Shown: in pieces, positions 1 to 64,000 of the stretch | How the letters are laid out: each line of letters opens with the position of its first letter | How positions within the stretch are numbered: position 1 is the first letter of the stretch | Origin: Bizionia saleffrena | GTDB lineage: Bacteria; Bacteroidota; Bacteroidia; Flavobacteriales; Flavobacteriaceae | Length of the DNA: 64,000 nt | Assembly: GCF_008086175.1 (NCBI RefSeq) | Contig: NZ_VSKM01000005.1 | Coordinates: forward strand, 227,937 to 291,936 | Reading direction: 5' to 3' | Notes under the pieces: generated by a model | What the model saw: the letters and a program-made list of their open reading frames with translations, nothing else | Told to the model about the DNA's origin: nothing | Databases searched by the model: none | Program-made: the position numbers and the translations under genes

Positions 1-1359
1 ATGGAAGTTTTAGCCGAGAAAGTACCAGCAGAGCCCTTATTACTATTCATTGCAGGTGCTATTATGGTACTTACGCTGTGGTTGTCTAAAAAAGCAAGAA
101 CGGTTGCCGAAACCGAAATTAGTTTATCAAGACAAGGGGAAGGCACAGAGAAATTTCAGCCCAACTTACTATCTAGAATTGTAGTGAGAGGTACACAGGG
201 TATTGGTTATGGTTTAAATTTGATGATTCCAAAATCAGTGCAGGATAAAATTGATTTAAAATTTGAAAAGCCAGTTATTACCGTAGCCAAAAATAAAGAA
301 TATGAGTTACCTGCTTTCGATGCAATTAGAGCGTCTGTAAACTTAATGGTGGCTGGCGTATTAATTTCTATAGCAACGTCTTATAAACTACCTTTATCTA
401 CCACCTACGTTACTTTTATGGTAGCGATGGGTACGTCTTTAGCCGATAGAGCGTGGGGAAGCGAAAGCGCAGTGTATCGCGTTGCCGGTGTATTAAACGT
501 TATTGGGGGGTGGTTCTTTACCGCCTTTAGTGCCTTTACAGCGGCAGCTATTTTAGCGGCGTTAATAAGCTGGAATGAAGTGATGATACCAATATTATTG
601 TTATTGGCAGTCTTGCTTTTAGCAAGAAACTACATCTCACATAAAAAATCGAGTTCGGCTACTAAAGCGGAAGACAGCTTAACCAAAGCAGAAAGCAGTT
701 CGGTGCAAGGTGTTATTCACGAAAGTGCAAAAAATATTGCGAATGTATTAAAGCGTGGTAATAAAATTTATACCAATGCTATTGAAGGCTTAGCAAAACA
801 AGACCTGTCATCTCTTAAAAAGAATAAAAAACAAGTTAATAAGCTGTCGGATGAAATAGATGATTTAAGAGATAATATTTTCTACTTCATTAAAAACTTA
901 GACGATTCTAGTGTTGGGGCCAGTAACTTTTATATTAATATCTTAGGCTATTTACAAGATGTTACCCAGTCGTTAGAATACATTTCTAAAGTGAGTCATA
1001 AACACATCAATAACAATCATAAAAAGCTAAAATTTAGTCAGATTAAAGAATTGAAAGAAATTGATGGACAATTAGAAGTGCTATTCAGAGAAACTAAAGA
1101 TGCTTTCGATACGCATTCCTTTTATAAGATTGGAAGTATTTTAGCGAATAAAGCAGAGTTGTACGATTTGGTAAAAGAGAAAATACAGAAACAAGTAGAG
1201 CGTACACGTTCTGAAGAATCAAGTCCTAAAAACACAACATTATACTTTAGTTTGTTATTAGAAACTAAAGATTTATTAAATGCTTTAATGAATTTATTAG
1301 AAGAATATTACAATTCTTTCGATAGTAATATAGAGCCAGCAAAAGTAGGCGAAGAGTAG
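1..1359 (+). CDS. Inorganic phosphate transporter, PiT family (5' part probably outside window)
   Basis: The residues up to about 210 are hydrophobic transmembrane segments of PiT type, including a stretch around residues 120-150 (LPLSTTYVTF, MGTSLADRAWG) that matches the second conserved PiT repeat. This family couples phosphate uptake to a cation gradient across the inner membrane. After the membrane part comes a long charged tail (about 215-445) predicted to be helical and resembling the PhoU-like tails of Bacteroidota PiT proteins. Family members in this phylum are much longer than 452 aa, and the reading frame is open from base 1. The ATG at position 1 is therefore probably an internal Met and the gene is cut by the window edge. 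An intrinsic terminator follows closely. Confidence 0.85.
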   Translation: MEVLAEKVPAEPLLLFIAGAIMVLTLWLSKKARTVAETEISLSRQGEGTEKFQPNLLSRIVVRGTQGIGYGLNLMIPKSVQDKIDLKFEKPVITVAKNKEYELPAFDAIRASVNLMVAGVLISIATSYKLPLSTTYVTFMVAMGTSLADRAWGSESAVYRVAGVLNVIGGWFFTAFSAFTAAAILAALISWNEVMIPILLLLAVLLLARNYISHKKSSSATKAEDSLTKAESSSVQGVIHESAKNIANVLKRGNKIYTNAIEGLAKQDLSSLKKNKKQVNKLSDEIDDLRDNIFYFIKNLDDSSVGASNFYINILGYLQDVTQSLEYISKVSHKHINNNHKKLKFSQIKELKEIDGQLEVLFRETKDAFDTHSFYKIGSILANKAELYDLVKEKIQKQVERTRSEESSPKNTTLYFSLLLETKDLLNALMNLLEEYYNSFDSNIEPAKVGEE

Positions 1360-1383
1360 ACTTATTGTTTAATACTAGAAAAA

Positions 1384-1412
1384 AAGGCTTCCTGTTTAGG
1401 AAGCCTTTTTTT
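1384..1412 (+). terminator. Intrinsic terminator after PiT gene
   Basis: A perfect 9-bp stem (1384-1392 with 1399-1407), a 6-base loop and a T run to 1412. It sits 25 bases after the PiT stop codon. Confidence 0.9.
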
Positions 1413-1499
1413 GTTAAAATTATTATAAAACTAGGGTACAAGACGTCTGTAACATTTCTAGGCTCGTATCTACACTAAATATAAAACCTAAATTTAGAT

Positions 1500-2324
1500 A
1501 TGAAGAAAGCGTCAATTTTATTACTGTTTGTAGTTGTATTAAGCTCATGTGTTTCAAAAAAGAAATACGTGGCCCTACAACAAGAAAACGGAGAAATTAA
1601 AAGTGAGTTAACAAAAGTAAGAGTAGAAAACGAAGATTTAGAAGCGAAATTTGGTATCATTCAAATGAGAGTGGACGAATACAATAGCAAGATAACCGAG
1701 TTAAAAGAGGATAACGATGTAAAATTTGATGCTGTTGGAGATGTGGCTGTGATATCTAACGTCACCAAAAGAAAAATGAGAGAAACCTTAAAAAAGGTAG
1801 ATCCAAGTCTTTTAAACGACGCTAAAACCTTACAAGATTCTATGAATTTAGCGGTGTCTTATAACTTGAGAAAGAATTTAGATACCAGCGATTTAAATGA
1901 AGACGACGATATTTCTATTAGTATTGATGAAACTGTTGTTATGATTTCTATTTCAGATAAATTATTGTTTAATACTGGGAGTTACCGCGTAAGTAACAAA
2001 GCGAACAACATTTTACAAAAATTAGCCGATGTAATAAACTCTGAGCCAAGCTTAGAGGTTATGGTAGAAGGACACACAGATGCAAGATCTATTAGTACGC
2101 CACAGATTGCAGATAACTGGGATTTAAGCGTGCTACGTGCTACGTCTGTAGTAAGAAAATTACAAAACCAATACAATGTTGCGCCAGAAAAATTAATAGC
2201 AGCGGGAAGAAGTAGTTATAAGCCGTTATTTGAAAATGACTCAAACGATAACAGGTCTAAGAACAGAAGAACTCGTGTTGTTATTCTTCCAAATATCAAT
2301 AAGTTTTTTGCCTTAATGGAGTAA
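1500..2324 (+). CDS. OmpA-family peptidoglycan-binding lipoprotein
   Basis: The N-terminus is a lipoprotein signal ending in LSSC, with Cys17 as the predicted lipidated residue. Residues about 22-80 are a heptad-rich coiled coil. The C-terminal half (about 150-270) is an OmpA/MotB domain with the typical VEGHTDARS motif, the NWDLSVLRA helix and the closing RRTRVVIL segment. Such proteins hold the outer membrane to peptidoglycan. The gene stands alone between two terminators, so it is probably monocistronic. It ends convergent to the small minus-strand gene at 2401-2496, and the two appear to share the hairpin at 2353-2390. Confidence 0.92.
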   Translation: MKKASILLLFVVVLSSCVSKKKYVALQQENGEIKSELTKVRVENEDLEAKFGIIQMRVDEYNSKITELKEDNDVKFDAVGDVAVISNVTKRKMRETLKKVDPSLLNDAKTLQDSMNLAVSYNLRKNLDTSDLNEDDDISISIDETVVMISISDKLLFNTGSYRVSNKANNILQKLADVINSEPSLEVMVEGHTDARSISTPQIADNWDLSVLRATSVVRKLQNQYNVAPEKLIAAGRSSYKPLFENDSNDNRSKNRRTRVVILPNINKFFALME

Positions 2325-2352
2325 GAAGAGACAAGAACAGCAGTATATTTTT

Positions 2353-2390
2353 AAAAAAGTGTAGTCATTTAACAGGGCTACACTTTTTTT
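2353..2390. terminator. Bidirectional intrinsic terminator
   Basis: A 12-bp stem (2353-2364 with 2378-2389) has A runs on its left and T runs on its right, so it can stop transcription both from the OmpA gene and, on the other strand, from the small gene at 2401-2496. Confidence 0.85.
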
Positions 2391-2400
2391 ATATAAGATC

Positions 2401-2496
2401 TTAAAAGATAAGTGTAAAAATATTAATGATAATAACAACTGTAGCGAATATCATGATACCGAGAATAAACCATTTGTTTGTTTCCATATTTTCCAT
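2401..2496 (-). CDS. 31-aa single-pass membrane peptide
   Basis: This minus-strand reading frame encodes 31 residues: a short polar start (MENMETNKW) followed by an almost wholly hydrophobic segment (FILGIMIFATVVIIINIF and on), compatible with one membrane span. An internal Met4 could also be the start. Context supports it as a real gene: about 90 bases upstream is one of four copies of a conserved promoter-like module (2579-2640), and directly downstream is a bidirectional terminator. I do not recognise the family. No Shine-Dalgarno sequence is seen, which is normal for this phylum. It could act as a small membrane effector or toxin-like peptide, but nothing in the sequence decides this. Confidence 0.5.
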   Translation of the reverse strand: MENMETNKWFILGIMIFATVVIIINIFTLIF

Positions 2497-2578
2497 AATA
2501 AAAAGTTTTAAAGTGAAAACTCATTTTTAAATTTAGAGTTTACTTTAATTTAAAACCTAAGTAATTGAGGTCTTGTAG

Positions 2579-2640
2579 ATTAATAGCATTACAAAAATAC
2601 TAAAAGTAATAGTTCTTTACAATACGAGTAATTACGTAAA
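2579..2640 (-). promoter_or_regulatory. 62-bp promoter/operator module, copy 1
   Basis: Most diverged of four equal-length copies. Read on the minus strand it has TTTACGTAATTAC at its upstream end and TGCTATTAAT at its downstream end, with a weaker -7-like element between. It precedes the 31-aa peptide gene rather than a compact terminated transcript. Confidence 0.6.
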
Positions 2641-2668
2641 ACTCTGGTTCTTAATAAGTTTTAGTTGT

Positions 2669-2731
2669 AAAAGGCTAAAGCTGATACGCGCTAGAGCTTT
2701 TTATGTTGGTTATTGAAATAGTGATTAATAG
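2669..2731 (-). ncRNA. Candidate small RNA C of tandem array
   Basis: Predicted transcript starting a few bases downstream of the -7-like element of module copy 2. It would be about 60 nt and contains no ATG-initiated frame of note. Its terminator is weaker than in the two sister units: a 6-bp stem AAAGCT/AGCTTT and a short T run about three bases later. Ends are inferred from alignment with the sister units. Confidence 0.4.
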
Positions 2732-2785
2732 CACTATAAATGTAAGTTCTTTAAGTCTTAAATGAAATACGTACAACTACTTAAT
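2724..2785 (-). promoter_or_regulatory. 62-bp promoter/operator module, copy 2
   Basis: On the minus strand: TAGTTGTACGTATTTCAT, then about 19 variable bases, then TTACATTTATAGTGCTATTAAT. TACATTTA resembles the Bacteroidota -7 element TAnnTTTG, and the paired TACGTA-like half sites lie upstream of it, where an activator would bind. Confidence 0.65.
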
Positions 2786-2796
2786 CTGTAGAACAT

Positions 2797-2868
2797 AAAA
2801 AAGCCCTGTAGTGAAACACTGCAGAGCTCTGTTGGGTTATTTATTCTTTCAATACTGTTGATTAATAG
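2797..2868 (-). ncRNA. Candidate small RNA B of tandem array
   Basis: A predicted transcript of about 70 nt from module copy 3. It ends in a strong intrinsic terminator: a 12-position stem with one mismatch (2802-2813 with 2817-2828), a three-base loop and six Ts. There is no start codon in it. The combination of a conserved promoter module, a short unconserved body and a terminator is what a small RNA gene looks like. Confidence 0.6.
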
Positions 2869-2922
2869 CACAGTAAAGGTATACTCTTTTTTGCTAAAAT
2901 GAAATACGTAGAACTACGTAAA
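2861..2922 (-). promoter_or_regulatory. 62-bp promoter/operator module, copy 3
   Basis: On the minus strand: TACGTAGTTCTACGTATTTC (two TACGTA half sites), about 20 variable bases, then a TATACCTTTACTG -7-like region and GCTATTAAT. The length is exactly that of copies 2 and 4. Confidence 0.65.
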
Positions 2923-2949
2923 TTTTGTTTTGGGGTGAAGAATAAAAGC

Positions 2950-3023
2950 AAAAAAAAACTCCGCAACACTAGAATAGAATTGCAGAGGATTAGTTGATTT
3001 TTCCCTAAAAAAACCATTAATAG
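2950..3023 (-). ncRNA. Candidate small RNA A of tandem array
   Basis: A predicted transcript of about 74 nt from module copy 4, the unit nearest the response regulator gene. It ends in a clear intrinsic terminator: an 8-bp stem (2959-2966 with 2980-2987, one G-T pair) and nine Ts at 2950-2958. A 50-codon frame starting inside it runs through the terminator into the next promoter module, so I treat the RNA as non-coding. Confidence 0.6.
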
Positions 3024-3077
3024 CACTGTAAATGTATGGTGAATTTATAAGATATGAAATACGTATAATTACGTAAT
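3016..3077 (-). promoter_or_regulatory. 62-bp promoter/operator module, copy 4
   Basis: On the minus strand: TACGTAATTATACGTATTTC, a variable 20-base stretch, then TACATTTACAGTGCTATTAAT. The TACGTA-N4-TACGTA arrangement is an inverted repeat of the kind bound by dimeric NarL/LuxR-type regulators, and such a regulator is encoded immediately upstream. Confidence 0.65.
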
Positions 3078-3105
3078 ATAAAGAAACACCTTACTAAGAT
3101 GTTGC

Positions 3106-3747
3106 TTATACGGTCTCTAAAAGTTCTTTGTTTAGGGTAGACCAGATCATTAAAGCATTGTGAGATTTTTGGAGTTTCAGTTTTTTAACAATGTTACTTC
3201 TATGTTTTTCAACCGTTCTCACCGAACAGTTTAAATGTTCTGCAATTTCATTACTCGACAGACTGGACGATAGTAGCTTCACAATTTTTAATTCAGATTT
3301 TGTAAGAAGTGCAATTAGACTCTTATCGGTGTATGTTATTTTGGAATTAAGATACGAGGCAATTTCTTCACTAAAATAAGGTTCGCCACGCTTAGTATGC
3401 TCTATACACGTTTCAATCTCTTCAATAGCAAACTCTTTTAAGATATAGCCGTAAACGTTATATTCCTTTGCTTTATCGTACAAGTGCTCTTCATTATCAA
3501 AAGTAATCAGTATCACTTTTGTTCTTAAATTGTTTTTCTTACACTCGTAAGCCACTTCCAAACCTGTTAAGTAAGGCATTCGTATGTCTAAAATGGCAAT
3601 ATCGGGATCGTGCTTTACTATTAAATTATAGGCGGTTCTACCATCTTCAGCTTTACCCAAAATAGTATAGCCTTTAGAAGATATAAAGTCGCTTAAACCT
3701 CTTAACATTAAGGGGTGGTCGTCTGCAATTACAATAGTAGCACTCAT
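3106..3747 (-). CDS. NarL/FixJ-type response regulator (no cognate kinase nearby)
   Basis: This 213-aa protein has a receiver domain at about 3-120 with the acidic pair D9/D10, phosphoacceptor D54 (AILDIRMP) and the conserved Lys in YILKEF. A LuxR-type helix-turn-helix follows at about 143-205 (LTKSELKIVKLL, then NCSVRTVEKHRSNI). It should bind DNA as a dimer after phosphorylation. It is the last gene of the PKD-CHAT-aspartic protease run, 49 bases after the protease gene, and no histidine kinase is adjacent. Four copies of a module with TACGTA inverted repeats lie directly downstream, so I infer that it regulates them. That link is positional only. Confidence 0.9.
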   Translation of the reverse strand: MSATIVIADDHPLMLRGLSDFISSKGYTILGKAEDGRTAYNLIVKHDPDIAILDIRMPYLTGLEVAYECKKNNLRTKVILITFDNEEHLYDKAKEYNVYGYILKEFAIEEIETCIEHTKRGEPYFSEEIASYLNSKITYTDKSLIALLTKSELKIVKLLSSSLSSNEIAEHLNCSVRTVEKHRSNIVKKLKLQKSHNALMIWSTLNKELLETV

Positions 3748-3796
3748 AAGGGAAGTTAGTAGTTAGTAGCGTATACTTATAAAAGTAAGAAAATTA

Positions 3797-4249
3797 TTAT
3801 GCTTTTTTAGGTTTTAGATATAAGTATTTTTTGTCATAATCGATAATAGCTTTGGCTTTGTTTAAAATATCGGCGCCAATAATTCCGTTTACAGCTTGTG
3901 CATTATGAGTGGTTAATGCGGTGTTTACATGCACCAAATCGAATAAGATTAAAGTCACTTTCTCCGTCTCCCATTTACCTATTTTAATCGTATTTTTTTT
4001 CGATATTCTAGTGAGCATATTTGTAGCGCCGGCACCTGCAGCTTTTACATCTGATGCTTTTACTTTTAATTTAAAAAGCGTAGCATCCTCAAAGCCTATA
4101 CAGCTACTCGATGCGCCAGTGTCTAGAATAAAAAGCCCTTTAACACCGTTAATAGAGGCTTTTATTTCAAAATGATTCGTTTGAGTAAGTCTTAATTTTG
4201 TTTTTGTATATCCTTTATTAAGAAGAAATTCTTTGAGATCGTTTTTCAT
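3797..4249 (-). CDS. Retropepsin-like aspartic protease
   Basis: A 150-aa protein with the active-site motif DTGAS at residues 43-47 and, near the C-terminus, the Gly-rich segment GIIGADIL followed by a predicted strand, as in single-domain retropepsin-like proteases that work as homodimers. No signal peptide or membrane span is visible, so it is probably cytoplasmic. Its start codon lies inside the 3' end of the CHAT gene (32-base overlap in another frame), which suggests translational coupling. The next gene in the operon is the response regulator. The substrate is unknown; partners in the CHAT operon are obvious candidates (inference). Confidence 0.85.
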   Translation of the reverse strand: MKNDLKEFLLNKGYTKTKLRLTQTNHFEIKASINGVKGLFILDTGASSSCIGFEDATLFKLKVKASDVKAAGAGATNMLTRISKKNTIKIGKWETEKVTLILFDLVHVNTALTTHNAQAVNGIIGADILNKAKAIIDYDKKYLYLKPKKA

Positions 4250-6824
4250 ACCATTGCTTAAATAAACGCAGTAAAAGTACTACAAACAGAATTGAAATAA
4301 TAGTAATAACACCATAATTTATGTTATTATCTCGAAGCGGTTCTATGCTGCCATAAAATACGAAAGCGCTCCAGTAATAAGGCGATTTTTTTATATTACT
4401 GATGTTTTTATCCTCTAAATAAGCAATTTTTGAACGGTGATTTGCGTGAGAAGCCGAACTAGTTTTTCCATAATCATTATAAAATAATTCCATAATTTTC
4501 GCCGTTGAAGCATCGCTAATTTGCCATAGTGAAAACAATATAGTCTCCGCGCCAGCATAATTAAATCCTCTTGCCAAGCTCATAGGACCTTCACCCTTAG
4601 TCAATTTGCCAATACCCGTTTCGCAAGCGCTTAAAACGACTAATTTTGGCGAAATGTTTAACGCGTATAGTTCGTTTAGGTATAGGGTTTCATCTGAAAA
4701 CTCAATATGAGCGGGCACAATAAAATCGCCACTACTAGCGTGGGTGGAAAGATGTAAAATATTATACTGAGAGGCGTAATCTAAAAAACTTTGTTTTGTT
4801 GCCGAATGGTACATTAAAAATTTAGCATCTACCTCTTGCTCTATGCTTTTAGCCTCATTAATCGTGTATTTTAACGCGTTGGTAGTGCCTTCAAATACAG
4901 GGAATACACCGAGTAAATGATCTCCCGATTCGTGCTTTTTGTTTTTTAAAAAAAAGTAAGCACTCGAATTATAAACGATAGTGTGTTGCCTTACCATAAA
5001 TGGCATTTTGCTATAATTAGATGTTTCTGTATGTTTTGTGAGTAAGGCTTCAAAAGGAATAAAATTAAGTAAGCCGTCGGGAATAATAACGATATTTTTA
5101 TTATGCTGAAGGGGGGCTAATTGAAGCCTTTTGTACACTGAAAATGCTTGAGCACGATAGTCTGAAACATCATTATTTATAGCCGATGCATCGTTAAATA
5201 AAGTAATAAACCCCCGTAGGGATTCCTTTGTTTTATTATTTAAATTAATAGCGTTTAGAGTTGTGGTGTTATCCGTGAATATAAACTGATAGATGTTTTC
5301 TTTACCATAAAAATAAGCGACTAAAGCCGCGTCATCTACCAAAAGTCTTTGTTTTAAAACAGGAATGTTAATACGGTCATTGACTGAAAAATTATAACGC
5401 GTTTGAATTATTTTTTGAGCTGTTCTCAATGCAATATTAATACTGTTTAAAGAGTCTCTAACTTCTGAAAGGTTTTCTGTCTGCGTTCGCTGATAAGGCG
5501 TTCTAATAAGCCGGTTTGTTAATTGCTCTTGTGTTTTTAATAGCCATTGTTCTTCAATTAATAAAGTATCGCTAGGGTGTGCTTTTAGCAACTCTTTTTT
5601 CGAGTGATTTTCTTTTAATATAGACGCTTTACTGTTTTCGGCATATTGAAAAGCGCGTGTGGTATAACTTGTATTTGCGCTTTTAGATTCAAGCTGATAT
5701 AATAAAGCGATACATTTTTCACTACGTATTCTATTGGCCGCTATTTCTACCATATTGGCCTCTTGCGACGTAATCTGGGCATTGAGTAAATTAGAAACAT
5801 AAAAACTCAAATCGTAATATTGCAATGCCATTTCAGGGGTGTCTTGTAAGGCGGCTAAGGCATCGAAGATTTCAATAAAGGTGTTTTCTGGATACAGGTG
5901 GTTTGTTTTTGGGAGGCTGTTCTTGTCGTATTTAGGAAGTAAAAGGGATACCCCTAGTTGTAAGGCGTTTTTAGCTTCTTCATTTTGGTTTAATAAAGTG
6001 TATAGCTTTGCTTCCTCGTGTTTTAATTTCGCTAGTTCTCGAGCTGAAGTTAAATCGTTCTGCCAATAGTGCATTGAAGATTTAAAGAGGTATAGTGCCG
6101 TTTCGTAATCTTTGTGCTGCATAGCAGTAGTATAGGCTACTTGCTCATTTTTAAAATGGAAACCTATATTAGAGGCTTTGTTTTTAGAGGTGCCAATAGC
6201 TGTTTTGTTTCCTTTTAAAGTTATACTGCTATTCGCTTTAATTTGTTTAAGTCTTTGATATTCTCGTGAGTTTGGTGCCGCGATTTTCAATCCGTTATTA
6301 GCGACTTCTATGGCTAAAGTGTGTTTACCTAGTTTTTGATATAAGTTGGCCAAATTTACCGCGCCAATAGCTTGTTGCTGTGTATTATTTTGCTTTTTGG
6401 CTAATGCGATATAATATTTAATCGTGTTTTCAGCATTGGTGTAATTATTTGTTTTGTGATATAATACGCCCAAATTAATTAAGCAATTCTCGATGATATC
6501 GTATTGAAAAATAGTATTTATTTTTTCCTTTTTATACAAGCTCCAAGCGTCTTCGTAAGTAGAAATAGCCGATTGATAACTTTGGTTTTGTTCTAGGTAA
6601 TAGGCTTTATTAATGAGAAGGTTAACAAAGGCTAGATAATCGTCTTTAGACTGTAATTCAGCTTCAAAAGCACTAATTTCAACGTTTAAAGTTGCTAAGG
6701 CTTCCGTAGTTTGTTGCGTGTTAAAAACTGCAGTAGCGCTATAAATGCGATCTTCTATCGTCTGAGAATAGAGACTTCCGCTAATGATAAAATAGAAAAC
6801 AAGTAAGAGGGACTTCATCAGCAA
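4218..6824 (-). CDS. Exported TPR-CHAT domain protease-like protein with C-terminal membrane anchor
   Basis: This 868-aa protein begins with a signal peptide (LLLVFYFIISGSLYS). Tetratricopeptide-like helical repeats fill about residues 25-440. The CHAT domain (caspase/separase-related cysteine peptidase fold) occupies about 540-825, with the expected catalytic pair: His695 in HLSTHA and Cys734 in LSACETG. One transmembrane segment lies at about 838-858, followed by a short basic tail. The peptidase domain is therefore predicted to be in the periplasm, tethered to the inner membrane. It follows the PKD protein gene by 44 bases and overlaps the aspartic protease gene. Both catalytic residues are present, so activity is plausible; the target and activating signal are unknown. 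Confidence 0.9.
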   Translation of the reverse strand: MLMKSLLLVFYFIISGSLYSQTIEDRIYSATAVFNTQQTTEALATLNVEISAFEAELQSKDDYLAFVNLLINKAYYLEQNQSYQSAISTYEDAWSLYKKEKINTIFQYDIIENCLINLGVLYHKTNNYTNAENTIKYYIALAKKQNNTQQQAIGAVNLANLYQKLGKHTLAIEVANNGLKIAAPNSREYQRLKQIKANSSITLKGNKTAIGTSKNKASNIGFHFKNEQVAYTTAMQHKDYETALYLFKSSMHYWQNDLTSARELAKLKHEEAKLYTLLNQNEEAKNALQLGVSLLLPKYDKNSLPKTNHLYPENTFIEIFDALAALQDTPEMALQYYDLSFYVSNLLNAQITSQEANMVEIAANRIRSEKCIALLYQLESKSANTSYTTRAFQYAENSKASILKENHSKKELLKAHPSDTLLIEEQWLLKTQEQLTNRLIRTPYQRTQTENLSEVRDSLNSINIALRTAQKIIQTRYNFSVNDRINIPVLKQRLLVDDAALVAYFYGKENIYQFIFTDNTTTLNAINLNNKTKESLRGFITLFNDASAINNDVSDYRAQAFSVYKRLQLAPLQHNKNIVIIPDGLLNFIPFEALLTKHTETSNYSKMPFMVRQHTIVYNSSAYFFLKNKKHESGDHLLGVFPVFEGTTNALKYTINEAKSIEQEVDAKFLMYHSATKQSFLDYASQYNILHLSTHASSGDFIVPAHIEFSDETLYLNELYALNISPKLVVLSACETGIGKLTKGEGPMSLARGFNYAGAETILFSLWQISDASTAKIMELFYNDYGKTSSASHANHRSKIAYLEDKNISNIKKSPYYWSAFVFYGSIEPLRDNNINYGVITIISILFVVLLLRLFKQWYEKRSQRISS

Positions 6825-6868
6825 AAGGGTTTTGGTATTTTATTTAGGCAGGAGAATGGATTCTAATA

Positions 6869-8833
6869 TTAAAATTTCCATAAGGCGTAAAATTGTAAGT
6901 AATCATAAGCGTCTTTAAAGTTAAATACATAACGCACGCCAGCTGTGGGACCAATGCGCGCAAATCCGGCAGTAGCTTCAATTAAAAAGCCCGTTCTAAA
7001 ATTTGCAAAATTATTTTTTGTATCACTTTCCGTGACCGATTGATTGATAAGAAGGTTTGAATCCGTCTGCTCACCTTCGTATTGCTGGATGGTAATGCGT
7101 TCTGTTTTTTGCTGGCTAACTGAAAAAGTGCCTTGCAGTCCAGCGCCCAAACCAATATAATTATTAACATTGTAACGGGCTAAAACTGGAATTTCCCAAT
7201 CGATATTATCGTAAGAGCTTTCTTTTGTGGTGCGTTCAAGCGCTATAAAACCGGCGGGAGAATCTACAAATTCTTCGCGTATTGTTTTAGTGCCATTGTA
7301 AGAATGAAAACTGTTTAATAATTCCACCTGCCAATACCATCGGTACGATTTGTAAGGGGAAACCGTGGCGCCAATAAAATAACTTTTAGAGTTTTTTAAA
7401 TCGCTGAATGAGTTATAACCCGCTTTTGCTCCAATAGAAATGCCCGGTAAAAAACGCGTGGTAGAATAATTGGTGATAATCGGGTCGTTTTTATCGAAAA
7501 TAATCGCCGTTCTAGACTTGGTTTTTTTCTTATGAAAATCGTCGCTAAACTTTATGTTATACTTTACAAAACCTTTTGTAGAATCGTAATCTTTTACATT
7601 TTTTTGTTCGCTTCCTGGTAAATAAATGTTTTTAAACGTAAAAATGGCTTGCGTGGCGGTGTAAGTGGTGTCTAAACAACTGTACTGAACTTCCTCTTTT
7701 GGGCAAATTTTACACTTGGGGTACATATCTTCTACGGTAATACTAGATTTATCTAACATCTCTGGGATATCGGTTTCTAACCTAATTGTTGTGGCCGGAC
7801 CTTCGCCATTATTTTGAAATTTTATTTTGAATTTTGGTGTTTTATAACGCACCAGTCGGTAATTTAAAAAGGTAGCGTTAGATGACATTTTATTGGGATC
7901 GTGAGACGTTACAATCTCCATTTCCATTTCCTTTACTTTGTGGTTTTGGTAATTATCGTCTGGAACATACACCCCGCGAATGGTTACAATTGCGCTCGTG
8001 TCCTTTATCATTTCGGGCGTTGTTTTTAGGGTGTAAAACAAATTGCGCTCTTCATTAGGTTTCATATTTTTAAAAGCAATCGTTTTTGAAGCGCGGTATT
8101 TAGTTTCAGATTCTGCTAACGTTAACGGCAGGTTTAATTTTTCGGTAGAATCTTGAGCTATCGTTTTAAATTCTAGAGGTTCTTGTGTGTGGCTCGCGTA
8201 AAAATAGTCGTTTGTAGTAATACTATTTACCATAACTAATTCTGTGTCGCTGACGTCTTCCTCGTTGTTGTAAAAACGAGCATCCAATACTTCAAAATTA
8301 TCTGCTGTAAACGCTGTTTCATTATAATACAAATAAAGTGTGCCGTTTGTTTCGTAATCTTTGGTGTTTTTATAACGCATTACGACAACAATATCTTCCT
8401 CTGGCATAGGTTCGCGATTGCGTACTAAATCTAAACTTGTGTCTAAAGTAGCGCTGCTGTTGTCTGTGGAGCTATCTGTTGCTGTGTCAATTCTTATTTT
8501 TTTAGGACGTGCAGTGGGTGGTTTTCCCGAGGAATACATATTGGTTGTCCATAAGCGAACGTCGTATTCTTTAGCGTTTTTATAGGTGTGTTTTGGTAGT
8601 TCTTCATTACTATATTCTCCGTCTCCAAATTCCCAGAAATGCGTGTAAAAGGCTTTCGGTGCGCCTGCTGTTTGTATTAATTGTGGTGCTTTGGGACTAA
8701 ATTGTACCGTATTATTTATTTTACTGTAATTAATTTCAGATAGGCCTCGAGTGGTATCTAAAGGTGTATCTGCTGTTTGGGCAAGTGTAACTAACGACAT
8801 AAAAAAAGCGACGGTAAAAGAGAGCGTTTTCAT
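6869..8833 (-). CDS. Exported PKD-domain protein with C-terminal beta-barrel-like region
   Basis: A 654-aa protein with a signal peptide (cleavage near LAQTA). A PKD-like beta-sandwich lies at about 45-115, recognised by HFWEFGDG and the later HTYKNAKEYDVRLW. The middle part (about 140-460) looks like beta-rich surface-protein repeats and includes a Cys cluster near PKCKICPKEEVQYSC. The last 180 residues (from about GISIGAKAGYNSF) alternate aromatic and polar residues and end in an aromatic, FYALWKF, as outer-membrane barrels do. It is the first gene of the run leading to the CHAT protein, protease and response regulator, and may be the surface-exposed or outer-membrane member of that system (inference). 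Confidence 0.75.
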   Translation of the reverse strand: MKTLSFTVAFFMSLVTLAQTADTPLDTTRGLSEINYSKINNTVQFSPKAPQLIQTAGAPKAFYTHFWEFGDGEYSNEELPKHTYKNAKEYDVRLWTTNMYSSGKPPTARPKKIRIDTATDSSTDNSSATLDTSLDLVRNREPMPEEDIVVVMRYKNTKDYETNGTLYLYYNETAFTADNFEVLDARFYNNEEDVSDTELVMVNSITTNDYFYASHTQEPLEFKTIAQDSTEKLNLPLTLAESETKYRASKTIAFKNMKPNEERNLFYTLKTTPEMIKDTSAIVTIRGVYVPDDNYQNHKVKEMEMEIVTSHDPNKMSSNATFLNYRLVRYKTPKFKIKFQNNGEGPATTIRLETDIPEMLDKSSITVEDMYPKCKICPKEEVQYSCLDTTYTATQAIFTFKNIYLPGSEQKNVKDYDSTKGFVKYNIKFSDDFHKKKTKSRTAIIFDKNDPIITNYSTTRFLPGISIGAKAGYNSFSDLKNSKSYFIGATVSPYKSYRWYWQVELLNSFHSYNGTKTIREEFVDSPAGFIALERTTKESSYDNIDWEIPVLARYNVNNYIGLGAGLQGTFSVSQQKTERITIQQYEGEQTDSNLLINQSVTESDTKNNFANFRTGFLIEATAGFARIGPTAGVRYVFNFKDAYDYLQFYALWKF

Positions 8834-9007
8834 AATTTTCTGATATTAATAGCTTTATAAATATAGCAAAAACTATGAGAGTGATTATTTAAATAGTTTA
8901 TGAATCTTTTTTAGGATGAAAAAAGCAAAGCGCAATCACTTTAAAAGAGGGTTTTATAACCTTACTGAAAGTAAGTCTCTTATCCTGAAAGCAAAACTGC
9001 TAAAAAC

Positions 9008-9042
9008 AAAAAAGCCAAAAACCGAAGTTTCTGACTTTTTTT
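9008..9042 (-). terminator. Intrinsic terminator after exported lipoprotein gene
   Basis: An imperfect stem (about 12 pairs, three mismatches, short loop) with T-rich sequence on both sides. On the minus strand it ends transcription from the 9057-10037 gene. It also separates that gene from the PKD operon. Confidence 0.65.
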
Positions 9043-9056
9043 AAGTAGGAATTTAA

Positions 9057-10037
9057 TCATGGTAGCACATTAATATCTCCTTGTAAAGCGTTGTCATCTC
9101 CAATAACAAGATCATCTAGTGTGAAAGTGATGATATCGTCGTTAGCAATTGTAACAGGTTTTATAGCATATTTCCAAAGGCCATCTTCCGTGGTAATAAA
9201 AATAATATGGCACTCTAAACCAATAGGGATTTGTCCGTAATGTTCGCTAAATGCTTGAAAAGTATTGTCGTAAGTATCCAAACTAGCTAAACCAGAATCT
9301 TCGCCATCGTAAGATAAATATACCGCGCTATTACCAAAATTAAAACCTTGTGGCGCTTTTACTAGTATTTGAGTCTTTGGTCTTGGGTCGCTATAAAAGC
9401 GATCAATATTGCTCCATCCAAAACCTTGTAAAACGGCGTAGTATTCACCCATCTCATCAAAAACACCATCGTTTGTGCCAGGTTCTATTTGATCCCAAGT
9501 TAAGTTGCCATCGGTATCAATTTCGCCATTCCAAAGTGTCATTGCTGGATCAAAGCCGCCAGTTAAAGCAGACGGCACTAATAGGCTTAACCCACAGTTT
9601 GCGTCCAATGGAAGTCCGTTAATAGTCGCTTCTAGAAAGAATTCTCCACCAGTAATAATTAGAGTTTTGTCGCCATTTGGTAATCTTCCCATCGTAGGTT
9701 TGTTGGTAACAAGCATATTTGCTTTTTCAAAAATTTCTACATACTCTAAATCGATTGGGCCGGTAACGGGGTTTCCGTTTTGAGATAGGCATGACGTATT
9801 TAGTGAGATTTCTACACCATTGCTAGAGGTTAAAGTCACGAATCCGTCGCTGGCATCAAACTGAAAATGTTGCGTATTATCTTCCATAGCGCTCTGTCTA
9901 ATGGCATCAAACTCTGCTGAGGTTGGAGCGGGGATTCCTGCAAAATAATCGGGGTTATCATCTTTACTTGTGCAACTGGTAATAAGTGTTAACGCCGTAA
10001 TTGATAACGTTGTAAATAGGTGTTTAAATTGTTTCAT
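9057..10037 (-). CDS. Exported lipoprotein of unknown function
   Basis: A 326-aa protein with a lipoprotein signal ending in LITSC (predicted lipidated Cys22) and then an acidic, low-complexity linker (TSKDDNPD). The rest is beta-rich with many Gly, Asp and aromatic residues. Two further cysteines (near NTSC and DANC) may form a disulfide. I do not recognise a named domain. It lies between the PKD-CHAT operon and a divergently transcribed sigma factor, with its own terminator, and may be part of that sigma factor's regulon (inference). Confidence 0.8.
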   Translation of the reverse strand: MKQFKHLFTTLSITALTLITSCTSKDDNPDYFAGIPAPTSAEFDAIRQSAMEDNTQHFQFDASDGFVTLTSSNGVEISLNTSCLSQNGNPVTGPIDLEYVEIFEKANMLVTNKPTMGRLPNGDKTLIITGGEFFLEATINGLPLDANCGLSLLVPSALTGGFDPAMTLWNGEIDTDGNLTWDQIEPGTNDGVFDEMGEYYAVLQGFGWSNIDRFYSDPRPKTQILVKAPQGFNFGNSAVYLSYDGEDSGLASLDTYDNTFQAFSEHYGQIPIGLECHIIFITTEDGLWKYAIKPVTIANDDIITFTLDDLVIGDDNALQGDINVLP

Positions 10038-10119
10038 AATTTCTAAGGTTTAAAATGAGTAATCTGTTTTTATGGAATTATAAACTGGATACCTGGTGAG
10101 AAGCATCCAGAATGTCTTA

Positions 10120-10560
10120 TTATTTTATTTCTGAGCTAGCAACTATTTTATAGTAAACAACATCTCCGCTTGATACTAAGTTGATCATTCTATGGGCTGA
10201 TGCTTCGCTAGTCGAAAATCCTTTCGCACGACCGTTTTCACTTTGTACTTCCCAGAAATACAATCTGTTTTCTGGTTTGTTTATATCGCTTCCTACTACG
10301 AAATAGCTAGTAATTATATGTTCTAAAACGATTAGGCCGTTACTTGCTAATTGCACTCGGCGTTCTGCTGAGGTTAAAGTTGAAGCGGTTCCAGAAAATT
10401 GGCCTACTGTTGTTGTAACCGACCAGTTATAAATTTTTACGATGTCGTCCTTTATAAGGTCTGAATTGTTAAAAGTTGTAGGCGTTGAATTTGGTGTTGT
10501 AGCGTTTGCTGTTAATAATCCAAAAACTAGGGCTGCGATAATTAAAATTGATTTTCTCAT
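10120..10560 (-). CDS. Small exported protein of unknown function
   Basis: A 146-aa protein with a cleavable signal peptide (ILIIAALVFGLLTANAT). The mature part has no recognised motif and no cysteines. Its order of predicted strands would suit a small periplasmic or surface beta domain. It is transcribed divergently from the sigma factor gene, with 150 bases between the two starts, and lies 82 bases upstream of the lipoprotein gene on the same strand, so the two may be co-transcribed. Confidence 0.75.
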   Translation of the reverse strand: MRKSILIIAALVFGLLTANATTPNSTPTTFNNSDLIKDDIVKIYNWSVTTTVGQFSGTASTLTSAERRVQLASNGLIVLEHIITSYFVVGSDINKPENRLYFWEVQSENGRAKGFSTSEASAHRMINLVSSGDVVYYKIVASSEIK

Positions 10561-10710
10561 GATTTCTAAATATTAAAGAGTTAATAATTGATTTAATAGT
10601 TTTGCCATTTTGGCTTTTACAACCTTATATCAAAAGCATTTTGAATTTGTTACCCATTTATTTAAAAGTTTTTTTAAATTCGTTAGAAACCAACCAATAT
10701 ATAGGGGTTA

Positions 10711-11295
10711 ATGGGTGATAAAAAAATACACGAAGACCAGAAGTATATTCACGGATTACTTCAAAATAATAGTTTTATTATACAAGCTATTTACGATACG
10801 TTTGTGCCTAAAGTGATAAATTACATCAAACAGAATAGCGGTAACGCTACCCAAGCAAAAGATGTCGTTCAAGAAGTATTGGTTACCATTTATAATCAAG
10901 CAAAACAGAAAGGGTTGGAATTAACTTGTCCTTTCGATGCCTATTTCTTTCTCTTATGTAAACGTAAATGGTTAAATGAATTAAAAAAGAAGACTAATAA
11001 GGAGGTAACAATTAATGAAGAAGTCTTATCTAAAGATGACGACGCTTTCACGCTAGCTTTCGAAACTACAGTATTTGGTGAAAAACAAGAATTGTTTAAC
11101 GCAATGTTTCAAAAGTTGGGCGATGCTTGTAAAGATTTACTAAAAGCAACTTTTAAAATTAAATCGATGGAAGAGGTGGCAAAAAGTTTAAAAATTACTT
11201 ATGCCTACGCTCGGAAAAAGAAATCGCTGTGCATTGGTAAACTTACCAAGTTAGTACAAGAGTCGCCTAAATTTAATCAGCTTAACAACTATTAA
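10711..11295 (+). CDS. Sigma-70 family (ECF-like) RNA polymerase sigma factor
   Basis: A 194-aa protein with sigma region 2 at about 20-90 (QAKDVVQEVLVTIYNQA, then CPFDAYFFLLCKRKWLNELKKK) and a region 4 helix-turn-helix at about 120-185 (MEEVAKSLKITYAYARKKK). The spacing fits the ECF class of two-domain sigma factors. The next gene starts one base after its stop and encodes a membrane protein with anti-sigma layout. The pair is divergent from the exported-protein and CHAT genes, so I infer that these are targets. Region 4 has a Tyr-Ala-Tyr-Ala-Arg stretch instead of the more usual Val-X-X-Arg sequence, as in other Bacteroidota members. Confidence 0.85.
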   Translation: MGDKKIHEDQKYIHGLLQNNSFIIQAIYDTFVPKVINYIKQNSGNATQAKDVVQEVLVTIYNQAKQKGLELTCPFDAYFFLLCKRKWLNELKKKTNKEVTINEEVLSKDDDAFTLAFETTVFGEKQELFNAMFQKLGDACKDLLKATFKIKSMEEVAKSLKITYAYARKKKSLCIGKLTKLVQESPKFNQLNNY

Positions 11296-11296
11296 A

Positions 11297-12034
11297 ATGG
11301 AAGAAAAAGACTATATTTTATTCGAAAACTACTTACAAAGAGACCTGTCTGCTAGTGATGTGCTCGCTTTTGAAAACCGCTTAGCAATCGATACTGCTTT
11401 TAAACATAGTTTTATAACATATAAAGAGCTTTCAGGATATTTGGAACAAACTTTAGATGAAGAAAGTTCTGACTTTAAACGCAACTTAATGCACATCTCA
11501 GAAGCGCATTTTAATACGATACAAACGGAACAACCGAAAGCCTTTCGTAAACGTTTCAATATTGCTCGATTGGCTATAGCGGCAAGTGTTGTTGTGTTAA
11601 TAGGACTGTTTTTGTTTAAGCAGTTAAAAACGCCAACGTACAAAGATTTTAATACGCACGAAACAATAGATTTAACTGTTCGTGGAGGAAGTGTTCGCGA
11701 TCTTGTTGAGGTTACCAAAGCTTTTAATAATCGCGAGTTTTCTAAAGCCAATACCATTTTAGAGCGTCTTTTAAAAACCGATAGCGAAAACAGGCAATTA
11801 CAATTGTATTATGCTATTACTAATATCGAATTAAATCGTTTTGAAACTGCCGATGCACTGCTGATAGCTATTTCAAAAAGCGAATCGGTTTATAAAAACA
11901 GGGCCCTGTGGTATCACGCTTTAAGCAACTTAAAACAAGGTAAGACAGAGGTCACCCAAAGTTTATTAAAACAAATTAATGAAGAGGCCGACGATTACGA
12001 GCAAGCTCAGAAATTACTAAATAAATTAGAGTAA
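11297..12034 (+). CDS. Membrane protein with anti-sigma layout and TPR-like periplasmic part
   Basis: A 245-aa protein. The cytoplasmic N-terminus (1-85) contains LFENYLQRDLSASDVLAFENRL, typical of the start of Bacteroidota anti-sigma-like proteins. A single membrane span lies at about 90-107. The periplasmic part (about 130-240) is helical with TPR-like spacing (NREFSKANTILERLL, LYYAITNIELNRFETADALL). It is directly coupled to the sigma factor gene, so the likely role is to hold that sigma factor until an envelope signal arrives. No zinc-binding HXXXCXXC motif is seen, so it is not a classic zinc anti-sigma. Confidence 0.75.
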   Translation: MEEKDYILFENYLQRDLSASDVLAFENRLAIDTAFKHSFITYKELSGYLEQTLDEESSDFKRNLMHISEAHFNTIQTEQPKAFRKRFNIARLAIAASVVVLIGLFLFKQLKTPTYKDFNTHETIDLTVRGGSVRDLVEVTKAFNNREFSKANTILERLLKTDSENRQLQLYYAITNIELNRFETADALLIAISKSESVYKNRALWYHALSNLKQGKTEVTQSLLKQINEEADDYEQAQKLLNKLE

Positions 12035-12055
12035 GTTTAACTTAAAATACCCTAG

Positions 12056-12086
12056 AAAAAGTCAGTGTTTAATCCCTGACTTTTTT
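12056..12086 (+). terminator. Intrinsic terminator after sigma/anti-sigma operon
   Basis: A 10-bp A/T-flanked stem (AAAAAGTCAG with CTGACTTTTT) and a T run. It lies just before tatD. Confidence 0.85.
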
Positions 12087-12097
12087 ATTTTTACAAA

Positions 12098-12865
12098 ATG
12101 ATAATTACAGATACACACACCCATTTATATAGTGAAGCTTTCGATGAAGATAGAGACGAAATGATGCAGCGCACTCTGGATGCTAATGTAACACGTTTAT
12201 TTATTCCTGCTATCGATTCTACGTATACAGCAGCGATGCTTCGACTTGAAAAAGACTATCCGGAACACGTGTTTTTAATGTCGGGCTTACACCCAACACA
12301 CGTAAAAGATAACTATAATGAAGAATTAGCCCACGTTGAAGAGATGCTCGACAATCATAAATTTTATGCAGTTGGAGAAATTGGCATAGATTTGTATTGG
12401 GACAAAGACACGTTGGCGATTCAAAAAGAAGCGTTTAAATATCAAATTCAATTGGCTAAAAAGCATAAATTGCCCATCGTAATACATTGCCGTGAGGCTT
12501 TCGATGCCGTTTTCGAAGTGTTAGAAGAAGAGAAAAGCGACGACTTGTTTGGAATATTTCATTGTTTTACGGGGACAATAGAACACGCAAAACTAGCGAT
12601 TTCTTATAACCTTAAATTAGGAATAGGGGGAGTGGCAACCTTCAAAAATGGTAAAATCGATCAGTTTTTAAGTACAATCGATTTGCAACATATTGTTTTA
12701 GAAACCGATGCGCCGTATTTGGCACCGCATCCTTTCCGAGGAAAAAGAAATGAAAGTAGTTATATTGTAAAAGTTCTCGAAAAATTATCGGAGATTTACA
12801 ATATATCTCAAGAAGACATCGCAGCAATAACAACTGCAAACTCAAAAGCCATTTTCGGCATTTAA
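12098..12865 (+). CDS. tatD: TatD-family metal-dependent hydrolase/deoxyribonuclease
   Basis: A 255-aa TIM-barrel amidohydrolase of usual TatD length. Metal ligands are visible: H7 and H9 in DTHTHLY, the Glu in GEIGIDLYW, the His in IVIHCREA and in GIFHCFTG, and the Asp in LETDAPYL. Family members act as 3'-5' DNases in DNA repair or degradation. The gene starts 12 bases after a terminator and is followed two bases later by ansA, with which it forms an operon. Confidence 0.93.
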   Translation: MIITDTHTHLYSEAFDEDRDEMMQRTLDANVTRLFIPAIDSTYTAAMLRLEKDYPEHVFLMSGLHPTHVKDNYNEELAHVEEMLDNHKFYAVGEIGIDLYWDKDTLAIQKEAFKYQIQLAKKHKLPIVIHCREAFDAVFEVLEEEKSDDLFGIFHCFTGTIEHAKLAISYNLKLGIGGVATFKNGKIDQFLSTIDLQHIVLETDAPYLAPHPFRGKRNESSYIVKVLEKLSEIYNISQEDIAAITTANSKAIFGI

Positions 12866-12867
12866 TT

Positions 12868-13899
12868 ATGACAAAAGCAATACCTAATATACTTCTTATA
12901 TATACCGGTGGTACCATTGGTATGATGAAAGATCCGGAAACTGGTGCCTTACGCGCTTTCGATTTCGATAATTTATTAGTGCGTATTCCAGAATTGAAAT
13001 TATTAGAGTGTAACATTGAAACCACGTCGTTTGACCAGCCCATAGATTCTAGTAATATGAAACCCGAATATTGGGTAGAAATCGCTGAGGTTATAGAAGA
13101 GCAATACGAGTCTTTTGATGGATTTGTGGTGCTTCACGGTAGCGATACAATGAGTTACACGGCTTCAGCATTGAGTTTTATGTTAGAGCATTTAGCCAAA
13201 CCAGTTATTTTTACGGGATCACAGTTGCCCATTGGTGATTTACGTACCGATGCTAAAGAGAATTTAATCACCTCTATTCAAGTGGCGGCACTTAATCATT
13301 ACAATAAACCAGTGATAAAAGAAGTGTGCTTGTATTTTGAATACAAATTATATCGCGCCAACAGAACGACGAAAATTAACGCCGAGCATTTTGAAGCGTT
13401 TGCCTCTTTAAATTACCCTGATTTAGCCGAATCTGGGGTGCATTTAAAAGTAAATCAGGAATATTTATTTAAACCGAATGCCAGAAAAGACCTTATCGTT
13501 CATAAAAAATTAGACTCAAATATTGCTTTAATAAAATTATTTCCAGGAATATCTGAAGTATTATTACGTTCTATATTTGATACGCCAGGTCTAAAAGGTG
13601 TCGTTTTAGAAACGTACGGTGCAGGAAATTGCTCTACTGAAGATTGGTTTGTTAGCTTATTAAGAGACGCTGTAAATAAAGGTATACATATTATAAATGT
13701 AACGCAATGTTCTGGAGGAAGTGTGATGATGGGGCAGTACGAAACTAGCGAAAAGCTAAAAAGAATAGGTTTAATTTCGGGAAAAGACATTACTACGGAG
13801 GCCGCAATATGTAAATTAATGTATTTGTTAGGGCAAAATGTGTCGCCTAACTTGTTCAAAACCATATATCAAACAGCATTAAGAGGAGAATTGACGTAA
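12868..13899 (+). CDS. ansA: Type I L-asparaginase
   Basis: A 343-aa protein, usual length for cytoplasmic type I asparaginases. The first active-site motif YTGGTIGM puts the nucleophilic Thr at 16, and the second, LHGSDTMSYTAS, supplies the Thr-Asp pair. The enzyme hydrolyses L-asparagine to aspartate and ammonia. No signal peptide is present. It is tightly coupled to tatD. Confidence 0.93.
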   Translation: MTKAIPNILLIYTGGTIGMMKDPETGALRAFDFDNLLVRIPELKLLECNIETTSFDQPIDSSNMKPEYWVEIAEVIEEQYESFDGFVVLHGSDTMSYTASALSFMLEHLAKPVIFTGSQLPIGDLRTDAKENLITSIQVAALNHYNKPVIKEVCLYFEYKLYRANRTTKINAEHFEAFASLNYPDLAESGVHLKVNQEYLFKPNARKDLIVHKKLDSNIALIKLFPGISEVLLRSIFDTPGLKGVVLETYGAGNCSTEDWFVSLLRDAVNKGIHIINVTQCSGGSVMMGQYETSEKLKRIGLISGKDITTEAAICKLMYLLGQNVSPNLFKTIYQTALRGELT

Positions 13900-13972
13900 A
13901 ATTAACTCTCAAAATTTTAGTCTTTAATTATTTTTCTCTTATTTTGGTGCCTTGTAATTATCGGTAAACTTT

Positions 13973-14060
13973 AGAGAGGTGGCCGAGTGGCTTAAGGCGC
14001 ACGCTTGGAAAGCGTGTATGCGTTTATAGCGTATCGAGGGTTCGAATCCCTTTCTCTCTG
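13973..14060 (+). tRNA. tRNA-Ser (anticodon GGA)
   Basis: An 88-nt class II tRNA. The acceptor stem pairs 13973-13979 with 14053-14059, the D-arm is GGCCGAGTGG, and the anticodon stem CACGC/GCGTG holds loop TTGGAAA, giving anticodon GGA at 14007-14009. A long variable arm follows, then a T-arm with GGTTCGAAT. The discriminator base is G. CCA is not encoded. Confidence 0.96.
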
Positions 14061-14070
14061 CGAAATAAGC

Positions 14071-14099
14071 CCGATTACACGGTTGTAATTGGTTTTTTT
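14071..14099 (+). terminator. Intrinsic terminator after tRNA-Ser
   Basis: An 8-bp stem (14071-14078 with 14085-14092) followed by seven Ts. It starts ten bases after the tRNA. Confidence 0.85.
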
Positions 14100-14163
14100 A
14101 TTTTTTAATTACATTTTTTTTATATCTTTAACACTTTAACTAATTAAAATTAAGATCACGACA

Positions 14164-14937
14164 ATGAAAAGATTATTTTCAATCCTAGCCATAACTTTAA
14201 TAATGGCATTTGGAACAGCTAACGCAACTACAACTGCTGCCACAATAGCAACAACAGTAGTCTCAACAACACAAGAAGCATCGACAGATGGCGCGGCAGA
14301 AGAGTCGTTAGGTTTTCACCAAGAGCTTAAAAAACGTTTTATCGAAGGTGGACCTCAGTTTATGGGAATTGTATTATTGTGTTTAATTCTAGGTTTAGCA
14401 ATCGCTATCGAAAGAATTGTATTTTTAAACCTTTCTACAACAAACTCTAAGAAATTAGCTAAAAATGTAGAAGACGCATTACAATCTGGTGGAATTGAAG
14501 CTGCTAAGGAAGTTTGTCGTAACACTAAAGGGCCTATTGCCTCCATCTATTACCAAGGGTTAGATCGCGCAGACGAAAGTCTCGAATCTGCAGAGAAAGC
14601 AGTAATTGCTTACGGTGGTGTGCAAATGGGACAATTAGAAAAGAACATTTCTTGGATCTCTTTATTTATCGCCCTAGCTCCAATGCTTGGATTTATGGGT
14701 ACGGTAATTGGTATGATTCAAGCCTTCGATAAAATTCAATCTGCAGGTGGTATGGATGCCGCTTTAGTTGCAGGAGGTATCAAAGTTGCACTTTTAACAA
14801 CCGTATTTGGTTTAATTGTAGCTATTATTCTACAAGTATTTTACAATTATATTATTGCAAAAGTAGATAGTATTGTTAATGATATGGAAGATTCTTCTAT
14901 TACATTAATGGATATGCTTGTGAGATATAAAAAGTAA
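14164..14937 (+). CDS. exbB: MotA/TolQ/ExbB proton channel protein
   Basis: A 257-aa protein with three membrane spans: about 50-75 after a short N-terminal hydrophobic segment, about 163-185 (LFIALAPMLGFMGTVIGMI, the ExbB signature), and about 203-230. The N-terminal LFSILAITLIMAFGTANA looks like a signal peptide or an extra span, common in Bacteroidota ExbB. ExbB forms the pentameric channel that uses proton flow to energise outer-membrane transporters through TonB. It starts the operon with the unknown membrane protein and two ExbD genes. Confidence 0.92.
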   Translation: MKRLFSILAITLIMAFGTANATTTAATIATTVVSTTQEASTDGAAEESLGFHQELKKRFIEGGPQFMGIVLLCLILGLAIAIERIVFLNLSTTNSKKLAKNVEDALQSGGIEAAKEVCRNTKGPIASIYYQGLDRADESLESAEKAVIAYGGVQMGQLEKNISWISLFIALAPMLGFMGTVIGMIQAFDKIQSAGGMDAALVAGGIKVALLTTVFGLIVAIILQVFYNYIIAKVDSIVNDMEDSSITLMDMLVRYKK

Positions 14938-14964
14938 TATTAACTAATTTTAAAAACGAATACT

Positions 14965-15405
14965 ATGCATAAGATTTTAAAAATAGTTTTATTAATTATA
15001 GGTGTTTTATCTATGGTTTTTTTAGCAAGAATTGTAGGAGCAGGAGATGAAGAAGTAAAAGAATTGGCTGCCAATGGAGATACCTCTTTATTAGAACCAA
15101 TGACTTGGATAGCCTACATAATATTAGGGATAACCTTAGCTTTAGTACTGTTGTTTGTCGTAGTTAATTTATTTGCTAATACTGCAACCTTAAAAAACGC
15201 GTTAATAGGAGTAGGTGCTTTTCTAGTTGTAGGATTAATCGCCTACTTTACTGCTTCGGGAGTAGAAACACCAATGCAAGACGGAAAAATGTTATCGGCA
15301 TCTGGCGCTAAATGGGTAGATACTGGTTTGTATATGTTCTACTTTTTAGCTGTAATTGCAGCAGGTACTATGTTGATAACAGGAATCAATAAAATGATTA
15401 AATAA
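14965..15405 (+). CDS. Four-span membrane protein of ExbB/ExbD operon
   Basis: A 146-aa protein with about four hydrophobic spans (4-24, 48-70, 79-98, 122-142) and no recognised catalytic motif. It lies between exbB and the first exbD with short gaps (27 and 2 bases), an arrangement typical of flavobacterial Exb operons, so it is probably an accessory part of this proton-driven complex. The molecular role is unknown. Confidence 0.8.
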   Translation: MHKILKIVLLIIGVLSMVFLARIVGAGDEEVKELAANGDTSLLEPMTWIAYIILGITLALVLLFVVVNLFANTATLKNALIGVGAFLVVGLIAYFTASGVETPMQDGKMLSASGAKWVDTGLYMFYFLAVIAAGTMLITGINKMIK

Positions 15406-15407
15406 TT

Positions 15408-16040
15408 ATGGCAAAAAGATCAGCACCAGAAGTTAATGCCGGCTCTATGGCTGACATTGCCTTCTTATTATTAATTTTCTTTTTGGTGACAACAGATATA
15501 GCAACCGATTCGGGGTTAAATAGAAAGTTACCTCCTATAGTTGATATAACGGATCCACCAAAAATTAAAGAGAGAAACATCTTTCAGATAAACGTTAATA
15601 GAACTAATCAGATCTTTTTAAAGTCTGATGGTGAAGAACGACTTATCAATCTTGGAGATTTAAGAGCAGCAGCTGTTAAGTTTTTAGATAATGGAGGAGG
15701 AACTGGGGACGATGCTTGTAAGCGCTGTCAAGGAGGACAGAACCCAAAATCATCAGATAATTTCGATAAAGCAATTATATCATTAAGTAATGATAGGCTT
15801 ACTAAATACAAAACGTATATAGCCGTACAAAATGAAATAATCGCCGCCTATAACACTTTAAGGGACAGAGAGTTTAAAAGGGAGTTCCCTGCTTTACAAA
15901 TGTCTTATGTTGAAGCAAACGATCGTTATTTAGATCCTCAAACGCCGCAAGCGGAACAGGATAGGTTAAAAGATCAATTAGAAACGATCAAAATACTAAT
16001 TCCACAAAAGTTCTCTGAAGCAGAAACAAAGTCTAATTAG
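15408..16040 (+). CDS. exbD: ExbD/TolR family protein with internal CxxC insert
   Basis: A 210-aa protein, longer than usual ExbD. The membrane helix at about 14-33 (MADIAFLLLIFFLV) carries the proton-relay Asp16. The periplasmic domain (about 55-200) contains an unusual Gly-rich insert with Cys104 and Cys107 (ACKRCQGG) and a helical C-terminal extension. It follows the membrane gene by two bases. The protein should form the ExbD dimer inside the ExbB pentamer. The CxxC could be a redox or metal site (inference). Confidence 0.9.
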   Translation: MAKRSAPEVNAGSMADIAFLLLIFFLVTTDIATDSGLNRKLPPIVDITDPPKIKERNIFQINVNRTNQIFLKSDGEERLINLGDLRAAAVKFLDNGGGTGDDACKRCQGGQNPKSSDNFDKAIISLSNDRLTKYKTYIAVQNEIIAAYNTLRDREFKREFPALQMSYVEANDRYLDPQTPQAEQDRLKDQLETIKILIPQKFSEAETKSN

Positions 16041-16053
16041 ATAAAAAGTAATT

Positions 16054-16539
16054 ATGTCTAAATTTAAAAAGAAACAAGATGGAGGGTTACCTCCAATTTC
16101 AACAGCATCGTTACCAGATATTGTATTTATGCTTTTGTTTTTCTTTATGGTAGCTACGGTTATTAAAGAAGATAATTTATTGATTGAAAATAAATTACCC
16201 TCAGCCGATCAAGTAGAAAAATTGGATAAAAAGAATCCAGTTAGCTATATTTATATTGGAAAGCCTAGTGCAAACTATATCGATAAATATGGATCTGAAG
16301 CAAGAATTCAGTTAAATGATAAGTATGCAGGGGTAGAGGATATAGCGCCTTTTATAGCTGCTGAGCGTGCCGCATTAAGAGAAGAATTATTACCTAAGTT
16401 AACTATTGCTTTAAAAGTAGATAGAGAAGCTAATATGGGTTTAGTTTCTGATGTTAAGCAAGAATTGCGTAAAGTAAATGCATTAAAAATTAACTATACC
16501 ACTCGTAAGGGTGATGCCGTAGCAAATGCACAAAATTAA
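16054..16539 (+). CDS. exbD: ExbD/TolR family protein, second copy
   Basis: A 161-aa protein with one membrane helix at about 20-40 (LPDIVFMLLFFFMVAT; proton-relay Asp22) and a periplasmic domain. It lacks the CxxC insert of the preceding ExbD. Paired different ExbD genes are common in Bacteroidota TonB energy systems. It is 13 bases after the first exbD, and a strong terminator follows. Confidence 0.9.
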   Translation: MSKFKKKQDGGLPPISTASLPDIVFMLLFFFMVATVIKEDNLLIENKLPSADQVEKLDKKNPVSYIYIGKPSANYIDKYGSEARIQLNDKYAGVEDIAPFIAAERAALREELLPKLTIALKVDREANMGLVSDVKQELRKVNALKINYTTRKGDAVANAQN

Positions 16540-16559
16540 AACAATCTTAATTTTATAGT

Positions 16560-16599
16560 AAAAGGCGTTTTGATGTAATCAAAACGCCTTTTCTTTTTA
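16560..16599 (+). terminator. Intrinsic terminator after exbD operon
   Basis: A 14-bp stem (AAAAGGCGTTTTGA with its complement), a 5-base loop and a T-rich tail. Confidence 0.92.
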
Positions 16600-16601
16600 T
16601 T

Positions 16602-16609
16602 TACTTTTG
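16602..16609 (+). promoter_or_regulatory. Probable -7 promoter element
   Basis: TACTTTTG matches the Bacteroidota -7 consensus TAnnTTTG 14 bases before the ATG of the next gene. No TTG is seen at the usual distance, so the upstream element is weak. Confidence 0.5.
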
Positions 16610-16622
16610 TACTTTTAGGTTT

Positions 16623-17324
16623 ATGAGATATTTTTTCCCCTTAGCGCTATGCCTTCTGTTCGGAATACAAGTGTACGCCCAAGAAGATGTTTTTTTAAGA
16701 GAACAAACCGCGGATTCTTTATATAAGGAAGATCAATTTTATATTGGGGTAACCTATAATCTATTAGGTAAGCAGCCCTCAGGAATCTCTCAGAGTGGCT
16801 TTTCTAGCGGATATCATTTCGGATTTATAAAAGATATCCCAATCAACAAAAGACGCAACAGTGCCATTGGTGTTGGTTTGGGTGTTTCTATTAATTCTTT
16901 TAACCAAAACCTTTTAATTACCGAAACAACAAGAGGTACAATGTTTTCAGTCTTAGATCGCTCAGAAACTAGTTATACTAAGAATAAGTTCTCGAGTTAT
17001 ATGTTAGAACTGCCTTTAGAGTACCGTTGGCGTACATCAACATCCAGAGAGTATAAGTTCTGGCGGGTGTATACCGGAGTGAAATTCGGGTATGTATTTG
17101 CCAATCAAACAAAATTTAAAGGGGAACCCACTAATATATCACTAAATAATAAGGATGTATTCAATGAGTTTCAATACGGATTAACGATGAGCGCCGGTTA
17201 CAATACTTGGAATTTCTATATCTACTACGCTTTAAACCCTATTTTTAATGCTTCAGCAAAACTTAAAGGAGACACTATAGACATGAATGCTATTAAAATT
17301 GGTTTGATCTTTTATATCTTGTAA
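16623..17324 (+). CDS. Outer-membrane beta-barrel protein, PorT-like
   Basis: A 233-aa protein with a signal peptide (LALCLLFGIQVYAQ). The mature part alternates polar and aromatic residues in short strands and ends in the aliphatic-aromatic FYIL expected of an outer-membrane barrel. Size and order of strands resemble PorT-type porin-family proteins. It lies directly after the Exb operon but behind its own promoter. The function is not known. Confidence 0.75.
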   Translation: MRYFFPLALCLLFGIQVYAQEDVFLREQTADSLYKEDQFYIGVTYNLLGKQPSGISQSGFSSGYHFGFIKDIPINKRRNSAIGVGLGVSINSFNQNLLITETTRGTMFSVLDRSETSYTKNKFSSYMLELPLEYRWRTSTSREYKFWRVYTGVKFGYVFANQTKFKGEPTNISLNNKDVFNEFQYGLTMSAGYNTWNFYIYYALNPIFNASAKLKGDTIDMNAIKIGLIFYIL

Positions 17325-17358
17325 TAGATAGGCATCAAATAAACACCAAAAGATAATT

Positions 17359-18156
17359 ATGGAAGCAAAACTTAGTATTTCGGAAGTAGATATTACGGAG
17401 TTAATGGTGGCAAAACGGCTCCTTGAAAACCCAGGTTTAGCGGCAAAAATCACCAATTTTATTGGCTCTCCTATAGAAAAAGGAATAGATAGTCTTCCAA
17501 AAAAGTGGACTGATAAATTAGGCGACATTACCACAAACTCGTTATTGAAGGCTGCCGATGCTGCTATTTTTACTATGAAAAACAAATCGGCAAAAAAGTC
17601 TTCTAATAGAATTCATAAAACAGCTGTTGCCGTAAGTGGTGGTGTAGGTGGTTTTTTCGGATTTGCCGCATTGGCTATTGAGTTGCCAATTTCGACGACT
17701 ATTATGTTACGTTCTATTGCTGATATTTCTAGAGAATACGGGGAATCGGTTAACAGTATCGAAACAAAAATGGCGTGCTTAGAAGTTTTTGCATTAGGAG
17801 GAACTTCTACTTCCGATGATGGTACCGAAACAGGATATTTTACAATTCGGGCATTATTGGGTCAATCGGTATCGGAAACCTCAAAATTTATTTTAGAAAA
17901 AGGAGTGGTTGATGAAGGCGCTCCCTTAATATTGCGTTTAGTAACGAAAGTGGCAGAACGCTTTTCAATACAAATATCAGAGAAAATGGCCGGGCAAGCT
18001 ATTCCGTTTATTGGTGCTGCAGGTGGTGCTATAATTAATACGGTATTTATGGATCATTTTCAAGATATGGCAAAAGGTCATTTTATAGTGAGAAAACAAG
18101 AACGCCTCTACGGCCAAGAGTTAGTTAAAGCGTGTTATAAAAGCATCAAGGTATAA
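17359..18156 (+). CDS. EcsC family protein
   Basis: A 265-aa protein matching the EcsC family along its length: N-terminal amphipathic region, a Gly-rich hydrophobic stretch at about 94-115 (AVSGGVGGFFGFAALAIELP), and a second one near 215-230 (AIPFIGAAGGAIINTVF). The family takes its name from the Bacillus ABC-transporter operon but is biochemically uncharacterised. It is 34 bases after the barrel gene and may share its transcript. Confidence 0.85.
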   Translation: MEAKLSISEVDITELMVAKRLLENPGLAAKITNFIGSPIEKGIDSLPKKWTDKLGDITTNSLLKAADAAIFTMKNKSAKKSSNRIHKTAVAVSGGVGGFFGFAALAIELPISTTIMLRSIADISREYGESVNSIETKMACLEVFALGGTSTSDDGTETGYFTIRALLGQSVSETSKFILEKGVVDEGAPLILRLVTKVAERFSIQISEKMAGQAIPFIGAAGGAIINTVFMDHFQDMAKGHFIVRKQERLYGQELVKACYKSIKV

Positions 18157-18253
18157 TATAATAGACCTCTTTTTTACACAATGCTTTATTGCAGAGACCA
18201 ACTATTAATTTTTTATTAGATTTATACTTTATTAGAAATTTAGTAGTATAATT

Positions 18254-18669
18254 ATGGACCACAGGTATCAAGTAGAAAAAGCAACTTCACATCTTAATTA
18301 TTTTACTATTTTTATAAAGTACAGCGTGCTGTTTATCGTCCTGTTTTTATCTAGTTGGATTGCTATACTTTTATTTATAGTAGCTCGAAGAGCGACACGA
18401 GTAAACACCATTTCAGTATTTCTCTTCGAAAATACCGTCATTTTTTCCGTTTTAATGGCAGGAGGTATAATTACTTGGTTTATTCATCGACTATTAAAAA
18501 ATATAGTAAAGGCGAAGTTTTCGAAATTACCTTTGTCGATTCTACCCAGTGTTTAGTGATTAAAAAAATAAATCTAGCGAATAATAACGAAAAGACTATT
18601 ACCTATCATTATAAAAACATTACTTGTTGGTTTTCTAAAAAACAAGATCCCTTTTGGGTAAACAAATAG
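18254..18669 (+). pseudogene. Two-span membrane protein broken by -1 frameshift
   Basis: The first frame (18254-18556) encodes two membrane spans (about 22-46 and 60-80). After ATTAAAAAAT near 18494-18503 the natural continuation is in the -1 frame, which runs on to 18669 with a soluble beta-rich region (KGEVFEITFVDSTQCLVIKK). Joined, they give one sensible protein of about 138 aa. The junction AAAAAAT is also a textbook slippery heptamer in the correct phase, so programmed frameshifting is possible. Because the next gene is decayed, simple loss of a base is more likely. No family recognised. Confidence 0.6.
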
Positions 18670-18892
18670 TGCTACATATTTACAATAATGGTTCAATAGT
18701 ACACGATATAAATTTAGATCGTACAGCGTGGTGCCGTCACGATAATATCGAACACTTCATAGAGAAAATAGAAACACCTCACAGCATTTTATAGGGACCA
18801 ATGAGTAGTAATTAGACTTATTTACTATTTAAATCGGTTAATTTTATAAAGTATCTATTTAAGGCTTTATACAAAATCGTATTTTAGGGTAA
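18670..18892. other. Gap without recognisable gene
   Basis: No start-to-stop frame with protein-like composition and no strong hairpin seen. It lies between two decayed genes and is probably degraded sequence. Confidence 0.5.
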
Positions 18893-19293
18893 GCACAGTA
18901 TTAAACAGTCATTTTTTTTAATCCTCTTATGCGTAATGGTTTTTGTTTGCAATAATAATGACGAATAGCCGCCTATAGAACCTGCATTAGTTGGAGATAG
19001 GAAATTAATCGAATTTCTAACCGATATGGCTGACGTTTCCATTGTATTTAGCTATAAGATTATTACTTTAATAGCAACGGCAAGTTGTCTCTAAATGGAA
19101 TGGTAGGCGGTATGTCTATAACTACAAACAGTGGTTATACAGTAACATAATCATAGAACTAATCGGTTTTATGTCTTTACTTTGAAAAAAATCTGAGTAT
19201 ACTTGTCCTTTTACGTATACCGAAAATATTTTAAGTCTAGAGTATTTCTGTATTGCGCCGAGGGAAGTTAAGTACCAGAAATATGAACAGTGA
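18893..19293 (+). pseudogene. Decayed lipocalin-like lipoprotein gene
   Basis: Stitched across frames, the sequence reads as a small Bacteroidota lipoprotein: a hydrophobic leader ending in VFVC, then NNNDE, stop, PPIEPALVG, RKLIEFLTD, and later, after a frameshift, ITFNSNGKLSLNGMVGG and SGYTVT. This is the usual layout of lipocalin-like lipoproteins (VGxWKLIEF followed by an ITFxxNG strand). At least three stops or frameshifts interrupt it. It was presumably a small lipid-anchored envelope protein. Confidence 0.6.
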
Positions 19294-19338
19294 TTTTAAA
19301 ACTATTAGCAATTGAGATAAAGGGACTAATTACAATAG

Positions 19339-19770
19339 TTAATGATTACTTCTTCTGCTCATTATGTATTTTAATCCGCCAGAAGCCCACAATGACCAAA
19401 GAATAAGTACCGGCTGAAAAAATAGACGCGTTAGTCGTTTAGCGTCGGTATTTAAACCAAAAGAATCGAAACCGTTAGTGTACTGACTAATATTTCCAGG
19501 AAAAACTAAAACATAAAAGAGGGCTAAAGCAATACCAGTGAACACTTTTATCTTTCCTCCCCAAACCATCAGAGCTCCAAAAATAATTTCTACTACCCCA
19601 GAGGCTAAAACAATAAAATCGACAAACCCTTCTTCGGTAGATAACCATGTTGGCACTTGCGCTTGAAACTCTATGCGTTTAAAGGTGAGATGAGCAATAC
19701 CTGCAAAAAGCATAGCCAAGCCCATTAAAATCCTAAAGGTGTTTTGAGTTTTAGAGGTGTTTACGATCAT
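19339..19770 (-). CDS. DoxX-family membrane protein
   Basis: A 143-aa protein with four hydrophobic spans. The first carries RILMGLAMLFAGIAHLTF and the second region includes FIVLASGVVEIIFGALMV, as in DoxX-type proteins. The family includes quinone-linked oxidoreductase subunits, but most short members are uncharacterised. It ends convergent with the decayed lipoprotein. Confidence 0.8.
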   Translation of the reverse strand: MIVNTSKTQNTFRILMGLAMLFAGIAHLTFKRIEFQAQVPTWLSTEEGFVDFIVLASGVVEIIFGALMVWGGKIKVFTGIALALFYVLVFPGNISQYTNGFDSFGLNTDAKRLTRLFFQPVLILWSLWASGGLKYIMSRRSNH

Positions 19771-19877
19771 TTTATAGCTTTTAAGTTACGTTTATAGTTA
19801 CAGATAATTTTAAGCGAAATAATGTATTAATTGGCATTAAAGGTTTGAAGCGATAGGAAATTGTTTTTATTAAGCAC

Positions 19878-20483
19878 TTAAATCCAGTAATTCATTAGAA
19901 TAATTTGTGGAATAAAGCCAATAAAAAAGCCAAATATTAACTCGGTGGGAGTGTGTGCTTTTAAATGTAAGCGCGAGGTGGCAATGGCTCCAGTAATAAT
20001 AGCCATTAAAGCTAAGGACCCATTTATATTAATACTAAAATGAATGGAGAATGCAATGGCAAACATAAACACACCAGAGATCGCAATCATATGAATACTG
20101 GCTTTAAAATTAGCTAATGCTAGCGCTAAACAAGTTATGGTAGAAATTAAGGTGCCAATAAAAAAGAAATATAATTCTACAATTTGATTAATTGGCAATA
20201 CGCGTTTCAAAATTAAGAGAATTATAACCGCGTTAATTAGTAAAGGTGTTACGCGTTCTTTCGTCGTTTTTAAATAAATCGTTTGTGTTTTTCCTAAAGT
20301 TTTAAGTAAAAAATAGGTAAGAATAGGTAAGAGAATAGTTAATATAAAAAGTGACGTAATTTTTGCACTAATGACGTCAAAGGACAAATATCTTGGTGAT
20401 TTTGAAAAATAGAAAATAACAGCCAATAAGGGCATTATAATTGGGTGAAATACAAAAGAGACGCTTTTAAGAAGGAAATTCAT
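19878..20483 (-). CDS. PAP2-like integral membrane protein
   Basis: A 201-aa protein with about six membrane spans. The C-terminal part (SRLHLKAHTPTELIFGFFIG) recalls the last motif of the PAP2 phosphatase family, and KASIHM earlier may stand for the central motif. The first PAP2 motif is not obvious, so catalytic activity is uncertain. The ATG shares one base with the stop codon of rpoN (TAATG), so it is translationally coupled. Confidence 0.7.
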   Translation of the reverse strand: MNFLLKSVSFVFHPIIMPLLAVIFYFSKSPRYLSFDVISAKITSLFILTILLPILTYFLLKTLGKTQTIYLKTTKERVTPLLINAVIILLILKRVLPINQIVELYFFFIGTLISTITCLALALANFKASIHMIAISGVFMFAIAFSIHFSININGSLALMAIITGAIATSRLHLKAHTPTELIFGFFIGFIPQIILMNYWI

Positions 20484-21940
20484 TATATCTTTTTTCTTAA
20501 ACGTGCTACGGGGATATCTGACTGTTCTCTGTATTTAGCTACGGTACGTCTAGCTATGGGGTACCCCTTTTCCTTTAAGATTTTCGCTAAAGCTTCATCT
20601 GTTAACGGCTTTTTCTTATTTTCCTCATCAATAACCGTTTCTAGAATTGTTTTTATTTCACGGGTAGAAACCTCTTCGCCTTGATCGTTAGTCATCGATT
20701 CAGAGAAAAATTCTTTAATCAATTTGGTGCCATAAGGGGTGTCTACGTATTTACTATTAGCAACGCGAGACACCGTAGAAACGTCCATTTCAATTTCGTC
20801 TGCAATATCTTTTAAAATCATTGGTCTTAATTTGCGCTCATCGCCTGTTAAGAAGAATTCTTTTTGGTAATGCATAATAGCACTCATTGTAACGAATAGC
20901 GTCTGTTGGCGCTGTTTAATAGCTTCTATAAACCATTTTGCGGCGTCGAGCTTTTGTTTAATAAACTGTACGGCATCTTTCTGTGCTTTGGTACGCTCTT
21001 TCGTTTCTTTGTAACCTTTAAGCATATTGTTGTACTCGCGAGAGACATGAAGCTCGGGAGCATTTCTGCCATTTAAAGTCAATTCTAATTCGCTATTTAC
21101 AATTTTTATTGCAAAATCAGGGACAACATGTTGCACAACACGGCTGTTTCCCGCGTAAGAGCCACCAGGTTTAGGGTTTAATCTTTCGATTTCGTGAATA
21201 GCATCTTTTAGCTGAATTTCAGTAATATCGAATTTCTGCATCAGTTTTTGATAATGCTTTTTTGTAAACTGATCGAATGCATTATTTATAATATCTAAAG
21301 CCAGAGCGACATCGGGCTTTTGTTCTTTACGTTCTAATTGAATACTTAAACACTCTTGAAGGTTACGAGCGCCAACCCCTGAAGGATCTAATTGGTGCAC
21401 AATTTTTAAAACGCGGTTTATTTTATCTTCGGTGGTATAGACGTTTTGTGTAAACGCTAAATCGTCCATTATATCACTAAGTTCACGACGGATATAGCCA
21501 CTTTCGTCTACACTTCCGACAAGGAATTCGGCAATTTCACGTTCTTCATCATCCAAACGATACGTGTTTAATTGACTCACTAAATGTTGTCTAAATGATG
21601 TTCCTGAAGCATACGGAATGCTTTTTTCATCTTCATCGGCGCTATAATTATTTACGCTCGTGCGGTAATCTGGTGTTTCGTCGTCACTTAAATAATCATC
21701 AACATTAATATCGTCGGTATTAATTGTTTCAGTATCGTCGTATTCGTCTTGCGAATTATCTAAATCATCGTACTCATTCTCAACCTCTTCTTTACCGCTA
21801 TCTAAAGCAGGGTTTTCTTCTAACTCTTGCTTTAAACGTTGTTCAAAAGCTTGCGTAGGAAGTTGTATCAATTTCATCAATTGAATTTGTTGCGGAGACA
21901 ACTTCTGAGATAATTTAAACTGTAAATATTGTTTAAGCAT
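20483..21940 (-). CDS. rpoN: RNA polymerase sigma-54 factor
   Basis: A 485-aa protein of usual sigma-54 length. The N-terminal activator-interacting region is Gln/Leu-rich (SQKLSPQQIQLMKLIQL). A long acidic stretch at about 50-105 follows. Near the C-terminus lie the helix-turn-helix (MDVSTVSRVANSKYVDTPYG) and the RpoN box ARRTVAKYRE, which bind the -24 element. It directs transcription from -24/-12 promoters with ATP-dependent activators. The downstream PAP2-like gene is coupled to it. Confidence 0.96.
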   Translation of the reverse strand: MLKQYLQFKLSQKLSPQQIQLMKLIQLPTQAFEQRLKQELEENPALDSGKEEVENEYDDLDNSQDEYDDTETINTDDINVDDYLSDDETPDYRTSVNNYSADEDEKSIPYASGTSFRQHLVSQLNTYRLDDEEREIAEFLVGSVDESGYIRRELSDIMDDLAFTQNVYTTEDKINRVLKIVHQLDPSGVGARNLQECLSIQLERKEQKPDVALALDIINNAFDQFTKKHYQKLMQKFDITEIQLKDAIHEIERLNPKPGGSYAGNSRVVQHVVPDFAIKIVNSELELTLNGRNAPELHVSREYNNMLKGYKETKERTKAQKDAVQFIKQKLDAAKWFIEAIKQRQQTLFVTMSAIMHYQKEFFLTGDERKLRPMILKDIADEIEMDVSTVSRVANSKYVDTPYGTKLIKEFFSESMTNDQGEEVSTREIKTILETVIDEENKKKPLTDEALAKILKEKGYPIARRTVAKYREQSDIPVARLRKKI

Positions 21941-21973
21941 ACTATATTTTAGAATATGTACTAAAATAAAAAA

Positions 21974-22006
21974 AACAATCTAGATTTATGAGTTTACTAG
22001 ATTGTT
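21974..22006 (-). terminator. Intrinsic terminator after asnS
   Basis: A 10-bp stem (21974-21983 with 21997-22006) followed on the minus strand by a T-rich run, 30 bases after the asnS stop. Confidence 0.85.
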
Positions 22007-22035
22007 TATTTTTACTATTGTAGGTAAATTTTTAA

Positions 22036-23466
22036 CTAGAACTCTGCATTTTGAGGGGTTCTAGGAAACGGAATGACGTCTTTAATATTACCCATTCCTG
22101 TGGCAAACATTACCAAACGTTCGAAACCTAAACCAAAACCTGAGTGTACGGCTGTTCCATATTTACGCAAGTCTAGGTACCACCAAAGCTCTTCTTCTGG
22201 AATATTTAAGGCTGCCATTTTCTCTTTTAGAACATCTAATCGTTCTTCACGTTGCGATCCTCCAACAATTTCGCCAATGCCAGGGAATAAAATATCCATT
22301 GCTCTTACCGTTTTTCCGTCTTCATTTAAGCGCATATAAAAAGCTTTAATATCGGCAGGATAATCAAATAAAATTACAGGACATTTAAAGTGCTTTTCTA
22401 CAAGGAAACGCTCGTGCTCCGATTGTAAGTCTACTCCCCATTCTTCAATAATATAATTAAATTTCTTTTTCTTATTAGGTTTACTATTTTTTAAGATATC
22501 GATCGCTTCAGTATAACTTACGCGTTTAAAATTATTTTCGGTAACAAATTTTAATTTATCAATAAGGCGCATTTCGCTTCTTTCAGCTTGAGGTTTTGTT
22601 TTTTCTTCATCAAATAAACGCTGATCTAAAAACTCTAAATCCTCACTATTATGCTCTAAAACGTAAGTAATAACTGATTTCATAAAGTCTTCGGCCAAAT
22701 CCATATTACCAGCTAAATCCATAAACGCCACTTCTGGTTCAATCATCCAGAATTCTGCCAAATGGCGAGAAGTATTTGAGTTTTCAGCCCTGAATGTTGG
22801 TCCGAAAGTATAAACTTTTCCTAACGACATAGCATACGTTTCTGCTTCTAATTGCCCAGAAACGGTAAGGTTGGTTTCTTTACCAAAGAAATCTTTACTA
22901 TAATCGACAGAGCCATCGTCTTTTAAGGGTGGATTTTTAGGGTCTAAGGCACTTACTCTAAACATTTCTCCAGCACCTTCAGCATCACTTCCTGTTACAA
23001 TAGGGGTGTGCATATAGTAAAATCCGTTGTCGTTAAAATATTTGTGTACGGCAAACGAAAGGGTAGAACGTAAGCGCATTACAGCACTAAAAGTATTTGT
23101 TCTTGTGCGCAAGTGTGCGTTTTCTCTTAAAAATTCGAAGGAGTGTTTTTTAGGCTGAATAGGGTATTTTTCTGGATCTGAATCTCCTAAAATAACAATT
23201 GAAGTTACAGCAATTTCTACTGTTTGTCCTTGTCCCTGACTTTCTATTAGTTCTCCTTTAATGTGTACGGCGGCTCCGGTGGTAATGCGTTTTAACACAT
23301 CTTCTGGTGTGTTTTCAAAATCGACAACACATTGAATATTATTAAGTGTAGAGCCGTCATTTAAGGCAATAAAACGTTTCGCTCTAAATGTTCTTACCCA
23401 GCCTTTAATTTCAACGTCTTGGGGCGCCGTTTGTTTTAATAATTGTGCAATTGTGTACTGTGTCAT
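22036..23466 (-). CDS. asnS: Asparaginyl-tRNA synthetase
   Basis: A 476-aa class II synthetase. The N-terminal OB fold (about 1-110; VEIKGWVRTFRAKRFIALND) binds the anticodon. The catalytic core has motif 2 in PTFRAENSNTSRHLAEFWMIEPE and motif 3 in GFGLGFERLVMF. The enzyme charges tRNA-Asn. It has a dedicated terminator and lies 58 bases after the MMPL gene, so it may start from its own promoter. Confidence 0.96.
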   Translation of the reverse strand: MTQYTIAQLLKQTAPQDVEIKGWVRTFRAKRFIALNDGSTLNNIQCVVDFENTPEDVLKRITTGAAVHIKGELIESQGQGQTVEIAVTSIVILGDSDPEKYPIQPKKHSFEFLRENAHLRTRTNTFSAVMRLRSTLSFAVHKYFNDNGFYYMHTPIVTGSDAEGAGEMFRVSALDPKNPPLKDDGSVDYSKDFFGKETNLTVSGQLEAETYAMSLGKVYTFGPTFRAENSNTSRHLAEFWMIEPEVAFMDLAGNMDLAEDFMKSVITYVLEHNSEDLEFLDQRLFDEEKTKPQAERSEMRLIDKLKFVTENNFKRVSYTEAIDILKNSKPNKKKKFNYIIEEWGVDLQSEHERFLVEKHFKCPVILFDYPADIKAFYMRLNEDGKTVRAMDILFPGIGEIVGGSQREERLDVLKEKMAALNIPEEELWWYLDLRKYGTAVHSGFGLGFERLVMFATGMGNIKDVIPFPRTPQNAEF

Positions 23467-23524
23467 TTTTTTATAATGTATTTAAATGCAACTATAACTG
23501 TTTTTAGTTTTTATAGTTAAAATC

Positions 23525-25951
23525 TTATTTTTTGTCGTCTGTAGCATCGGTATTAAAATCACCTTCGCTTTCTCCAGGGATAATATTAATAGTGGGCTTT
23601 TTTAAAATTTGTTTGTTCGCAATACTGCGCTCTAAAGATAGTAATAATGAAGGCAACAGAAGTAAATTAGATAGCATAGCGAATAATAAGGTAATCGATA
23701 CTAAAGCGCCTAGCGCTACTGTACCTCCAAAACTGGAGATCATAAATATTGAAAAACCAAAGAATAAAACAATAGACGTATAGAACATGCTGACGCCTGT
23801 TTCTCTTAAAGCACCGTAAACCGATTTTTTAATCTTCCAGTTATTGGCCTGTAATTCTTGTCTATATTTTGCTAAAAAGTGAATAGTATCATCCACCGAT
23901 ATACCAAAAGCAATACTAAATACTAATATTGTGGACGGTTTTATAGGGACACCTAAATAGCCCATTAAACCTGCTGTAACCACCAATGGTAGTAAGTTTG
24001 GGATTAACGATACAATAATCATTCTAAACGAACGAAACATATAGGCCATAAATAACGCAATGAGTAAAATAGCCAGCGATAACGATAAGGCTAAGTTTTT
24101 TACTAAATAGGTCGTTCCTTTTTGGAATACTAAAGCTTTACCAGTTACAATAACGTCATATTTGTCTGCTGGGAATAATTTTTTAATTTTGGCTTCGATA
24201 TCACTTTCAATCTCTTCCATTTTGTCGGTACCAATATCTTTCATAAATGAAGTGATACGCGCATATTGCCCTGTGCTATCAACAAAATCATTTAATATTG
24301 TGGTCTCCCCGGAAGTCGAATTTTTTAGATAAGGCAATATAAAAGCTTCTTCCTGTTTTGTTGGTAATTGGTAGTATTTGGGATTTCCGTTATAAAATGC
24401 CTGCTTAGAATATTTTACAAGACTTACAATTGAAATGGGACGGGACAACTCCGGTGTGTCAATAATTAAATCTTCAAGCGCGTCCATACGTTTAAGAGTC
24501 GACGATTTCATAACGCCTTTTTCACGCTTGGTATTAATCATAATCTCCAAAGGCATAATACCGTTAAACTCCTTTTCGAAAAAACGAATGTCTTTATAGA
24601 ATTCAGTGTTTTTCGGCATGTCTTCAAGAAGGCTTCCCGATATTTTTATTTTATAAATTCCAATAATACACGTAATCACTAAACAGCATACTGTAATGTA
24701 AATGGCAATGCGTTTCTCTTTTACCATACGCTCCGTCCAATCCACAAAACTACCAACCCAGCGTTTATTTAAATGCTCTAAATGGCGCTCTTTAGGATAA
24801 GGTAAAAAGGTGTATATGATGGGAATAATAAGCAAACACAAAATAAAAATAGCAATAATGCTTAAGGAGGCAACGATACCAAATTCTTTAAGTAAAGTGC
24901 TATCTGTAATTATAAAGGTAGCAAAACCTGAAGCTGTGGTAATATTCGTCATCAACGTCGCATTACCCACTTTGGTAATTACACGCTGTAACGATTTTAC
25001 TTTATTACCATGCGATTTTACTTCTTGCTGGTATTTATTAATTAAAAAGATACAGTTAGGGATACCAATAACAATAATTAATGGGGGTATTAAAGCGGTA
25101 AGTACCGTAATTTCGTATTTAAGGAATCCTAAAATTCCGAGAGTCCACATAACACCAATACACACGACAACTAGAGAAATTAACGTGGCTCTAAACGACC
25201 TAAAGAATAAGAAGAAAATTATTGAGGTGACTAATAAAGCGCCTCCAACAAATAAGCCTATTTCATCTACTATATTTTGTGAATTTAGTGTACGGATATA
25301 GGGCATTCCCGAAATCCGTACATCTATATTTGTTTCTTTCTCGAAGACTTTAATACGTTCTATTAGCTTGTCTACAACAAAATCTTTTCGGGCGGGTGTA
25401 TTTACTATATCTTTTTTGAGATAAATAGCGGAACGAATAGTCTTCGTTTCTTTATTGTATAAAAAGTTATCGTAAAACGGGTATTGTGTAAATAATTCAT
25501 ACTGCAACGTGTCGATTTGCGTTTGAGAATGAACAGAATTTTTTATAAACGGTACTAAATTAAATTTCTGGTTTTCGGTATCTTTTACAAGTTTTTGTAA
25601 ATCTTTAATCGATGCAACGGTAATAACTTCATCATCGTTTCTAAAGGTATCCGAAAGAGCGTTCCAAGCATTTAGTTTATCTACCGTAAATAAAGTAGAA
25701 TCTTTAACGCCAAGAACAATAAGGTTGCCCTCTTCTCCAAAAATATTTAAAAACTTGTTATATTCTATATTTACCTCGTGGTCATCTGGCAGTAAATTGG
25801 CCTCGGTATAGGTAAAGCGCATGTGCTTCCATTGTGTACTAAAAAGAATAGTAATTAATACAACGGTAATAAGGATACCAATTTTGTTTCGAAGAATTAA
25901 TCTCGCAACAGTATCCCAAAAGCGTGATGTTTTAAGTTTCGACATAGTCAT
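23525..25951 (-). CDS. MMPL/RND-family exporter
   Basis: An 808-aa protein with two similar halves: a first membrane span near residue 25, a periplasmic loop, then five spans (about 225-390), and the same repeated (about 420, then 630-790). The sterol-sensing/RND signature is seen as GISVDDTIHFLAKYRQEL in the second half. The family exports lipids, hopanoids or hydrophobic compounds using the proton gradient. The start two codons downstream (MSKLK) is equally possible. Confidence 0.88.
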   Translation of the reverse strand: MTMSKLKTSRFWDTVARLILRNKIGILITVVLITILFSTQWKHMRFTYTEANLLPDDHEVNIEYNKFLNIFGEEGNLIVLGVKDSTLFTVDKLNAWNALSDTFRNDDEVITVASIKDLQKLVKDTENQKFNLVPFIKNSVHSQTQIDTLQYELFTQYPFYDNFLYNKETKTIRSAIYLKKDIVNTPARKDFVVDKLIERIKVFEKETNIDVRISGMPYIRTLNSQNIVDEIGLFVGGALLVTSIIFFLFFRSFRATLISLVVVCIGVMWTLGILGFLKYEITVLTALIPPLIIVIGIPNCIFLINKYQQEVKSHGNKVKSLQRVITKVGNATLMTNITTASGFATFIITDSTLLKEFGIVASLSIIAIFILCLLIIPIIYTFLPYPKERHLEHLNKRWVGSFVDWTERMVKEKRIAIYITVCCLVITCIIGIYKIKISGSLLEDMPKNTEFYKDIRFFEKEFNGIMPLEIMINTKREKGVMKSSTLKRMDALEDLIIDTPELSRPISIVSLVKYSKQAFYNGNPKYYQLPTKQEEAFILPYLKNSTSGETTILNDFVDSTGQYARITSFMKDIGTDKMEEIESDIEAKIKKLFPADKYDVIVTGKALVFQKGTTYLVKNLALSLSLAILLIALFMAYMFRSFRMIIVSLIPNLLPLVVTAGLMGYLGVPIKPSTILVFSIAFGISVDDTIHFLAKYRQELQANNWKIKKSVYGALRETGVSMFYTSIVLFFGFSIFMISSFGGTVALGALVSITLLFAMLSNLLLLPSLLLSLERSIANKQILKKPTINIIPGESEGDFNTDATDDKK

Positions 25952-26008
25952 TTAAAAAGAAGCGCAAAGGTATATAAAACCGAGATAATTCATCTATTAA
26001 ATTCAAAA

Positions 26009-27277
26009 TTATAACGTAATATTAAATGTGAATTTTAAAGCAATATTATCGTTAAATTTAGGCAAATGGTAGCCGCCGTATCTATACGTTAAGCTTAAAC
26101 CAAAGCCGAGAAGAAGTTTGTTAATCTCTAAGCCAGTCTCGGTATAACCGTGTTTAAGTGTTCCAAATGATACGTTTTGATGACGCCCAATATTATTAAT
26201 ATTTCCAATCGCGAAACGTGAAATAAGCACTAATTGTGGATTGAATTTTTCGGCAATAGCAAACGGTTTAAAGTAATGTTTGGCAACTAAAGTAGTAAAG
26301 CGATCAGAGAAAAACTCGTTAAAAAACATCGTTTCAAAACTATTAATTCCTGCTACCGAAAAACGACTTAGTATCGTTGCTTTATTAATATTGTTAGGAT
26401 AAGCGTGATATAAATGCGTTAATGGAGTGTCTCCGTGGGCCAGACCAGCAGTTAAAACACCAGTGGTATACGACTTGTTTTTGTGTGTAATTTTATGAAT
26501 GGTTCTAAAGTCTAATTTTGAAAAATTAAAATCGGCATCTAAGACCTCTCGGAAACTTTTGGTGTACTGTAATGAAAACTTTGGGAAACCATTTTTAGTT
26601 TCTACTAGCTTGTCATCTTTTGTTTTGTATTGGTTAAACGGACTCCATTGCAGAGAGACGGTAGCTGTTGTGGTTTCGAAGTCATCGTAAGATTTATCGT
26701 CTAGTACGTAATTATAGCTGTACGTTGGCCTAATATTACTAATTGCAAGTTGTGTCTCGGTAGTTAAATTCGGTGTAATTTGATGCTCTAAGGATACGGC
26801 AGATGTAATGTGTTTATGGAACAAATCGATGTTTAAAAGTCGTGGCTCGAAAAAAGAGAAAAAGCGGCTATCGGTTAGAAATTTAGAGCTCCCACTTTCT
26901 AACAAATCATCGGTATACGAAAAGTTAAACCACGTTTTTGTGTCTTCGTTTAAGCGAGCGCCTCCACCAATTTTATATTTAAATCTATGGTCTTTAAACC
27001 CATAAACAACATAAGAATCTATACGGTATTTTTCTGAAAAGCCATCGTTAGTAACGCCTCCCAAACCAGTTCTAAATCCTTCATATTGATTGAACTTTAC
27101 GAGATAGCGTAAATCGAAATTCCAAAAGGATGTTGGAAAAAAACCATTACCAATCTGTTTTAAAAGCACATCAGATTTTGTGGAGTCTTGAGCAACGCGG
27201 GTACTGTCTTTAGGTGTTTGCGCACTTAAAGACAATGAGAACAAAAATATACAAAATAAAAAGCAGTGTCTTAGCAT
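26009..27277 (-). CDS. Outer-membrane beta-barrel protein, DUF5686 C-terminal-like
   Basis: A 422-aa protein with a signal peptide (FLFCIFLFSLSLSAQ). The body consists of alternating amphipathic strands and ends in ALKFTFNITL, typical for outer-membrane barrels. Strand pattern and phrases such as FFEPRLLNIDLFHK and LHGxxxTETGLEIN resemble the C-terminal barrel of DUF5686/carboxypeptidase-like regulatory proteins, but the N-terminal CarboxypepD_reg-like domain of those proteins is missing. It is upstream of the MMPL exporter by 57 bases and may work with it (inference). Confidence 0.7.
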   Translation of the reverse strand: MLRHCFLFCIFLFSLSLSAQTPKDSTRVAQDSTKSDVLLKQIGNGFFPTSFWNFDLRYLVKFNQYEGFRTGLGGVTNDGFSEKYRIDSYVVYGFKDHRFKYKIGGGARLNEDTKTWFNFSYTDDLLESGSSKFLTDSRFFSFFEPRLLNIDLFHKHITSAVSLEHQITPNLTTETQLAISNIRPTYSYNYVLDDKSYDDFETTTATVSLQWSPFNQYKTKDDKLVETKNGFPKFSLQYTKSFREVLDADFNFSKLDFRTIHKITHKNKSYTTGVLTAGLAHGDTPLTHLYHAYPNNINKATILSRFSVAGINSFETMFFNEFFSDRFTTLVAKHYFKPFAIAEKFNPQLVLISRFAIGNINNIGRHQNVSFGTLKHGYTETGLEINKLLLGFGLSLTYRYGGYHLPKFNDNIALKFTFNITL

Positions 27278-27474
27278 AGTGATATATCGTTTGTGGCTAT
27301 GTAAAGTACAGCTTTTAGGCGATTCGAAAATTGATTCTGATTTAAAAGAATAAAAGTTACGATTATTTTAACATATTGTTTTTAATGGCGGCTATTTTTA
27401 ATCTTCCTTTGGTTATCTGGATTTAGAATACAAAAAAAAAGGCGCTAAAGGTGAAGCGGTAAGTGCGAGTTAAA

Positions 27475-27505
27475 GTAAAAAAGCGACTTAAAAAAGTCAC
27501 TTTTT
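27475..27505 (-). terminator. Intrinsic terminator after frr
   Basis: An A/T-flanked stem (about 10 pairs with one mismatch) directly after the frr stop, with six Ts on the minus strand. Confidence 0.8.
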
Positions 27506-27508
27506 AAT

Positions 27509-28066
27509 TTAAACAGTCATTATTTCTTTTTCCTTTATAACAAAAATTTCATCGATTTTTTTAACATATGCATCGGTTAGATTTTGTATGTCTTGCTCTG
27601 CGTTTTTCTGAATATCTTCAGACACGTCCTCATTTTTTTTAATATCGTTATTAGCCTCTTTACGCGCATTACGGATACCAATTTTGGCCTCTTCGGCTTC
27701 AGATTTTGCCTGTTTTGCTAATTGTAAACGACGTTCTTCTGTTAATGGGGGTACGTTAATAATAATAATATCACCATTATTCATTGGGTTAAAACCAAGG
27801 TTTGCAATTTGGATTGCTTTGTCAATAGCTTGAAGCATATTTTTTTCCCAAGGTTGCACAGAGATTGTTCTACCGTCTGGCGTATTTACATTCGCTACTT
27901 GACTTAAAGGGGTTTGAGAACCGTAATAATCGACCATAACACTACCCAACATTGCGGGGCTTGCTTTTCCTGCTCTGATGTTTACAAATTGTTTTTCTAA
28001 ATGCTTTACAGCAGATTGCATAGACTCTTTTGTAGAATCAATTATAAATGTAATGTCTTCGTTCAT
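27509..28066 (-). CDS. frr: Ribosome recycling factor
   Basis: A 185-aa protein, usual length. Characteristic segments are VNIRAGKASPAML near the start, VQPWEKNMLQAIDKAI and GDIIIINVPPLTEERR. It splits the post-termination ribosome together with EF-G. It is the last gene of the translation cluster, 80 bases after pyrH. Confidence 0.97.
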   Translation of the reverse strand: MNEDITFIIDSTKESMQSAVKHLEKQFVNIRAGKASPAMLGSVMVDYYGSQTPLSQVANVNTPDGRTISVQPWEKNMLQAIDKAIQIANLGFNPMNNGDIIIINVPPLTEERRLQLAKQAKSEAEEAKIGIRNARKEANNDIKKNEDVSEDIQKNAEQDIQNLTDAYVKKIDEIFVIKEKEIMTV

Positions 28067-28145
28067 ATTAAGATATTTTATTTTTTTAAGTAAAATTTAA
28101 GCCTGTTTTAAACGTAATATTAGTAGAGTGAATACCTTAAAATTA

Positions 28146-28853
28146 CTATAAACTGACTTGAGTTCCAATTTTTTCTCCAGAAATAACTTTCATTAAATTC
28201 CCTCTTGTATTCATATCGAAAACAATAATAGGAAGTTCGTTTTCTTGACTTAAGGTAAACGCTGTGGTGTCCATCACTTTTAAACCCTTTTTTAAAACAT
28301 CGTCGAAAGTGATGTGGTCGAATTTTACAGCGGTACTATCTTTTTCTGGATCAGTATTATAAATTCCGTCTACTCGAGTTCCTTTTAAAATAACATCGGC
28401 CTCTATTTCTATTGCACGTAAAACAGCTGCCGAGTCTGTTGTAAAATAGGGATTACCAGTACCTCCACCAAAAATAACGACACGTCCTTTTCTTAAATGG
28501 CTCATTGCTTTTCTTCTAATAAAGGGCTCGGCCACTTCATTAATTTTTATAGCAGTTTGCAAACGAGTTTTAACACCCGCGTCTTCAAGAGCATTTTGTA
28601 GAGCAAGACCGTTAATTACAGTAGCTAACATTCCCATATGGTCGCCTTGAACACGATCCATACCGTTCATCGCTCCGGCAACTCCTCTAAAAATATTTCC
28701 GCCGCCAATAACAATGGCAACTTCAATTCCTTTTTCGGTAACAGCTTTTATATCTTCAGCGTATTCGGCTAAACGATCTGGATCTATACCGTATTGGCGA
28801 TTGCCCATTAAGGCCTCACCAGATAGTTTTAAGAGAATTCTTTTGTATTTCAT
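28146..28853 (-). CDS. pyrH: UMP kinase
   Basis: A 235-aa protein from the start [17 protein letters not shown]. An in-frame ATG 42 codons upstream exists, but the extension has no homology-like features and overlaps the tsf terminator, so I reject it. Typical segments: [26 protein letters not shown] and [15 protein letters not shown]. It phosphorylates UMP to UDP as a hexamer and is allosterically controlled by nucleotides. Confidence 0.96.
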
Positions 28854-28968
28854 TTTTGTTTCTGAAAGTTTAGCAAAGCTACATAAATTTTTTCCCTTTT
28901 GAAATCTTTTTAAAGCCGAAGCATCATTTTTACAAAAATGTTTTAATATAGTATTAGCAAGCCACCAT

Positions 28969-29000
28969 AAAAAAACCACTACGGTGAGGTAGTGGTTTTT
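28969..29000 (-). terminator. Intrinsic terminator after tsf
   Basis: An A/T-flanked stem with core CCACTAC/GTAGTGG and a seven-base T run on the minus strand, 44 bases after the tsf stop codon. It partly isolates pyrH-frr from the upstream ribosomal genes. Confidence 0.9.
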
Positions 29001-29043
29001 AAAACTATTATAATCGGTTTATACACCGTTATTCTCTATATAA

Positions 29044-30009
29044 TTATCCTAAAGATACTCTTTCGAATGATGTTACTTCTACGTCTCCAAAAGTTTTAAC
29101 GTATTCTGCAACTGTCATCTTTTCATCTTTAATAAACTTTTGATCTAATAAACATTGTTCTTGATCTAAAGTGGTATTATCAGAGATGAAACGCTCCATT
29201 TTACCAGGTAAAATTTTATCCCAGATTTGTTCTGGTTTTCCTTCAGCTTTCAATTCAGCTTTTGCAGTTTCTTCAGCTTGCGCTAAAACTTCAGGAGTTA
29301 ATTGAGACATTGAGATATATTGTGGTACGTTTTTAAGTGTTTTACCTAAACGACCTAACTCGATGTTATCTTTTTCTATTACAGCTATTCTTGCTTCAGT
29401 TTCTGATGTTACGTAAGTAGCATCGAAAAATTTGTAAGATAACTTTGTTGCGCCCATAGAAGCGATTTGCATTGCTACATCTTTAGCTAATGTTTCAACA
29501 TTATCAACTTTAGCCGATAAACCAACCAAGGCAGCAATTTTATTAATATGCACGTAAGTACCTACGTAAGGGGCATTAAGTTTAGCGAAAGCATTAATTT
29601 CTAATTTTTCACCAACAACACCAGTTTGTTCAACTAATTTTTCTGTTACCGTAAAACCTCCAAAATCTGACGCTAAGAAATCGTCTTTAGAATCGAAGTT
29701 GATTGCACTATCTGCTAAATCTGTTGCTAATTTTACGAACGTTTCGTTTTTACCAACAAAATCAGTTTCACAACCTAAAACAATAGCAACACCTGTTGTG
29801 TTATCATCATTTAATTTAGAAACGGCAGCGCCCTCACTAGAGTCGCGGTCTGCTCTTTTTTCTGCTACTTTCTGTCCTTTTTTTCTAAGAACATCGATTG
29901 CTTTATCGAAATCTCCTTCAGCTTCAACTAATGCTTTCTTGCAGTCCATCATACCTGCACCTGTAGCTTTTCTTAATTTGTTAACCTCTGCGGCTGATAT
30001 TTTTGTCAT
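29044..30009 (-). CDS. tsf: Translation elongation factor Ts
   Basis: A 321-aa protein. The N-terminal UBA-like domain carries the family signature VNKLRKATGAGMMDCKKAL. The central TDFVGKNETF segment and the coiled-coil region match EF-Ts, the nucleotide-exchange factor of EF-Tu. It is 89 bases after rpsB, the usual pairing. Confidence 0.97.
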   Translation of the reverse strand: MTKISAAEVNKLRKATGAGMMDCKKALVEAEGDFDKAIDVLRKKGQKVAEKRADRDSSEGAAVSKLNDDNTTGVAIVLGCETDFVGKNETFVKLATDLADSAINFDSKDDFLASDFGGFTVTEKLVEQTGVVGEKLEINAFAKLNAPYVGTYVHINKIAALVGLSAKVDNVETLAKDVAMQIASMGATKLSYKFFDATYVTSETEARIAVIEKDNIELGRLGKTLKNVPQYISMSQLTPEVLAQAEETAKAELKAEGKPEQIWDKILPGKMERFISDNTTLDQEQCLLDQKFIKDEKMTVAEYVKTFGDVEVTSFERVSLG

Positions 30010-30098
30010 AACTTTTATGATATAATTTAAAAAAGTCGTTCAATCTAATTCTATGAAGAAAAACATTAAACGACTTATAGATATTGTATAATTATTAT

Positions 30099-30890
30099 TT
30101 ATTCTTCTTCTTCACTAGCTGCTTTAGCTTTTTCAGGTGCTGCTTTAGCTTGTTCAGCAACTGCTTTTTCATCAGCTTTAGCGGCATCTTTATCAGCTTT
30201 TTCAACTTTACGTGCATTTAAACCGTTAGTAACGGCTTCTGTAACGTGTGTTAAAATTTTATCGATAGATTTAGAAGCATCATCATTTGCTGGTATAACG
30301 TAATCTACTTGACGTGGATCTGAGTTAGTATCTACCATTGCAAAAATAGGAATGTTTAATTTCTGTGCTTCTTTAATCGCGATATGCTCACGTTTAATAT
30401 CTACAACAAACAAAGCTGCAGGAAGACGTGTCATATCTGTAATAGAACCTAAGTTTTTCTCTAACTTAGCTCTAAGACGGTTTACTTGTAAACGCTCTTT
30501 TTTAGATAACGTTAAAAAGGTACCATCTTTCTTCATTCTATCGATAGTAGCCATCTTTTTGATCGCTTTACGGATAGTAATGAAGTTCGTTAACATTCCG
30601 CCAGGCCATCTTTCTGTGATGAAAGGCATATTAATGTTACCCGCTTTTTCAGCTACGATGTCTTTTGCTTGTTTTTTTGTAGCAACAAATAAGATTTTAC
30701 GACCAGAGGCTGCAATTTTAGCAAGAGCTTCTCCAGCTTCCTCAATCTTAGCTGCTGTTTTGTATAAGTTTATAATGTGGATGCCATTACGCTCCATATA
30801 TACGTAAGGAGCCATATTAGGATCCCACTTACGGGTAAGGTGACCGAAATGTACACCTGCTTCAAGTAATTCTTTTACTTCTACTGCCAT
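30099..30890 (-). CDS. rpsB: 30S ribosomal protein S2
   Basis: A 263-aa protein from MAVEVKELLEAGVHFGHLTR. An ATG 11 codons upstream is in frame but not typical for S2. Core motifs: GVHFGHLTRKWDP, IINLYKT and FAMVDTNSDPRQVDYVIPAN. The C-terminal tail (about 230-263) is rich in Ala, Lys and Glu and probably disordered. About 185 bases separate it from rpsI, including hairpins that could be a leader for autoregulation (not proven). Confidence 0.97.
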   Translation of the reverse strand: MAVEVKELLEAGVHFGHLTRKWDPNMAPYVYMERNGIHIINLYKTAAKIEEAGEALAKIAASGRKILFVATKKQAKDIVAEKAGNINMPFITERWPGGMLTNFITIRKAIKKMATIDRMKKDGTFLTLSKKERLQVNRLRAKLEKNLGSITDMTRLPAALFVVDIKREHIAIKEAQKLNIPIFAMVDTNSDPRQVDYVIPANDDASKSIDKILTHVTEAVTNGLNARKVEKADKDAAKADEKAVAEQAKAAPEKAKAASEEEE

Positions 30891-31075
30891 TTTGTAATAG
30901 TTTACGTTCTGTTGAATTAGCAATAATTAAGTGGTCTTTTTACAAATCGCCTTAAATATTTAGATGCTAAACTAAATCCTGTCTTTTGGACTAGGACAAC
31001 AATAACTAGTTATTTTTTGTTTTGAACCCAATTAAGAATAATCGATAAACGATATCCCCAATGGAATTGAGGATA

Positions 31076-31462
31076 TTAACGTTTAGAGAATTGGAATTTC
31101 TTACGTGCTTTTTTCTGACCGAATTTCTTACGTTCAACCATTCTAGGATCTCTAGTTAATAAACCTTCAGGTTTTAAAAGACCTCTGTTTTCGTCATTTA
31201 ACTCACACATTGCGCGAGAAATGGCTAAACGGATAGCTTCTGCTTGTCCTGTAACACCACCACCAAATACATTTACATTAATATCAAAAGTAGTTTCGTT
31301 TTCCGTTAATACTAACGGTTGCTTTACTTTGTATTGTAAAATTGCAGTTGGGAAGTAGTTTGCTAATTCTTTTTTGTTAATCGTTATTTTACCTTCTCCT
31401 TGAGATAGGTAAACACGAGCAACAGCCGTTTTTCTACGACCAATTTTGTGTAATACTTCCAT
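31076..31462 (-). CDS. rpsI: 30S ribosomal protein S9
   Basis: A 128-aa protein with the signatures IGRRKTAVARVYL and, at the end, DPRMVERKKFGQKKARKKF followed by QFSKR, whose basic C-terminal tail reaches the P-site tRNA. Its ATG shares one base with the rplM stop (TAATG), giving tight coupling. Confidence 0.97.
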   Translation of the reverse strand: MEVLHKIGRRKTAVARVYLSQGEGKITINKKELANYFPTAILQYKVKQPLVLTENETTFDINVNVFGGGVTGQAEAIRLAISRAMCELNDENRGLLKPEGLLTRDPRMVERKKFGQKKARKKFQFSKR

Positions 31463-31917
31463 TACTTAAATTCGTTTAAGTTAATTGTAGCTGGCTTCTG
31501 AGCTTCGTGAGCATGCTTTGTTCCAGTAACAACAGTTAAATTTCTAAAAAGACTTGCTCCTAACTTGTTCTTAGGTAACATTCCTTTTACAGATTTCTCT
31601 ACTAATCTTGATGGATCTTTTCCAAATAATTCAGTAGCAGTTAAACTTCTTTGACCACCTGGGTAACCCGTGTGACGAATGTACGTTTTGTCATTCCACT
31701 TGTTTCCTGATAAGTTGATTTTTTCCGCATTGATAACAATTACGTTATCACCACAATCAACGTGTGGTGTGAAGCTAGGCTTGTGCTTTCCTCTTAAAAG
31801 TTTTGCAACTTTAGAAGCCATACGCCCTAATGTTTGACCTTCAGCGTCAACTAAAACCCACTGTTTATCTACAGTTGCTTTATTGGCTGAAATCGTTTTG
31901 TAGCTTAATGTGTCCAC
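31462..31917 (-). CDS. rplM: 50S ribosomal protein L13
   Basis: A 151-aa protein with typical L13 segments [31 protein letters not shown] and [11 protein letters not shown]. First gene of the rplM-rpsI pair, preceded by a consensus promoter at 31965-31994. Confidence 0.97.
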
Positions 31918-31964
31918 AGTTATTAATATTTTTTATTAAACATTCCTCTCTTTAAAAGAGTTGG

Positions 31965-31994
31965 CAAATTTACGATTATATATTTGATTACCAA
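31965..31994 (-). promoter_or_regulatory. Promoter of rplM-rpsI
   Basis: On the minus strand TTG (31992-31994), 19 bases, then TAAATTTG (31965-31972): an exact fit to the Bacteroidota consensus TTG-N19-TAnnTTTG, about 48 bases before the rplM ATG. Confidence 0.85.
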
Positions 31995-32131
31995 ATAGTG
32001 TACGTATATATTTTTAATAACTCTGTTGATATCTTTCTATCATCCCTTCCCGCATTTAAGGAAATCGCTATGCTTTTGGTGTAAAAGTAGCGCTCCCAAT
32101 ATGTTTTTTTATCTATTAGAGTGTTGTTTTT

Positions 32132-33022
32132 TTATTTAATAGTAACCTCCAGCAGTGTTGCGGGGCCTTTATGGGCTTCATTAGAGATATAAAGAAGCCC
32201 GTCTTCACTAAATGTAATTCCTTCTGGTTGTGGAAATTCGTCTTTGTTTAATCGAATCACTTTTTTTATGTCACCTTCGGGAGTGAATATAACTAATTTT
32301 GGGTGTTTTCCTTCTAAAATATAGATGTCCTTGGTCTCTGGATGTATCGCTGCATCTGATGGATTGAACGTTTTTTCTGCTTTCTTCTTTCTAAAGGTGT
32401 TAAATGCTTCGGCGTTCATGTCTATTTTTAGAAAGGGTTGTACTCCACGAATTTTAGTTTCTAAATCTATTTCATAAAGCGATTTAAAGTTTTTATCTTT
32501 TAAACCTTCGTCTTTAGGTGCTGTAATTAAACGGTTTGTGTTGTTGTTATAGGTTAAGGTTTCCATATTATGTTTAATAGAAAACCCAGTACTGAAAGTG
32601 GTTACTTTTTTGTCTTGAGATTGAAAATCGGTAACTTCAAACAGGATGCCATCGCTACGCATTATGTACGCGTCTTTATTTACGATAGCAATACCTTCAT
32701 AATCGCCAGGGCCAGCGAAATCTATCCTTTTAATAATACTTTTGCTGGTTATATCGTAAACATATATACTACCGTCTTCATCTTGAATGCACGCAAATGT
32801 AGCAGGGCTTAACCAAGCAATACCGCTAACTTCCTTCAGCGCTTTAGGAAGATTCCATGTGGTGTTTACAACGTAGTCTTTTTTGGGTTTAGAGTTTTTA
32901 GTTAGTTTATTCGTCTTTACTGTTTTAGTCGGTACTATGGGCATACTCGTATTGAAGGCAACGCCTAAACCAATAATGGCAATTGTTAAAAGTGCTACGA
33001 ATAGATAACTTGATTTTTTCAT
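32132..33022 (-). CDS. SdiA-regulated-like beta-propeller protein
   Basis: 296 aa from the start MKKSSYLFVALL, which begins a signal peptide or anchor; an upstream in-frame ATG 11 codons earlier is less likely. After a basic linker the mature protein shows propeller repeats: VSGIAWLSPATFACIQDEDG, GDYEGIAIVNKDAYIMRSDG, DAAIHPETKDIYILEGKHP and PEGITFSEDGLLYISNE. This is the SdiA-regulated/esterase-like phytase-type propeller. It is probably periplasmic or surface-attached; the ligand is unknown. Confidence 0.8.
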   Translation of the reverse strand: MKKSSYLFVALLTIAIIGLGVAFNTSMPIVPTKTVKTNKLTKNSKPKKDYVVNTTWNLPKALKEVSGIAWLSPATFACIQDEDGSIYVYDITSKSIIKRIDFAGPGDYEGIAIVNKDAYIMRSDGILFEVTDFQSQDKKVTTFSTGFSIKHNMETLTYNNNTNRLITAPKDEGLKDKNFKSLYEIDLETKIRGVQPFLKIDMNAEAFNTFRKKKAEKTFNPSDAAIHPETKDIYILEGKHPKLVIFTPEGDIKKVIRLNKDEFPQPEGITFSEDGLLYISNEAHKGPATLLEVTIK

Positions 33023-33100
33023 TGTTCTTATTTTAAGTCCCGAAGATGTTTGCAAAAACTGAAAACAAAATGGAATTTTAAAGTATAATTTAAAGTTTAA

Positions 33101-34372
33101 CTATTTTTTAGGGAAGGTAAGTTTAAAGATATGTGCGTCATTATAGTCGTAATTTAATTCTATAGCGTACTTAGTAGCAATCGCTTTCGCTATGGATAGC
33201 CCTAATCCAGTAGATTTTGTGTTAGTAGTCGTTTTCTTAAAACGCGTAAATAACAGATTTTGATCCAGTTGATGTGGCGTACCGTAATTTATAATACTCC
33301 ACATATGCGATTGTATAGTAATAGTTATGGTATTATTCCGTTTACCGTGCACCAATGCGTTTTTCACTAAGTTCGTGAGCATTATAACGGCTAAATCTTG
33401 ATTTATTTTAAAATTTAAATCGTTTGAAGCCTTAATTTGTAACCGCATATTTTTATGATTTGCTAAATCTTCAAAATCGGCTATTACCTTTTCAGTAAGG
33501 GTATTAAAAGGGATCGTTTCTACATTTACAAATTGTTGATTTTCGATTTTAGATAATAATAAAAGAGATTTATTAAGTCGTGTTAATCGGCCTAAATTAT
33601 CTAAGGCGGTGCCTATGTCTTTCAATTGTTTATCGTTTAGCGGGGTGTTTTCTAAAAATAACTCCAATTTATTAATGGTTATTGCCAATGGTGTTTGTAA
33701 TTCGTGCGCGGCGTTTTCAATAAATTGTTTTTGTGCACTATAACTATGGGTAGATTTTTGTAATAAAGTGTTCACTGCTGTATTTAGCAACTTAAATTCT
33801 TCAATATTAGATTTAGGAAGCGTTATAGGTGTATTGTCCTCGATTTTAAAGGTTTGTAATTGGGCAATTAAATGATAAAATGGTTTCCATAAGCGTTTCA
33901 ATAATAGATTATTTAAAATTAAAATACTCAGAATTAAAATAACATACAATCCCAAGAGGTAAGTGATTAAGCTTTCAATCAAATCATCTTCCTCTACCAT
34001 CGAAGTTATAATATCTAACTTATAATAGGCATTATTGTGTTTAATAGCGCTGCTGTAAATACGCATGGCTTCGAGTTCGTCTTCACTTTGCACGTATATT
34101 AGCGTGTCGCGAAAGTTTTCCTTAAAGTGTTTATGTTTTTTTTTGTTTATGGGAGTAAAAACGTGATTGTTTTTTTTAACATTGCGGTGCTCTATTATAT
34201 TTGGCTCTGTTTTTAAACGACCTATTAAAATATCTTTCTGGTTTTCTAAGCCGTCATCTAGGCTGTCGTAAATTTCGTTAAGCATCGCATAATAAAATAC
34301 AAATGCCCAAACCGTAATTAATGGTAGCAATAATATAGAGAGGTATTACGTGGTTTTATTAAGTAGTTTCAT
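33101..34372 (-). pseudogene. Sensor histidine kinase with premature stop at codon 9
   Basis: The natural start overlaps the stop of the response regulator (TAATG at 34370-34374). The frame reads MKLLNKTT, then an in-frame TAA (34346-34348), then YLSILLLPLITVWAFVFYYAM and a full kinase. The rest has two membrane spans (near the start and at about residues 115-145 of the remaining frame), a HisKA box with NAAHELQTP, and a HATPase_c domain with NLVKNALVHG and GLGLSIAKAIA. A single-base change (for example AAA to TAA) explains the stop. Rescue from an internal TTG at 34330 or a later ATG would remove or shorten the first membrane span. Confidence 0.75.
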
Positions 34373-35043
34373 TATTCAATATCTAATTTATAACCTACGC
34401 CATACACCGCTTCGACGTTAATAGTCGCGTGATTTAGTTTTTTTCGTAGATTTTTAATTTGGGAGTATATAAAATCGAAGCTATCGGCCTGGTCAATATA
34501 ATCTCCCCAAACGTGCTCTGCTAAGGCCGATTTAGTAACTAAACGTGTTTTATTAGTAATTAAATACATTAAAATATCGTATTCTTTTCGGTTTAAAACA
34601 ATATCTTTTTGGTTTATTGTAATCGATCGGTTTTCGGGGTTTATAGAAACATTGCCAATATCAATCGTTTTATTGCCATCAAAATTACGTCTGCGTAACA
34701 CCGCTTTTACTCTGGCATGCAGCTCGGCCATATGGAATGGTTTTGGCAAATAATCGTCTGCACCCAAGTTTAAACCTTCTAATCTATCGTCTAACGAATC
34801 TTTAGCAGAAACAATTATTACCCCCTCATTTTTACCTTGTGCTTTAAGCTGTTTTAGTAACTCTAAGCCATTGCCATCTGGTAGACCAATATCGAGTAAA
34901 ATACAATCGTAACTATAAACCCCAATTTTTAAACTCGCCTCTTTAAAGTGAGTGGTCGCTTCTACAATATACTTTTCGCGCTCTAAAGTTTCACGCATAT
35001 TATTTAGCATTTCGCGTTCGTCTTCGATAATGAGGATTTTCAT
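34372..35043 (-). CDS. OmpR-family response regulator
   Basis: A 223-aa protein. The receiver domain has E7/D8/E9 and phosphoacceptor D51 (ILLDIGLPDG), with the Lys in YLPKPF. The C-terminal winged helix (about 130-222) includes LNRKEYDILMYLI and the RNLRKKL recognition helix region. It is intact, but its kinase partner carries a nonsense codon, so signalling through the pair is probably lost or altered. Confidence 0.92.
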   Translation of the reverse strand: MKILIIEDEREMLNNMRETLEREKYIVEATTHFKEASLKIGVYSYDCILLDIGLPDGNGLELLKQLKAQGKNEGVIIVSAKDSLDDRLEGLNLGADDYLPKPFHMAELHARVKAVLRRRNFDGNKTIDIGNVSINPENRSITINQKDIVLNRKEYDILMYLITNKTRLVTKSALAEHVWGDYIDQADSFDFIYSQIKNLRKKLNHATINVEAVYGVGYKLDIE

Positions 35044-35209
35044 TGTATTATTAATTTTGCTACAACAATATACTGTAAATCTATAAAGACTTGGGAATTA
35101 TAGTATTTTGAAATTTAGATTTTATTAACGTACCAAGGTCTGAAATTACCAATTCGTTACAGTATTAAGTGATTCATTTGCCGAGTAATTAATTTAAAAA
35201 CAGATAAAG

Positions 35210-35651
35210 ATGAAAAATTCGGTAATAGTAGTATTAGCCTTATTGGCAACAGCGACTCTAAGTGCTCAAGATTTAAAAATGACTGATTTGCCTGCAAATT
35301 TAACTAATAATTTCCAAAAAGTGTATCCTGGGGTGACCGGATATTGAGTGGGAAATGGATGGAATGAATTATAAAGTGGAATTTGATGAAGGTAGTAATG
35401 AGCATGAAATTTGGTATAACACAAATGGAGATATTATAAGAATGGAGAGTGAAATGAATGCGACCCAATTACCAACAGCAGTTGCTTCTACATTACGCAG
35501 TAAATACGCCGACTACTCTATAGATTCTATAGAAAAAATTGAGAGTGCGGGAAACACCACTTATAAAGTAGAGATTGAAGAAGGTTTCTTTACAGAGAAA
35601 ACAGTTGTTTTTGATGCAAAAGGAAATGTAGTGAGTGAAATGAATGACTAA
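35210..35651 (+). pseudogene. PepSY-like periplasmic protein with one-base frameshift
   Basis: The gene begins with a signal peptide (VIVVLALLATATLSAQ) and continues as LPANLTNNFQKVYPGVT. At about 35337-35341 an extra G (ACCGG where ACCG restores the frame) causes a stop at TGA. Removing it restores DIEWEMDGMNYKVEFDEG and the rest of a typical PepSY-like repeat protein of about 146 aa. It is divergent from the OmpR/kinase pair, with which such proteins are often linked. Confidence 0.75.
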
Positions 35652-35673
35652 AGGTCCCTTATAAATTAGACGT

Positions 35674-35710
35674 AAAGGGTTGGAAGGTATTCCAGCCCTT
35701 TCTTATTTTT
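35674..35710 (+). terminator. Intrinsic terminator after PepSY pseudogene
   Basis: A stem AAAGGGTTGGAA with TTCCAGCCCTTT (one mismatch), loop GGTA and a T-rich tail. Confidence 0.85.
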
Positions 35711-35717
35711 TGTTGAA

Positions 35718-36354
35718 ATGAGAAAGCACGTTATAAACCTTTTTAGTCTATTGAGCATTCTGAACGGGTTTGCGCAGAGCTACTTTTACGATTTTTTTTT
35801 TTGAGCCTGAAGTAGGTGTTACTTAAGGTGTAAGCGAGGAGTATTCGCAAAGCTTTTATATGGAAAACAGAAGCTTTATTTATAAAAATAACACCTTTAA
35901 TTTTGAAGGAAGGCAATTAGAGATCGCCCATTCTTCGAATTACGAGTATTAACAAGCACATAGTATAGGTATTGGTGTACAATACAGATTTAAAAAAACG
36001 TTTAAGAAAACTGAAAAAGATGAGTTTAGGCTAATGCAGCTTTACACGTGGCTAATAAATATAGGAGTTTTAACCTGAAAAACAGAATGCGAAACAAAAT
36101 ACAGTTGGCGAAACGAATTAGGAATAGCTTTTTATTTAAATGAAACCGTGTCTTCTTTTAAAGCTGAAACGGAAAGTTTATTAGGATGGTTAAAATTTGA
36201 AAAGCCTGAATCTGAAGAACGCCTATCTGGTGTTTTCGGTTGGCAATTATGCAGCTATATTGAGGCGATTGGTTTACAATATCGCCTTCCAAATGCTACC
36301 CAGTATTTAAGTCATGGATTCTTTTTAGTAACAGTAGTAGAGATTACACGCTAG
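35718..36354 (+). pseudogene. Outer-membrane protein gene with many stops
   Basis: Starts MRKHVINLFSLLSILNGFAQ, a good signal peptide, then YFYDFFF. The rest is readable only by switching frames: SEEYSQSFYMENRSFIYK, IGIGVQYRFKKTF, NELGIAFYLNETVSSF and, at the end, SGVFGWQLCSYIEAIGLQY. Several stop codons and at least two frameshifts interrupt it. The strand pattern with aromatic residues is that of an outer-membrane barrel. It directly follows the broken PepSY gene and was probably part of the same module. Confidence 0.65.
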
Positions 36355-36372
36355 ATACAGTCTTTTAAAAAT

Positions 36373-36411
36373 AAAACGGCATCAGTATTTTACTACTGGT
36401 GCCGTTTTTTT
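36373..36411 (+). terminator. Intrinsic terminator after decayed barrel gene
   Basis: A stem ACGGCATCAGT with ACTGGTGCCGT (one mismatch) and seven Ts; bidirectional use is possible for the convergent tmm gene. Confidence 0.8.
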
Positions 36412-36453
36412 ATAGTGTAGAGACATTAAAAAACGGCTCTACTAAGTTTCAGT

Positions 36454-38349
<1,896 letters not shown>

Positions 38350-38769
38350 ATGAAACAATTACTTGCTCTTTTAGGCTTACTCTGTTTTAGCATGCAGGCT
38401 CAATCTCCAGAATTAGCATTAACAATTACCAATATACAGTCTGTAAAAGGAACTATTGAGATTGGTGTGTTTAATACGCACGATAATTATTTAAAAGAAG
38501 GTGCGGCTTATAAAAACTATTCTATAGTTGTTACAGACAATAGTGAGACTATTATTATAAAAGACTTACCAAAAGGAGAGTATGCTATTTCTATGTATCA
38601 TGATAAGAACTCAGACGATAAATGCAATAAAAATTTTCTTGGGATACCTAAAGAAGCTTTTGGGTTTTCTAATAATATCGTTCCTAAATTCTCCGCACCA
38701 TCTTATGAGGATTGTAAATTTGTATTAAACGACAATGAAAAAATGGATATTAAACTAACTGCGTTTTAA
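38350..38769 (+). CDS. DUF2141 exported protein
   Basis: A 139-aa protein with a signal peptide (LLALLGLLCFSMQAQ) and the DUF2141 pattern: ALTITNIQSVKGTIEIGVFN, LPKGEYAISMYHDKNSDDK and GIPKEAFGFSNN. Two Cys (in DKCNKN and EDCKF) may pair. The family is exported and of unknown function, common in Bacteroidota and in photoprotective or carotenoid gene neighbourhoods. It ends convergent with pyc at a shared terminator. Confidence 0.88.
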   Translation: MKQLLALLGLLCFSMQAQSPELALTITNIQSVKGTIEIGVFNTHDNYLKEGAAYKNYSIVVTDNSETIIIKDLPKGEYAISMYHDKNSDDKCNKNFLGIPKEAFGFSNNIVPKFSAPSYEDCKFVLNDNEKMDIKLTAF

Positions 38770-38783
38770 CTAAATTTATCGAA

Positions 38784-38819
38784 AAAAAAGGCTACAAACG
38801 TAAATTTGTAGCCTTTTTT
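38784..38819. terminator. Bidirectional intrinsic terminator
   Basis: A 14-bp stem (AAAAAAGGCTACAA with TTGTAGCC and Ts) lying between the DUF2141 gene and the 3' end of pyc. Confidence 0.9.
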
Positions 38820-38867
38820 AAGAGGCCTAATAGGCGTCTTACAATTTTCTCATTTAATCCGTATAGA

Positions 38868-41800
38868 CTATTCCACCGTTAAAATTAAATCATCTTGCAT
38901 AACCATAGTGCCTTCTTTTAAAGTTATAGATTTTACTTTTCCGGTTTTAAAAGCGGTAACAGTAGTTTCCATTTTCATAGCTTCTATTATAAATAAGGGA
39001 TCATTCTCTTTTACGTGTTGCCCTTTTTTTACTAATACTTTGGAAAGTGAGCCTTGTAAGGGAGCACCAATCTGACTTGAATTTTCCGAATCTATTGTAA
39101 CGTGTTCTTCTTTTTTAATGTTTAACGATCGGTCTAAAACTTCAACAAATCTATTCTCACCATTCACACTAAAAAACACAATACGAATACCTTCTTCATT
39201 AGGGATTCCAACCGAAAGTAATCTAACAATAATTGTTTTACCCGGTTCTAACTCAATAAGTGTTTCTTCGCGCTGTTTCATTCCATAGAAGAAATTCTTA
39301 GTGGGAACAAGTGCTAAATTGCCGTATAACTTATAATTTTCGTGAGCTTGTTCAAATACTTTTGGATATAACGTGTAAGATAAAAAATCTTCGATTTCTA
39401 GTGCGCGGGTAAATCCTTTTTGAAATTTCTTTTTAAAGGTTTTATATTCTATATCAAAATCTATGGGTTCTAAATGTGCATTTGGTCTATCTGAATACGC
39501 TTTGTGATTTTTTAGAATTATTTTCTGTAACTTTTCAGGAAATCCACCTGCTGGCTGACCTAGATCGCCTTTAAAGAAACTGATCACCGATTCAGGAAAT
39601 GATAACTCCTCACCGCGCTCCATAACATCTTGAGGTTTTAAATTGTTGGTTACCATAAAAATTGCCATATCACCAACTACTTTACTACTTGGCGTCACTT
39701 TTATTAAATTACCAAACATCAAATTCACTTCAGCGTACATTTTTTTCACCTCTTCAAAGCGATCGCCTAATCCCAAAGCAATTGCTTGCGGTCGTAAATT
39801 AGAATATTGTCCACCAGGAATTTCATGTTTGTAAACTTCGGCTGTCCCGGCTTTTAAACCGGATTCAAAAGGGTAATACATTTCACGGGTATCTTCCCAG
39901 AAATTCGAAAATTGATTTAACGTGTCCATATCAAAGACATGGGCGCGTTTTTCATATTTCATCATTTCAACAATAGCGTTAAAGTTGGGCTGAGAAGTTA
40001 AACCTGATAATCCCCCTAGAGCGACATCTACAACATCTACACCAGCTTCAATAGCCTTTAAGTAGGTAGCTGACTGCAATGAAGACGTATCATGTGTATG
40101 CAAATGAATAGGCAGATTAACGGTGTTTTTTAAAGCGGCAACCAATTCTGTAGCCGCATACGGTTTTAATAATCCTGCCATATCCTTAATAGCAATCATA
40201 TGGGCGCCCGCATTTTCAAGATCTTTCGCTAATTGGGTGTAATATTTTAAGTTGTATTTAGTTTGCTTTACATCAAGAATATCACCCGTATAACTAATAG
40301 CGGCTTGGGCAATACCACCCGTTCTATCGCGAACATAGTTGATACTTGGTTCCATAGCCTTAACCCAATTTAAAGAATCGAAAATTCGGAATACATCGAC
40401 GCCATTTTCCCACGATTTTTCTACAAATTTCTCTATTAAATTATCTGGATAAGCTTTATATCCAACCGCATTACTACCACGAAGTAGCATTTGGAATAGA
40501 ATATTTGGCATCGCTTTTCGCAATTCGCGTAAACGCGTCCAAGGACTTTCATGTAAAAAACGTAAACAGACATCGAAGGTTGCACCTCCCCAAACTTCCA
40601 TACTAAAAGTGTTAGGATGGTTTTTTGCATAACTCTCTGCTACTTTCATCATGTCAAAGGTTCGCATACGGGTAGCCAATAACGATTGGTGCGCATCGCG
40701 CATCGTAGTATCTGTATAGTGGATTTTAGTATCGTTTTTAAGCCATTCACAGAATTTCTCTGGTCCTAATTCCGTTAGTAGATCCTTTGTACCTTTTGGA
40801 TACGGATTTTTGACATTGAATTGCGGAACTTTTGGGTTTCTAAAAACTTTATTATCATCTTTAAATTTAACATCAGAATTACCGTTAACAATTACTTCGC
40901 CTAAAAATTGTGTTACTTTCGATGTACGATCTTGTGGTAATTTAATTTTGAATAGGGAAGGTGTATTCTGAATAAAATTAACGGTTACACCACCCGCTTT
41001 AAAGGTGTCATGTTGTATAACATTCTGTAAAAAGTGAATGTTGGTATTTACGCCGCGAACACGGAATTCTTTTAAGGCACGAACCATTTTTCGGATAGCA
41101 CCATCTAAGGTTCTACCTTGAGCAGATACTTTTACTAGCATAGAATCGAAAAACGGACTCACACTATAGCCTTGGTAAATACTTCCGGCATCCAGCCTAA
41201 TACCCATTCCTGCAGCACTCCTGTAGGTGGTTATTGTACCGTAATCTGGGGTGAAATTATTTGATGGATCTTCTGTTGTTAATCGACATTGTAAAGCAAA
41301 ACCATAAGTGGCAAGCTTGTCTTGTTCGTAAATTTTAATTTGTTGATCCGATAGCTTGTAACCACCAGCAACAAATATTTGAGTTTTCACCAAGTCAATT
41401 CCCGTTACCATTTCAGTAACCGTATGTTCTACTTGAATCCTTGGATTAACTTCAATAAAATAAACGTTATCCTCTCTATCGACTAAAAATTCGACGGTTC
41501 CAATATTGTTATAGTTTACTTCTTCGGCAATTTTAATAGCATATTTGTATAACGATTGCTTTACTTTTTCTGAAACATTAAATGATGGCGCTATTTCAAC
41601 AACCTTTTGATGACGTCGTTGTACAGAGCAATCACGCTCAAACAAATGGCGAATATTTCCATGATTATCAGCAACTATTTGCACTTCGATGTGTTTTGGA
41701 TCTTCTACATATTTCTCAAGAAACATAGTGTCATCACCAAAAGCATTTAAAGCCTCGTTTTTTGCAGACTCGAAATGTTGTTCTAAATCTTCGGTTTTAT

Positions 41801-42320
41801 GTATAATTCGCATACCGCGACCACCGCCACCAGAAGCCGCTTTTAGCATTAAGGGAAACCCGATCTCTTTGGCTTCAGAGAGGGCTATTTTTAAGGAGGT
41901 TAGTTTCTTTTTATTACTTTCTATAACTGGAACATTACACTTTACAGCTATTTTTTTTGCGGTAATTTTATCACCCAAAGCGTCCATAACTTCAGGGGTA
42001 GGTCCAATAAAAATAATGCCGTTTTGAGCACATTTTCTAGCAAACTCTGAATTCTCTGAAAGAAAGCCATAGCCTGGGTGAATAGCATCAACGTTTTTAG
42101 ATTTTGCAAGTTCAATTATTTCGTCGCTGTCTAAATAGGGCTTTAAAGGGTCGTTGTTTTCACCTATTTGGTAGGATTCGTCCGCTTTATTTCGGTGTTG
42201 AGAATACCGGTCCTCATAGGTGTAAATTGCAACCGTATCTAGGTTTAATTCGGTGCAGGCGCGTAAAATACGTATAGCAATTTCTCCTCGGTTGGCAATT
42301 AATACCTTTTTAATTTTCAT
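38868..42320 (-). CDS. pyc: Pyruvate carboxylase
   Basis: A 1150-aa single-chain enzyme of the usual length. Biotin carboxylase domain at 1-450 (ANRGEIAIRILRA, KAASGGGGRGMR), carboxyltransferase domain at about 530-800 (DTTMRDAHQSLLATRMRT, the pyruvate/metal site), a middle PYC/OADA domain, and a C-terminal biotinyl domain with EAMKMET, biotin on Lys1116. It makes oxaloacetate from pyruvate and bicarbonate with ATP (anaplerosis). The gene follows the 353-aa unknown by 11 bases. Confidence 0.97.
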   Translation of the reverse strand: MKIKKVLIANRGEIAIRILRACTELNLDTVAIYTYEDRYSQHRNKADESYQIGENNDPLKPYLDSDEIIELAKSKNVDAIHPGYGFLSENSEFARKCAQNGIIFIGPTPEVMDALGDKITAKKIAVKCNVPVIESNKKKLTSLKIALSEAKEIGFPLMLKAASGGGGRGMRIIHKTEDLEQHFESAKNEALNAFGDDTMFLEKYVEDPKHIEVQIVADNHGNIRHLFERDCSVQRRHQKVVEIAPSFNVSEKVKQSLYKYAIKIAEEVNYNNIGTVEFLVDREDNVYFIEVNPRIQVEHTVTEMVTGIDLVKTQIFVAGGYKLSDQQIKIYEQDKLATYGFALQCRLTTEDPSNNFTPDYGTITTYRSAAGMGIRLDAGSIYQGYSVSPFFDSMLVKVSAQGRTLDGAIRKMVRALKEFRVRGVNTNIHFLQNVIQHDTFKAGGVTVNFIQNTPSLFKIKLPQDRTSKVTQFLGEVIVNGNSDVKFKDDNKVFRNPKVPQFNVKNPYPKGTKDLLTELGPEKFCEWLKNDTKIHYTDTTMRDAHQSLLATRMRTFDMMKVAESYAKNHPNTFSMEVWGGATFDVCLRFLHESPWTRLRELRKAMPNILFQMLLRGSNAVGYKAYPDNLIEKFVEKSWENGVDVFRIFDSLNWVKAMEPSINYVRDRTGGIAQAAISYTGDILDVKQTKYNLKYYTQLAKDLENAGAHMIAIKDMAGLLKPYAATELVAALKNTVNLPIHLHTHDTSSLQSATYLKAIEAGVDVVDVALGGLSGLTSQPNFNAIVEMMKYEKRAHVFDMDTLNQFSNFWEDTREMYYPFESGLKAGTAEVYKHEIPGGQYSNLRPQAIALGLGDRFEEVKKMYAEVNLMFGNLIKVTPSSKVVGDMAIFMVTNNLKPQDVMERGEELSFPESVISFFKGDLGQPAGGFPEKLQKIILKNHKAYSDRPNAHLEPIDFDIEYKTFKKKFQKGFTRALEIEDFLSYTLYPKVFEQAHENYKLYGNLALVPTKNFFYGMKQREETLIELEPGKTIIVRLLSVGIPNEEGIRIVFFSVNGENRFVEVLDRSLNIKKEEHVTIDSENSSQIGAPLQGSLSKVLVKKGQHVKENDPLFIIEAMKMETTVTAFKTGKVKSITLKEGTMVMQDDLILTVE

Positions 42321-42331
42321 TTTTATTAGTT

Positions 42332-43393
42332 TTATTTAATGATATATGGGTTTTCATTTTTGTAATTTCTAACAATAAAATCGATTGCATTTTCTAACAA
42401 TTCACCCATATTTTTAGATTTTTTAAAGTTAACATCACCAACAAGATCAAATAATCCTGCTTTTAGTTGTTTTATTTTAGCAGGTGTCGATATATTATCT
42501 TCTTTCATACATCTTAAAAGATGTTCCAAACGTTCATGCTCAACAGTAGCACGTTTGGCGAGTAAAGAGCGTTCTTCTATTTCGTATTGATCTATAGATT
42601 CGGGCGCTAAAACCTCCAAGCTTAATTTTACAAGTGCATTGTTTTCTTTTAAAAATTGTGGTTTGTAAACTTTAGGGTTGCCTTCATAGCTTTGCTGATC
42701 GAAATCTACAGCACGAAGTCGGTATTGAACGCGATCGAAATCTTGCGTAATAACGATAACATAATTATAAGAACGCATATCGGCCAAAAGACGCACAAAA
42801 CAACGCTCGTTAAATTTAACAAATTCCTTAGCAAGAGCTCGTTTATCTTGGTCAGGGAGTTTTTCTAAATGCTCACTAATAAAAGTGTCACCAGCAATGC
42901 CAGAGATGTGTTCTTCTATTAACGTATCTTTATGAACCAAAAAAGTAATATGATTTGGCGATAGCAAGTGCTCCAATTCTAATCCGTAAATTCTAGAGGC
43001 ATCTGCTTTTTTTACATACAGATATAAATAATTGTCGTTTAATACATTTCTTACCTTAATTCGAAACGGCTTAGTGTTTCCAAAGGTGCAAAAATCAATA
43101 CTGTCAATGCTTAAATAAGGTATAATACGATCGCTTCCATCGGAATGTAAAATGGAATACATTTGTTTAAGACTGTATTCTATTTCGTCTCGCTCATGCT
43201 CTGCAAAATACGTGCGTATCCAAAGTGTATCTTTATCATTTTTATCCATAATGTCAATAGCGCCTTGAAAGCGCAGTAAATCATCATAAAAGATAGGGAT
43301 TTTGATGTTTCTACCTTGCGCAGTTAGGTACTCCGACAATAAAGGCGTGATAGGGAAAGCAGGTTTTTTTTTCGAGATTAGTTTTTTATCCAC
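42332..43393 (-). CDS. Conserved protein of unknown function upstream of pyc
   Basis: A 353-aa soluble protein without signal peptide or membrane span. It is rich in charged residues, with recognisable phrases ERDEIEYSLKQMYSILHSDG and RAVDFDQQSYEG, which remind me of an acidic catalytic or kinase-like Asp-Phe-Asp element, but I cannot assign a domain. It is 11 bases upstream of pyc on the same strand, so they are co-transcribed. A role connected with pyruvate carboxylase or its regulation is an inference from position. Confidence 0.8.
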   Translation of the reverse strand: MDKKLISKKKPAFPITPLLSEYLTAQGRNIKIPIFYDDLLRFQGAIDIMDKNDKDTLWIRTYFAEHERDEIEYSLKQMYSILHSDGSDRIIPYLSIDSIDFCTFGNTKPFRIKVRNVLNDNYLYLYVKKADASRIYGLELEHLLSPNHITFLVHKDTLIEEHISGIAGDTFISEHLEKLPDQDKRALAKEFVKFNERCFVRLLADMRSYNYVIVITQDFDRVQYRLRAVDFDQQSYEGNPKVYKPQFLKENNALVKLSLEVLAPESIDQYEIEERSLLAKRATVEHERLEHLLRCMKEDNISTPAKIKQLKAGLFDLVGDVNFKKSKNMGELLENAIDFIVRNYKNENPYIIK

Positions 43394-43783
43394 GGTGTTT
43401 TAGCTAATCGTCCGAAGATAATTTTTATATTACTTAAAAGCAATAATCTGTCCTCAAAATAAAAGAACTGTTTTATAAGTTACTCTAGAAGTGACTGTTG
43501 TTCTAAACCTTAAAAGCATAAGGTTATATTAATTTTAAAAAGTACTAATCAGCCGCTGCCGTTTAACGTTTTTTAATAACAAATTTTGGAGTTTATACTA
43601 AAAGTTTGTTCACGCCGGTATTAATGCTTAGGCGCCTCTGGTAAATTTGCATGTGGTGTTATAACTTTTTTTCTGAATAGCTATTATACTAAATCCTTTG
43701 TTAAACCTTATTTTATGTTCACCTTTCTTTAAAAAGGAAAATAATTGTTATAAATACAGTAATTAGACGGCGATTTTGTAAAT
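43394..43783. other. Intergenic stretch without gene
   Basis: About 390 bases upstream of the 353-aa unknown. No protein-like frame or strong hairpin; it presumably contains the promoter of the pyc operon. Confidence 0.5.
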
Positions 43784-43821
43784 AAAAAAAAGGCCGTAAA
43801 TACTAATTTGCAGCCTTTTTT
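43784..43821 (-). terminator. Intrinsic terminator after 37-aa gene
   Basis: A hairpin (AAAAAAGGC with GCCTTTTTT plus an inner AT-rich stem) 28 bases downstream of the small minus-strand gene's stop. Both strands have T runs. Confidence 0.75.
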
Positions 43822-43849
43822 GGGTGTTAAAGTTAATTTTTTAATGAGA

Positions 43850-43963
43850 TCACACTCTAGAATTGCGTTTTTTCATCTTTTTGTCTTCCAATTTTTTTAG
43901 AATTTTTTCTTGTTTCTTCGCGTTTAATTCTGCTTTTGTTAGCTTTTTTCTTAAGACAGCCAT
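43850..43963 (-). CDS. 37-aa Lys-rich small protein
   Basis: Starts MAVLRKKLTKAELNAKKQEK and ends KKRNSRV; 37 residues, 13 of them lysine, probably one basic helix. A terminator lies 28 bases downstream, which supports it as an expressed gene. It may bind nucleic acid or ribosomes; this is a guess from composition. No RBS visible. Confidence 0.55.
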   Translation of the reverse strand: MAVLRKKLTKAELNAKKQEKILKKLEDKKMKKRNSRV

Positions 43964-44546
43964 ACTATAATTATTTTAAATTTATTATAAAAAGAACATC
44001 GCTTAAACTACAATTAAATACACAATTTTAAATGCGAGTGAAGGTCTTCAATATGTTTTAAATTGAATAGCTTCTGAAATAAATAGTGTAAAAGAGTTTT
44101 TCAGGCACACTCGTTATGCCTGATTAATGCAGGAAGATAAGTTTGCGTTTTTTAGACCAAGCAAAATAATAAAAAGAACAAAACACTCTAAAGATTAGCG
44201 GCTCGTAAAAGCTATGTGAGTGAATTGTTTTTAAGTGATACATCTTAGTGTTATAAAAAGGATTTATTAGTGCTAAAAGGTAAACATAGCCATAAAACTG
44301 TGGCTAACCTAATTTAGTAGGTTAGTTTTGAGTTCTTTAGCTAGTTATAACACTTATTAACAAAGAGATAGGCTTTATTTTGCATTTAAAACAACGGGGT
44401 CATAGTATTTAAAACAGATTAAGCGGCGTGTTTAAATTCCTTTTAAAGTGTTAAAAAGAACAGTAAAAAAACGTAACACCTCATTTTAATTGTACATTTG
44501 CGGAGAATTCATTTTAGATACTTTAAATGATTTCGGTTGAGAGTTT
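43964..44546. other. Intergenic stretch with promoter element
   Basis: 583 bases, no gene recognised. TACATTTG at 44493-44500 on the plus strand is an exact -7 element for the following small exported protein; no well-placed TTG is seen. Confidence 0.5.
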
Positions 44547-44873
44547 ATGAAAAAGCTTATTAAAATACTTCTATTATTATTTTGTGCATTCGGTTTTGGA
44601 GCTGAAGAAATTGCATATCTTGGTTCGTCAGAAATTGACAGGAAAATTGCTTACGTAAGTAAGAAAAGCCGAAAAGCAGAAGGCATTAACTATCAACAGA
44701 CATCGGTATGCGATTTTCACGTATTGATAGCTCAACAAGAACTACCCAACTTTTCAAGACTACCAAAACAAGGATTTTGTTCCTCAAACAAAACAGGTCT
44801 TAGAAGTCAAATTAATTTACAATCAGAACACCAACTATATATGTTGTTTCAACATTTCATAGTTTACTTTTAA
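44547..44873 (+). CDS. Small exported protein of unknown function
   Basis: A 108-aa protein with a signal peptide (LIKILLLLFCAFGFGAEE). The mature part is basic, with two Cys (near SVCDF and GFCSS). No domain recognised. An exact TAnnTTTG -7 element lies 47 bases upstream of the start. It precedes the urease operon by 360 bases on the same strand, but linkage to urease is not evident. Confidence 0.55.
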   Translation: MKKLIKILLLLFCAFGFGAEEIAYLGSSEIDRKIAYVSKKSRKAEGINYQQTSVCDFHVLIAQQELPNFSRLPKQGFCSSNKTGLRSQINLQSEHQLYMLFQHFIVYF

Positions 44874-45233
44874 TACAGTAGCAGCACTTTACATTCAATT
44901 CGTAACGTGTTCACACACTTTCTAAACTAATAGCAAAGTTTTTAAACCTACTTGCTATTCTAGTAATGGCATGCCTTTGTCTTAAATATCCAGCACGAAA
45001 ATCTTCACCTTAGTGAACTTTCGTCTCGAGACAACTTGTGTTATAGTTTATAAAGAACAACCTTCAATATACAGTAATTAAATCACTTACATCGTGCTGT
45101 CTATAATTTAAGATAATAGAAAAGAGGTGTTTCTTAGAGTACCGTCAAAACCCTTAATTTTAGTTTTTATCGGCTCCCAAGAGACTTCTTTCTCTTTTCT
45201 CCATATTCAATATTAACCTTTAATACAATACTT
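44874..45233. other. Region upstream of urease operon
   Basis: 360 bases without a gene. It should hold the urease promoter, but no exact TTG/TAnnTTTG pair was found by eye and no riboswitch-like structure was recognised. Confidence 0.45.
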
Positions 45234-45536
45234 ATGCATTTAACAGCTAGAGAGACAGAGAAGCTTCTCATATTTATGGCAGGTGAACTCGCCGAAAAAC
45301 GAAAGGCTCGAGGCCTAAAATTAAACTATCCAGAATCTATAGCACTAATTGGTAACCGGTTGCAAGAAGCTGCGCGAGATGGTAAAACAGTTGCGTCTTT
45401 AATGCAAGAAGGGGCTACCTATTTAACCAGAGACGATGTTATGGAAGGAATTCCAGAAATGATTCACGATGTGCAAATAGAAGCCACTTTTCCAGACGGA
45501 ACCAAATTGGTTACCGTACACAATCCTATACGCTAA
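45234..45536 (+). CDS. ureA: Urease subunit gamma
   Basis: A 100-aa protein, the usual length. Characteristic [30 protein letters not shown] and [14 protein letters not shown] end (LVTVHNPIR). First gene of the urease operon, 17 bases before ureB. Forms the (UreABC)3 apoenzyme. Confidence 0.97.
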
Positions 45537-45553
45537 CCTTTAATAATAATACA

Positions 45554-45928
45554 ATGATACCAGGAGAATACCTATTAAAAAAAGAAGCCATCGAGTGCAA
45601 CTCGGGGCGAAAAGTGCTAAAATTAAAAGTTATTAATAAAGGAGACAGACCAGTACAAATAGGGTCTCATTATCACTTTTTTGAGGTGAATAGAGAAATG
45701 GAGTTCGACCGTGAAAAGGCATATGGACACCGTTTAAATATCCCTTCAGGAACTGCTGTTCGCTTTGAACCCGGAGAATCTACAAAAATTGAACTCGTAA
45801 GATTGGGAGGTAAACGCAACTCATTCGGATTAAACAATCTGTCTGTAGGTGATACGATGAATCCTCAAAATTTAAAAAGAGCCATGTTAAATGTAGAACA
45901 CGAATCCTTTAAAAATAAAAAATCATGA
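45554..45928 (+). CDS. ureB: Urease subunit beta
   Basis: A 124-aa protein with [19 protein letters not shown] and the conserved [19 protein letters not shown] and [15 protein letters not shown]. Its stop overlaps the ureC start (ATGA). Separate beta and gamma subunits are the usual three-gene bacterial arrangement. Confidence 0.97.
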
Positions 45929-47646
45929 GTTTAAAAATAGATAGAATTAAGTATGCCAATATGTACGGCCCTACAGTTGGCGATAAAATAAGATTAGGAG
46001 ACACTGAACTATTTATTGAAATTGAAAAGGATTTCACGTATTATGGTGAAGAAAATAAATTTGGTGGTGGTAAAACCGTTCGTGATGGAATGGCACAATC
46101 TAGTACAGCAACCCGCGATAGTGGTGTTTTAGATTTAGTAATCTTAAACGCTACTGTTTTAGATCATTGGGGTATTGTAAAAGGGGATATCGGTATCAAA
46201 GACGGTAAAATTGTTGGTGTTGGAAAAGCCGGGAATCCTGATACAATGGAGAACGTTGATCTAAATATGATTATCGGTGCGTCTACCGAGGTACATAGTG
46301 GAGAAAACCTTATCGCAACGCCAGGAGGAATAGATTCACATATTCACTTTATATCACCACAACAAATAGAGCACGCTCTTTATAGTGGTATTACGACTAT
46401 GATTGGTGGTGGAACAGGACCTTTCGACGGTACCAATGCCACAACCGTAACGCCAGGAGCTTGGAATATTGAACGTATGCTGCAAGCAACAGATAATCTT
46501 CCTATGAATATAGGCTTCTTCGGAAAAGGAAATTGCTCTCATTTAGCGCCTTTAAAAGAACAAATTGAAGCTGGAGCATTAGGTTTAAAAATACACGAAG
46601 ATTGGGGAGCAACCGCATCTGTTATAGATGCGGCATTAACAGTTGCCGATGAATATGATATTCAAGTAGCCCTGCACTCTGACACCTTAAATGAGGCTGG
46701 TTTTTTAGAAGATACTATCGATGCTATAAACGGAAGAACCATCCACACCTTCCATACCGAAGGTGCAGGAGGCGGACACGCGCCAGATATTATTAAAGCA
46801 GCAATGTATCCAAACGTATTGCCAGCCTCTACAAACCCAACGCGTCCATTTACTAAAAACACCATCGATGAGCATTTAGATATGCTAATGGTGTGTCACC
46901 ATTTAAGTAAAAGCATCCCGGAAGATGTTGCTTTTGCCGATTCTAGAATTAGACCAGAAACCATCGCAGCCGAAGATATTCTTCAAGATATGGGCGTTTT
47001 TAGTATTATGAGTTCCGATTCGCAAGCTATGGGACGTGTTGGAGAAACCATCTCAAGAACATGGCAAACAGCGCATAAGAATAAGATTCAACAAGGGTTT
47101 TTAGAAGAAGATAAAGAAATGGAAGCTGATAACTTCCGTGCAAAACGTTATGTAGCTAAATACACGATTAATCCTGCGATTGCTCACGGTGTTTCTCATC
47201 ATGTAGGTTCTATCGAACCAGGTAAAATGGCAGATCTTGTACTTTGGAAACCGGCTTTATTTGGTGCAAAACCAGAGATGATTGTTAAAGGAGGTATGTG
47301 TATTGCAAGTAAAATGGGAGATCCAAACGGGTCTATTCCAACACCACAACCCGTTATGATGCGTCCAATGTTTGGAGGTCTAGGTTCAGCGGTACATAAA
47401 ACATGTGCAACTTTCGTTTCTAAAGCGGCAATGACTAATAATGTAAAAGAAAAATACGGATTGAAAAAGCAATTATTTGCGGTATCAAACTGTAGAAATA
47501 TTTCTAAGAAAGATTTAATTCATAACGACAAAACACCAGTTATAGATGTTAATCCAGAAACTTATGAAGTAAAAGTAGATGGTGTAAAAGTAACCTGTGA
47601 GGCTATTGACACAGTGCCATTAGCACAACGTTACTTTTTATTTTAG
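45925..47646 (+). CDS. ureC: Urease subunit alpha (catalytic)
   Basis: A 573-aa amidohydrolase-fold protein. The dinuclear nickel site is visible: [10 protein letters not shown] for the first His pair, Lys222 in GLKIHEDWG (carbamylated bridging ligand), the later His residues, and the flap His in [13 protein letters not shown]. It hydrolyses urea to ammonia and carbamate. The last gene before the hairpin at 47657-47695. Confidence 0.98.
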
Positions 47647-47656
47647 TATTAATTTA

Positions 47657-47695
47657 AAACGATTCGGCACCTATATTACTGTCGAGTCGTTTTTT
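47657..47695 (+). terminator. Intrinsic terminator/attenuator between ureC and ureE
   Basis: A 10-bp stem with one G-T pair (47657-47666 with 47683-47692), a 16-base loop, and a run of Ts to 47695. It lies in the 66-base gap between the structural and accessory genes and would reduce read-through into ureE. Confidence 0.75.
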
Positions 47696-47712
47696 AAAAA
47701 TGAAATGATAAT

Positions 47713-48222
47713 ATGCTTTGTAAAGAAGTTATAGGAAATATAAAAACCTATTCTGTAGGAAATAAAACAATAGATACACTGTCTTTGGAATGGTTTGAAA
47801 TGACCAAGCGCATTATGCGTAAAAAGACAGAAGGAGGTCGTGAAGTGGCTATTAAGTTCTTAAAAGAAGGTCAGCGCTTGCATCAAGGAGACATTGTGTT
47901 AGAAGATGATAATAATGTGGTTATAGTCGATGTATTGCCCTGTGATAGTATACAAGTTACCCCAAGAAACATCGTAGAAATGGGGACTGTTTGCTACGAA
48001 ATTGGTAATAAACATTTGCCTATTTTCATTCAAGACGAGAAAGTTCTAGTGCCTTACGAAAAGCCGCTAGAACGTCTATTAGAAGTTACAGGATATATCG
48101 TAGAAAAAAAACATTGCCAGTTACTTAATATGCTAAAAGCAAACATCGGCCATGCACACGGAAATGGAAATGATAGTCCGTCGCTATTCTCAAGAATTTT
48201 AGACCTCACAACAAAACAGTAA
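47713..48222 (+). CDS. ureE: Urease accessory protein UreE
   Basis: A 169-aa nickel metallochaperone. The N-terminal peptide-binding domain and the central metal-binding domain (around GTVCYEIGNKHLPIF, with the conserved His) are present. The C-terminal tail has a modest His-rich stretch (GHAHGNGND), shorter than in enterobacterial UreE. It delivers nickel to UreG. Confidence 0.93.
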   Translation: MLCKEVIGNIKTYSVGNKTIDTLSLEWFEMTKRIMRKKTEGGREVAIKFLKEGQRLHQGDIVLEDDNNVVIVDVLPCDSIQVTPRNIVEMGTVCYEIGNKHLPIFIQDEKVLVPYEKPLERLLEVTGYIVEKKHCQLLNMLKANIGHAHGNGNDSPSLFSRILDLTTKQ

Positions 48223-48227
48223 ATAGT

Positions 48228-48926
48228 ATGGCAAATAATAAACAAAAAATACTATTAGAGTTACTGCATATTTCAGACCCCACCTTGCCGATAGGAGGGT
48301 ATTCTCATTCCAACGGATTGGAAACCTACATACAGCAAAACGTGGTTAGAGATGTGGAAAGTACGCGCGAATTTGTGCAAAATATGCTTCTTTATAACTT
48401 TAAATATAACGACGGTGTTTTTGTTCGTGACGCTTTTAGATATGGGTTAGAAAACAATTTAGAGGCTCTTTTAGAATTAGATAACGAAGCGCACGCTTTA
48501 AAAGCCCCAATGGAAGTACGTGACGGTAGTTTAAAATTAGGAACACGATTACTTAAAATCTATGTTAGATTACACGATTATGAAGTGATGCACGTGTTTT
48601 TCAATAAGGTGAAAAATAAAGAAACCCCAGGTCATTTTGCCGTTATATTTGGAATGATTACGGCTCTTTTAGGGGCAGAAATCAAACCTGTGCTAAGCGC
48701 TTTTTATTACAACGCTGCTGTTAATATGGTGACTAACAGTGTTAAATTGGTGCCGCTTGGGCAAATGGACGGACAGGATATTTTATATAAAATGCACGAT
48801 TTAATAGCGCAGGTTGTGGACGAAACATTAATACTAGATGAAGATATGCGCGGACTTTGTAATCCCGCATTCGATATTAGATGTATGCAACACGAAACCT
48901 TGTATTCAAGACTATATATGTCTTAA
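48228..48926 (+). CDS. ureF: Urease accessory protein UreF
   Basis: A 232-aa all-helical protein with the typical start LLELLHISDPTLPIGGYSHS and the later VKLVPLGQMDGQ. UreF recruits UreD to the apo-urease and gates nickel transfer from UreG. Five bases after ureE. Confidence 0.93.
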   Translation: MANNKQKILLELLHISDPTLPIGGYSHSNGLETYIQQNVVRDVESTREFVQNMLLYNFKYNDGVFVRDAFRYGLENNLEALLELDNEAHALKAPMEVRDGSLKLGTRLLKIYVRLHDYEVMHVFFNKVKNKETPGHFAVIFGMITALLGAEIKPVLSAFYYNAAVNMVTNSVKLVPLGQMDGQDILYKMHDLIAQVVDETLILDEDMRGLCNPAFDIRCMQHETLYSRLYMS

Positions 48927-48961
48927 AAAATAATTAATAATCAAAAAATATCACATATAAA

Positions 48962-49603
48962 ATGGAAGAGAGAAATTATATTAAAATAGGAGTTGCGGGG
49001 CCAGTAGGTTCAGGAAAAACAGCTTTAATTGAAAAGCTTTCACATAAAATAGCAAAAGAGTACAGTATTGGTGTTATCACCAACGATATCTACACGAAAG
49101 AAGATGCCGAGTACTTAACAAAAAACTCATTATTACCAGCCGATCGCATTATTGGCGTAGAAACAGGGGGCTGTCCGCATACTGCCATTCGTGAAGATGC
49201 TAGTATGAATTTGGAGGCTATCGACGAAATGGTTGACCGTCATCCAGAAATTGAAATAGTATTTATCGAAAGCGGCGGAGATAATCTTTCGGCAACGTTT
49301 AGTCCAGATTTAGCCGATGTAACCATTTTTGTAATTTCGGTGGCTGAAGGCGAAAAAATACCGCGCAAAGGGGGACCCGGAATTACGCGTTCAGACCTTT
49401 TAGTTATTAATAAGATCGATCTAGCACCTTACGTTAATGCCGATCTTGAGGTGATGCGTGCAGATTCCAGTAAAATGCGCCAAGGAACGCCTTTTGTGTT
49501 TACCGATTTAATGAGAGGAGACGGTTTAGAAGATGTTATTAATTGGATTAAAAAATATGCTTTAATAGAAGAGAAAGCATCTGAACCAGCACTAGAATAC
49601 TAA
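48962..49603 (+). CDS. ureG: Urease accessory GTPase UreG
   Basis: A 213-aa SIMIBI GTPase. P-loop GPVGSGKT, nickel-binding motif GCPHTA (Cys-Pro-His), G3-type FIESGGDN and guanine motif NKIDL. It drives nickel insertion into UreC. Confidence 0.97.
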
Positions 49604-49606
49604 AAT

Positions 49607-50422
49607 ATGGGACAATATAGTGTTGAAACTAGTCTGTATAGAGAGGTTACTATTTTAAAAGATACTTTTTTTACCCCGCCATTTAATGTGGTTGAGGTGC
49701 GAGAAGATAAAAGTAACCCGTTACTTGAAGTTATGATTATGAGTTCTTCACCAGGTTTTTTTAATCATGATCATTATAAAATAGATGTAAACGTTAAAAA
49801 AGAAACCTTGCTTAATATACAAACACAATCGTATCAACGGGTATACGACACGCCTGATGGCGCTAGGCAGGAGATGAATGTAAATATTGAGGAAAACGCA
49901 TACTTTAGTCATTTACCACATCCTTCCGTGCCGCATAAAGGCGCTATTTTTAATAGTAAAAACACCATAAACCTCGCGGCAAATAGTGTTCTTGTTTGGG
50001 GTGAAATTTTGGCTTGTGGTCGTAAGTTGAATGGTGAATCGTTTGCCTTTATTAAATACAACAGTCTTACTGAAATTTATCGCGAAGGTAAATTGTTTTA
50101 TAAAGACAATTTATATCTGAAACCTTCAGCGATAGATTTTAAATCGATTGGGCAATATGAGGAATTTACTTATCAAGCAAACTTTGTATCTATCGATCCT
50201 TTTCATTCTGTAAAAGAACATATAGAATTAATGACTACAGTGCTTGCAGAGGAAGAAGATATGATTTTTGGAGTTTCAAAACTTTCGGAAGATGCTTGTG
50301 CTATAAGAGTCTTGGGTAATTCTGGAGAGCAGCTTTTTATAGCCTTAAAGAAAATACGAATACAATTAGATAATCAAGCGAATGCACTTCGCAAAAAAGA
50401 AATAGAGATTAAGTTAATATAG
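49607..50422 (+). CDS. ureD: Urease accessory protein UreD
   Basis: A 271-aa protein with family segments PPFNVVEVREDK, TLLNIQTQSYQRVYD and LPHPSVPHKGAIF. UreD binds UreF and the apo-urease. Three bases after ureG. Confidence 0.92.
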   Translation: MGQYSVETSLYREVTILKDTFFTPPFNVVEVREDKSNPLLEVMIMSSSPGFFNHDHYKIDVNVKKETLLNIQTQSYQRVYDTPDGARQEMNVNIEENAYFSHLPHPSVPHKGAIFNSKNTINLAANSVLVWGEILACGRKLNGESFAFIKYNSLTEIYREGKLFYKDNLYLKPSAIDFKSIGQYEEFTYQANFVSIDPFHSVKEHIELMTTVLAEEEDMIFGVSKLSEDACAIRVLGNSGEQLFIALKKIRIQLDNQANALRKKEIEIKLI

Positions 50423-50424
50423 AT

Positions 50425-51129
50425 ATGGAATCAGAGTTAAATGTATTGTTAATAGCGGCAGTTTCAATTAGTGTGCTTCATACTCTAACTGGGCCAGATC
50501 ATTACATCCCGTTTATAGCAATAGGAAAAGCTAAAAGTTGGACCCTTAAACGCACCGTTTTTTGGACTATTGTTTGTGGTATTGGTCACGTAATGAGTTC
50601 TGTAGTATTAGCCTTAGGTGGTGTTGCTATTGGGTTTTCTTTAAATAAATTATCGTGGTTTGAGGGTTTAAGAGGCGGTTTGGCGGCTTGGGCTTTATTT
50701 GTTTTTGGAGTGGTGTTTATGTTAGTAGGCTTATATCAAGCCTATCGTAATAAAAAGCATAAACATTTTGATGTGTATGATAGTGGCGATGTTTATGTTT
50801 ACCAACACCAGCATAAGCAAGGTCCTGTTATGCCTTCAGAAAGAAAGAAGGTAACACCTTGGGTAATGTTTATTATCTTTTTATTAGGGCCTTGCGAACC
50901 AATGATTCCGTTGTTAACCTATCCGGCGATCATGAATTCTACTTATGGTATTTACCTTATTACCAGTGTGTTTTTGTTTTTCACTCTATTAATGATGGTG
51001 ATAATGGTTGTCCTGGGGCACTATGGCTTTAAATTAATAAAAACAGATTTCTTCGAGAAATACATGACAGCTATAGCGGGAGGAACTATTGCAATATGTG
51101 GTGTAGGAATGATTTTCTTGGGCTGGTAA
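50425..51129 (+). CDS. Membrane protein of UreH/NicO type, probable nickel permease
   Basis: A 234-aa protein with about six membrane spans. The first carries SVLHTLTGPDHYIPFIA, a His-and-Asp motif in the place where nickel/cobalt permeases of the NicO/UreH type have their metal motif; a second is found in LGPCEPMIPLL. A cytoplasmic His-rich stretch (NKKHKHFDVYD, QHQHKQG) lies between. It is two bases after ureD, so nickel supply for urease is the natural role (family plus context). Confidence 0.8.
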   Translation: MESELNVLLIAAVSISVLHTLTGPDHYIPFIAIGKAKSWTLKRTVFWTIVCGIGHVMSSVVLALGGVAIGFSLNKLSWFEGLRGGLAAWALFVFGVVFMLVGLYQAYRNKKHKHFDVYDSGDVYVYQHQHKQGPVMPSERKKVTPWVMFIIFLLGPCEPMIPLLTYPAIMNSTYGIYLITSVFLFFTLLMMVIMVVLGHYGFKLIKTDFFEKYMTAIAGGTIAICGVGMIFLGW

Positions 51130-51147
51130 TAATATTAAAATAAACAG

Positions 51148-52119
51148 ATGGTTAAAAAAATTAAACAATTTAGTGTAATTAATCTTAAAGGTATTGCTCA
51201 AATAATGCTACAAGAGAATGCTATTACAGGATTACTTTTTCTTTTGGGTGTATTATACAACTCTTGGTTAATGGCAATCGGTTTAGTGATAGCAACAATA
51301 ACCGGCAGCGTTTCAGGTTATTTACTTAGTAAAAAAAATTATAAAGCTCTTAATCAAGGGCTTTATGGTTTTAATGCGGCTTTAATAGGAATAATTATTG
51401 TCTATAAATACGGTTTATCCTGGGAGTCTGTTTTTAGTATTATTGTGGCTTCAGTGATTGCGACATTAATAATGCATTTCGCTATTATTAAAAACCTTCA
51501 GGTCTTTACATTTCCTTTTGTTGTGATGGGGTGGGTGGTTGTCTCGCTTGTGAATACAACAAATTTTATGCCTTTAGTACAACATCCCACTGCCGAAGAG
51601 GATTTTTTACAAGAACCTACGGCTGAGATGTTTGAAGACGCGCTAGAGCAAGTCGGAATCGAGTACGACGATGATAGAATAGATGATGATCTTATTTTTT
51701 CCACGCACGGTTTCGGACAAGTAATGTTTCAAGGAAGTTTAATCGCGGGATTGTTATTTCTATTCGGAGTTTACGTTAACAAACCTATTGCCGCATTGTA
51801 TGGCATTTTTGCTTCTATTTTGGCTATTTCAGTATCCCATTTACTTAATAGTCCCGAATCTTCAATAGATACAGGGATGTTTAGTTTTAATGCGGTGCTC
51901 TGTGCTCTCGCCTTTGCTGGAACCCGGCATAGAGATGGGTTTTGGGTAGTTTTAAGTACTGTAGTTACGGTGATTATAGATGACTATCTAATAAAAATAG
52001 GAGTGCCACCTTATACGTTTCCGTTTGTAGCTACAATGTGGATTTTATTGCTAACACGAAAAGGATTGGTAATTGTTGAAAACGCTTTTCCAGTTACAAA
52101 AAGAGAAACAGAAGATTAA
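51148..52119 (+). CDS. Urea transporter
   Basis: A 323-aa membrane protein made of two homologous halves (each with a pattern GLLFLLGVLYNSWLMA / GLLFLFGVYVNKPIA and LNQGLYGFNAALIGI / IDTGMFSFNAVLCAL), the inverted-repeat layout of channel-like urea transporters (UT family). A short acidic cytoplasmic or periplasmic insert (about 150-180) separates them. It imports urea for the urease encoded upstream and is 18 bases after the nickel permease gene, ending the operon. Confidence 0.9.
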   Translation: MVKKIKQFSVINLKGIAQIMLQENAITGLLFLLGVLYNSWLMAIGLVIATITGSVSGYLLSKKNYKALNQGLYGFNAALIGIIIVYKYGLSWESVFSIIVASVIATLIMHFAIIKNLQVFTFPFVVMGWVVVSLVNTTNFMPLVQHPTAEEDFLQEPTAEMFEDALEQVGIEYDDDRIDDDLIFSTHGFGQVMFQGSLIAGLLFLFGVYVNKPIAALYGIFASILAISVSHLLNSPESSIDTGMFSFNAVLCALAFAGTRHRDGFWVVLSTVVTVIIDDYLIKIGVPPYTFPFVATMWILLLTRKGLVIVENAFPVTKRETED

Positions 52120-52143
52120 AAACAGAATAAAACAGGCGATTTA

Positions 52144-52317
52144 CTATTTGTTTTTAAAAGTTTTCTCGGAGTATTGGCCCAAGAAGTACGCCATTAATAT
52201 AGGGATTAGTGCAAACGCGATGTAGTTCTCTAACACGTTATACGCGTTAAAAGTAATTAAAAGAGAGGTTGAAATAATAATAAAAAGTAAATCGAATGTT
52301 CTTTTTTTTAATTTCAT
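52144..52317 (-). CDS. 57-aa two-span membrane protein
   Basis: A minus-strand frame of 57 residues: basic N-terminus (MKLKKRTFD), hydrophobic span LLFIIISTSLLIT, a short loop, a second span YIAFALIPILMAYFLG, and a basic tail. Composition and length fit small flavobacterial membrane proteins. It converges on the urea transporter gene with 24 bases between stop codons. Function unknown. Confidence 0.55.
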   Translation of the reverse strand: MKLKKRTFDLLFIIISTSLLITFNAYNVLENYIAFALIPILMAYFLGQYSEKTFKNK

Positions 52318-52430
52318 AAATTGTTTTTAGGCTGTAATAACAAATATAATAAATTCCTAATACGACTAACCACTACTACTACAGCTAAATTTGAAAAAAT
52401 AATTCTTTTGTTCTCTAGTTTTTTAAAGCA

Positions 52431-52457
52431 AAAAACCCCGGCAGGGCCGGGGTTTTT
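52431..52457 (-). terminator. Intrinsic terminator of ALDH gene, copy 1
   Basis: A 12-bp stem, GC-rich at the tip (ACCCCGGC with GCCGGGGT), flanked by A and T runs. The same is found at 59010-59036. Confidence 0.9.
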
Positions 52458-52485
52458 ATTATAAACTTTTAGTAAAAAGTCTTAA

Positions 52486-53988
52486 TTAAAAGAATCCAAC
52501 TGGTTTCTTGTCGTAAGAGATTAACATGTTTTTTACAACACGGTAATGATCTAAAGCCATTTTATGGTTTTCACGACCGAATCCTGATTCTTTAACACCA
52601 CCAAACGGAGCGTGAGCAGGGTACGTATTGTATTGGTTTACCCAAACTCTACCCGCTTTAATAGCACGAGGAACTTGGAATAATTCGTGAGCATCACGAG
52701 ACCAAACACCGGCACCTAAACCGTAAGGCGTATCGTTTGCGATAGTGATAGCTTCTTCAGTAGAACTGAAAGTTGTTAAAGCGACAACTGGACCAAAAAT
52801 TTCTTCTTGGAAGACACGCATATCGTTCGTACCTTTTAAAACTGTAGGTTGTATGTAGTATCCGTTAGAAATTTCACCGTCGTAATTTCCAGCGTCTCCA
52901 CCAGCTAATACTTCTGCACCTTCTTCTTTACCGATGTTAATATAACCTAAGATTTTGTCGTATTGTGCTTTAGACACTTGAGAACCAATCATAGTTTCTG
53001 GATCAAGCGGATTTCCTTTTTGAACTAATTTTAGTCGTGCTTGCATTCTTTCTATAAAAAGATCAGCAATATCTTCGTGAACTAAAATACGTGAAGGAGT
53101 GGTACAAATTTCCCCTTGATTAAGTGCGAACATTAACGCGCCTTCAATAGCTTTACTAAAGAATTCGTCGTCTTGATCTGCTACTGAAGGGAAGAAGATG
53201 TTGGGAGATTTCCCACCTAATTCCATAGTTACAGGAATAATGTTTTCGGCTGCATTGTGTAAAACTTTACGGCCTGTTTCAGTAGAACCAGTAAATGAAA
53301 GTTTTGCAATACGTTTAGACGTTGCTAAAGCTGCACCAGCTTCGGCACCAAAACCAGTTACGATGTTTAATACACCTGCTGGTAAAATGTCACCAATAAG
53401 TTCCATTAAAGCAATAACACTAGTAGGCGTTTGTTCTGCTGGTTTTACAACCGCTGTACACCCTGCTGCTAAAGCTGGAGCAATTTTCCAAGCTAACATT
53501 AACATAGGGAAGTTCCAAGGAATGATTTCCCCAACAACACCAACAGGTTCGTTTAAAACGATGCTTAATGTATTTTTATCATGTTCAGAGATGCTTCCTT
53601 CGTCTGCACGAATAACACCTGCGAAATAACGAAAGTGATCAATACAGTAAGGGATATCTGCTGCACGAGCTTCACGAATTGGTTTCCCATTATCGATAGT
53701 TTCTAAAGTTGCTAAGTATTCAAGGTTATCCTCCATTACTTGAGCAATCTTTAATAGCATATTGCTACGATCTGTTGCTGAAGACGTACTCCAAGATGGA
53801 AACGCTTCGTGTGCTGCATCAAGAGCAAGATCAACATCTTCTTGTGTTGAACGCGCCGCTTGAGTAAATACTTTACCATCTACTGGAGATACGTTATCGA
53901 AATACTCACCTTTAACAGGGGCTACGAATTTACCGCCAATAAAATTCCCATATCTTTCTTTGAATACAGGTTTAGTTACATTTGCCAT
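52486..53988 (-). CDS. NAD(P)-dependent aldehyde dehydrogenase, copy 1
   Basis: A 500-aa class I-type aldehyde dehydrogenase. Cofactor-site region IIPWNFPMLMLAWKIAPALA, the Gly motif SFTGSTETGRKV, Glu in ELGGKSPNIFF, catalytic Cys in NQGEICTTPSR, and a C-terminal PAHAPFGGVKESGFGRE followed by a PVGFF end that resembles AldB/ExaC/AcoD acetaldehyde dehydrogenases. It oxidises short aldehydes to acids. It is copy 1 of a near-identical pair; the two proteins differ at one residue (Thr here in AITIAND, Ala in the other). Confidence 0.93.
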   Translation of the reverse strand: MANVTKPVFKERYGNFIGGKFVAPVKGEYFDNVSPVDGKVFTQAARSTQEDVDLALDAAHEAFPSWSTSSATDRSNMLLKIAQVMEDNLEYLATLETIDNGKPIREARAADIPYCIDHFRYFAGVIRADEGSISEHDKNTLSIVLNEPVGVVGEIIPWNFPMLMLAWKIAPALAAGCTAVVKPAEQTPTSVIALMELIGDILPAGVLNIVTGFGAEAGAALATSKRIAKLSFTGSTETGRKVLHNAAENIIPVTMELGGKSPNIFFPSVADQDDEFFSKAIEGALMFALNQGEICTTPSRILVHEDIADLFIERMQARLKLVQKGNPLDPETMIGSQVSKAQYDKILGYINIGKEEGAEVLAGGDAGNYDGEISNGYYIQPTVLKGTNDMRVFQEEIFGPVVALTTFSSTEEAITIANDTPYGLGAGVWSRDAHELFQVPRAIKAGRVWVNQYNTYPAHAPFGGVKESGFGRENHKMALDHYRVVKNMLISYDKKPVGFF

Positions 53989-54053
53989 AATTATATAATT
54001 TAAATTTAGATTCTTAAATACTGCTTGCTATAACAAGCGTTTTAATTATGGTA

Positions 54054-54122
54054 CAAATGTACGATGGATTGTTACCTTCTTATTTATGGATACGGTTCAA
54101 TAACTTATGAAATTGGTTCAAT
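54054..54122 (-). promoter_or_regulatory. Promoter and AraC-type boxes of ALDH copy 1
   Basis: On the minus strand TACATTTG (54054-54061) is an exact -7 element, 65 bases from the ATG. Upstream, GGTTCAAT (plus strand) occurs twice (54094-54101, 54115-54122), 21 bases apart, i.e. two helical turns, as AraC-family activators require. The same arrangement occurs at copy 2. Confidence 0.7.
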
Positions 54123-54223
54123 GTGTTGGTTTGTATAAAAATCAGTTTCTAGTGTTTAAATAAACAGCTTAAAGACAGCGCTTTAAGTAGTTTGTATTTT
54201 AATTTTATATATCTTTTGGACTA

Positions 54224-54615
54224 TAGGTGGTTGTTTTTCAATTGATAAACCATAGTGGAGGGTGAGATTTGTTCTGGGGCACCTCTTGGCTAAATTATAA
54301 GAAGTCACTAAGAATTGTGTCCAGAAGGTTAAAAGGAATTGCCTTTATAGATAGACTTTACAATTTGGGATATCTACTTTTTTATACGCTTTATTACCTT
54401 TAGATGAATTAAAATTCAATTAGAATCAATATTTAGGGGGATTTAAAAATATAAAAGTAGCCCTTAACCGATTTTCAACGCACGAACTTTGTATGGGTAC
54501 AGGCTACTTTTATTTGTATTTAAGAAATCAATTAATAATTTGATTATTTTATTGGCCATTATACTAGAATTTCAACTCCACTATTCTTAGGAGAAATTTG
54601 TTAACTCAAGATAAT
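54224..54615. other. Intergenic stretch between fdhA and ALDH duplication
   Basis: 392 bases without a gene. It contains the long-loop hairpin at 54453-54511 and otherwise AT-rich sequence. Confidence 0.5.
54453..54511 (-). terminator. Long-loop hairpin, possible fdhA terminator
   Basis: A perfect 10-bp stem (AAAAGTAGCC at 54453-54462 with its complement at 54502-54511) with a 39-base loop. On the minus strand it is followed by T-rich sequence. It could end fdhA mRNA or be a structured 3' element. Confidence 0.45.
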
Positions 54616-55806
54616 TTAAGAGTTTTTCAAATAGCCATTAGGGTTTAGTACAAACTTCTTGGGAGATCCATCACTGAATGTTTTGTATGCATCAACACCA
54701 GCCGTAAGTGGTACAACCTTAATATCCATTACGGATTGAACATCGATTCGATTCCATAGAATTGCTTGCATCAAATCGTAACTATAATTCATTACTGGAG
54801 CCATTCCAGTGGTCATAGTCAGTGATTTAACCCATACTTGTCCAAGAATAAGATCGAGCGTTCCTTTTTTTGGTCGCGGTAATTTACTTCCTGGATCTCC
54901 ACCTACGTAAATTCCTGGGATTCCAATGCTTCCTCCTGCTCGAGTAATATCCATAACATCATTTAAAGCGGTTTCAGGAAGTTCTGTGTCTGCATTTTCA
55001 CCATGGCCATGCGCTTCGTAACCTACTGCATCAACACCACAGTCCACTTCAGGAACACCGAGAATCGCGTCAACTTTGTCCTTTAACGAACCAGAAGTTG
55101 AGAGATCGACTGTTTGATAGCCTCCTTTTTTAAGTACGGCTAATCGTTCTTTGTTTTGGTCTCCAATAATAACACAAGAAGCCCCTAGTAAACGAGCGGA
55201 CATAGCTGCAGCTCGACCAACTGGTCCAGCCCCTGCGATATAAACTGTCGATCCGGGTTTTACTTTGGCAGAAACACAACCATGATAACCTGTAGGTAAT
55301 ATGTCTGAAAGAAATGCCAAATCCATCATGCGGTCTAGCGCCTGATCTCGGTCAGGGAATTTTAATAGTGCAAAATCGGCATAGGGCACTAAACAGTATT
55401 GAGACTGTCCGCCTTGCCAGCCACCAAGATCAAAACCATAGGCACCCAGTGGTGCTTGATCGTTGACTGTTTCACAGACTTCAGGATGTTGGGTCTTACA
55501 ATTTCTACAACGTCCACAAGAAACGTTGAAGGGAACAGATACAATGTCTCCCACCGCTAAATGCAGAACATCGCGACCAATCTCAATAATCTCTCCGGTA
55601 ATTTCATGTCCTAGAACTGTTCCCGCTGGTACATCAAAACGGCCACGGTAGATGTGCTGATCACTCCCGCAAATATTTGTAGCAATTACTTTAACAATAA
55701 CGGCATGTTCAAGAATTTTTCCTCGAAATTCCCTTTTTGGAATAGGTAAATCGACAGCTTCTAGCTTCCAAGGAGCTGTATACGTAATACTTAGATTTGT
55801 ACTCAT
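54616..55806 (-). CDS. fdhA: Glutathione-independent formaldehyde dehydrogenase
   Basis: A 396-aa zinc-containing medium-chain dehydrogenase. Catalytic zinc ligands in NICGSDQHIY (Cys) and GHEITGEI (His-Glu); structural zinc Cys cluster CGRCRNCKTQHPEVCE; NAD fold VYIAGAGPVGRAAAMSA; and the long insertion typical of Pseudomonas-type formaldehyde dehydrogenase around VGYEAHGHG. It oxidises formaldehyde to formate without glutathione, with NAD kept bound in the dismutase-like form. It is a single gene between two intergenic regions and is probably an acquired detoxification gene in this phylum (inference). Confidence 0.88.
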   Translation of the reverse strand: MSTNLSITYTAPWKLEAVDLPIPKREFRGKILEHAVIVKVIATNICGSDQHIYRGRFDVPAGTVLGHEITGEIIEIGRDVLHLAVGDIVSVPFNVSCGRCRNCKTQHPEVCETVNDQAPLGAYGFDLGGWQGGQSQYCLVPYADFALLKFPDRDQALDRMMDLAFLSDILPTGYHGCVSAKVKPGSTVYIAGAGPVGRAAAMSARLLGASCVIIGDQNKERLAVLKKGGYQTVDLSTSGSLKDKVDAILGVPEVDCGVDAVGYEAHGHGENADTELPETALNDVMDITRAGGSIGIPGIYVGGDPGSKLPRPKKGTLDLILGQVWVKSLTMTTGMAPVMNYSYDLMQAILWNRIDVQSVMDIKVVPLTAGVDAYKTFSDGSPKKFVLNPNGYLKNS

Positions 55807-57452
55807 AATTTTAAAATTTAAGTTATAAAAAACTAATTATCTAAAGGGTCCAAGACCCAGAGGCTTGTCTCTTTTCGAAAAAAAATAGTACTCTCTAGAA
55901 ATAAGGCTAAGAATACATAATCATAAGAGTCATAACGATTCGTTGTAGCTGTTTTGCTTTTCAAAAAAGCATCAACAATTCATTCGTTCTGTGTTCCAAG
56001 ATTAACAGTAAAAAAGCTTTACATCTTATGTAAATCATCAAAGTGGTAGGTATATGAGCTGTTACAGTGCGCAAATCTATTTAATATTAATGCTTCGAGG
56101 TTCGCCTCGATAATTATTTACTTTTGTTTAAATGAAAGGATTTCAGAAACTAAAGCCGACCTCCAGAGAATAAAGGTCTTAATTCATAGAACTATTGAAA
56201 AGGTTAACAAGAAAAATAACTATAAAATAATAATATTCTTATTATTAACGTTTATTATGGCGAATATACGAGATTTTAACAGTAAAACTGATTTAACTTT
56301 AGCTTTTTACGATTTAAAGCACGAATAGAATATAGGTGTAGTTGTTTCAAGAGTGTTTATCTAGCAGTCTTGAATAGCGTTCCTTGTGTCACTATTATCT
56401 CTACTTATTTTGTGCTATCAAAAGGCTTATCAAGGGCTGTTTCTAGGTTAATTTTAAATAAAAACGTATTAGCAGATAGATCTAATAAGATGCGATAGGT
56501 GCCATTCATATTTAGACATTATCACGCTATAAATACTAATTAAAATTATGGAGAGAAAGAAAGTAACGGTGTAATTTATTGATTTATAGGTCTTGGTGAT
56601 CCCAAACACACGATCGTGATGGTGCATAGGCCGAAATTTTATGATTGTGATCTTAATCGTAAAAATATTGATAAACCAAAATAACACTTAAAGCACACTG
56701 CTGTTATGTGTATAACTTGTTTTTCTACTTTATTAATAGAGTCGTGATATAAGCACAAATTTTTATTTAATGTTAGTTAATATAATTTTAATTATTATTA
56801 TCGAATTCTAGAGCTACAATTAGGTAAGGTAAAGCATCAAAAAAAATCATTAAGAAGTAAGTTAATACGTGTTACTCAATATTAAATATAAATAAAAACC
56901 ACTTTTAGTTGAGTGGTTTTATTTATTAATGAATGAGAACTTATTGTCGATAAAATAGTAACGTCGTAGTTAAAATTGAAAATAGAACAACATTAAGTTT
57001 AGATGGTAAATAGTAATTAATGTCTGCTATTACAACTCTGAAAATAATAATTTGATTAATGGTTTCTCTTTTTGAGCGTTTTAGCTCATAGCTACCAGCT
57101 GTGGCAGAGACAAAAACAGTCTGAGATTTTATTTTTTTTAATTCTTCAAACCTTAATGGGCTATATTTGCGGTATCATTACATGCCAATATTTGTAACGG
57201 CAATAAGTTTTGCAATGGCTTATGTTGGTTCACCAGAAGGCGTATAGTTTGAATGTAAAATAAATGAATCTTGTTCCATAATCTACGATCTTTATTCGTG
57301 ATTTCTCTTAAGATACAATAATTAGGAAAGTATTTGCTTGTTGTTTGAGCACTTACTGTTCTCTAATTATTTTTGTTATTCTTTTTTCTGATAGACAAAA
57401 CAATAAAAGTTTTATCCTTATCCTCTTCTTTAACACATCCGCTACTTATAAT
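55807..57452. other. 1.6-kb gene-poor region
   Basis: No convincing gene. It contains a 5-bp hairpin GGGTC-CAA-GACCC (55846-55858) in the probable fdhA leader, a CGAGG-TTCG-CCTCG hairpin (about 56097-56110), an exact -7 element TACTTTTG (56119-56126) with no good gene after it, and a terminator-like hairpin (56889-56928). A short frame at about 57181-57246 may be a remnant of a membrane protein. Confidence 0.5.
56889..56928. terminator. Terminator-like hairpin in gene-poor region
   Basis: A stem AATAAAAACCACT with AGTGGTTTTATT, short loop, A/T runs on both sides; could work in either direction. The transcript it ends is not clear. Confidence 0.5.
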
Positions 57453-58439
57453 TTACTTCATTTTAATAACAACTTTACCTTTAGTTCTTCCGTTTTTAAC
57501 ATGTAGAAAGGCCTTTAAGGTGTCTTTAAAAGGAAATACTTTATCAATAACAGGTTGAATTTTCTGTGCCTCTACAAGTTGCGTTATTTCATCAAGTTGC
57601 TTAGCGTTTGCTTTGAGAATTACAAGACTGTAAGAAGCCGATTTTAATTCCATTTGCTCTGTTATTTTCTGTCTTTTCTGCTTTAAATCATCTTGGTTTG
57701 CCCCCATTTTTTTGGCAGTTTCCTCGTCAGGAGGTCCTACCAGGCTGATTACTTTCCCTCCCTCTTTAATTACTTTAAAAGCATCTTCAGTATATGGATC
57801 TCCAAGAGGATCTAAAACTATGTCCAAATCTTTGACAATAGTTTTGTAGTCTTCGGTTTTATAATCAATAACCCGATCTGCACCAAGTGCTTTTACCCAT
57901 TCTACATTATCTGTACTTGTAGTAGTATAGACATAAGCGCCTTTTGCTTTTGCTATCTGAATGGCTATAGAACCAACCCCGCCTGATCCTGCATGAATTA
58001 GTATTTTATCACCAAATTTTAACTGACCTCTTTGCAAGGCTTGTAGAGCGGTAAGGCTTACCAACGGTAAACTTGAAGCCTCTTCAAAATTTAGATTTTT
58101 CGGCTTTAGACTTATATTATCTTGGCTAATCGCGACGAATTCAGCAAAGGTTCCTTGCTTATTATGATAGGTATACACGTCATCTCCAATATTGAAACCT
58201 GTTACATGTTCTCCTACCGCAACAATTTTACCACTTACGTCATAACCCAAAGTTGCAGGTAAGGTGTAATTCTTTTTAGTTTTCCATTTTCCATTTAAAA
58301 CTTTTATACCTAGAGGATTTACACTAGCGGCAAATATTTCAATTAAAACTTCATCTTTATTAATTGTTGGTTTTTCAATTTCAGAAAATTTTATGCTTTC
58401 CGAAATTTCTCCGTAACCGATATGTTGTATTGCTTTCAT
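57453..58439 (-). CDS. Zinc-independent MDR oxidoreductase (quinone oxidoreductase-like)
   Basis: A 328-aa protein: N-terminal GroES-like fold (NPLGIKVLNG, LPATLGYDVSGKIVAVG), NADPH-binding site ILIHAGSGGVGSIAIQIAK at about 145-165, then TTSTDNVEWVKALGADRVIDY. The zinc ligands of alcohol dehydrogenases are missing, so it belongs to the quinone oxidoreductase branch. It follows YqhA by seven bases and so is probably co-transcribed with it. Confidence 0.9.
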   Translation of the reverse strand: MKAIQHIGYGEISESIKFSEIEKPTINKDEVLIEIFAASVNPLGIKVLNGKWKTKKNYTLPATLGYDVSGKIVAVGEHVTGFNIGDDVYTYHNKQGTFAEFVAISQDNISLKPKNLNFEEASSLPLVSLTALQALQRGQLKFGDKILIHAGSGGVGSIAIQIAKAKGAYVYTTTSTDNVEWVKALGADRVIDYKTEDYKTIVKDLDIVLDPLGDPYTEDAFKVIKEGGKVISLVGPPDEETAKKMGANQDDLKQKRQKITEQMELKSASYSLVILKANAKQLDEITQLVEAQKIQPVIDKVFPFKDTLKAFLHVKNGRTKGKVVIKMK

Positions 58440-58446
58440 AATTTAC

Positions 58447-58962
58447 TTATTTTAAATTGTTAGTACTATCTTCTTTCTTAAGTTTTAATACTTTTAAACC
58501 TATAGCCATTAAAACAATGGAAATAGGAAGGATTAATAATTCCCATTTTAAATTATCGATGTTTACAAAAACCACTTCTAAGAATTTTACAAATAGAATG
58601 ATGATGATTACTTCGGCTAAAACATTTTTTAAATGCCCAATATTGGGTGTTTGAATCCAATTTAATACGCCACTATTTTTGGTGCTAGAGGTATTTGAAA
58701 TAAACAAGGTGTATATGCCATGAGCAAAAATAAACAAGACTAAAGCGATTAAAAAGGTGTCTAAAGATTTTATAAGATAGGTGATGCCAATATCGGCGCT
58801 ATGTAAATGCGCTTTGCCTTCTGGAATATAACCTAAAAAAAACACACGAAAAGCATTAAGCGTTTTTAATGCGCCCACGATAAATAAAAGTAATGAGCCT
58901 AAAAGCGAAAATATAATGGCAATCCAGCTGATATATCGAAAGGCGTAAAATGGTTTTTTCAT
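58447..58962 (-). CDS. YqhA family membrane protein (UPF0114)
   Basis: A 171-aa protein with four membrane spans and the family phrases LIKSLDTFLIALVLFIFAHGIY and VLAEVIIIILFVKFLEVV. The family is uncharacterised. It starts 39 bases beyond the ALDH copy 2 terminator and is followed by the MDR oxidoreductase. Confidence 0.85.
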   Translation of the reverse strand: MKKPFYAFRYISWIAIIFSLLGSLLLFIVGALKTLNAFRVFFLGYIPEGKAHLHSADIGITYLIKSLDTFLIALVLFIFAHGIYTLFISNTSSTKNSGVLNWIQTPNIGHLKNVLAEVIIIILFVKFLEVVFVNIDNLKWELLILPISIVLMAIGLKVLKLKKEDSTNNLK

Positions 58963-59009
58963 AATTAAAAAGTAATTAAAGTCTTCAGTTAAGACAGGTG
59001 ATTAAAGCA

Positions 59010-59036
59010 AAAAACCCCGGCAGGGCCGGGGTTTTT
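59010..59036 (-). terminator. Intrinsic terminator of ALDH gene, copy 2
   Basis: Identical in sequence to the hairpin at 52431-52457. Confidence 0.9.
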
Positions 59037-59064
59037 ATTATAAACTTTTAGTAAAAAGTCTTAA

Positions 59065-60567
59065 TTAAAAGAATCCAACTGGTTTCTTGTCGTAAGAGAT
59101 TAACATGTTTTTTACAACACGGTAATGATCTAAAGCCATTTTATGGTTTTCACGACCGAATCCTGATTCTTTTACACCACCAAACGGAGCGTGAGCAGGG
59201 TACGTATTGTATTGGTTTACCCAAACTCTACCCGCTTTAATAGCACGAGGAACTTGGAATAATTCGTGAGCATCACGAGACCAGACACCGGCACCTAAAC
59301 CGTAAGGCGTATCGTTTGCGATAGCGATAGCTTCTTCAGTAGAACTGAAAGTTGTTAAAGCGACAACTGGACCAAAAATTTCTTCTTGGAAGACACGCAT
59401 ATCGTTCGTACCTTTTAAAACTGTAGGTTGTATGTAATATCCGTTAGAAATTTCACCGTCGTAATTTCCAGCGTCTCCACCAGCTAATACTTCTGCACCT
59501 TCTTCTTTACCGATGTTAATATAACCTAAGATTTTGTCGTATTGTGCTTTAGACACTTGAGAACCAATCATAGTTTCTGGATCAAGCGGATTTCCTTTTT
59601 GAACTAATTTTAGTCGTGCTTGCATTCTTTCTATAAAAAGATCAGCAATATCTTCGTGAACTAAAATACGTGAAGGAGTGGTACAAATTTCCCCTTGATT
59701 AAGTGCGAACATTAACGCGCCTTCAATAGCTTTACTAAAGAATTCGTCGTCTTGATCTGCTACTGAAGGGAAGAAGATGTTGGGAGATTTCCCACCTAAT
59801 TCCATAGTTACAGGAATAATGTTTTCGGCTGCATTGTGTAAAACTTTACGGCCTGTTTCAGTAGAACCAGTAAATGAAAGTTTTGCAATACGTTTAGACG
59901 TTGCTAAAGCTGCACCAGCTTCGGCACCAAAACCAGTTACGATGTTTAATACACCTGCTGGTAAAATGTCACCAATAAGTTCCATTAAAGCAATAACACT
60001 AGTAGGCGTTTGTTCTGCTGGTTTTACAACCGCTGTACACCCTGCTGCTAAAGCTGGAGCAATTTTCCAAGCTAACATTAACATAGGGAAGTTCCAAGGA
60101 ATGATTTCCCCAACAACACCAACAGGTTCGTTTAAAACGATGCTTAATGTATTTTTATCATGTTCAGAGATGCTTCCTTCGTCTGCACGAATAACACCTG
60201 CGAAATAACGAAAGTGATCAATACAGTAAGGGATATCTGCTGCACGAGCTTCACGAATTGGTTTCCCATTATCGATAGTTTCTAAAGTTGCTAAGTATTC
60301 AAGGTTATCCTCCATTACTTGAGCAATCTTTAATAGCATATTGCTACGATCTGTTGCTGAAGACGTACTCCAAGATGGAAACGCTTCGTGTGCTGCATCA
60401 AGAGCAAGATCAACATCTTCTTGTGTTGAACGCGCCGCTTGAGTAAATACTTTACCATCTACTGGAGATACGTTATCGAAATACTCACCTTTAACAGGGG
60501 CTACGAATTTACCGCCAATAAAATTCCCATATCTTTCTTTGAATACAGGTTTAGTTACATTTGCCAT
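59065..60567 (-). CDS. NAD(P)-dependent aldehyde dehydrogenase, copy 2
   Basis: A 500-aa protein identical to the gene product at 52486-53988 except for one residue (Ala in AIAIAND). Same active-site Cys in NQGEICTTPSR and the same AldB/ExaC-type C-terminus. This copy lies 216 bases downstream of an AraC regulator gene on the same strand, with its promoter and two GGTTCAAT boxes between. It is therefore the copy with its regulator. Confidence 0.93.
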   Translation of the reverse strand: MANVTKPVFKERYGNFIGGKFVAPVKGEYFDNVSPVDGKVFTQAARSTQEDVDLALDAAHEAFPSWSTSSATDRSNMLLKIAQVMEDNLEYLATLETIDNGKPIREARAADIPYCIDHFRYFAGVIRADEGSISEHDKNTLSIVLNEPVGVVGEIIPWNFPMLMLAWKIAPALAAGCTAVVKPAEQTPTSVIALMELIGDILPAGVLNIVTGFGAEAGAALATSKRIAKLSFTGSTETGRKVLHNAAENIIPVTMELGGKSPNIFFPSVADQDDEFFSKAIEGALMFALNQGEICTTPSRILVHEDIADLFIERMQARLKLVQKGNPLDPETMIGSQVSKAQYDKILGYINIGKEEGAEVLAGGDAGNYDGEISNGYYIQPTVLKGTNDMRVFQEEIFGPVVALTTFSSTEEAIAIANDTPYGLGAGVWSRDAHELFQVPRAIKAGRVWVNQYNTYPAHAPFGGVKESGFGRENHKMALDHYRVVKNMLISYDKKPVGFF

Positions 60568-60632
60568 AATTATATAATTTAAATTTAGATTCTTAAATAC
60601 TGCTTGCTATAACAAGCGTTTTAATTATGGTA

Positions 60633-60701
60633 CAAATGTACGATGGATTGTTACCTTCTTATTTATGGATACGGTTCAATAACTTATGAAATTGGTTCAA
60701 T
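60633..60701 (-). promoter_or_regulatory. Promoter and AraC-type boxes of ALDH copy 2
   Basis: TACATTTG on the minus strand (60633-60640) and GGTTCAAT twice (60673-60680, 60694-60701), spaced by 21 bases, as in copy 1. The AraC gene ends 80 bases further upstream of the boxes. Confidence 0.7.
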
Positions 60702-60783
60702 GTGTTGGTTTGTATAAAAATCAGTTTCTAGTGTTTTAATAAACAGCTTAAATACAGCGACTTAAGTAGTTTGTATTTTAATT

Positions 60784-61617
60784 TTATATATCTGTTGGAC
60801 TAATTCCGAACTTGTTTTTAAAGGCGACACTAAAGTTAGACAGGTTGTTATAGCCAATATCTAAGTAAATATCAGACGCTTTTAAGTCACCTCCTAGTAA
60901 TAAGTCTTTCGCTTTTTGTAAGCGCTTATCTTGAAGCCATTTTCCCGGTGGTTCGTTATATTCGTTAGTAAAATGACGTTTAAATGTTGATAAACTCATA
61001 TTACATAAAAAGGCAATTTCCTCCAGTTTTAAATTAGAGTGCACATTGCTTTCTACAATACTCTTAAAAGGAGAGACCTCTTTAGATATTAAAGAATGTA
61101 AGTAATATTCGAAACTAGAACCGTATTTATTGAGTAAATACAACATAATTTCTTCAAACTTTAAAACTAATAAAGCGTCGCTAAAACTATGATTTGTAAA
61201 GGTGTTAGAGGATAGAGAGGTAATGAACGCAGCGAGATAGTCGTCGTTTTCTATCACAAAATAAGGAACATCCTCTCTATAAGGTTTTACATCATTGGTG
61301 TATTTACTTAAAAAATCGATAAGTTTCTTTTCCGAAAAAAAGAAAAGCTTACAATAATAAGTCGCATCTATATCTAATAACTCTGTCCATAACCAATTTC
61401 CTTTCTTCAGTAATAGCGATTGTTTGTTGTTCACCGCCATTGAAGTGTTCGCAAAATGGACTTGCTTTTTTCCCACTTGAAGAAAACTGAACATATTCAT
61501 ACTTAAATTAACCTTACTTTTTACCACATCGCTAGACATCTTAAAATCATAAACAAATATGTCTTGTGGCTGGTGTTTGTTATCAAAATATATCTCAGGG
61601 ATATTTTCTATAGGCAT
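60784..61617 (-). CDS. AraC-family transcriptional regulator
   Basis: A 277-aa protein. The N-terminal half is a cupin-type sensor (VGKKQVHFANTS, YYCKLFFFSEKK). The C-terminal AraC DNA-binding domain (about 175-275) has both helix-turn-helices (LEEIAFLCNMSLSTFKRHF and ASDIYLDIGYNNLSNFSVAF) and the closing KFGISP. It is upstream of and co-oriented with ALDH copy 2, and direct repeats suitable for it lie between. It probably activates both ALDH copies in response to an aldehyde or alcohol (inference). Confidence 0.92.
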   Translation of the reverse strand: MPIENIPEIYFDNKHQPQDIFVYDFKMSSDVVKSKVNLSMNMFSFLQVGKKQVHFANTSMAVNNKQSLLLKKGNWLWTELLDIDATYYCKLFFFSEKKLIDFLSKYTNDVKPYREDVPYFVIENDDYLAAFITSLSSNTFTNHSFSDALLVLKFEEIMLYLLNKYGSSFEYYLHSLISKEVSPFKSIVESNVHSNLKLEEIAFLCNMSLSTFKRHFTNEYNEPPGKWLQDKRLQKAKDLLLGGDLKASDIYLDIGYNNLSNFSVAFKNKFGISPTDI

Positions 61618-61875
61618 AGAGTTGTGTTTTAGGATATGTTTTAAAGTTTATGGAACATCAAAATTACTAAAAAAAGAGGCGACCATTTCTAAAATGCGAT
61701 CTTAAATATAAACATTCGTTTGGTAAACGGCCAATAAGGAGTCCTCTAAAGTGTGTAAATAAGGAAAAAATACCAGACACATAACAGAGTCCTTCATAAC
61801 AATGGCTGTATATTAGCGGACTTAAAAATAATCTTATACAAGACGCTTAATGTCTTTTACTAATTAGCATATATT

Positions 61876-63051
61876 ATGAAACGTTTATTTTCAAACTTAC
61901 TCTTCAAGGTTTTTCTTGCCATAGTTTTAGGAATCGTTTTCGGACTGTATTTACCGGAGTCTGTCAATAGAATTTTTACAACCTTTAATTCCTTTTTCGG
62001 GCAGTTTTTAAATTTTGCAATTCCTTTAATTATAATGGGATTAATAATGCCAGCAATTTCCGATTTGGGAAAAGGAGCGGGTAAATTATTATTGCTTACA
62101 GCAGCTATTGCTTATGGTTCTACTTTGTTTTCGGGGTTTATGACGTATTTTGCGACCTCTAACATATTTCCTCAACTTTTAGAATCTCACGTTAACGATG
62201 CATCGCTTATTGCAGATTCAGGCCGGGAATTAACACCCTATTTTAGTATTACCATCCCGCCGGCATTAGATGTTATGACGTCTTTAGTATTAGCGTTTGT
62301 TATTGGTTTAGGGTTGTCGTATCAAGAAAAATCAAGTTTGAAATCCGTGGTTAAAGACTTTCAGAAAATAATAATGCAACTTATAGAAAACGTGATTGTT
62401 CCTTTATTACCCTTATTTATTTTAGGAATATTTGCAAGTATGTCTTTTAGTGGAAAAGTGTTCTCTATATTATCTGTGTTTGTTAGTATTATAGGAGTGA
62501 TTTTTGCCTTACACATTCTATTATTATTGCTTCAATATACTATTGCGGGCGTGTTGACAAAAAAGAATCCTTTAAAATTATTAGCAACAATGATGCCTGC
62601 GTATTTTACGGCTCTGGGCACACAATCTTCGGCAGCAACAATACCAGTTACTTTAGAGCAGTCTATGAAAAATGGTGTTTCAGAGAAAATTGCCGGGTTT
62701 GTTATTCCATTATGTGCTACCATTCACTTGTCTGGTAGTATTATGAAAATTACAGCATGCGCTATGGCGTTAATGATATTAGAAGGAATGCCGTTTAGCT
62801 TTGCGCTCTTCGCAGGTTTTATTTTTATGTTAGGAATTGCTATGATTGCAGCACCGGGGGTTCCGGGAGGCGCTATTATGGCCGCGGTCGGGATCTTACA
62901 ATCAATGTTAGGTTTTACTGAAGAAATGCTAGGCTTAATGATTGCCTTATATATTGCTATGGATAGTTTTGGTACCGCTTGTAACGTTACAGGAGATGGC
63001 GCTATTTCCATAGTAGTGAATAAAATTACAAAAGAAAAAATGGTCGCTTAA
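61876..63051 (+). CDS. Dicarboxylate/amino acid:cation symporter (SLC1/DAACS type)
   Basis: A 391-aa membrane protein with about eight spans and two hairpin loops. The helical hairpin LGTQSSAATIPVT corresponds to the serine-rich HP1 loop, and MDSFGTACNVTGDGAI to the substrate/cation site in TM8. It imports a dicarboxylate or acidic/neutral amino acid with Na+ or H+; the substrate is not decidable here. It is a single gene, divergent from the AraC regulator. Confidence 0.9.
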   Translation: MKRLFSNLLFKVFLAIVLGIVFGLYLPESVNRIFTTFNSFFGQFLNFAIPLIIMGLIMPAISDLGKGAGKLLLLTAAIAYGSTLFSGFMTYFATSNIFPQLLESHVNDASLIADSGRELTPYFSITIPPALDVMTSLVLAFVIGLGLSYQEKSSLKSVVKDFQKIIMQLIENVIVPLLPLFILGIFASMSFSGKVFSILSVFVSIIGVIFALHILLLLLQYTIAGVLTKKNPLKLLATMMPAYFTALGTQSSAATIPVTLEQSMKNGVSEKIAGFVIPLCATIHLSGSIMKITACAMALMILEGMPFSFALFAGFIFMLGIAMIAAPGVPGGAIMAAVGILQSMLGFTEEMLGLMIALYIAMDSFGTACNVTGDGAISIVVNKITKEKMVA

Positions 63052-63400
63052 ACTGTAATAATATAGATAGGGCGGTTTACTAAACGATAGGGTTATAAGA
63101 TGCAAAATAGTTGCTGTTTTTTTTGAAGTTATAAACAACAAATTTAGTAAAAGAGATATTATTTTATATCAAACCAGCTGGGATTAGAAAAAAGAGACTG
63201 TGGCTCAAAATTATTTAGGACTGTACCACTATGCAATACAAGGGTTAGGGGGATGGATAAATAAAGCCGATAAAATGGAGTGCAGTGAGATTATCGATTT
63301 TAAAAATTTCAATAATATACTCAATATACTCTAGGAACATATTAAAGGATTACTATAACCGAATCAGAAATACGCTTATTTACCACTTATATTATATTTT
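63052..63400. other. Intergenic stretch after symporter gene
   Basis: About 350 bases; only short chance frames seen; no recognised gene or strong terminator. Confidence 0.45.
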
Positions 63401-63513
63401 GGGCGTTACCGCATTGCAAAACACTGTTTTGTTTTGCGATGCGGTCAGGCTTTCGGCAGTCGCTTCCCGATAAAAAATCGGGAGAGCTCCAACAAAGCCT
63501 CAATCCTTAACGC
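63401..63513. repeat. 113-bp structured intergenic element with terminal inverted repeat
   Basis: Begins GGGCGTTACCGC and ends CCTTAACGC, so the ends are inverted (GCGTTA/TAACGC). It contains two strong hairpins: CCGCATTGCAAAAC with GTTTTGCGATGCGG (about 63409-63443) and TCCCGAT-AAAAA-ATCGGGA (about 63465-63483). Sequence of this style is common between Bacteroidota genes (recognised from memory) and it is more GC-rich than its surroundings. Confidence 0.6.
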
Positions 63514-63678
63514 AGAGATCGCGACGACCTATATTTAGAATGAGACAAGGAGTGAGTAATCCAGACCGCTGAGATCGCGACGAACGCTCTTCAAAAAACA
63601 GAAAGGAAGGAGTACCTCTTCACGCAGAGATCGCAGGTTCCATAGCAAAATTCAGTAGCCAACATAAAGTGAGCGACG
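63511..63678. repeat. Three 56-bp-spaced repeats of CGCAGAGATCGCGACGA
   Basis: The 12-17-base heading occurs at 63511, 63567 and 63623, exactly 56 bases apart. Copy 2 has one difference and copy 3 diverges after GATCGC. The bases between are poorly conserved, though an AAGGAGTGAGTA/AAGGAAGGAGTA segment recurs at a similar place. Too short and diverged for a CRISPR. Confidence 0.5.
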
Positions 63679-63782
63679 ATTTAAACCACACTGCTCACCA
63701 AATCCAAAGTCTTAAAAAGGCGCCTTTTTAAATTAAAGCACTATAAAAAGTACTAGGTAGCGTAAGGGCTATTCATTATTTA

Positions 63783-63860
63783 GACACGTATTTAAACACT
63801 TCCCCAAACGCTACCCACAAATAGAGCCTATATAGTAAGGACAACCAATAAATACGTGTC
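63783..63860. repeat. 12-bp perfect inverted repeat
   Basis: GACACGTATTTA (63783-63794) and its exact complement (63849-63860), with a 54-base spacer. A second inverted pair, GGTAGCGT/ACGCTACC (63756-63763, 63808-63815), interleaves with it. Confidence 0.5.
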
Positions 63861-63958
63861 CCAATAAAAAACACATTAAAACTCATCTGTAAAACACTGA
63901 TAATAAACAGTGTTAAGATTAGATTAATAAATCGTTAAAGAAAGACCTACTAAGTTAG

Positions 63959-63988
63959 TTGTAAATACAAAAAAGGGTTCTATCTTTG
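63959..63988 (+). promoter_or_regulatory. Promoter pointing out of the window
   Basis: TTG (63959-63961), 19 bases, TATCTTTG (63981-63988): an exact Bacteroidota promoter. The gene it serves lies beyond the right edge. Confidence 0.8.
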
Positions 63989-64000
63989 CACCCCGAAACA

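Follow-up and report, generated by a model that had tools for sequence, protein, structure and literature searches.

What do four repeated, promoter-like segments next to a response regulator (RR) gene without a kinase produce, and is it this regulator that drives them? The segments lie in a stretch of 64,000 nucleotides from Bizionia saleffrena (contig NZ_VSKM01000005.1, positions 227,937 to 291,936), here called the window. An initial annotation, made from the letters of the window, described them as tandem 62-bp promoter modules and suggested a set of small RNAs under one regulator. We consider it probable that the modules are RR-driven promoters for three short RNAs and for the mRNA of a microprotein. 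The features of the locus are listed below, with copies numbered so that copy 4 is nearest to the RR gene and copy 1 is distal.

3797..4249, minus strand: retropepsin-like aspartyl protease gene, the conserved upstream neighbour (PF13650).
3106..3747, minus strand: NarL-type RR gene, 213 aa, with a receiver and a LuxR/GerE helix-turn-helix (HTH) domain (Pfam).
3060..3075, minus strand: palindromic site of copy 4, TACGTAATTATACGTA, the predicted RR operator (sequence, pattern, weight matrix).
3029..3036, minus strand: -7-like box of copy 4, TACATTTA (sequence; the offset is identical in relatives).
2952..3024, minus strand: predicted small RNA (sRNA) of copy 4, about 73 nt, with GCUAUUAAU, a GGG-loop hairpin and a terminator at about 2959-2988 plus a U run (covariance model R1, fold).
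2905..2920, minus strand: palindromic site of copy 3, TACGTAGTTCTACGTA (sequence, pattern, weight matrix).
2874..2881, minus strand: -7-like box of copy 3, TACCTTTA (sequence).
2797..2869, minus strand: predicted sRNA of copy 3, about 73 nt, terminator at about 2803-2830 plus a U run (covariance model R1, fold).
2768..2783, minus strand: site of copy 2, TAAGTAGTTGTACGTA (sequence, weight matrix).
2737..2744, minus strand: -7-like box of copy 2, TACATTTA (sequence).
2668..2732, minus strand: predicted sRNA of copy 2, about 65 nt, with a weak terminator and an unrecognisable 5' hairpin (fold; weak R1 score).
2623..2638, minus strand: degenerate site of copy 1 (distal), TACGTAATTACTCGTA (weight matrix, 28.6 bits).
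2592..2599, minus strand: -7-like box of copy 1, TATTTTTG (sequence).
2497..2587, minus strand: predicted 5' UTR of the microprotein mRNA, which starts with GCUAUUAAU and has a weak hairpin (sequence; R1 20.4 bits, E 0.11).
2401..2496, minus strand: microprotein of 31 aa with a single transmembrane segment, MENMETNKWFILGIMIFATVVIIINIFTLIF, start codon predicted (like ORFs in relatives; pN/pS).
2353..2389, no strand assigned: inverted repeat with A/T runs on both sides (repeat search), probably a two-way terminator that separates the array from the convergent OmpA-like gene.

A repeat search over positions 2200-3600 returned one direct-repeat family, with four gapless 63-nt copies on the minus strand at 2577-2639, 2722-2784, 2859-2921 and 3014-3076, which agree with the reference copy at 60, 100, 79 and 71%, respectively. 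The array spans 2577-3076, just 3' of the RR gene. Read on the minus strand, in each module a TACGTA-N4-TACGTA-like palindrome precedes some 20 variable bases, which lead to a TAnnTTTA/G box and then to GCTATTAAT; the half sites show a TAAGTA variant in copy 2 and are degenerate in copy 1. A weight matrix built from 116 distinct strict modules, window copies 3 and 4 included, scored copies 4 to 1 at 62.6, 60.5, 52.6 and 28.6 bits, and had no other match of at least 14 bits on either strand of the whole 64-kb window. The four gapless promoter-like modules with palindromes, -7-like boxes and GCTATTAAT that had been annotated were thus recovered both by the repeat search and by the weight matrix. 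In place of the annotated 62 bp, the conserved block is 60 nt long, counted from TACGTA.

A generic E. coli-type promoter scan of the array gave no excess (4 vs 4.4 expected), and a generic terminator scan found none there above its threshold. In the folds, strong hairpins with U runs follow copies 3 and 4 and a weaker one follows copy 2, in agreement with the initial annotation. The general Bacteroidota promoter has the -7 element TAnnTTTG. The -33 element of the modules appears weak, or may be part of the palindrome tail CGTATTG, and a weak -33 element suits an activator-dependent promoter. The modules are very probably functional promoters.

The product of 3106-3747 carries a receiver (PF00072, E 1.4e-23) and a GerE/LuxR HTH (PF00196, E 9.8e-12), as expected of the NarL family, and its phosphorylation residues are intact: D9, D10, D54, T82 and K104 are kept in 81 of the 81 RR orthologs aligned. 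The RR presumably is phosphorylated and binds the palindromes. No kinase gene adjoins it in the window, so the locus does not hold a complete two-component system; the NarL-type regulator without a kinase upstream of the array was annotated correctly. In the window's genome (G000), the Aequorivita kinase had no match (E<=1e-20), and no second RR of this kind was found (E<=1e-30).

The linkage between module and regulator extends well beyond this strain. Of 397 Flavobacteriaceae genomes, 86 contained a strict pattern, TACGTA-N6-CGTATT-N21-25-TTTA-N4-GCTATTAAT, and none contained its reverse, used as a control. The RR (profile A1, E<=1e-50, at most seven best candidates scored per genome) was present in 176 of the 397 genomes and in 84 of the 86 with modules (Fisher p 1.9e-33, a value that ignores relatedness). 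In 30 of the 30 module loci examined the RR lay within 1.5 kb. Module and RR gene are linked, as far as gene order tells, and the conservation of the module next to this regulator is confirmed. The copies per locus ranged from one to eight (eight in G369), all four were present in both other congeners examined, and the module was 60 nt long in 138 of 139 strict matches at the loci examined.

The best 80 RR loci listed were taken as the named-locus set (81 with the window). The top match was a Bizionia MAG (92%), and further loci came from Lacinutrix, Olleya, Algibacter, Flavivirga, Winogradskyella, Aequorivita and other genera. Among these best 80 loci, 58 had at least one module of at least 25 bits 3' of the RR on the same strand; an additional minus-strand module match in L100 was the sole strand exception. 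The protease gene was found in the upstream flank of 79 of the 80, directly before the RR unless a kinase gene intervenes, and odhB in the downstream flank of 63, indicating the same locus throughout. The window's genus has the OmpA-like gene where relatives have odhB. In G065 and G073, the stretch from the protease gene to odhB contains modules but lacks an RR gene, which means that the neighbour is not strictly needed, that another RR acts, or that these loci are decaying.

Several sites outside the array resemble its operator. In L143, at about 1501-1518 (G000:C1:124521-124538), a perfect TACGTAGAACTACGTATT is accompanied by a TAAATTTG box spaced exactly as in the modules (positions 40-47), and precedes a gene for a predicted secreted protein of about 200 aa with no Pfam family above the cut-off. 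This gene is a possible second RR target in the window's genome. Allowing one mismatch, 21 other candidate RR sites were found in this genome vs 12 with the reversed control, so such sites are mostly background. TACGTA-N4-TACGTA-like sites also lie behind RR paralogs with adjacent paralogous kinases (near 1504 minus in L024 and near 1342 minus in L026), so this type of operator probably predates the array.

A kinase gene adjoins the RR in 21 of the best 80 loci, as found by tblastn with the TPR-HisKA_3-HATPase kinase of L107; the assignment is by similarity to that kinase, with Pfam run on two of the 21. Modules were present in 0 of these 21 loci, whereas the matrix found them in 58 of the 59 kinase-less loci, and inspection by eye showed two degenerate modules in the 59th (L137). 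The kinase was also searched for in the genomes of ten arrays. There was no match at E<=1e-20 in G000, G021, G007 and G015, the best match was a paralog next to a paralogous RR in G031, G016 and G030, and only weak matches (E 1e-22 to 1e-28) were seen in G019, G369 and G192. In the RR tree, one branch sets the 60 array rows apart from the rest (support 96/72; recovered in 97% of 200 bootstrap trees). The absence of the kinase and the presence of the array thus amount to one change of state on this tree, and since a single branch separates the groups, the 21 vs 59 split is not independent evidence for a causal tie. As to direction, we infer that the kinase was lost and the array gained. As a separate observation, a TPR-CHAT protein gene lies upstream of the RR in the window (4218-6824, minus), and a CHAT relative occurs within the 3-kb flank of 17 of the 59 kinase-less vs 0 of the 21 kinase loci among the best 80.

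Promoters of 13 of the 21 kinase-clade loci were examined, and all 13 have a single palindrome, TACGT(G/A)-N4-(C/T)ACGTA. In 12 of the 13, a -7 box at offset 43 is followed by an ATG at offset 51, which is the leaderless start of the microprotein and takes the position of GCTATTAAT in the array clade; the offset of 43 between site and -7 box is common to the array modules and these 12 loci. A stop follows soon after the ATG in L113, one of the 12, and neither site nor microprotein is present in L132. We consider it quite likely that the RR activates the modules.

The ORF behind the last module has counterparts in relatives, which are 30-53 aa long, have one hydrophobic run and follow the last module in most loci. 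By rule, it was found in 74 of the 81 loci, i.e., 57 of 59 kinase-less loci, 16 of 21 kinase loci and the window; the rule required Asn, and a false match in L135 was discarded. It was seen by eye in L133. A rule based on hydropathy alone returned 72 loci, and Asn stood among the apolar residues in 72 of 72. For 19 chosen close pairs, the pooled pS was 0.51 and pN 0.12 (pN/pS 0.24), with a dN/dS of about 0.16, a value that makes the ORF very likely a real gene. We have high confidence that the microprotein is made. The start codons of some members are uncertain, and Pfam held no family for the three members tested. In many array loci a hairpin also lies between the last module and the ATG, and therefore the last module may yield both a short RNA and the microprotein mRNA. 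Of the four modules annotated as a small-RNA array, copies 2-4 precede predicted RNAs and copy 1 precedes the 31-codon membrane ORF.

In relatives, the RNA bodies typically start with GCTATTAATTAGTTCTTAGGGAGAATTA, followed by a UUCUU-AGG-GAGAA hairpin and then by a terminator that ends about 65-75 nt in. From the best 80 loci 110 bodies were collected, of which 81 were distinct with the purine-rich motif and 64 were aligned; motif-less bodies were left out, so the sample favours the 5' hairpin. RNAalifold alone gave the terminator without the 5' hairpin, and the latter was added to the consensus structure from single folds. The paired cells amounted to 94.8% vs 84.8% in shuffled alignments and the covariation to 0.453 vs 0.248, which 0 of 500 shuffles reached, and slid structures gave at most 60.5% paired cells and a covariation of 0.141. 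Of the 14 terminator pairs, 11 had changed on both sides in at least one sequence. In the 5' hairpin the same was true of 5 of 8 pairs, in few sequences. The compensatory changes in the terminator hairpins make small RNAs very likely, and we have little doubt that RNAs are made from the modules. The initial annotation had argued for selection on regulation. The promoters are indeed conserved, but the RNA 5' end is strongly conserved in relatives too, which points to selection on the RNA and not on regulation alone. In four Winogradskyella loci (L117, L120, L127 and L136), the first RNA carries an additional 5' hairpin, UUAUUAAUUAAGGGUUAAUAA, after which GCUAUUAAUUAGUUCUUAGGGG appears a second time, as if two RNA starts were fused.

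The conserved 5' end is only partly recognisable in the window's own array. Covariance model R1 scored copy 4 at 45.1 bits (E 4.8e-6), copy 3 at 33.8 bits (E 4.7e-4), copy 1 at 20.4 bits (E 0.11) and copy 2 at 16.6 bits (E 0.51). Outside the array, an unrelated place in the window (59003-59072) scored 23.1 bits and another (51317-51372) 15.1 bits; since the former outscores copies 1 and 2, R1 does not tell these two copies from background. On these scores, the array of the window is a diverged corner of the RNA family. No further convincing copy was found by R1 in the window's genome, where four more matches were two places on both strands, without GCTATTAA. No family of Rfam 15 reached its gathering score at the array of the window or at the loci of six relatives, and membership of the array RNAs in an Rfam family was therefore rejected; the sub-threshold list for the array contained nothing consistent. 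Elsewhere in the window, at 46077-46375 on the minus strand, 5_ureB_sRNA (RF02514) matched with 53.7 bits, above its gathering score; this match may be the urease gene sequence itself.

A search with the complement of the hairpin met sRNA copies outside the RR locus. These lie behind the gene of a 256-aa PAS_3-GerE protein (PAS-LuxR), with a palindrome AATACTCAATTTGAGTATTG at the same place, and are convergent to a murF-like gene (identity by ORF reading). An operator-free pattern, TTTA-N4-GCTATTAAT-N3-TTCTTAGGGAGAATT, was present in 66 of 397 genomes, with 0 for the reversed control. At the 30 loci examined, the RR was found within 1.5 kb in 20, PAS-LuxR in 9 and neither in 1. Ten stretches with no RR listed nearby were chosen, and PAS-LuxR was present in nine (in L247 as an edge fragment) and absent in L256, where the RNA is present. 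The order in L251 is RR, sRNA, PAS-LuxR, sRNA. In L253, a near-identical RNA 5' part is found with another NarL RR (PF00072, PF00196) and the operator AATACCC...GGGTATTG, and PAS-LuxR with its own copy follows this third-operator RNA. L248 has an exact RNA copy with an operator like that of L253, near two further PAS-LuxR genes facing away. Between these regulator settings the terminators vary and the 5' end is constant. PAS-LuxR was found in 4 of 16 genomes searched, and in three of these four the gene is followed by an operator, a -7-like box, GCTATTA and the hairpin; there was none in three genomes of the window's genus (E<=1e-40). In L247, a lone sRNA copy (3964 minus, G177:C14) with an exact 5' end, an array-type terminator and no recognisable operator lies about 3.6 kb from the PAS-LuxR-linked copy.

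Hence the reading of the array as an sRNA set under one regulator fits the covariation and the RR linkage, but it is too narrow for the RNA 5' end, which also occurs behind other LuxR-type genes. The same RNA start behind several such genes suggests a common output for several signals, and we lean slightly towards the 28-nt 5' end being that output. With about the same modest leaning we propose a portable cassette, in which LuxR-type regulators (the kinase-less NarL RR, PAS-LuxR and another NarL RR at a third operator) would each drive the same or nearly the same 28-nt RNA 5' end through a palindrome of their own behind their own gene, as a shared signal line. In one lineage the cassette would have multiplied between the RR and its old target, a membrane microprotein, along the very branch of the RR tree that saw the kinase gene disappear.

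Our proposal for transcription and mode of action is deduced from these sequences. The active RR, probably a dimer, would bind the TACGTA-N4-TACGTA palindrome adjoining each -33 region and bring RNA polymerase to all modules together, so that module copy number would set the RNA dose. In the window, three of the four modules would give short terminated RNAs, and the last would give the mRNA of the 31-residue membrane protein. The RNAs of relatives would have the GCUAUUAAU start, usually the UUCUU-AGG-GAGAA hairpin, and a terminator of their own. Their functional part is probably the 5' portion of about 28 nt, since it is kept while terminators, operators and neighbouring regulators differ. The RNAs most likely would pair in trans with mRNAs, although we give base-pairing as the mode of action no better than an even chance. 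The microprotein would act in the inner membrane and might feed back on the pathway, and the RNA would pool several signals through the RR, PAS-LuxR and the third operator type.

Target searches gave no excess of pairing. The 10-nt hairpin complement had 35 matches in six genomes vs 52 for the reversed control; of 30 matches examined, ten were the sRNA's own antisense strand and one had an ORF start (74 aa) within 150 nt. For duplexes at the starts of 620 ORFs, the mean was -8.76 vs -8.72 for shuffled seeds, and 29 of 60 shuffles reached this value or a lower one. Among 128 ortholog pairs from two genomes, clpX (PF06689) ranked first, at -17.5 kcal/mol in the worse genome, and in 9 of 200 shuffled seeds the best pair was as low. 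The clpX start region AUUAAUGGC, at L273:5835 (G019) and L293:1109 (G289), pairs with the RNA 5' GCUAUUAAU. We regard clpX as a weak lead.

The RNAs could instead titrate a protein, with the repeated 5' hairpin as bait, like RsmX/Y/Z and CsrB for CsrA. GacA is a NarL-family RR above RsmX/Y/Z and CsrB, which titrate CsrA, and the RNAs described here are likewise multicopy and linked to an RR; in relatives the two arms of the hairpin and its AGGG loop show almost no variation, a constancy that perhaps exceeds the needs of a base-pairing seed. However, CsrA (PF02599) had no match in any of 37 genomes, G000 included, in a search that was positive in the controls E. coli, B. subtilis and T. maritima. 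Of these 37 genomes, the 23 from the family likewise had no match to RRM_1 (PF00076), which was found in 3 of the 14 that belong to other families of the order. Each RNA has one such hairpin, and the A(N)GGA motif usual for CsrA is not plain in it. We therefore consider protein titration unlikely. A CsrA sponge (Gac/Rsm membership) and a relationship to RbpB-FopS were rejected, as CsrA was not found in the 37 genomes and RRM_1 not in the 23, respectively. Still less probable is a repeat that binds protein and gives no transcripts. Direct repeats with regular spacing would suit it, but the fixed -7 geometry, terminators with compensatory changes, a single orientation with one exception in the best 80 loci, and conservation across genera make it highly improbable.

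Two further alternatives keep the promoters and change either the product or the driver. The modules may serve the microprotein alone, the extra copies being duplicated promoters with by-product transcripts or decoys that titrate the RR. In 12 of the 13 kinase loci examined, a single site precedes the microprotein gene, which is leaderless there, and the microprotein may therefore be the older output; in addition, the body of window copy 2 is weak. Against this, the RNA 5' end is kept across genera and the bodies have compensatory pairs, neither of which decoys need, and the RNA is found behind PAS-LuxR, beside the murF-like gene, with no microprotein noted there. We judge it quite improbable that the modules serve the microprotein alone. 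Equally doubtful is that another factor, e.g., a paralogous RR, drives the modules and that the adjacency is historical. The loci of G065 and G073, with modules and without the RR, and the paralogous RR genes with a like palindrome behind them would be explained in this way, but the RR is present in nearly all genomes with modules, the window's genome has four modules and yet no second such RR, and the kinase clade has likewise retained the operator. We thus prefer the RR as driver of short RNAs and of the microprotein mRNA.

To our knowledge, few Bacteroidota sRNAs outside Bacteroides have a known regulator. This RNA family can be counted across dozens of genera, with operator, RNA 5' end and microprotein each defined, and regulator, RNA and target are each open to single-deletion tests in harmless marine strains. 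If true, one RNA behind several regulators would be an unusual post-transcriptional merging of signals. The coupling of kinase absence to the array turns the activation of an orphan RR into a directly testable question, and the locus adds a microprotein gene of about 30-50 codons, a size often missed by gene callers. No description of the array was found in the open-licence papers searched.

Arrays of a similar kind are known from other bacteria. LhrC1-5 of Listeria monocytogenes are near-identical sRNAs with individual promoters, all dependent on LisR (PMC4132741). As here, several related RNAs with their own promoters are placed under one RR, and a short repeated motif is the functional part; LisR, however, pairs with a kinase (LisRK), whereas the RR here has none beside it. 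In the parts of PMC4132741 consulted, the LhrC motif is CU-rich and no terminal microprotein is mentioned, and Listeria belongs to a different phylum. The csRNAs of Streptococcus are five highly similar sRNAs under one RR, CiaR (PMC4507080, PMC8186281, by their excerpts); CiaRH keeps its kinase, and the array here adjoins the RR gene. Related RNAs, own promoters, the same regulator-type site and terminator structure, as in the LhrC and csRNA sets, were all found in the sequence here. In Nostoc, the NsiR1 array repeats an RNA of roughly 60 nt 12 times in tandem, and every copy has a promoter of its own that carries a common motif (PMC9045159). It shares tandem short RNAs, a promoter per copy and divergent copies at the periphery with the array, but has HetR-dependent DIF1 promoters, a first copy antisense to the hetF 5' UTR and, in the excerpt of that paper, no RR system. 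GacA-RsmX/Y/Z likewise combines a NarL-family RR with multiple hairpin sRNAs, and differs in its CsrA/RsmA, found here in 0 of 37 genomes; the system is named in PMC4132741. FopS of Bacteroides represents multicopy Bacteroidota sRNAs with a conserved 5' part followed by a terminator and with RbpB as partner (PMC11697453); in the excerpted text, its 5' part is single-stranded, its promoters are canonical and its partner is an RRM protein. Rfp18 of Flavobacterium psychrophilum is a conserved flavobacterial sRNA whose third stem-loop pairs with targets, and is set apart by description only, the excerpt of PMC9723704 describing it neither as an array nor as RR-linked. By analogy, and with no homology found, the array appears to work like those of LhrC, the csRNAs and NsiR1. 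It is set apart from them by an RR without a kinase, a terminal microprotein gene and an RNA 5' end common to other regulators.
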